The notes under the pieces: model-generated | Seen by the model: the letters and a program-made list of their open reading frames with translations, nothing else | The model's database searches: none | Told to the model about the DNA's origin: nothing | Origin: a virus | IMG/VR virus record: IMGVR_UViG_3300025598_000199 | Location: 1-22,024 of that record | Strand: one strand, 5' to 3' | DNA length: 22,024 nt | Translations under genes and position numbers: made by a program | Shown: positions 1 through 22,024 of the stretch, piece by piece | How the letters are laid out: every line of letters starts with the position of its first letter | Numbering within the stretch: position 1 is the stretch's first letter

Positions 1-194
1 CTCATCTGCCCTGTCGCAGGACTTGCAGGACGTTGTGCCGTTGTTCCCACTGGCAAATACAGCCCACCTGTTGTTGAGTCTGCATACGACAACACGCCAC
101 TAGCTGCCTGCACGTTCACAGACACGTTCGACGCTGTGTCAATAGGGTTGACCTCAACCGTACCGAGCGAGAAGGCTTTGAGTCGCAGTCCCAT
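1..194 (-). CDS. Tail fibre/appendage protein, N-terminal part (runs off the left edge)
   Basis: The reading frame opens with ATG at 194, sharing one base with the stop of the upstream fibre gene (TAATG), and stays open for 64 codons to the window edge. The start is chosen for that coupling; no strong Shine-Dalgarno sequence is visible. The visible protein is rich in small and hydroxyl residues and ends with LPVGTTAQRPASPATG. That matches the P-x-G-T-T-A-Q-R-P-x-S-P element common at the base of phage tail fibres and appendages, where it usually precedes an R-Y-N-T stretch and a trimeric shaft. A diverged form (VPIGSTAQR) occurs in the fibre gene at 852-2645. The adhesin or chaperone end lies outside the window. 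Fibre role is inferred from motif and position. Confidence 0.7.
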   Translation of the reverse strand, partial: MGLRLKAFSLGTVEVNPIDTASNVSVNVQAASGVLSYADSTTGGLYLPVGTTAQRPASPATGQM

Positions 195-817
195 TACACA
201 ATCGCCCAAACAGAGCCAGATGGAATCGTTACCACAATTCCAGAAGGAATCGTCATCGGGCCAACGCTGTTTGCGTTATATCCAGTCGGTAATGTATAAC
301 TTGCGTTTACTGTTGAATTATTCAACATTAAACCGTTTATTGCCATGAATGCTTGTGACTGTAATTCACCAGTGCTTGGCTTATACAAAAGGTTTGCATT
401 ACCAGTGTAAATAGTGGAAACGCTTCCACTCGTTGCTGAAGCAAACGTTGGATAAAGGTTTGATGCAGTTGCTGTGTCATTAGAAAGCGTTACACCACCT
501 GCTGGTGTCACCCAAGTTGGAGCGCCTGCACCATTTGATTGCAAATATTGTCCGCTCGTACCAGCAGCCGTAAACGAATATGCAGTACCTGTGCCATATG
601 GGATCGCTCCCGCAGTTGGTACAACAGAAGTGCTCGAGGCTCGAATAGCAAGAAGCTGAACAGTGCCTGCATTGTCTTTAAAGTACAGGCGACCATCTGT
701 ATAGTTCAACGCCAACTCAACACCCGACGTACTACTCGTCAAATTAGACGCAGAAGGTACGTTAGATGCGGTGTTGCTCCCGTACAGAAGAATTGGTGTG
801 TATCCGCTCTGTGCCAT
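194..817 (-). CDS. Tail fibre/appendage structural protein
   Basis: This 207-residue protein is low in charge and rich in Ser, Thr, Gly, Ala and Asn, typical of phage fibre shafts. Residues about 40-55 (NYTDGRLYFKDNAGTVQLLA) resemble a fibre element seen near N-termini of many appendage proteins. The stretch GTSGQYLQSNGAGAPTWV (about 85-102) is the G-Q-x-L-x-S-x-G-x-x-x-P-x-W motif found repeatedly in phage fibres; the C-terminal end of the upstream 597-residue protein has a relative of it. The ATG at 817 follows AGAGGG at good spacing. The gene sits between two other fibre-like genes and its stop overlaps the next start. It is probably a virion surface appendage; receptor specificity cannot be read. 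No enzymatic motif is visible. Confidence 0.65.
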   Translation of the reverse strand: MAQSGYTPILLYGSNTASNVPSASNLTSSTSGVELALNYTDGRLYFKDNAGTVQLLAIRASSTSVVPTAGAIPYGTGTAYSFTAAGTSGQYLQSNGAGAPTWVTPAGGVTLSNDTATASNLYPTFASATSGSVSTIYTGNANLLYKPSTGELQSQAFMAINGLMLNNSTVNASYTLPTGYNANSVGPMTIPSGIVVTIPSGSVWAIV

Positions 818-851
818 GTTTTTTCCCTCTAACTCATTTTATCTTTAACTA

Positions 852-2645
852 TTAAAAAGCTCCACCAGCAACGTTGCCCCATACAGGTGCTGCCGATGAA
901 CCTCCTGAAATTGCTACCTGACCCGCAACACCGAATCCAGTTGTTCCAGACAAAGCAGGTGTGGTGCCTAAATTCGTTGTGAATCCTAGCGCGCCAGATG
1001 CATTAATGACGTGTGAAGACTGCCCAGAAGTGCCATACGTTAAATAGGTTTTAAATCCATTACCAGAGCCAACCGAAATGTCGCCATCGTGACCTGAAAA
1101 ATAAATTCCATTATTGATTGAATAAAAATCGGCTGGTGTTGAGGCGCTAAACGTTGAGCTGTTCATACCAAACTCGCCGTAATACGATGAGTCTGTGCCT
1201 AAATTGTTTGAAATAACGTAATTGGCAGATGCCCCTGCGCTATTGCTTTGATTTTGAATCAATAACTGATTGTATGAATTTGCAGTTGTTGAACCAAAAG
1301 ATGCGATCGTGTTTGCTGCGTTAAAGCTCAGCACTGGCGTAGTATTGGTAACAGAATTACCGCTAAGCACTGTGAAGTCACCTGTCGAGCGAGTCGTTGC
1401 CCCTACAGAAGTTCCGTTGATCGTGCCACCCGTGATCGCCACGGCATTGGCATTTTGCGTGGACATGGTGCCTAAGCCCGACACCTGGCTATTGCTAATT
1501 GCAATTGCAGTCGTTGCGGCAGCAGTAAGTTGACCTTGCCCATTGACTGTAAAGGTTGCCACGCTCGATGCAGAGCCGTAGGCTGCTGCCGTCACTGTGG
1601 TGTTTGCAATTGCAATTGTTACTGCGGTCGAGCCGTTGTAACTCGTGCCTGAGAGCCCTGTGCCGATCGTAAGCGCATTAGAAGCAGTAGCAGTCACCGT
1701 AGTAGAACCACCAAGGCTGACTGCATTCCCGTTAATCGTGATTGTGCTATTTGAAAGCGATGCGTTAGCAATGTTGCTTAATGTATTACTTGCGCCGCTA
1801 ATCGTTTTGTTAGTCAGCGTTTGGGTGCCAGTTAACGTAACTACCGTCGAATCAATTGAAATGGTGCCTGTCGTGGTGATCGGGCCACCCGTTAACCCCG
1901 TTCCAGTCGAGATGGAAGTAACCCCTGCGCCACCACCTGTTGTAAATGGTGTCCAAGCTCCTGCTGTATAGCCTTCAAACAGACCCGTATCAGAGTTGTA
2001 CCTAAAGGCACCATTACCGCCTGAGCGTTGCGCTGTTGACCCAATTGGAACCGTTACCGATGCATTGCCGGGTAATATTGGATTGTTTGCCAAGCTAAAC
2101 GTTGGCGCGCCAGCACCCGCATTACCGTTGGTCACAACGATTTGATTAGATGTGCCGCCTAGAGTCGTTTGGGTAAACGTAGATCCGTTAACAATAACTA
2201 GACCAATTCCAGACAGGCTTGCAACGTTTTGTAAATTGGTGTTCAAACCAATTAAAGGATTGCCCGTCGTACCATTTGCATTGGCGATCGTCATACCAGC
2301 GCCAACAGTTAACTGAACATTGGTAACGGTCGACGCGCTGTTTTTAACAATAAATCCTTGGCTCGCAGCATTCAAACTCGCCGCGGTACCTGTCAGATTA
2401 ATTGCCAATGAATTACCAGCGCCATTATCGGTAAGCGAAATACCTGCCGTTCCAGATAGATAACGACCTTGATTAAGTCCAGCAGCTGAACCTACTGTCA
2501 AAAATGGATAATTCAACGCACCCGCGCCTGCAATAGCAGACGTAGTTGTTTGTACCGTCACGCCGTTTTGTACGACTGGAACCGATTCCAGTCCTGTCAA
2601 AGCCGACGCGGTGGGTAACTGCAATATGGTGACTTGTCCGCTCAT
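852..2645 (-). CDS. Tail fibre protein
   Basis: This 597-residue, Ser/Thr/Gly/Asn-rich protein has many hallmarks of phage tail fibres. Residues 198-225 carry VPIGSTAQR followed by FRYNSDTGLFEGY, a widespread fibre element. Residues about 240-265 hold STGTGLTGGPITTTGTI, and 271-282 hold LTGTQTLTNKTI, a recurrent fibre-shaft motif. Residues about 330-425 repeat short beta-rich units around NGQGQLTAA and a GTINGT turn. A less repetitive section at about 430-545, with more Tyr, Phe and Asn, could be the receptor-binding or trimer-forming head. The end carries GQVAISGGSSAAPVWG, echoing the neighbouring fibre gene. The start is ATG 2645, one base after the upstream stop, with a weak ribosome site, so coupling is likely. 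No peptidase or lyase motif was recognised. Confidence 0.8.
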   Translation of the reverse strand: MSGQVTILQLPTASALTGLESVPVVQNGVTVQTTTSAIAGAGALNYPFLTVGSAAGLNQGRYLSGTAGISLTDNGAGNSLAINLTGTAASLNAASQGFIVKNSASTVTNVQLTVGAGMTIANANGTTGNPLIGLNTNLQNVASLSGIGLVIVNGSTFTQTTLGGTSNQIVVTNGNAGAGAPTFSLANNPILPGNASVTVPIGSTAQRSGGNGAFRYNSDTGLFEGYTAGAWTPFTTGGGAGVTSISTGTGLTGGPITTTGTISIDSTVVTLTGTQTLTNKTISGASNTLSNIANASLSNSTITINGNAVSLGGSTTVTATASNALTIGTGLSGTSYNGSTAVTIAIANTTVTAAAYGSASSVATFTVNGQGQLTAAATTAIAISNSQVSGLGTMSTQNANAVAITGGTINGTSVGATTRSTGDFTVLSGNSVTNTTPVLSFNAANTIASFGSTTANSYNQLLIQNQSNSAGASANYVISNNLGTDSSYYGEFGMNSSTFSASTPADFYSINNGIYFSGHDGDISVGSGNGFKTYLTYGTSGQSSHVINASGALGFTTNLGTTPALSGTTGFGVAGQVAISGGSSAAPVWGNVAGGAF

Positions 2646-2646
2646 A

Positions 2647-3033
2647 TTATTGGCTCGTAGGAATATTCGGAACAGGTGTAATGATGTCTGTATTACCGTT
2701 GGTGCTTGGAACTGTCGTGCCGTTCTCTGTACTGATGTAAATCTGCGTTTGGTCGCTACCTGGGATCTCAGTACCCGTAGGCGTAATCACCAAGCCATCA
2801 TCATTTGCCGCAACATTGACATCAGGACGCGGAAATTGCAATGCAATACGTTCTGTCTGTCGTGCTGGTAAGCGGTATGGATCTTTTTGATCCGCACAAC
2901 CTTGCTGACAAACTTTTAAACCAGGGAAGTTAGGATCGGGTTGCGCTTCAATAATAGCTCTCTTCATCTTGCATCGATCACAGATGAAGATTGCTATTAG
3001 CGTATTACCCCGAGTGTCTAACCATTTAGGCAT
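2647..3033 (-). CDS. Small zinc-ribbon-like phage protein, probable virion or assembly component
   Basis: This 128-residue protein has four cysteines as two pairs, C18-x2-C21 and C42-x3-C46, which could bind one zinc ion as a ribbon. The pair spacing is separated by about 20 residues, as in zinc ribbons. After it comes DPYRLPARQTE, a conserved signature I associate with a family of uncharacterised phage proteins encoded between neck and tail-fibre genes. The C-terminal third is Pro/Thr/Asn-rich and low complexity. Its ATG shares a base with the adaptor stop (TAATG) and there is no clear Shine-Dalgarno, so translation is probably coupled to the adaptor. A neck or fibre-attachment role is inferred only from neighbours. 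Confidence 0.6.
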   Translation of the reverse strand: MPKWLDTRGNTLIAIFICDRCKMKRAIIEAQPDPNFPGLKVCQQGCADQKDPYRLPARQTERIALQFPRPDVNVAANDDGLVITPTGTEIPGSDQTQIYISTENGTTVPSTNGNTDIITPVPNIPTSQ

Positions 3034-4106
3034 TATTTTGTATATACCGAAATATTTGGGCTGAAATAGATTGGCGATTTATCGCGCTCTTCATTCTCAG
3101 CCATCAAGAAATACTTCTCTGCTTGAGCTTCCAAATAACTAATTCTTTGCAATTGCACAGATGGCAAAATCATGCTCATCTGATGACCGAGCAAAAATTG
3201 GATTGCTTGATTCCAACGTTGTGGTATCTCCAACTGTCCGCTCAGATCACCAACGTCCTGAATTTGACGCGAATACCAAATGGTCATCTGCACAAAAGCA
3301 TTTGATGGCGTAGGCCACAACGTGATTTGTGATTGCGGAATTTGGCGATTAAACCAGTATTGATATGGTTGATTTGCCGTAAAATTCTTGTTTGGCAAAT
3401 TCGTATAATCATCTCGATTCAATCGAGCCATTGTAATTTCAGTGGAATTGTTTCCAAAATACAATTCGTAAAGAGCCAGCGTCGTCCCGCCAAAAGCTTG
3501 CATTCTGTAATACGGGACGTTTGCGCCAGGATCAATATTGCTAAATACCCACTGACCGTTTTTTACCGCAACGTTAGTACCTGTATACAGCGTTGTCCAT
3601 GTCGTTCCATCGGGCGAGCTTTGCAGGTAATAATTCCATACTGCTGAACCATTGTTTGCAATGTATGGCATGAATCCAATAGAACCAATGTACAAAGGAT
3701 TGCTGGTTCCGTAAAAAACGGAATAGCTTCCATTGGCAACGGTCATTTGGTTGTAAGTCGAAGTGTTGCTATCGTAAATATTAGATACGCCGCTTCCATC
3801 ACTTGCACTATAAGACCCGTTCTGGCGCGTCATAGTGCGGTATAGCGCATTTAAAACGTCAACACCACCCAAAGGTAGGGCATACTCAAATTGATTGGGC
3901 TGGAGCCCATATACTTGTTCACTGATTGCCCAGTAATTAATTCCTTGGTTAATCAGGTTACTGAGAACAAAAAACAAAGCTTGTTTCGAGGCTTGAACTT
4001 GTTCGACCGTGAGCTCTTCCGCAAGCTTGCCCGATAGACGAGCGCCCTGGTCGATAAAGTTCTGAACGGTGACAACCGTTTGTCCAACCGTGCCGCTGTA
4101 AGCCAT
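3033..4106 (-). CDS. Head-to-tail adaptor-like protein with an inserted discoidin-like domain
   Basis: The 357-residue protein looks like two halves of one helical adaptor separated by an insertion. Residues 1-95 (helical, with NFIDQGARLSGKLAEELTVE and a NQFEYALPLGGVDVLNALYR segment) and 220-357 (LWPTPSNAF, EIPQRWNQAIQFLLGHQ, ending AENEERDKSPIYFSPNIS) resemble proteins that sit below the portal and are often compared with P22 gp4-type head completion factors. Residues about 97-219 are beta-rich and contain YYLQSSPDGTTWTTLYTG and YYRMQAFGGTTLALYELYFG, the pattern of F5/8 type C (discoidin, galactose-binding-like) domains. The start follows AAAGGG and lies two bases after the upstream stop. 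The adaptor role is from family resemblance; the carbohydrate-binding idea is inference. Confidence 0.65.
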   Translation of the reverse strand: MAYSGTVGQTVVTVQNFIDQGARLSGKLAEELTVEQVQASKQALFFVLSNLINQGINYWAISEQVYGLQPNQFEYALPLGGVDVLNALYRTMTRQNGSYSASDGSGVSNIYDSNTSTYNQMTVANGSYSVFYGTSNPLYIGSIGFMPYIANNGSAVWNYYLQSSPDGTTWTTLYTGTNVAVKNGQWVFSNIDPGANVPYYRMQAFGGTTLALYELYFGNNSTEITMARLNRDDYTNLPNKNFTANQPYQYWFNRQIPQSQITLWPTPSNAFVQMTIWYSRQIQDVGDLSGQLEIPQRWNQAIQFLLGHQMSMILPSVQLQRISYLEAQAEKYFLMAENEERDKSPIYFSPNISVYTK

Positions 4107-4108
4107 GC

Positions 4109-4423
4109 TTAAAACCCTTTATGTTTTGGATTTTTGTGCTCGCCACTGGTAATTTTGCAATCATCTAAATCAATTTTTCCGCCTGATTTCATACGACGTT
4201 TGCCTGTTGAATCCAAAATATGATGGTTATACCCACCATACTCATTGTCACGTTTGTCACGCGAGCGTCGCGCACCTTGTAAAGTACCTGCCTTACCGAC
4301 AGTCTCACCCGTGCGTTTACTGATTATTGAAAAAGGAGCGCCTTCGTTCTTGTCTTTTTCTTTGTTGTAAACAGGAGCATCTGACTCTGCTTGGTACCAA
4401 TCGACATTAGGTTTGACTGCCAT
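4109..4423 (-). CDS. Small basic protein of unknown function
   Basis: I do not recognise this 104-residue protein. It is very polar, with many Lys, Arg, Asp and Glu and no hydrophobic segment. A central part reads SIISKRTGETVGKAGTLQGA, which could be a short beta hairpin plus helix, followed by an RRSRDKRD basic run. The C-terminal third has K-S-G-G-K-I, one of the basic Gly-Gly motifs scattered in this cluster, and one cysteine. Two adjacent ATGs exist (4426 and 4423); the second is chosen because GGAG lies six bases upstream rather than three. Position between the DUF6321-type gene and the adaptor suggests a minor virion or assembly component, but nothing in the sequence proves it. Confidence 0.6.
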   Translation of the reverse strand: MAVKPNVDWYQAESDAPVYNKEKDKNEGAPFSIISKRTGETVGKAGTLQGARRSRDKRDNEYGGYNHHILDSTGKRRMKSGGKIDLDDCKITSGEHKNPKHKGF

Positions 4424-4435
4424 CATTTACTCCAA

Positions 4436-4957
4436 TTACCAGCCGGGACATTTCCAACGTTTTAATGATGCTTTTGCCCTTGGAGCATCACCACTTGCAT
4501 GTTTAACAACACCTGACATTCTCGCGCAAAAACTGTCTTTGCGCGAACCGCCTTCAGGTTGTGGTGCCTTCAAGTGCGATCCTGTTTCTCGATTGTATTT
4601 TGCTCGACCTTTTTCTGTAAGTCCTGCCCCTTGTTCTGTAGGTTTTTTCTCACCTCGCCCAACAGCGAGAGAAACTCCACCATCTTTCTTGCGAACAGTT
4701 TTAGCAGATTCCACAAAAGCTTGAGCACTGGGAGCGCCCTTGCTGCCAGGCTTGCGCATATGTTCTTTAGATCCATGTTTAATCCTTTCTTGCTTTGCGT
4801 GGATATTGGCATAAAGACCGCCGCCAGACTTAAATTTCTCGCCTGTATCGGCATGCACAAATTCTTTACCAACTTTTTGCGGAACACCACCCACACCACC
4901 TTTGGTATGGGCAGCTGCTTCCATCAATCTATGTTGAGCGGGTGATTTACTTGGCAT
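4436..4957 (-). CDS. DUF6321-like phage protein
   Basis: This 173-residue basic protein has two recognisable ends. The N-terminus (KSPAQHRLMEAAAH, then GGVGGVPQKVGKEFVHAD, about residues 4-36) matches a short motif often seen at the start of small phage structural-cluster proteins. The C-terminal part (about 112-173: GLTEKGRAKYNRETGSHLKAP, then SRKDSFCARMSG and the end RWKCPGW with C144 and C170) matches what I remember of the DUF6321 family, whose function is unknown. Between them are two basic Gly-Gly motifs (K-F-K-S-G-G and K-K-D-G-G-V). The gene starts two bases after the stop of the 888-residue gene and has only a weak AGG-type ribosome site, so coupling is likely. Overlapping frames on both strands are shadows. 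Confidence 0.65.
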   Translation of the reverse strand: MPSKSPAQHRLMEAAAHTKGGVGGVPQKVGKEFVHADTGEKFKSGGGLYANIHAKQERIKHGSKEHMRKPGSKGAPSAQAFVESAKTVRKKDGGVSLAVGRGEKKPTEQGAGLTEKGRAKYNRETGSHLKAPQPEGGSRKDSFCARMSGVVKHASGDAPRAKASLKRWKCPGW

Positions 4958-4959
4958 GA

Positions 4960-7626
4960 TTAAGCCTGCGATTCTTGCCAGCTCAAACGAGCCAGTATGG
5001 TGGAAGCGGTTGCAGCAGTATTGGTTGCGACAACATACAAGATGTCTGGGCCATCAGGATATTGTCCCGCATAACTTGTTGGCACCGTGTTTGTTAAACC
5101 GCCGCCTAAGATTGCGTTTCCAATACCTGCCACAGAAGTCAGATCCAAAGTCGTTTGACCTGAGCTATTTGTGAAAGCCGCTGCAATTGATTCACCACCC
5201 GTAAACGTTGCAGTGGTTGATGTTTGTGAAGCCACCTGGACAATAGAGCTCGTGACCGTATTGTTTTGAGTAGGCGAAGCAAACGAAGTCCAACTTGGCG
5301 AGCCACCGTTGGTGTACCCGTTCAGATTTAACTGAATCAGAAAAGTGCCGGAAGTCACCACGCCCAACTCGCGCAGTTGTAGCTGCAAACGATTGATAAC
5401 TTCTTTGTTTCCGAGTATGCCCGTTTGACCGTTATCAACCGAAGGCGCTACGCGAATTGCCAAGATAGGCACTGTTGAATTTCCAGGGACGTTTACAGCA
5501 GAAGTTGTACCGTAGTTATAAATCAACGATACGTCTTGACTAAACCCGCCGTCCATCACAACCGACGAACCCCAATGCGAGATAACCGCTACTGAATCAG
5601 GGGGTGCATACTCAATTGACACTGGTGGAATAGCATTAGAAGCTGGGAATGCCGCGGTAAATGCCGAAGCAACACCGCCGCCCGTTGCGCCACGAGTGCA
5701 ACCTGTGAACTGGTCGTATGCCAAACCCGACTGCGCTGCTGTGGTAATGCCTGTGTAGGTAATGTACTCGATGACACCACCACTCGCCGCTGCGGTAACC
5801 TTGAGCGTACCGCCTGCAGGGTTAAACCCAGCCGAGCTGACTACTGGAATCGTAGTGACGCCACTTGTGATTGAGGCGTATAAATTGGTGATTGCCCCCT
5901 GACCGTTTGACTCATAACGCGAAGGTAAATTACCTGAGCGCATGTAGGCTTGGTATTGAATGTTATTGCTTTGGAAAGCATAAACGTACGCAATAGCGCC
6001 ACCTGTGGTGCGCAAACCAAAACGTGCAACACCTGCACCGTACCATGAGTAGTCAATAAACCACATTTGGTTCTTGGTAAGGTCGAGCGTGTAACCCGAT
6101 GGGCCAGTCCCATCTAAAGGGTCATACCATTGAGATTGTGGTATTTTTTGGTCGATGGTTTTTGATACAAGAGCATTTGCAATTGTTTGCCCACGATATT
6201 CTGGGCTGATAAAAAGCGAAGTATCGCTTGCAACACTCATCACCCGGTATGACTGACCGCGGATTACAAGGTAGTCGCCTGGACTCACTTGATTAGTAAA
6301 CACAGTACCAGTTCCGGTAACAGTACCATTACCTTGAGTGACTGACACCGTACCGCTCAATTGATTTACTGAATTGCGCCAAACCGCATACATTGTTTGT
6401 CCATCAAATTGAAAGAACAAACCATTTTGTGCATCGAAGAATCCAAGTTTATTGCTTGATCCATACCAAGAATAAGGGCTAACGCTTACTGGCAAACCAG
6501 TGCTAGTAAGCGCAGGGCTTGAGCTCGGGATAATTCCATTTGCCGTTACATAAGTAAGTGTTGTGGCTGACGGTACAGAAGCCACTTTAAAAATACCGTT
6601 GTAAGCCGCTACCGAGGCTGTTGTAACTTGAATAAAAGAATTGACTGTCATGTTGTGCGCCCAACGGGTCGTCACAGTCACAGTTGTATTTGACCCGTTA
6701 TTTGTTACCGAAGTCACAAATAAACGTGGTTTCATGATCGAACCAGTCGAAAATTGAATACCTTTTCCAGACTGGTAGCGGAAATAACGCCGCGTCTGGC
6801 GCATCATTTGCTGATTTGGTACCGCAGAACCAGCAGTAAAGTTGACCGAGCCATCATAAGCTCGAGTCTCAACATAACCAGATGGACGTGCATAAACGTT
6901 AGTTTGTACGTTACCGCTTGACCCCGAAGTGGTAACGGTTCCAGACGCGCCTGTTGTCGCAATCGTAAATTGTGTTGAGGTTGGGACGGTGGCAACTACC
7001 CAAGCACCATTGACACCCGTGCCGCCTGTTGTGCCAACAATGAAAACCAAAGAACTTACAGACAGACCATGTGGAAATGCAGTATTAACTGTAATTGCAG
7101 TGCCGCTAGTCACAATCGCTGTAGTGCTTGCAGCCGCAACCGCAAAACCCGCATTGGTATAAAAATTCCCTGCATAAACGTAAGTAGCAGCAGCGTTGTA
7201 TTGGTTACCAGTGGCAACCACGTTGGTAGTGACAATCGTAAATGAAGTACCGCCAGTAGAGGCCGTGACGTACCACCAGCCGTTTGCGTTGGTATCCAGG
7301 CAATCCTCTAAGAACACAGGAGTTCCAATAGCAACCGTAGCGGTTGTTGAAACTACTACCGTGGTCGTGCCGTTGCCTGTGACAGCAGTAACGGGGATAG
7401 GTGCGTTTTGGTTGTACCAGCAGGACTGACGATTGTTCTCAAGGTCGAGCTGCTCCCACTTGCTCGGCTGCTGACCATACTCGAAGTCTGTATCAATCAG
7501 CGATTGTGGAGTAGACACCCGCAACTTATCAACAGGATCATACGCTGCAGAGCGTTGCGCTTGTTGAATTCGTAACTGATTATCCGAGTTGGATGTCGGG
7601 CCTGTATAAACGGACAATTCTGACAT
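4960..7626 (-). CDS. Large modular virion structural protein
   Basis: The 888-residue protein begins with a family signature at about 30-60 (DKLRVSTPQSLIDTDFEYG), and later YFRYQSGKGIQFSTGS, FIDYSWYGAGVARFGLRT and AYMRSGNLPSRYE. I associate this set with structural proteins of marine T4-like cyanophages and related phages. Into that backbone are inserted beta-rich modules: three similar to E1_FCCH-type units (about 77-138, 168-227, 304-365), each ending N-G-x-(W/F)-x-V-x-x-V/T-x-x-T-x-(F/L)-T; one GTVSVTQGNGTVTGTGTVF unit (about 423-490); and one SAGFNPAGGTLKV...FTGCTRGATG unit (about 584-660). No catalytic motif is visible. ATG 7626 follows AAAGGA. It probably forms part of the tail, baseplate or head surface; the exact site is unknown. 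Confidence 0.75.
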   Translation of the reverse strand: MSELSVYTGPTSNSDNQLRIQQAQRSAAYDPVDKLRVSTPQSLIDTDFEYGQQPSKWEQLDLENNRQSCWYNQNAPIPVTAVTGNGTTTVVVSTTATVAIGTPVFLEDCLDTNANGWWYVTASTGGTSFTIVTTNVVATGNQYNAAATYVYAGNFYTNAGFAVAAASTTAIVTSGTAITVNTAFPHGLSVSSLVFIVGTTGGTGVNGAWVVATVPTSTQFTIATTGASGTVTTSGSSGNVQTNVYARPSGYVETRAYDGSVNFTAGSAVPNQQMMRQTRRYFRYQSGKGIQFSTGSIMKPRLFVTSVTNNGSNTTVTVTTRWAHNMTVNSFIQVTTASVAAYNGIFKVASVPSATTLTYVTANGIIPSSSPALTSTGLPVSVSPYSWYGSSNKLGFFDAQNGLFFQFDGQTMYAVWRNSVNQLSGTVSVTQGNGTVTGTGTVFTNQVSPGDYLVIRGQSYRVMSVASDTSLFISPEYRGQTIANALVSKTIDQKIPQSQWYDPLDGTGPSGYTLDLTKNQMWFIDYSWYGAGVARFGLRTTGGAIAYVYAFQSNNIQYQAYMRSGNLPSRYESNGQGAITNLYASITSGVTTIPVVSSAGFNPAGGTLKVTAAASGGVIEYITYTGITTAAQSGLAYDQFTGCTRGATGGGVASAFTAAFPASNAIPPVSIEYAPPDSVAVISHWGSSVVMDGGFSQDVSLIYNYGTTSAVNVPGNSTVPILAIRVAPSVDNGQTGILGNKEVINRLQLQLRELGVVTSGTFLIQLNLNGYTNGGSPSWTSFASPTQNNTVTSSIVQVASQTSTTATFTGGESIAAAFTNSSGQTTLDLTSVAGIGNAILGGGLTNTVPTSYAGQYPDGPDILYVVATNTAATASTILARLSWQESQA
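5647..7398 (-). repeat. Array of inserted beta modules encoded within the 888-residue structural gene
   Basis: The segment encodes five small beta modules interrupting the conserved backbone. Three (DNA about 7213-7398, 6946-7125 and 6532-6717) are diverged copies of one another, each about 60 residues, with a Thr/Val-rich strand, a G-x-x-V turn, an N-G-x-W/F/A tract and a final T-x-F/L-T strand. Two others, about 6157-6366 and 5647-5877, belong to different module types that are common in phage structural proteins. The similarity is at protein level; DNA identity is low by eye, so the copies are old or independently acquired. Boundaries are approximate. Confidence 0.55.
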
Positions 7627-7645
7627 TATTCTTTCCTTTGAAAGG

Positions 7646-7665
7646 AGGGGAGCCGTAGCCCCCCT
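7646..7665 (-). promoter_or_regulatory. Intercistronic hairpin with a C(UACG)G tetraloop
   Basis: Read on the minus strand the 20 bases AGGGGGGCTACGGCTCCCCT fold into an 8-pair stem (one G-U pair) closed by a UACG loop with C-G closing pair, the exceptionally stable UNCG type. It lies nine bases after the stop of the repeat-protein gene and 19 bases before the 888-residue gene. No run of T follows, so it is not a standard intrinsic terminator. mRNA processing, 3'-end protection or translational insulation are more likely. The fold is directly readable; the role is inferred. Confidence 0.6.
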
Positions 7666-7674
7666 GACCTATTA

Positions 7675-9354
7675 TTACTTCATTGAACCACCACGTCGAC
7701 GAGCAGGTACTGAAGGTGTGCCTCTAATTTTCTCTTTCAAGTAATCCACACCTTGCATTACCTTTCTTGGAACATACATCAAAGCGTCGTCTACCATTTT
7801 TGAATCAGCTAAGTTTTCAGCTTTTTCACGATCGTAGTAACCTTGATACGCACGGTTCAATTGCTCTGTTGAATACTCAGGCTCTTTAGGTTGCCTTTTC
7901 ATACTACCTACGCCATCTCCCTCACTAAAGTGGTGAACGTTTCCACCACGTTTGTAAGTTCCAGATTGCAAGGTATTTGCCACAGGTGGGTGTTTAACGC
8001 GCATAGGCATCTTTACAGATTTGCCCATGTCATTAACATTCCCCCCCGTGGCGTAGGCTTTTTTTGAGGTTTTACCCCCATGCTTATAACCGCCAGCATT
8101 AGCAAGTTTCACAATACCAGTGGTGGTATGTGATTTGCCTTTTGGCGTGGAATTAGCAGGACGATTTTCCCAATTGCCACCTTCAACAGTATTGCGGGTG
8201 TCATACTTATCAATTGCGCCACCATCTGCTTTGTGGTGCATCTTGGCTTTGCCACCATGTTTAAAACCACCTGCATTGCTCATTGACACGCCACCAGTGG
8301 CTCTTGAGCCGCTGAACGGACGTGCGCTGTGCATGTCGGTGTTTTCGTAATAGTGTTCATTACCTTCAATCGTGCCACCCATTTCGCTTTTACCGCGGGT
8401 TTCACTTTCGTTGGTTTCGCTAGGAATTGAGCTACCAGTAGCGCGACCACCTGCAGCATAGTGATGTTTAGCTTTTCCACCGTGCTTATAGCCACCCTTG
8501 TTGCCAAGATTAACTTTTCCGGTTTTGCCACTGGTGTGATCCATGTGTTCGCCATCATTCATCATGTGAACATAGGGCGCAACACTTTTCTTAACCGTTG
8601 TTTTGGTCATATCTGAATCAATTTCACCACCACTGGCGTACTTACCACCTTTGCACATTGCCTTGTGGTGCTCACACATCTTTTTGTGATGTGCTGAACC
8701 ACCTTCTTTGTGCATCTTAGCGTGGTGTTTAGCCATATGCTTGTGATGTTCCAACGAACCCTCTGGATGACCAGAAATGCGATGGACTTTACCGCCGTGC
8801 GCCATGTGCTCATGGTGCATACGACCACCATGCGCTTTATGAGCCATACCGCCATGCTCACTATCCTTCATTGATTCATGATGATGAAGTTCTTTTTCAA
8901 GCTTCTCGATCATCTTGTGGTCAGCAGATCCACCTTTTTTCATGCCCAACAAGGCTTTTTTAACCATTGCGGCGCGCATGGCTTGCTTCGCAGGTGCCAT
9001 ATTAGCAATCGCAGCAGGACTCATTGCGCGATTAACCGTAGGCATACCTTCACCAACACCTGTCATGCCAGGCATTGCACCACCCATACCTTTGTGAGCA
9101 ACTTTTCCACCCTTAGCATACAGGTTGGGGTTCATCGCTTTCATACGATGCATCATGGATGGCTTTTTAGGGCTGCTACCAGCTTCTGATTCAAAAGCGT
9201 GATGCGCGCCATGCATGTGATGCATTTCCATCGGTTTGTGACCACTTTCGTGACCACCTTTTGCATGATGTTTTACTTTGCCGCCCTTTTTTAGCTTCAA
9301 GCTTACACCGGGCTCATCCGTGTACATCTTTACCATCGGTTTAAATTCAGACAT
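7675..9354 (-). CDS. Lys/Gly/His/Met-rich repeat protein of unknown function
   Basis: This 559-residue protein is extremely biased. Residues 1-240 are packed with His, Met, Lys and Gly-Gly (HHMHGAHH, MHHEHMAHGG, HHKKMCEHHKAMCKGG). Its only cysteines, near 227 and 234, sit in a C-E-H-H-K-A-M-C cluster that could bind metal. A helix at about 105-160 (AAIANMAPAKQAMRAAMVKK, then EKLEKELHHHE) is the only ordinary-looking part. Residues about 246-440 hold three diverged repeats centred on G-G-Y/F-K-H-G-G-K. The C-terminal 75 residues (YSTEQLNRAYQGYYDREKAE onward) are more globular, ending RRRGGSMK. No signal peptide or membrane segment is visible. ATG 9354 follows AGGAGGG, an excellent ribosome site, suggesting strong expression. 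Virion, DNA-binding or metal-binding roles are inference; I know no defined family. Confidence 0.7.
   Translation of the reverse strand: MSEFKPMVKMYTDEPGVSLKLKKGGKVKHHAKGGHESGHKPMEMHHMHGAHHAFESEAGSSPKKPSMMHRMKAMNPNLYAKGGKVAHKGMGGAMPGMTGVGEGMPTVNRAMSPAAIANMAPAKQAMRAAMVKKALLGMKKGGSADHKMIEKLEKELHHHESMKDSEHGGMAHKAHGGRMHHEHMAHGGKVHRISGHPEGSLEHHKHMAKHHAKMHKEGGSAHHKKMCEHHKAMCKGGKYASGGEIDSDMTKTTVKKSVAPYVHMMNDGEHMDHTSGKTGKVNLGNKGGYKHGGKAKHHYAAGGRATGSSIPSETNESETRGKSEMGGTIEGNEHYYENTDMHSARPFSGSRATGGVSMSNAGGFKHGGKAKMHHKADGGAIDKYDTRNTVEGGNWENRPANSTPKGKSHTTTGIVKLANAGGYKHGGKTSKKAYATGGNVNDMGKSVKMPMRVKHPPVANTLQSGTYKRGGNVHHFSEGDGVGSMKRQPKEPEYSTEQLNRAYQGYYDREKAENLADSKMVDDALMYVPRKVMQGVDYLKEKIRGTPSVPARRRGGSMK
8035..8520 (-). 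repeat. Three diverged repeats encoding the GG(Y/F)KHGGK core
   Basis: Within the 559-residue protein, cores start at residues about 279, 355 and 413. They share G-x-V/I-x-L/M-x-N-A/K-G-G-Y/F-K-H-G-G-K followed within 8-12 residues by an A-x-G-G motif (YAAGGRA, KADGGAI, YATGGNV). Spacings are 76 and 58 residues, so linkers vary while cores are kept. This pattern suggests selection on the core rather than recent duplication. On the plus strand the reverse complement of the core is visible three times as a recurring CCACC-GCTTATA/TTTAAA-CC type string. Confidence 0.7.
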
Positions 9355-9366
9355 GATGCCCTCCTA

Positions 9367-10611
9367 TTAAGCTTGGTTCACGCCAAGAGTGCCTTGGCGC
9401 GTAGAGTTGGGGCCAGAACCAATAGCAGGAATGGCAATCGCCATTACCAATCGTTTGGTTCCATCAGTAGCACTAGATGGGATATAAGTGCCTCGAACAT
9501 CACCTGTTGACGATGTTGCAGGGTTAGTCATATCTGCTTTAACCCATGTACCTGCGTCGTAACCTGCTGTGTTGTTCCAACCTGCATTAACGATATAGGC
9601 ACCATCAATTGCACGAACAGGCAAACCAAGCACATCAGTTGTACCTACAGTCAAGGCTGTACCTGTAGCACCACCAATAGCGATTGAGGTGATTTGGTAA
9701 AACGCTTTGGTTGTATTAACCGCAGTAGATACAGCAGAACTAGTGGTAATTGCTTGAGTCATTGCTTGACCGTAGTAATCGTAACCACTGATAGTTGCTG
9801 TCTGAGGAGCTACACCTAATGTGTAAGTCAAACCAGTTGGTGTGCCTGCTGTTGTGACTACTGCAGCACCTGCCGTGGTAGTTAAAGTAGCTGTGGTAGC
9901 TGTAACTGCCGTCAGAATATAGGTCGTTGGGTTTGAATATCCAGTGATTGTTCCCGTGCCACCCAAAGTACCAGAAATTGTCAAATATTGACCTGACACT
10001 AAACCAGTTTGTGAGGTGTAAGAAATCTGACCACCAGTGCCAGTAATAGCAACACCTGCTAATGTTGCAGCGGCTGCAGTACCAGTTGTGATGCTAAGAG
10101 CACGAGGAATATCCAATTGAATAACTGTCGTACCATCAGTGCGAACTACAGACTTGGCAGAAGTGCCTGCTGTTAATGTCAGATTGCCTGCGGATGCAGG
10201 AGTTTGTGATGCGGCAATATTAGCCGTTTGTTTTGTCTGTGGAATCGTATCCCACATGTAAACGCGACCTAACGGGCCAACACCCAAAGACATCGGTGAT
10301 GGATCGCCAAGCAATGCGTTACCTGATGCATACATCGTTACTGCGGATGAAACAGTCGATGATTGCGACAAAGTATATTGATTTAAACCATTAGCATTTT
10401 GTCCTAGTGATGCGGTGATGTAACTGTTAGCAGTTACGCCAGAACCTGAAATATATTGACCGACAACCAAAGGATCGCCTGATTGAACAGTTGCGACAGT
10501 TAAAGTTGTAGTTGAAATAGTACCTGTAACGACCGAAGTTGCGGCTTGGTTACCAGTACCCATATAGGTTGCGCCTGAACCTAAAAACAGGTCATCTGAA
10601 AATAAAGGCAT
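9367..10611 (-). CDS. Virion structural protein following the major capsid gene, possibly decoration or head fibre
   Basis: The 414-residue protein has a conserved-looking backbone, with PMSLGVGPLGRVYMWDTIPQ at about 106-125, DIPRALSI at about 167-174 and YDYYGQAMTQAI at about 277-288. It is interrupted by two Thr/Ala/Gly-rich beta insertions. The first spans about 24-95; the second, about 190-265, contains SGQYLTISGTLGGTGTITGY and resembles the E1_FCCH-like modules of the 888-residue protein. Proteins with this backbone commonly follow capsid genes in phages, hence the call. ATG 10611 has AAGGAG upstream. It lies directly downstream of the intrinsic terminator after the capsid gene, so it should be expressed below the capsid protein by readthrough, unless it has its own promoter, which I could not find. 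Confidence 0.65.
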   Translation of the reverse strand: MPLFSDDLFLGSGATYMGTGNQAATSVVTGTISTTTLTVATVQSGDPLVVGQYISGSGVTANSYITASLGQNANGLNQYTLSQSSTVSSAVTMYASGNALLGDPSPMSLGVGPLGRVYMWDTIPQTKQTANIAASQTPASAGNLTLTAGTSAKSVVRTDGTTVIQLDIPRALSITTGTAAAATLAGVAITGTGGQISYTSQTGLVSGQYLTISGTLGGTGTITGYSNPTTYILTAVTATTATLTTTAGAAVVTTAGTPTGLTYTLGVAPQTATISGYDYYGQAMTQAITTSSAVSTAVNTTKAFYQITSIAIGGATGTALTVGTTDVLGLPVRAIDGAYIVNAGWNNTAGYDAGTWVKADMTNPATSSTGDVRGTYIPSSATDGTKRLVMAIAIPAIGSGPNSTRQGTLGVNQA

Positions 10612-10649
10612 TTTGTCTGCTCCTTGAAAAGTTTGACAAAAAACAATTT

Positions 10650-10679
10650 AAAAAAGGGTCGGTTTTTTACGCCGACCCT
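10650..10679 (-). terminator. Rho-independent terminator after the major capsid gene
   Basis: On the minus strand AGGGTCGG, a 9-base loop, and CCGACCCT form a perfect 8-pair GC-rich stem, immediately followed by TTTTTT. This is the canonical intrinsic terminator form. It begins six bases after the capsid stop codon and 38 bases before the next start codon, so it can set a high ratio of capsid mRNA over downstream structural mRNA. Confidence 0.88.
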
Positions 10680-10684
10680 ATTAC

Positions 10685-11599
10685 TTACACGCCAGGCGTA
10701 CCGTAAGCAGCGCGTGGGTCAGTAAAGCCCACAGCGTAACGCTCAGTAGCCTTGTAACGCATTGTGTCAGTCTCAAAGTCACCTTCCATGGTTTTCTCAA
10801 GACGACGACGCATCAGTAGCTTAAAGCCTTCTGGAGCGTCGGTCTGAACCCACCAAGCGGTCGATGAAGTCAAACGTGACAGAACAGCAGCACCCTCGTC
10901 AAGCAAACCGATAGATTTGATTGGGTTGATGTCGTTGTTTGCATTACCAGTACGCAATACTGATTTCAACAAAACTTCGGCTTGGAAAATGTTGCCTGGA
11001 GCCACGATCAATTGACGTGGTACCAAACGGATTTTCTTACCGTTGTTGTCTACAGCTTGACGAATCTGAATCAACATCTGCTCGAGCGATGTTTGCGACA
11101 AAACCGCGGCAGTAGCCAACTGGTTGCTGAAAGTGCCGTTGACGATTGGGTGCGCTGTACTAATCAGCGACACGCCATCACCACCTGGGTAAGCACTGTT
11201 GAATGCGAAGTTCAACACGTTTGCTGACAACAATTCTTTGGTTTCCACCAAAGACTGTGCCAAGTGACGTGCGTAAACCTGACCCAAACGAATATGGTCG
11301 CCGTCTTCAACGAGAACCTTAGTCAGTGCAAAGGCCAAGCCATACACTTTGTAGAGGTAACGTTGCAAGAACAGAACACCACCTTGCTGATACGTTACTG
11401 GCGTACCGTCAGGAAGTTGTGGTGCGGCACCAAATCCGTACAGGACTGGTTCTTCATGGTAATTCCTTGGAATACCATCTTCTTCGCGGAAAACGCGTGA
11501 CCATTCGTCAGCGCGTTGATCATAAACACCGTCGAAACATTCGTTGAGAATTGGCTCAACAATCGAACGGAAGTCAGTACTTCTCATTGGAGCAGCCAT
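10685..11599 (-). CDS. Major capsid protein, HK97-fold type
   Basis: This 304-residue protein has the length and layout of small HK97-fold coat proteins. An N-terminal helix-rich arm (about 1-45) is followed by an E-loop-like region. Further on come STAHPIVNGTFSNQL (about 147-161), SLEQMLIQIRQAVDNNGKKI (spine-like helix, about 171-190), PRQLIVAPG, and a C-terminal part with WWVQTDAPEGFKLLMRRRLE and YAVGFTDPRAAYG. The D-A-P-E-G-F-K and Y-x-V-G-F-x-D-P-R signatures recur in phage coat proteins I recognise. ATG 11599 follows AAGGGG at good spacing. It is preceded by scaffold and decoration-like genes and followed by a strong terminator, as expected for the most abundant virion protein. No cleaved N-terminal propeptide site or dedicated protease gene is evident, so assembly may rely on the separate scaffold. 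Confidence 0.88.
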   Translation of the reverse strand: MAAPMRSTDFRSIVEPILNECFDGVYDQRADEWSRVFREEDGIPRNYHEEPVLYGFGAAPQLPDGTPVTYQQGGVLFLQRYLYKVYGLAFALTKVLVEDGDHIRLGQVYARHLAQSLVETKELLSANVLNFAFNSAYPGGDGVSLISTAHPIVNGTFSNQLATAAVLSQTSLEQMLIQIRQAVDNNGKKIRLVPRQLIVAPGNIFQAEVLLKSVLRTGNANNDINPIKSIGLLDEGAAVLSRLTSSTAWWVQTDAPEGFKLLMRRRLEKTMEGDFETDTMRYKATERYAVGFTDPRAAYGTPGV

Positions 11600-11610
11600 G
11601 TTTTAGCCCC

Positions 11611-12210
11611 TTATGCAATTGCCGTCACAGATCCGAAGAACTGTGACTGAGCGTTAACAACTTGAACAACTGTATAGGCATCACCCCATGCATTGTCCAC
11701 CCCTTGAGCTAAATTCACCACGCGCATCTGACCTTGGACACCGTTACCAGCAGCAGTAGCGGAGCCTAAAGTGGCTTGCGACAGACCTGTGGTAGTAGAA
11801 CCATTGGTGACGTTTGTGAAGTTGTACTCGTTACCGATCGTGGTTTGAGCCATCGAACCATCAGCTTGAATTTCGTAAACGATGTTTTGGTCGTTGTAGA
11901 AATAAGCAACACATGAGCCTGTAGTATAGGCAGTGTTTGCAGGCCAGTAGTTCGATACGCGACGACGACCAGTAGTGTCAGTCCACTCAACGCCCGAAAA
12001 CGCGCCAGACCAAGCAACTGCTGAGCCTGATGCGGGGTTGGTTGTCAGAGGGATGATCACGCCGTTCGATGCCGAATAAGCAACGGGTTGACCTTTTAAG
12101 ATATTATTTGCATAACCTGAAGTAATACCGCCAGCTAACGCCTGAGCGCGATCCAATCCGGATGGGTGGTACGCAGGGCGCAAGCCAAACGGAGCATTTG
12201 TCGTAGACAT
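11611..12210 (-). CDS. Putative capsid decoration/structural protein
   Basis: The 199-residue protein begins NAPFGLRPAYHPSGLDRAQA and contains GAFSGVEWTDTTGRRRVSNYW (about 68-88), AYFYNDQNIVYEIQADGSMA (about 101-120) and, near its end, NLAQGVDNAWGDAYTVVQV. I associate this combination with small beta-rich phage proteins encoded just upstream of coat genes and usually annotated as structural. Composition (Ala, Gly, Thr, Asn, few Lys) fits an exposed virion subunit such as a cement protein. ATG 12210 has TAGGAG upstream. The gene is separated from the capsid gene by 11 bases. A head-vertex or head-surface role is inferred from position. Confidence 0.65.
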   Translation of the reverse strand: MSTTNAPFGLRPAYHPSGLDRAQALAGGITSGYANNILKGQPVAYSASNGVIIPLTTNPASGSAVAWSGAFSGVEWTDTTGRRRVSNYWPANTAYTTGSCVAYFYNDQNIVYEIQADGSMAQTTIGNEYNFTNVTNGSTTTGLSQATLGSATAAGNGVQGQMRVVNLAQGVDNAWGDAYTVVQVVNAQSQFFGSVTAIA

Positions 12211-12225
12211 AAATCTCTCCTAAAT

Positions 12226-12774
12226 TTAGCCCGAAAATACGGGCATTTTGTTTGGTTGCCGTTCAATAGAGCCCAGCCCTTCACCTTCAACACTGATCAG
12301 CGGACGACCGTTGCTATCTCGAGCCCCTTGTACGTTTTCCATTTGAATCTTGACTTTTTCTGCTTCTTCACGAGGTAAGTCGTGATGCATATGAGTCATA
12401 ACATCAACAAAAACATCCATTGGGATCTTAAACAGTAACATTTCGTTACATGATACATAGCCAACATGTTCACCTGACTTCACGCGATAATCGGCATAAT
12501 CTCCGGGTAACTCTTCAGACTTAACTGGAACGTACCCTAAGCGAATCCGCTTATCGATGCTATCGTAACTGTTGGTTGTTGAAAGCCAGCAAAGGTGCCA
12601 CCCGTCAATCTCGGGCAACTTGGGCAATGCTGATTGCGTCCACTCTTCGCTCCACATTTTTTTACGTTCCTGCGTCGAAATGAACTTTTCTTGTGGCGCT
12701 TCATGAGAAGACTCCCCGTTCGAGCGGTCTTGTCTTCCACTGGCGTTTAAAGATTTTTTGAGACGTGATTCCAT
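12226..12774 (-). CDS. Conserved phage protein of unknown function in the capsid gene cluster
   Basis: I chose ATG 12774 (182 residues, MESRLKK...) because AAGGGG sits eight bases upstream. Longer options (TTG 12822, ATG 12816) lack a ribosome site and would overlap the scaffold gene. The N-terminal 45 residues are polar and likely disordered. The core from about 49 carries WTQSALPKLPEIDGWHLCWL, TTNSYDSIDKRIRLGYVPV and HVGYVSCNEMLLFKIP, which read like a compact alpha/beta domain with two cysteines. The region QQ-free C-terminus includes a helix rich in Glu and Lys (LPREEAEKVKIQMENVQGA). I have seen this type of sequence in phage head clusters without an assigned role. It may be a minor capsid or assembly factor. 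Confidence 0.6.
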   Translation of the reverse strand: MESRLKKSLNASGRQDRSNGESSHEAPQEKFISTQERKKMWSEEWTQSALPKLPEIDGWHLCWLSTTNSYDSIDKRIRLGYVPVKSEELPGDYADYRVKSGEHVGYVSCNEMLLFKIPMDVFVDVMTHMHHDLPREEAEKVKIQMENVQGARDSNGRPLISVEGEGLGSIERQPNKMPVFSG

Positions 12775-12790
12775 AATGTATTCCCCTTGG

Positions 12791-13765
12791 TTAGCTGTTT
12801 CGGTTCTGTCTGTCATAAGCAATGAAGTTTTTAATCATCTTTGCTTTACGAACTGGGTTGTCCCAGGCACCCGCATCCTTCATGGCTTTCACCCGATCTG
12901 GTGAAAGCACAAATTGGGTTCTATTAGAACCACCGTATGCGGCTGAGGCTTCCCTTCCTGAACTTCCCACAACATTCCTTGGTCGTCTGACACTACGGGA
13001 ATCGTCATCATTGTCACTATTGTACCGATGAGGTAATTCTTTTTGCAAACGGCTATCAAACTCTTCCCAATAATCACTATCGGCAGGATTCCAGCCTTGA
13101 TTAGCCATGATTTCATCAACACGTTTTGCAATCTTGCTATCTGAATCACCAAGGTTTGCGTCATACCATGGATTACGTTGAATCCATTGCTGTGCTTGGC
13201 GCGCGACTTGCGGATCTTGCCTCTGTTGCGCGGGTTGTTTCAATTCACGATCGGCTTGATTGCGCAATTGCTTTAATTGACGAATTTCGTCTTGTGCAGC
13301 TTGCCAAATGGTTTGTGCTTCCACAAGACCATTACCATCTTGGTTTTGTGCAGCCTCGGCAACCTTCATTTTTGCCCAATCAAGCTTGGTCTGAGCATCA
13401 TCAATTGCACGATCAACACGATGGATTTGTTGATTTTTACCTTCACGTTCGACATCATTCAAACGACGCCTAAACTCTTCGTTTTCGCGTTGTAACTGCT
13501 GTAAACGAACGTCTTTTTCTTGATTTGTCTTACGAATTAAATCTTTTTTTGCGCGACGACGATTACGTTTAGCCGCGCGCACTTCTTCATTGTCATCAGG
13601 ATGGTCGTTATCACCATCTGCAGACACCTCACCACCGTCTTTGGCGCGCTCAAACCCATTTTGCTCTTCGTTTTCTTCTTCGATTAGCATGTTGTCTGGC
13701 ATTTCAACTACGGCAGAGCCATCTTGCGACTCAATAACTTCTAATTCTTTATCGGTATCAGCCAC
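12791..13765 (-). CDS. Probable scaffolding (capsid assembly) protein
   Basis: This 324-residue, highly charged protein has the profile of a scaffold: an acidic disordered N-terminus, a long predicted coiled-coil at about 60-175 (RRRAKKDLIRKTNQEKDVRL onward, many Q, E, K and R), and a basic C-terminal end (AGAWDNPVRKAKMIKNFIAY) that could contact coat. Residues 15-24 are DGSAVVEMPD, repeated twice in the portal N-terminus. Translation starts at GTG 13765 with TTAGGAG upstream and overlaps the end of the co-chaperonin gene by eight bases. Position between portal and major capsid genes supports the call. No protease motif is visible, so the scaffold is either released intact or cleaved by a host or distant enzyme. 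Confidence 0.75.
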   Translation of the reverse strand: MADTDKELEVIESQDGSAVVEMPDNMLIEEENEEQNGFERAKDGGEVSADGDNDHPDDNEEVRAAKRNRRRAKKDLIRKTNQEKDVRLQQLQRENEEFRRRLNDVEREGKNQQIHRVDRAIDDAQTKLDWAKMKVAEAAQNQDGNGLVEAQTIWQAAQDEIRQLKQLRNQADRELKQPAQQRQDPQVARQAQQWIQRNPWYDANLGDSDSKIAKRVDEIMANQGWNPADSDYWEEFDSRLQKELPHRYNSDNDDDSRSVRRPRNVVGSSGREASAAYGGSNRTQFVLSPDRVKAMKDAGAWDNPVRKAKMIKNFIAYDRQNRNS

Positions 13766-14237
13766 GTTTAACTCCTAAGAATGTATTGAACGACAGAGGA
13801 TTGTCAGTAATCTCTGAGATCAACTCGTGATCATTAAACATGGCGAATAAAACAGGGTTACCTTCTTTTTCGCCGGGTGCTAAACGCTCCCATCGATCAC
13901 CACCCCATCGAGGAACACGAACATAATCACCGATTTGAGCCCAGGCACCTTCTTTCCATGGCTCCATCGTGTCACGATTACGAAATGCGAGTGGCCCGAT
14001 CGCAATTAACTTGCCAACCTGGTTGTTCCACTTCTCATTTTCTTTGGTTTCTTTAACGATGTGAATGATGTCACTCACTGTGTCCGCGGTGCGTAATAGC
14101 TGCACTAAGACTCGACCACCATATGGGCGTTGACCCGGTGATACTTCAGGAAATGCCCAAGCCAATTTTTTTGGGTCGGGCATATCTGATTTGCTATCCA
14201 TTACTTGAATGGGTTCTTTTGCTAAGTACTCTGACAT
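13758..14237 (-). CDS. GroES-like co-chaperonin (Cpn10 fold)
   Basis: The 159-residue protein aligns by eye with GroES in order: PYGGRVLVQLL (about 38-48, GroES start strand), a mobile-loop candidate at about 51-72 with SDIIHIV, NQVGKLIAIGPLAF (about 72-85), a W-E-G region, IGDYVRVPRWGGDRW (about 102-116), and FAMFNDHELISEI (about 131-143, matching the GroES C-terminal strand). It carries a 35-residue N-terminal extension and a longer middle than bacterial GroES. Phages such as T4 encode such proteins (gp31) to change GroEL chamber use for coat folding. Here it sits between portal and scaffold, consistent with capsid folding. ATG 14237 follows TTGGAG. The GroEL partner role is inferred. Confidence 0.8.
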   Translation of the reverse strand: MSEYLAKEPIQVMDSKSDMPDPKKLAWAFPEVSPGQRPYGGRVLVQLLRTADTVSDIIHIVKETKENEKWNNQVGKLIAIGPLAFRNRDTMEPWKEGAWAQIGDYVRVPRWGGDRWERLAPGEKEGNPVLFAMFNDHELISEITDNPLSFNTFLGVKRG

Positions 14238-14272
14238 TTAAATCTCCAACACCATATCTCAGGTGCATAAAC

Positions 14273-14286
14273 GCGCTTTGCAGCGC
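14273..14286 (-). promoter_or_regulatory. Short GNRA-type hairpin between a small gene and the co-chaperonin gene
   Basis: On the minus strand GCGCTGCAAAGCGC forms a perfect 5-pair stem with a GCAA loop, a stable GNRA tetraloop. It lies in the 53-base gap upstream of the GroES-like gene, four bases after the previous stop. No T-run follows, so termination is unlikely; RNA stability or processing is more plausible. The fold is seen, the function inferred. Confidence 0.45.
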
Positions 14287-14290
14287 AGGA

Positions 14291-14470
14291 TTAAGTTTTA
14301 CTCTCTTCCTCGTCCAACATATTGTCGATGGTGTCAAAAACAAACTGGATGCCTTGATACTCACCAACCATCCTTTGGTACGCGTCCCACGTCATAGGCG
14401 TCCCTTGTGCAAGGGCTACCTGTAACTCTGTTTGTCGAATTTTCATTCTATGAATGAGTTGTTCGATCAT
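14291..14470 (-). CDS. Small helical protein of unknown function
   Basis: This 59-residue frame begins ATG 14470 and ends TAA 14291. Its start overlaps the stop of the preceding small gene as ATGA, implying coupled translation. The protein (MIEQLIHRMKIRQTELQVAL..., then TPMTWDAYQRMVGEYQG, a helix and an acidic D-E-E-E end) is predicted to be two or three amphipathic helices. The T-W-x-x-Y-x-R-x-V-G-E-Y-x-G element is one I have seen in short proteins near portal genes of other phages, always without a function. A portal-associated or assembly accessory role is only positional inference. It is shorter than the usual 60-residue cutoff and easily missed. Confidence 0.65.
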   Translation of the reverse strand: MIEQLIHRMKIRQTELQVALAQGTPMTWDAYQRMVGEYQGIQFVFDTIDNMLDEEESKT

Positions 14471-14637
14471 TTACTTTTCTTGCCAGAATGATGGGCTAAA
14501 CCACCCATTTTCTTTGACTCAGAATGCTCTTTGCCGCCCTTTGCTTGCAAACTTGTACCGTCAAGCTTTGCACCTTGAGCTAAACGAGTGTGGTATTTAA
14601 CGTCAATACCTTGTTGTTCTTTATCCGATGTTGCCAT
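14467..14637 (-). CDS. Small basic protein with Gly-Gly motifs, unknown function
   Basis: This 56-residue frame starts at ATG 14637, inside the last 17 bases of the portal gene, with a very good AAGGAG site eight bases upstream, and stops at 14467. The protein is basic and contains A-K-G-G-K at about 32-36, K-K-M-G-G-L at about 43-48, then HHSGKKSK at the end. These are the same kind of Gly-Gly and His motifs that dominate the 559-residue protein. It has no hydrophobic segment. The portal overlap and strong ribosome site suggest it is made in notable amounts next to the portal. Function unknown. Confidence 0.68.
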   Translation of the reverse strand: MATSDKEQQGIDVKYHTRLAQGAKLDGTSLQAKGGKEHSESKKMGGLAHHSGKKSK

Positions 14638-17077
14638 TTGGAGCTCCTTGTTGTGGTGCGGCAGGTGCCGCGGGGTTTACAGGTGGAACCTGTGGTTGAG
14701 CTTGAGCAATCTGCTGGATCGTCTCATGCGTTAACTTTGCATTCTCAATAGCAATTTTGGTTTGGTTATCAACCAAAGATTTTTTGGAATCCGTTTCCAA
14801 TTTTGCTTGAGCCAATTGCACATCTGCTTGATCTTTCTGTGCTTTACGTTGTGTTTCAGCCTGACTTGTTTGCAATACCACTTGGGCTTCTGGTGGCATA
14901 GGTGGTGGCTGAGGCTGGCTACGTTGTTGTGCCATTTGAATAAGTTTTTGGAACGATGGTGCAAATGAACCAAAGACTTCATTCACATCCATCATTACGT
15001 GCGCGCCAACGGTCGTAAATACTTTATCAATCTCCGGCGTGTAATTCGGATTGTCGTAGTCATCAATCGGTTTGCCAGTCGCATCTTCAACGTATCCATT
15101 AGAACGGTTCAAGTACCACAACGTCATGTGTTGCTTCAAATGCTCAATCAAATTGTTCAAGTAGTTAGGATCTGCAAATGGCGATTGCCCTAAGAATGGA
15201 TTCATCGCAAATTGCAAATGATCTTGAATGTGCGCAATTTGATCTTGTTGGATATATGCATACGCTGCTTGACCAATCAACATGGCAGCGTTTTCATCCG
15301 CGGACGTGCGTTGCTCTGGCGCTGGTACGTCATTCATGATGTCGTTGATGTTAGGCACCTTCATTTGCTTAAGCAATCTTGAGATGACTTTGCCCATCTT
15401 GAACTGATCAGGGAACTGTGTTGCCAACTGCAACACTGCCTGAGATTGCGCCATGCGCTGCGTCTCAGAAAAAATGTGGGGATCAGATACTGGTTCCACA
15501 TCCGTGTTCTTTGCAAAGTCTTCACGCGTGACTTCTAAATTTGTCACAACGTCGTTTTTTTGCATATCGTCAAAATACCAACGATTCAAACGACAAAGAA
15601 TTTTTAATACTCGAGCTTGGCTTGCATGCAGGCGCGCATGGATAGATGAATAAACTTGCGAACCCTGCTCAATTAAAGCCTGTGTGGTGCCTACAGGCGA
15701 GTTTGCCGACACGTCTGCTATCTTCTCTTCAGCAGTGGTCACAACGCTCTTTGTAGCCTTATCCAAGAAGCCTAAGAGCTCAAATAGCACTTGGCTTGGT
15801 GGATTAAAAGGCATAGGCATTGCAATCTGGCGAATATCTTGTACGCCAGGCGCGCCTTCGATCTCTACAATTTGGGTGACATCAACTTGTTGCGATTGCC
15901 CAGATATCTTTGCACCCTTGAGCTTAAGCATAGTAGCGGCGTTATTGATATGAGCACTATCCAATAAAGCGCGCAAAGAACCAGTAAGAGCGGCAGACAA
16001 ACCACCGATCAAGTGAGGTAGACCAATTGCATACGCACCTCGCCAAGGGATAAATTTAAATTCCACAACCCAATCAAGTTTGGTCATGGTTTCATCATGC
16101 TCTTCCCAATTGCGGTACAACCCAACTACTTCCCGATCTAATACGTCAATCATCAAGATATAGGGGGCGCTTTTTCCGCGAGTCTTTTTGTCCTCTTCTA
16201 ACTCGAGCCAAGTGTAGATGTGATAAACGGTACGGATTCCATCTTTGTTGTCTTCAAAGACTTTACCCTCAATCTTGTTGTTCGCCTTTGCGACCTTGCC
16301 TTCGTTTAGTGATTCCGTTGCATGGATGTAGTTGATATCACGGTACATCCCAGACTTAATTCGACGATCAAACTCATATTCGGTAATCTCGTGGATCTCA
16401 GCTGCGCGTTGAGCCGTGTAGAAATTGGTTGCAGCAAACGGCAAAATTACCCGGTCAATTGGCAAAAACTCAATGCATGGGCGCTTCTTGTTCTCGTCAT
16501 ACCAAAGCTTCATGTACTGCGAGCCGCCTAGAGGCAACTGGGTTAGAAGTTGCTCTTCTTCGTCCCTAAACTCTTCAATCTGTTCAGTAATCTGCCAATT
16601 TAAAAATTCTGTTTTACGTTCAGCGATTGCTACTTTTTGATCGTCTTGTTTACCAATGATCTTTGACTTAACTGGCCCATCGGGTGGAAAAAGCTCTTTA
16701 ATTGCTCTTGCCGCAAAATCTACGCAACCTTCAGCCATAGCAGGATGGACTACCTTTGACGCACCCATAAAGGTTGCACCACCAGGCGCATCATTTCCCA
16801 TGCCAGTACGTTTAATGCCCTCTTCATACTGCTTATCGCGCAGCTCGCGCGCTTCTTTGTCGCTCTCTAATAAATCAAGATAGCGCACAACCATGTCTGA
16901 CATGGTGTTGAGATCCACCGTATCAGCCAGGTTGTCGTAGAACTCGGGATTGAATTCAGGCCCATCATCCAACTCAACAATAGCCGACCCGTCTGGCTGC
17001 TCTTCCGTTTCAATGTCCGGCATGTCCACCAGCGCAGACCCATCTTCTTGTTCTTGGATATCGAGATCGTCTGCCAT
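14621..17077 (-). CDS. Portal protein
   Basis: The 818-residue protein has the size and features of podovirus-type portal proteins. It contains a helical N-terminal wing with YLDLLESDKEARELRDKQYE (about 66-85), a beta region with KLWYDENKKRPCIEFLPIDR (about 190-210), PHLIGGLSAALTGSLRALLD in the middle, a P-F-N-P-P-S segment, and AEEKIADVSANSPVGTTQAL, a conserved portal element. Residues 12-21 and 29-38 carry two DGSAxV acidic motifs. The end, from about 720, is Pro-rich, then a coiled-coil (about 730-792), then a Pro/Ala/Gln tail. Portals form the dodecameric channel through which terminase packages DNA. ATG 17077 shares one base with the upstream stop and follows AAGGAAAGGG. Neighbouring terminase and scaffold genes support the call. 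Confidence 0.88.
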   Translation of the reverse strand: MADDLDIQEQEDGSALVDMPDIETEEQPDGSAIVELDDGPEFNPEFYDNLADTVDLNTMSDMVVRYLDLLESDKEARELRDKQYEEGIKRTGMGNDAPGGATFMGASKVVHPAMAEGCVDFAARAIKELFPPDGPVKSKIIGKQDDQKVAIAERKTEFLNWQITEQIEEFRDEEEQLLTQLPLGGSQYMKLWYDENKKRPCIEFLPIDRVILPFAATNFYTAQRAAEIHEITEYEFDRRIKSGMYRDINYIHATESLNEGKVAKANNKIEGKVFEDNKDGIRTVYHIYTWLELEEDKKTRGKSAPYILMIDVLDREVVGLYRNWEEHDETMTKLDWVVEFKFIPWRGAYAIGLPHLIGGLSAALTGSLRALLDSAHINNAATMLKLKGAKISGQSQQVDVTQIVEIEGAPGVQDIRQIAMPMPFNPPSQVLFELLGFLDKATKSVVTTAEEKIADVSANSPVGTTQALIEQGSQVYSSIHARLHASQARVLKILCRLNRWYFDDMQKNDVVTNLEVTREDFAKNTDVEPVSDPHIFSETQRMAQSQAVLQLATQFPDQFKMGKVISRLLKQMKVPNINDIMNDVPAPEQRTSADENAAMLIGQAAYAYIQQDQIAHIQDHLQFAMNPFLGQSPFADPNYLNNLIEHLKQHMTLWYLNRSNGYVEDATGKPIDDYDNPNYTPEIDKVFTTVGAHVMMDVNEVFGSFAPSFQKLIQMAQQRSQPQPPPMPPEAQVVLQTSQAETQRKAQKDQADVQLAQAKLETDSKKSLVDNQTKIAIENAKLTHETIQQIAQAQPQVPPVNPAAPAAPQQGAPNGNIG

Positions 17078-19512
17078 TATTTACCCTTTCCTTTTGACAT
17101 CAATTCAATGCGCATCGTATCCACAGTCGTTGGGGGTTTGTACGCAGGATATTCTGTTATGTGCGATTTGTAGTGTTTCTTAATCACATGCTCAGGCATA
17201 TCTTCGATGGATTCGATTCCAATCTTATGCGCGTTGTGCTCTTGCGCATGGAAACTTTGCTCGGGGAATGCCATGTGATCTTCACTTAAATGATGGTGAT
17301 AGATCGATCCACCATCGGCTTTACGCACGATCTTGATTGGCTCTGGTGGTACGTATTCTTTACCAGCAGCAGCAACCTGGGCTTCAGGTGCGTCAATCTC
17401 ATACTCGCCTTTATTTTTCTTGGCGTGAGCTATCTGCTCAGGGCCAACATGGTGAGTGAAAGACGTGTGATGTTGGAATATTGGCGTTGATTTTGTAGGT
17501 GTAGTCATCAATATCGCACCAGCCATCTTACCGTTGCGCGTGACAAACCTGTCTTTAGGTAAGAAATCCTCGTCTTTAAACCGTGAATCCGTTGGGATCA
17601 TGTGCTCAACAGTTTCAGTTTCACCAGTCTCTTTGTTCAGTTTGCGCTCAGGCACATTCACTAAGCGTGGATGCAAAATGTGTTGCTTCTGGTATTCGTA
17701 TCGTTGCCCTTTATGTACGCGATGACCATAGTGACCTTTTGCTTTTGTCGTCGGCTCATGATCGGCACCATAATGCGCTTCGTCGCCCTCAGCCTTCTCT
17801 TCTTTACTGAGCTCTTCCACTGGGCGACCTGTAGACCAATACTTGGCATATTTGATGTGCTTCTGCATTGCCTCATCTTCAGGCGAATCGCGGCGCACGT
17901 TGGTCACCATGTACGAACCCTTGGGCGGCGTTTTGTTTCCTTGCTCGTTTACAAAGTCTTTTCCAGAAGCATTCTGTGCGGTAATGGTTGATCGTACGCG
18001 CTGCTTATCGCGGTCGATGTTCTCACTGATCGACTTGCCTTGTTTAGTCTTTGGCCCAATGTTGGAATGCGTCACATAGTACCCATTCTCAGGATCATGC
18101 AACTCATTGGTCTTGCCGTATGAGTTTGCCACAATGATGGGCTTACCCTCGGCTTTACGCTGATCATTCAATCCTTTAATTACATGGCGCGATGATACGT
18201 CTGTCTCGTCCACCACATTGGGGCGAAACAATGTCCTGATGTTTTTCTTATCTAAATCATTCGATACCTTACGCAATGATCCTGTGTGCGCCAAAATCCA
18301 ATCCTCGGTCATCTTGGGATCATGCTTGGCTTGCTCATGTGCTGCGCGCCGTACCGCGGCATTCACATACTGTTGCTCTGCATTGGGTGCGAAACAAGTA
18401 CCTTTGCTTGTGTCAACGATTCCATTCTTATCCACACCACCCGAGCACCCGACTGTAGCGCCTGGGCAGGTATTAATTGCATGATGCTTGGAATCGTTTC
18501 CATGCCCAGACGTATACAACGAATGCCCAGCAACGCCTTTTGACGCAAACCCTTCGTAGGTTCTACCTTCTTCGTCGTGTTCGTGCTTGACCGTATCAAG
18601 CTTCTCACTGGTATCTAACGTGTCAGCGTTTGAGCCAATATGCTTTGCCTTGCGCAGGCGCTCTAATGCAGCCTCTTCGTTTGCGGTCTGTTCGTGGATG
18701 GGCAAACCAAAATGATGATTTAGGATCTTCTTGTGCAGCGATCCAACCTGACCGATAGTCAGTGGGGGGCGGTGCTCACCGCCATACACTTCTGCGCGCG
18801 CTTCATTTAGATCACGCATGCCTTCGACTTTCTTGCCCTGCTTCGGGCCAGTCCCGCCATATGTCTTACCTTCCCACATGTGCCGCGGAACCGTAATTCC
18901 TTTGACGCCACCGAAGCCTTCAGCAGGAATCGTAATCCGCGTTGACTCATCTTCAACTGCACCACCCTTAGCCATGCCTGCAGGCGCGTTCGATGGTGCC
19001 AATGGTGAAGACAACCCCATTGCTTGCATCTTCTGACCCTGTGGCGTCATTGACAACAAGTTAGGCGGTGCGCCCGTTGGTGCTCCGCCCGTGGCTCCAG
19101 TTGGAGCTCCACCCGGCATGATCTGTGGTGCAGGTGCAATCGGTTCACCAGCTTGTGGCTGCTGACCTTGTTGCGGCTGCTGTGTTGGTAATCCACCCTG
19201 AGTTGGGGGCGGAGCTGTCAACTGTTGACCAGGCTGTTGTGCGTTTTGATCTACGCCACCAATAGGCAATCCACCCGAAGTAGCCACGCCACCAACATCT
19301 GGCATGCCTGACTTGCTCGCATTGGGATTCATGAATACCTTTGGATGCATATCCAAGGCTTCTTCCACGCCGATGTCATCCATCACATCAGGGTTGGCAT
19401 GCTTTGCGACTTCCATGCGATATTGCGATAACAATGGTTGATCCATGGTCTGTCCTTGTACGTTGCCACCATCGGCTTTCTTTTGCATAAAGTGCTGGTT
19501 TGGCTTTTTCAT
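17077..19512 (-). CDS. Large multidomain protein with a possible GP88-like cysteine domain, unknown function
   Basis: This 811-residue protein has several parts. Residues 1-60 include KKADGGNV and an EVAKHANPDVMDDIG helix. Residues about 75-180 are a Pro/Gln/Gly-rich linker. Residues about 190-300 are a charged region with GITVPRHMWEGK. Residues about 345-490 hold NTCPGATVGC (C349, C356), GTCFAP (C373), EDWILAHTG, IRTLFRPNVVDETD and NSYGKTNELHDPENGYYVTH. The CPGA-x3-C start followed by a later C-F/Y-A resembles the GP88 family of phage proteins, but this is a weak match. The rest is polar, with KADGGSI near 731-737 and His clusters. It sits between terminase and portal. Start ATG 19512 has AGGAT upstream at rather long spacing. 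A virion or ejected protein is one idea; an enzyme is another. Confidence 0.6.
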   Translation of the reverse strand: MKKPNQHFMQKKADGGNVQGQTMDQPLLSQYRMEVAKHANPDVMDDIGVEEALDMHPKVFMNPNASKSGMPDVGGVATSGGLPIGGVDQNAQQPGQQLTAPPPTQGGLPTQQPQQGQQPQAGEPIAPAPQIMPGGAPTGATGGAPTGAPPNLLSMTPQGQKMQAMGLSSPLAPSNAPAGMAKGGAVEDESTRITIPAEGFGGVKGITVPRHMWEGKTYGGTGPKQGKKVEGMRDLNEARAEVYGGEHRPPLTIGQVGSLHKKILNHHFGLPIHEQTANEEAALERLRKAKHIGSNADTLDTSEKLDTVKHEHDEEGRTYEGFASKGVAGHSLYTSGHGNDSKHHAINTCPGATVGCSGGVDKNGIVDTSKGTCFAPNAEQQYVNAAVRRAAHEQAKHDPKMTEDWILAHTGSLRKVSNDLDKKNIRTLFRPNVVDETDVSSRHVIKGLNDQRKAEGKPIIVANSYGKTNELHDPENGYYVTHSNIGPKTKQGKSISENIDRDKQRVRSTITAQNASGKDFVNEQGNKTPPKGSYMVTNVRRDSPEDEAMQKHIKYAKYWSTGRPVEELSKEEKAEGDEAHYGADHEPTTKAKGHYGHRVHKGQRYEYQKQHILHPRLVNVPERKLNKETGETETVEHMIPTDSRFKDEDFLPKDRFVTRNGKMAGAILMTTPTKSTPIFQHHTSFTHHVGPEQIAHAKKNKGEYEIDAPEAQVAAAGKEYVPPEPIKIVRKADGGSIYHHHLSEDHMAFPEQSFHAQEHNAHKIGIESIEDMPEHVIKKHYKSHITEYPAYKPPTTVDTMRIELMSKGKGK

Positions 19513-19553
19513 CTTGTCATTATCCTATCCATTTACAATCGTCGCAACGACCA

Positions 19554-19775
19554 TCACCCTGGCAGATTGCTAGGCTCACGCAAGTCCTCTTTGGCTTTGC
19601 GATCTCTAACCCATATCCTGAGTTGCTGGACAACGGTTTGCTCCCAGATTTCCGTGTGAGGCAGCACGTTGATCTCAAACCGATCGGCTCCCGTGGTGAT
19701 CCTGACCCCGTCGATGTTCCTAACCATTTGGACACTTCCATTGTAGACACCATTGAATAAGACCTCGTTGCTCAT
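19554..19775 (-). CDS. Small protein of unknown function between terL and the 811-residue gene
   Basis: The 73-residue frame starts at ATG 19775, chosen over the adjacent ATG 19778 because GGAGG is five rather than two bases away. The protein reads like a compact beta-alpha domain: MSNEVLFNGVYNGSVQMVR, then GADRFEINVLPHTEIWEQ, then a helix with LRIWVRDRKAKEDL and a Pro-containing tail. No cysteine or membrane segment is present. I do not recognise a family. The twin palindromes lie immediately upstream of its ribosome site, which makes it the best candidate for a gene under their control. An alternative frame at 19520-19753 is a shadow. Confidence 0.6.
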   Translation of the reverse strand: MSNEVLFNGVYNGSVQMVRNIDGVRITTGADRFEINVLPHTEIWEQTVVQQLRIWVRDRKAKEDLREPSNLPG

Positions 19776-19786
19776 CATTGCCTCCA

Positions 19787-19830
19787 AAGTGGAAACGTTT
19801 CCAATCTCTTTGAAGTGGAAACGTTTCCAA
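19787..19830 (-). repeat. Twin 18-bp repeat with a perfect 14-bp palindrome, operator-like
   Basis: The string AAGTGGAAACGTTTCCAA occurs twice, at 19787-19804 and 19813-19830, offset by 26 bases. Each contains the perfect palindrome TGGAAACGTTTCCA. The pair fills the gap between the terL stop (19832) and the ribosome site of the next gene (GGAGG at 19781-19785). A-A-A-C-G-T-T-T centres are typical of LacI/GalR-family operators, which bind DNA as dimers. Because each copy is self-complementary, the two can also pair with each other in RNA as a 14-pair stem with a 12-base loop just before the ribosome site. Seen directly; role inferred. Confidence 0.75.
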
Positions 19831-19831
19831 G

Positions 19832-21259
19832 TTAAACAGCATAAGGGTTGACGCGAGCCCTCGAGTTAAAGATCTCAGCGTCCGTAATATCCTCTTGCTC
19901 AATCTCTTCGCGCGGTGGTGCGTCGATCGATATCCACCCAGCATCGCGCAGGTATCGCAGCCCTTGGCTGATGCAATCCACGAACTCGTCATGCGTTGTC
20001 TCAGGAAAGGCACAGATCTGGCTCACCATCCCTTCAGCCCAGTCACGCACGAAGCCTGGGCGGTTCGAGCTCTCTGGCACCCAGACGCGCCCCGCCTTGA
20101 TGATGTTTGCCACGATCGACAAGCGCTGTAGCTTGTCCGCTTTGCCGGGGTTATAGGCATGCACTGGTAGGTGCGCGCGCTGCAAGTCTTGGATGAGCGA
20201 GATCCCTGCGCTCTTGTCTTCAACCAAGATCAGATCCACAAGCTTGCGTGTCTTACCCTCGCCATACACCACCTCATACTCATTGATTACCTTTGGGCGC
20301 AAGTCAGGGTATTGCAAGTGCTCTTGCCAGCAATCCAAGATCATGACGGACATACCGCCATCCTCGGGCTTGAAGCAAGCCATGGAAATGCTTCCAGTGG
20401 GATCATTGATCGTCTTGTCTGACGTGGCACAGTCATAGCTCTGGATGATGAACTCGAGCTTGGGGAATGGCTTGGAGTTGGGCCACAACCTAAACCAGTC
20501 GCGCTTCACAATGCCGTATTGCTCGGCATCGATGATCAGCCCATGGATCTCTTGATCGCCGAGCCTGGTCGACTCGTACTGCAGGATCTGCTTTTGGAAT
20601 GATGGCGCGAGGTTGGCTATATTAGAGTAAGTCGACGCCTTAGTAATGACTACGTCGTCACCTTCTCTGGAAACCAAATCCATGATTAGGGGCTTGGGTC
20701 GGGGCGTGGTGGTCACAATGATGCGCGTGTGTTTACCTAACCGAACGGCAAACTGGATTTGATCCCACGAGTCTTGGATGTAGTCCCACGCAGCCAACTC
20801 ATCAAGCCATGCACCATGCCATTGTCCGCCGCGGTAACGATCGCTTTCTGAGGCTGGGATGCCTTTGATGAAGCTTCCATTGGTCAGCTTTATCTCGTGC
20901 AATGATTTGTTATAGTCGGATACAAGTATTGGCGGGATGACCGACAGTAGCCCTGAATCACCCTCAAAGCAGGTGCCGCGGATGTCACCACTAGTGGGGG
21001 CGGCGACCAGCCATCTTGTTGCGGGTTGTTCCCATGCCCACATGGAAAGCGTTTCCGCGGCAGCTCGAGTCTTACCGCTTCCTCGGCCCGCAAGCATTAG
21101 CCATATATTCCATGAACCTAAGGGCTCAATCTGGTGCTTGTGCGCGGTCTTATACCATTTGATCTGCCAGTTAACGACCGCCTGCTGCACTGGAGTGAGC
21201 TTAATGAACTCTTCTTTCAGAGCCTCCTCATCATCCAGTACGGCAGTTAATGCACTCAT
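19832..21259 (-). CDS. terL: Terminase large subunit (ATPase and nuclease)
   Basis: The 475-residue protein carries the two-domain packaging motor. In the ATPase domain, Walker A is AGRGSGKT at 57-64, Walker B is AWLDE at 150-154 with catalytic E154, and the coupling motif is TTTPRP at 183-188. In the RNase H-like nuclease domain, acidic residues D276 (IIQSYD), E347/D348 (LILVEDKS) and D428 (DEFVDCI) fit the metal-binding triad. It drives ATP-dependent DNA translocation through the portal and cuts concatemers. ATG 21259 overlaps the small-subunit stop as ATGA, so the two are translationally coupled. Length is usual for the family. All key residues are present, so it should be active. Confidence 0.95.
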   Translation of the reverse strand: MSALTAVLDDEEALKEEFIKLTPVQQAVVNWQIKWYKTAHKHQIEPLGSWNIWLMLAGRGSGKTRAAAETLSMWAWEQPATRWLVAAPTSGDIRGTCFEGDSGLLSVIPPILVSDYNKSLHEIKLTNGSFIKGIPASESDRYRGGQWHGAWLDELAAWDYIQDSWDQIQFAVRLGKHTRIIVTTTPRPKPLIMDLVSREGDDVVITKASTYSNIANLAPSFQKQILQYESTRLGDQEIHGLIIDAEQYGIVKRDWFRLWPNSKPFPKLEFIIQSYDCATSDKTINDPTGSISMACFKPEDGGMSVMILDCWQEHLQYPDLRPKVINEYEVVYGEGKTRKLVDLILVEDKSAGISLIQDLQRAHLPVHAYNPGKADKLQRLSIVANIIKAGRVWVPESSNRPGFVRDWAEGMVSQICAFPETTHDEFVDCISQGLRYLRDAGWISIDAPPREEIEQEDITDAEIFNSRARVNPYAV

Positions 21260-21750
21260 TCCGCCTGGCGCGCCATCTTCAGGGCCTTGAGGAGCTCACC
21301 AAACACTGAGACGTTTTGCTCGACAACCACTGGGTTTTGATCATCACCAGAGTGAGTTACGCGATCGCCATAGCGCTTGGGATTCCATTTAGCCAAAAGC
21401 TTTAGCTTAATCTCGCTTTGCATCTTTACCCATTGCACATGACCATTATCAATGCGGCTGTAGCCTTTTTCATCTTCTATACGCTCTGGCGGCTGCTCAA
21501 TTAGCTGGTAAATATCCTCTGCTATAGCGTCCTGACCAATTTCACGCGCACATGCGATTGCTGTGGAAAGGTCTGCGTCTTTTCTCATCCAATCGTACAC
21601 AGTTCTCCATGCGGGGAATCCCTCTTGTCTGCATATTTGTCTTAATGGGATTCCATCTGACAGTTGTTCGCACATCTTTCGTGCGATTACTGGATCATAT
21701 GTACTTGGTCTACCTGTTGGTAATGGTATTTTGTCTTTCTGTGTGGTCAT
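21256..21750 (-). CDS. terS: Terminase small subunit
   Basis: The 164-residue protein has a basic N-terminal arm, a helix-turn-helix at about 33-56 (DGIPLRQICRQEGFPAWRTV, then YDWM) and a helical oligomerisation region with the hallmark KWNPKRYGDRV at about 121-131. This arrangement matches Sf6-type small terminase subunits that recognise the packaging site and regulate the large subunit. The C-terminal tail (LLKALKMARQ) may contact TerL. ATG 21750 lies eight bases after AAAAGGG, part of which is inside a hairpin. Order and ATGA overlap with terL confirm the assignment. Codon and base use match its neighbours by eye. Confidence 0.9.
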   Translation of the reverse strand: MTTQKDKIPLPTGRPSTYDPVIARKMCEQLSDGIPLRQICRQEGFPAWRTVYDWMRKDADLSTAIACAREIGQDAIAEDIYQLIEQPPERIEDEKGYSRIDNGHVQWVKMQSEIKLKLLAKWNPKRYGDRVTHSGDDQNPVVVEQNVSVFGELLKALKMARQAE

Positions 21751-21753
21751 AAT

Positions 21754-21795
21754 CTATGCCCTTTTCGCGCGATCTTTTCAGCGCATCGGGCATAG
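21754..21795 (-). promoter_or_regulatory. Hairpin overlapping the terS ribosome binding site
   Basis: On the minus strand CTATGCCC (21795-21788) and GGGCATAG (21761-21754) are perfect 8-base complements. An inner GCGC/GCGC stem with a 10-base loop lies between them. The 3' arm includes the GGG of the terS Shine-Dalgarno. In transcripts entering from upstream, this fold would weaken terS translation. The pairing is read directly; regulation is inferred. Confidence 0.5.
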
Positions 21796-21822
21796 TGTAA
21801 CTTCAGATCATGGTTTTGTGAA
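21794..21822 (-). promoter_or_regulatory. Candidate sigma70-type promoter upstream of terS
   Basis: On the minus strand TTCACA (21822-21817; five of six bases match TTGACA) is separated by 17 bases from TACACT (21799-21794; four of six match TATAAT). The predicted start lies near 21787, just past the 5' arm of the terS hairpin, so these transcripts would lack that arm. The -35 element overlaps the end of the upstream gene. Only sequence similarity supports it; the -10 is mediocre. Confidence 0.35.
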
Positions 21823-22024
21823 TTGTGGGTCCGATTCCAGTATCGTATCAATCCATTCTTTGAGAATTGGATACTCCTCTAGTGTTACCCGTCCAATAAT
21901 CATGCCGTCCGAGCTTGTTGTAATTCTCACTAATCCAACGCCATACGTTACTGCGTCTTGCATGGCCCCGTTCATGATCGTATCGATCTCGGTGATTCCC
22001 TTTTCTATTTCGGATGAAACATTT
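21808..22024 (-). CDS. C-terminal part of an unknown protein (runs off the right edge)
   Basis: The minus-strand frame is open from the window edge and ends at TGA 21808, giving 71 visible residues. It reads as a helix (EIEKGITEIDTIMNGAMQDA), then a beta hairpin (YGVGLVRITTSSDGMIIGRV), then a second helix with EYPILKEWIDTILESD. I do not recognise a family. It lies 57 bases upstream of terS in the same orientation and could share a transcript with it. The in-frame ATGs (about 21976 and 21961) have no strong ribosome site, so the true start is more likely outside the window. Confidence 0.5.
   Translation of the reverse strand, partial: NVSSEIEKGITEIDTIMNGAMQDAVTYGVGLVRITTSSDGMIIGRVTLEEYPILKEWIDTILESDPQFTKP

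Follow-up and report, generated by a model that had tools for sequence, protein, structure and literature searches.

The window, that is, the whole stretch of 22,024 nucleotides analysed here, is a 22-kb linear viral record whose late-gene operon lies on the minus strand. In transcription order the operon encodes the small terminase, large terminase, p811, portal (phrog_1216), a 56-aa and a 59-aa protein, a GroES-like protein, a putative scaffold, p198, p199, the major capsid protein, p414, p559, p888, p173 (DUF6321), p105 and tail proteins, gene position and the annotated relative MW202545 being the grounds for the GroES, scaffold and tail roles. In the phage collection neither p811 nor p559 has any match other than this relative. 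Viral contig scans recovered 140 loci from IMG/VR, and homologue counts are drawn from approximately 200 related loci. The clade that carries the motif described below consists of uncultured freshwater phages, and in the collection of bacterial genomes most of its close matches are MAG contigs that bear the label betaproteobacteria or Burkholderiales, which hints weakly at such a host. The complete relative MW202545 (L142/L180) also encodes a Tad2-like anti-Thoeris domain, a Band_7 protein and a ketoacyl-synthase, and some of its deposited names, e.g. "coronavirus S2 glycoprotein", look like annotation errors. The features of the window that concern us, all on the minus strand, are the following.

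17077-19512, minus strand: p811, modular polyvalent-type protein with a Pfam GP88 core, between large terminase and portal, three Gly-Gly motifs
19459-19479, minus strand: motif 1, KADGGNV, p811 residues 12-18, where relatives have upstream modules
18955-18975, minus strand: motif 2, MAKGGAV, p811 residues 180-186, immediately ahead of the folded core
17302-17322, minus strand: motif 3, KADGGSI, p811 residues 731-737, immediately behind the folded core
17080-17124, minus strand: C-terminal tail of p811, VDTMRIELMSKGKGK, common to other polyvalent proteins of the clade
12791-13765, minus strand: putative scaffold of 324 aa with a single Gly-Gly variant, placed between portal and capsid; matches phrog_28737, of unknown function
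13625-13645, minus strand: AKDGGEV, within the acidic N-terminal linker of the scaffold candidate, at a position that the family conserves
7675-9354, minus strand: p559, a Lys/His/Gly-rich, mostly disordered chain with about 25 Gly-Gly pairs and seven strict motifs
4436-4957, minus strand: 173-aa protein with C-terminal DUF6321; Gly-Gly motif marginal in the window, enriched in homologues
4172-4192, minus strand: MKSGGKI in the 105-aa protein, marginal (p 0.026)

The motif is a seven-residue peptide that can be summarized as [K/Y/M]-[A/K]-x-G-G-x-[V/I] and was scored in the strict form [KYMFLHR][AKSMYTR][^GP]GG.[IVL] against composition-preserving shuffles. There are 13 strict motifs in the whole window compared with 1.03 expected (maximum of 7 in 2000 shuffles), a descriptive count, as the pattern regexes, those for C-terminal tails included, were tuned after the data had been seen. 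Ten of the 13 are found in p811 (3, with 0.11 expected) and p559 (7, with 0.16 expected), for which 0.27 would be expected together, and only these two proteins are far above chance. Single copies occur in the 105-aa protein (0.03 expected) and the 173-aa protein (0.05 expected, p 0.047), both marginal when taken singly, and in the 888-aa protein (0.13 expected). The original prediction named KKADGGNV, AKGGAV and RKADGGSI in the 811-aa protein and HKADGGAI in the 559-aa protein, all of which are present, and it offered Lys/Gly composition as the explanation that would undo it. Composition cannot explain the motif, because the counts in the window far exceed those of the shuffles, with the regex of that prediction (7 versus 0.06) as with the strict one. 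Its figure of at least five carrier proteins is too high: p811 and p559 hold, p105 (described as having 104 residues) and p173 contribute marginal single copies, the 56-aa protein drops out, and the putative scaffold has a copy, conserved in position, that had been overlooked.

The homologue families sharpen this division. Among 65 non-redundant proteins of the p811 family there are 205 strict motifs versus 10.4 expected (maximum of 20 in 100 shuffles), and in the non-redundant homologues of p559 and of the scaffold the figures are 221 versus 3.75 and 10 of 41 versus 0.3, respectively. Homologues of the 173-aa protein have 7 motifs with 0.7 expected, and two homologues of the 105-aa protein have 3. 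The portal, capsid, large and small terminase, GroES, p198, p199, p414, p357 and tail protein families show no marked enrichment and are close to chance. The 56-aa protein fails as a carrier because its Gly-Gly belongs to another conserved tail, xGGLSxAKKK; its copy, AKGGKEH, is not conserved, and 49 homologues hold 1 strict motif where 0.5 is expected. A shared role, which had been proposed together with a common partner, is plausible, the motif being carried by the polyvalent proteins, p559 and the scaffold while nearly all other families are near chance; a receptor, a targeting tag and a cleavage site were put forward as its candidate forms.

The 173-aa protein (4436-4957) consists of an N-terminal SKSPAQHRLMEAAAH segment joined to the C-terminal DUF6321. 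Each segment resembles the termini of various PHROG families, and a match is contained in 460 phage records, mostly of cyanophages; the two segments appear to be portable tags, to which no function is assigned.

On sequence grounds the p811 family would be classed as polyvalent proteins. Relatives of p811 are modular, 750-1843 aa long, with ART-PolyVal, ASCH, LPD23, GNAT or PcfJ domains upstream of a shared GP88 core, and several disparate effector-type domains are combined in one chain (ART-PolyVal, ASCH and GP88 in L038, LPD23 and GP88 in L104, GNAT and GP88 in L099). The only Pfam domain of the window p811 itself is GP88. Its gene sits among virion and late genes, with the large terminase on one side and the portal on the other, an arrangement reported for phage polyvalent proteins, whose genes lie close to those of the virion (Iyer et al. 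2017, PMC5512222). The GP88 core contains a conserved cysteine pattern, CPGxTxGC...C, at residues 340-433. A Foldseek search of the core fold against the PDB gave no match at E<=0.001, and a radical-SAM/TIM-barrel assignment was dropped, the best VIA-align Z of 4.4 being too low to name a function.

Where in these proteins does the motif lie? In an all-versus-all BLAST of the p811 family, a motif is no more than 5 aa away from 17.9% of local alignment ends, compared with 3.1% by circular shift (maximum of 4.8% over 300 shifts), an enrichment at module boundaries of about six-fold, and no motif lies within a domain match in the six family proteins submitted to Pfam scans. AlphaFold2 models the window p811 with one confident domain, residues ~190-725, and places all three motifs in or at the edge of segments with pLDDT<50, bracketing the folded core. 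The first motif Gly is identical in 20/23, 27/28 and 30/30 aligned relatives for motifs 1, 2 and 3, respectively, compared with a median identity of 0.37 in the surrounding disordered columns. Motif positions are thus conserved in homologues, the reverse of the second outcome that would have told against the original prediction.

In p559, for which AlphaFold2 gives a mean pLDDT of 54, most motifs are outside the few helices, and across 32 homologues several Gly-Gly columns never vary, among them those of LKKGGKV, close to the N-terminus, and of the NAGGYKHGG repeat. Searching PHROGs with p559 returned no match, even at E 10. Conservation and predicted disorder together make the motif of p811 and p559 a conserved short peptide within disordered sequence, as is characteristic of short linear motifs. 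The description of p559 as a multivalent hub suits a disordered chain with about 25 Gly-Gly pairs, but its coupling to cargo does not follow: in L010, L024 and L199 a p559-like protein accompanies a polyvalent gene that is poor in motifs or lacks them, and because of these exceptions p559 and the motif-bearing polyvalent proteins appear not to be tightly coupled, a co-occurrence judged on truncated loci.

The flanks of the motif are selective. Strict-type copies have Ala at -2 in 87% and Val at +3 in 72%, and around unfiltered Gly-Gly pairs the same residues are enriched 4.4-fold and 4.3-fold. The position adjoining the Gly-Gly differs in charge by family, often D/E/K in p811 and mostly K/H/T in p559. 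Selection acts on the protein, with no seam at the DNA level, since Gly codon use at the motif is that of the background: copies agree in their Gly codons at 0.42 and 0.36, versus 0.38 expected. Over 30-nt windows around the copies mean identity is 14.7/30, and 0/313 pairs reach 24.

The motif is clade-specific. As a general feature of environmental phages it was rejected, five other complete phages (Eistla, DSL-LC05, MW202483, S28-C3 and S-RIP2) being at or near chance, and as a general feature of polyvalent proteins likewise, the polyvalent-type regions retrieved from phages F116 and Dfl-JY45 lacking it. A more distant related lineage has a Gly-Gly-repeat protein behind its portal, of which a 178-aa form with the motif is encoded just after a distant portal gene in the genomes of two Rhizobium lusitanum strains (L199, 12151-12684; L202, 4824-5354).

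Two other recurrent peptides accompany these genes. The N-termini of the portal (16970-17053) and the putative scaffold (12791-13765) carry [DE]xxDGSAxV, which is present in 120/121 portals, with two copies in the window portal, in 88/89 scaffolds and in 0 of ~2300 other ORFs, and is a strong candidate for a binding peptide common to portal and scaffold. The window p811 ends in DTMRIELMSKGKGK, and many polyvalent proteins of the clade have a tail of the consensus V-x-[HS]-x-N-x-D-T-M-x-L-E-L-x-x-K-K; DTMRLEL-type C-terminal tails are also on the modular polyvalent proteins of L076, L070, L103 and L127. Internal tail copies lie directly behind a Gly-Gly motif, e.g. GMKRGGKVSIS followed by NPDTMMLE, and two alternative C-terminal tails, LxEERPL and FFPKSKE, recur. 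Because tail-bearing bodies have modules in common with the p811 family, the tails travel with modules, which rules them out as tags on wholly unrelated proteins.

What might explain one short peptide at the joints of modular proteins, in a disordered chain and in a scaffold linker? The reading that we tentatively favour, at somewhat less than even probability, is that the Gly-Gly peptide is a short linear docking and hinge motif of injected cargo, which docks a common partner in head assembly. The motif would occupy the disordered linkers that join one module to the next in polyvalent cargo, p559 would be a mostly disordered, partner-like chain with the motif repeated, and the scaffold linker would provide one copy. 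During head assembly the flexible peptide would dock at one common site, inside the capsid, at the portal vertex or on another morphogenetic protein, and modular effectors would thereby be built into the virion; the Gly pair would act as a hinge allowing modules to exit the head one by one. The computed basis of this reading is enrichment, family restriction, position at module boundaries, predicted disorder, conservation and selection at the protein level; the docking itself, its partner and the location in the virion are what we infer. Packaging of p811 and p559 in the virion would agree with gene position and with the literature on polyvalent proteins (PMC5512222). The difference in charge beside the Gly-Gly between the p811 and p559 families weakens the case for a single binding site, and the p559-like proteins that accompany motif-poor polyvalent genes also tell against this reading.

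A Gly-rich, disordered peptide at shuffled boundaries could also be a favoured hinge spread by module shuffling, a neutral flexible linker with no partner, and, as many copies were inherited along with a homologous position, they do not count as independent events. However, neutrality does not sit well with the selective Ala and Val flanks, which are found around unfiltered Gly-Gly pairs too, with the invariant Gly-Gly columns of p559, or with recurrence in the unrelated p559 and scaffold, and the polyvalent-type regions of F116 and Dfl-JY45 manage without the motif; we regard this explanation as rather unlikely. Gly-Gly with small neighbours also resembles known double-glycine sites, and a cut after or between the glycines, exactly between modules, would release the polyvalent modules from one another, either ahead of packaging or once injected. 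Processing of polyvalent proteins is seen in other phages (P1 DdrB), and many of these proteins contain metallopeptidases (PMC5512222). Against cleavage, about 25 sites would shred p559, and a cut at motif 1, just 12 residues into p811, would free almost nothing. Nor is there a maturation protease among 25/28 Pfam families listed for the 55 proteins of MW202545, although divergent ones could escape; the only peptidase-type domains among those listed are a cell-wall M15 and a tail-spike S74. The seven Pfam families of 30 p811-family members likewise include no peptidase, such as the zincin metallopeptidase domain that is common but not universal in phage polyvalent proteins, with the proviso that divergent HEXXH domains could escape detection, and cleavage is, in our estimate, unlikely, a little more so than the neutral linker.

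The basic, His-rich, mostly disordered p559, with its GGYKxGG repeats, suggests another role for Tyr/Lys-Gly-Gly elements, as homotypic stickers or nucleic-acid-binding repeats that self-associate or bind DNA, with p559 forming a head matrix that retains cargo. The p811 family often has acidic residues at -1 (KADGG, YAEGG), which speaks against this, and we consider it improbable. The coincidence of motif and module boundary could also mark a recombination seam, the codons themselves being a hotspot for module exchange, but with background Gly codon identity and no 30-nt pair reaching 24 this is highly improbable.

The docking reading has a parallel in T4, in whose capsid-targeting sequence and prohead protease substrates short peptides are common to otherwise different internal head proteins. 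The T4 peptides are N-terminal and are cleaved by a phage protease, unlike the motif of this clade, which is internal and repeated and for which no protease was found among the Pfam families listed. Similar short F/Y-A-x-G-G-x-V strings occur in the FAxGGxV-type C-terminal segments of tape-measure proteins. The p811 family resembles the polyvalent proteins of phages and conjugative elements (Iyer et al. 2017, PMC5512222) in its ART-PolyVal, LPD23, GNAT and ASCH modules and its late/virion gene setting, but differs in having a single motif that is repeated both at the joints and in another, multi-copy protein; the words "linker" and "glycine" are absent from the main text of that paper. Our literature search, mainly of open-access texts, found no paper on the Gly-Gly motif, nor any proteomic study of virions from the clade. 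Polyvalent proteins are already known, and what was not found in the literature searched, and is apparently new, is a recurrent joint motif shared with a separate multi-copy chain.

In its broadest form, which is speculative and which we doubt more than we credit, one Gly-Gly docking peptide would, as a universal joint, connect the modules of injected polyvalent effectors, with many copies shown on a disordered matrix protein and a further one in the scaffold, and together they would make a general cargo-loading device that accepts new effector modules. The motif bears on how phages select and pack the effector proteins that they inject. As a joint at module boundaries it is a concrete, mutable handle and lets polyvalent proteins be split into modules computationally, and it could serve as a programmable tag to load proteins into capsids. 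The prophage-like relatives in sequenced Rhizobium lusitanum strains, which carry a Gly-Gly-motif protein, may provide a culturable test system.

Follow-up and report, generated by a model that had tools for sequence, protein, structure and literature searches.

A short tag centred on two glycines, [YFMLK]-[KA]-x-G-G-x-[VIAM], is repeated in a lysine- and glycine-rich (KGG) family of phage proteins, and comparison of sequences revealed its strong enrichment in three further, unrelated families of the head module, which is a new finding; no description of the motif was found in the open-access literature searched. The occurrence of a common tag within the head-gene block suggested a shared signal during virus head building. 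The KGG family is represented here by a 559-aa protein encoded on a 22-kb genome fragment from an uncultured virus (IMGVR_UViG_3300025598_000199; the stretch of 22,024 nucleotides analysed is referred to as the window). This protein, which belongs to a fast-evolving, previously unnamed family, is a late product of the head module in a P22-like group of podoviruses.

All features described below lie on the minus strand, and coordinates refer to the window. The head operon is P22-like, with the gene order terminase (PF03237), portal (phrog_1216), a weak GroES match, a scaffold-like protein assigned from its position (12791..13765), a major capsid protein identified by Pfam as Phage_capsid_4/gpT-like (10685..11599), a 414-aa protein that is cement-like from position alone (9367..10611), and the gene of the 559-aa KGG-repeat protein (P0001; 7675..9354), which is supported by its ORF, homologs at the same locus and dN/dS. 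This order supported the head-operon location given in the first-pass annotation. The window also encodes an 811-aa polyvalent-type protein with a Pfam GP88 domain (17077..19512), a 173-aa mosaic basic protein (4436..4957) and a 105-aa small basic protein (4109..4426).

The ORF first annotated at 7675–9354 exists, but it is read on the minus strand (9354..7675), the plus-strand reading being filled with stops. Its ribosome site, AGGAGGG (9359..9365), lies 4 nt ahead of the ATG, and a Shine-Dalgarno core precedes 55 of 59 homolog starts. A terminator-like hairpin, GGGGGGCTACGGCTCCCC (7647..7664), lies directly past the stop codon; a stable hairpin was found at this position in 59/59 homologs (mean MFE -18.1), 46 of them with a C(UNCG)G loop, and it is likely the terminator ending the capsid transcription unit. 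The coding status is secure because the dN/dS of the KGG gene was 0.05–0.23 and the Shine-Dalgarno core and the hairpin are conserved at starts and stops, respectively. Moreover, the richness in Lys, Gly, His and Met was confirmed to be extreme relative to the other structural proteins of the window (Lys 12.3% vs. 4.0%, z 10; His 8.9% vs. 1.9%, z 12; Met 7.9% vs. 2.3%, z 9; Gly 14.3% vs. 9.0%). The protein contains 25 GG dipeptides (shuffle mean 9.9, maximum 19) and 13 HH pairs (shuffle mean 4.4), the latter bearing out the reported His clustering, and the CEHHKAMC cluster is present at residues 227–234 (8653–8676). The three annotated G-G-Y/F-K-H-G-G-K repeats were recovered as GGYKHGGK (8473..8496), GGFKHGGK (8248..8271) and GGYKHGGK (8071..8094), and three matches to GG[YF]KxGG compare with a shuffle mean of 0.001.

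A scan with the capsid protein returned about 600 relatives, from which 80 loci were kept, and a further scan that used the alignment of the family as query matched 547 stretches. Freshwater viral contigs with a family member number in the hundreds, and MW202545 (Caudoviricetes sp. ctpbd312, Manatee Spring) also has one. The MW202545 protein UOF78453.1, annotated as hypothetical, is a direct homolog at the same capsid-adjoining locus (44% identity over 87%) and differs from the window copy in having only 2% His and a C-terminal Cys. In each of the 48 loci with sufficient upstream sequence, a homolog adjoins the major capsid gene, and these loci share the same capsid type at 89–98% identity. 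While the capsid barely varies, identity within the KGG family drops to 26–70% and length ranges from 248 to 628 aa, indicating that the description of the protein as giant was overstated. The long KGG protein was not seen after the capsid gene in records with a capsid of ≤77% identity (Caulobacter phages, HTVC023P, CRP-901, Pag-Yong1 and DSL-LC04). As a separate observation, PQ492659 (Limnohabitans phage DC33) is classed under Inoviridae yet has 39 kb and a podovirus-like portal, likely a taxonomic mislabel.

The best conserved part of the family is the N-terminal peptide (residues 1–27, MSEFKPMVKMYTDEPGVSLKLKKGGKV; 9274..9354), whose consensus over 25 residues is FKPMVKMxTxEPxVxLKLKKGG, with F4, M7, K9, M10, T12, E14, P15, L19–K22, G24 and G25 invariant among 51 homologs. 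The most conserved internal core, towards the C-terminus, spans residues 410–473 (TTTGIVKLANAGGYKHGG..AYATGGNV..SGTYKRGGNV; 7936..8127); its consensus is GGYKxGGxxKKxYATGGxVxxxG...SGTFKKGG and its invariant positions are G426, G427, K432, A435, G437, G438, V440, G444, G465, T466, G470 and G471. Constraint was stronger on the core than on the linkers, in agreement with the selection on the core that had been proposed. The tail of the family carries swappable cassettes, one of which matches phrog_7884 in 7/51 homologs, and the cassette KSDAELKYILKDA had no match within the phage collection. In addition, 41 of 59 homologs, the window copy not among them, end in a Cys encoded by TGC or TGT (e.g., ...KKRGGSVKC); outside the family this GG-plus-Cys ending was found in a few small proteins, which was not significant (p 0.28). 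Several small unrelated ORFs (such as those of L033, L017 and L057) terminate in GGxV..SCW or ..NW.

The 559-aa protein is predicted to be mostly disordered, with a mean AlphaFold2 pLDDT of 54 (window copy) or 51 (a short homolog). The model contains a predicted long C-terminal helix in the variable tail (residues 496–543; 7726..7869) and a His/Met/Cys-rich helical cassette that includes CEHHKAMC (residues 190–237; 8644..8787), with helices at 200–216 and 221–233; only 7 family members have this cassette. The window copy matched no Pfam, PHROGs or NCBIfam entry, none of 51 KGG-family members matched any Pfam family at E 0.01, and profile searches with the family alignment gave only the phrog_7884 match of an inserted cassette. 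Together with the predicted disorder, this is consistent with the statement that no standard structural fold explains the protein. One match in a PDB sequence search, to a yeast checkpoint protein (E 0.007), was rejected as chance-like. Likenesses to double-glycine (C39) leaders and to the ubiquitin-like LRLRGG were dropped because key upstream positions are not conserved.

In the KGG family, GG is flanked by a hydrophobic residue at -3, K or A at -2, and V, I, A or M two positions after GG. Counted with the pattern [YFKMLRH][KA]xGGx[VIAMT] and compared with shuffled sequences, tags per protein were 10.7 vs. 0.24 in the KGG family, 3.24 vs. 0.11 in the polyvalent family upstream of the portal (95% of members tagged), 0.59 vs. 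0.06 in the small mosaic basic proteins and 0.19 vs. 0.00 in the scaffold. In the window, the tags are KADGGNV, MAKGGAV and KADGGSI in the polyvalent-type protein, MKSGGKI in the 105-aa protein, and RAKDGGEV (13625–13648) in the acidic N-terminal tail of the scaffold-like protein. With a relaxed motif and a composition-only control, z was 94 for KGG, 33 for polyvalent, 7 for mosaic and 19 for scaffold proteins, although the loci are related and such shuffle scores overstate independence; the relaxed motif is present in only about one third of scaffold homologs. Unbiased GG contexts were deduplicated, which reduces and does not remove the effect of kinship, and [KA] at -2 then reached 68% in KGG, 40% in polyvalent, 56% in mosaic and 35% in scaffold proteins (backgrounds 26%, 17%, 26% and 17%), compared with 16–18% in four control groups (background 13–16%). 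Enrichment of V, I, A or M at the same downstream position was found in all four tagged families. The tag is absent from the capsid (0 in 65 homologs), portal, GroES and tail-fibre families and is not enriched in the 414-aa protein; a weak signal in the adaptor came from one homologous RATGGTT-like site, which is not the tag. Furthermore, pN was 0.032 at tag sites vs. 0.110 in the rest (pS 0.353 vs. 0.426), so that nonsynonymous change at tag sites is about one third of that elsewhere. DSL-LC04, whose capsid is 41% identical and which lacks the long KGG protein, has three tags near the N-terminus of a PcfJ-like protein between terminase and portal, and further tags in small proteins.

The slot between terminase and portal turns over quickly, because it holds GP88 in the window and PBECR5 (E 5e-17) or a weak ART-PolyVal match at other loci. 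The small basic proteins are mosaics of the cassettes SKSPAQ, KSLKKAG, LYANI, KSKSKKA and DUF6321, for which eight multi-cassette arrangements were found; in the 173-aa protein of the window, SKSPAQ, LYANI and DUF6321 are linked via FKSGG and KKDGG. GG was present at 43/43 cassette junctions (of seven kinds and not independent by descent), nearly always with K or A at -2, and in nearly all of them the next cassette directly abuts. In pelagiphage Eistla and cyanophage S-RIP2, LYANI and DUF6321 are each encoded by an ORF of their own, located between the scaffold and capsid genes; the cassettes are conserved as stand-alone ORFs in T7-like pelagiphages and cyanopodophages, whereas in the window phage group they are fused through the GG tag. 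In S-RIP2 SWQG_00019 (L182:3983-4495), LYANI is apparently fused in frame to a predicted membrane or outer-membrane-like segment, which may be an artefact of annotation or a frameshift.

Among the functions suggested at first, that of a glue inside the capsid or an ejected protein, which would be present in virions, fits best. Binding of Ni, Cu or Zn through His-Met-Cys clusters is very improbable. The clusters of the window copy do exceed shuffles, but they are lineage-specific: His content is <4% in 44 of 60 complete homologs and ≥8% in 14, a CxHHxxxC-like cluster occurs in only 3 of the 60 and the His cassette in 7, and His/Cys ligands are not conserved across the homologs. Low-His homologs retain locus and architecture, and metal binding is therefore not the core function. 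Condensation of nucleic acid, also suggested at first, is compatible with the net charge of complete homologs (+24 to +47), and a disordered, Lys/Gly-rich polycation with Tyr/Phe, similar to KGG/RGG boxes, could condense or neutralise packaged DNA (or RNA) with no partner for the tag. However, the GG motif also occurs in acidic settings (the scaffold tail, and the polyvalent protein, whose KADGG and MAEGG have Asp/Glu at -1) and is therefore not simply a nucleic-acid patch; moreover, the best conserved part of the protein is the N-terminal peptide and not its charge. We consider this explanation unlikely.

A recognition element is the simplest reading, because the proteins in which the short peptide recurs are unrelated yet are all encoded in the head module. 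We tentatively favour a role of the 559-aa protein as a multivalent internal-head organiser that uses a shared loading tag, while regarding this as short of probable. The protein would consist of concatenated copies of a short recognition tag and would be basic and for the most part disordered; one shared head partner would read the tag, which would bring internal proteins into the procapsid. The N-terminal peptide may dock the protein once, and its many tags, with its charge directed towards DNA, may enable it to organise, through multivalent contacts, cargo packaged along with the genome and probably also ejected with it. The capsid-adjoining locus (48/48), the tag enrichment, the constraint at tag sites, the tags in DSL-LC04, the polyvalent carriers and the predicted disorder all point in this direction. 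Against it, tags lie exactly at cassette junctions, a position equally compatible with a linker or with a cleavage site, the ejection-type proteins of the whole MW202545 genome have no clear tag, and the scaffold carries it only in part of its homologs. The main rival to a loading tag is protease cleavage, which we judge rather doubtful: as with T4 gp21 and SPN3US gp245, GG would be the site of a head-maturation protease, by which the 559-aa protein would be split into small, basic peptides of the head, and the mosaics would be separated into their cassettes. Cleavage explains the junctions better than a loading tag does, given that GG occupies every junction type and directly abuts the next cassette in nearly all, that the cassettes exist as separate ORFs in Eistla and S-RIP2, and that in SPN3US one protease cleaves at a motif common to several internal head proteins (PMC10052503). 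On the other hand, no maturation peptidase was found in the window head module or among the scanned MW202545 proteins (where the only peptidases were S74 and an M15_4 endolysin), the capsid protein is untagged, and some tags are at extreme C-termini with nothing beyond them (KKRGGSVKC). The junction position and the swappable C-terminal cassettes of the KGG family would also suit a flexible hinge or recombination seam for the fusion and shuffling of cassettes, with no recognition involved; yet the same specific residues flank GG in four unrelated families but not in the controls, pN is low at tag sites, tags occur at C-termini and one family consists mostly of tags, all of which make a seam improbable. 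A broader proposal, which is possible but speculative, is a GG code in a large aquatic podovirus clade, in which one peptide, read by a head component or a protease, would govern how the scaffold, the injected polyvalent effectors and the small basic cassettes are loaded or processed, the 559-aa protein serving as a dedicated hub with many tag copies.

How phage proteins that are loaded into the head and co-injected with DNA are selected is understood mostly from T4 and a small number of other phages. If the favoured reading is true, the tag common to scaffold, effector-type injected proteins and the repeat protein would be a testable loading or processing signal in many uncultured freshwater phages, and the injected proteins of such phages would be recognisable from sequence.

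The composition of the KGG family resembles the Pfam KGG repeat (PF10685) of GsiB/YciG-type stress proteins, which are hydrophilic and contain repeated Lys-Gly-Gly, and LEA-like hydrophilins; the PF10685 profile matched 0/51 members. Polyvalent proteins form a class for which packaging and injection have been predicted (Iyer et al., 2017; PMC5512222). The large tag-bearing protein of the head module carries domains of that set, PBECR5 at one locus and a weak ART-PolyVal match at another, and would thereby be a candidate member; GP88 of the window copy is not named in that article. In contrast to polyvalent proteins, which combine two or more disparate domains in one polypeptide, the 559-aa protein shows no enzymatic domain that could be recognised; the terms linker, low-complexity and glycine do not occur in that article (PMC5512222). 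The window phage differs from T4 and SPN3US in its motif, in its untagged capsid protein and in that no matching protease, such as the cognate prohead protease of T4-type systems, was found among the head-module proteins scanned. Nevertheless, four of its head-module families share one short GG motif and their products would be internal head proteins, by analogy with T4 CTS/gp21 and with SPN3US gp245, where a single protease cleaves several internal head proteins at one short common motif (PMC10052503).
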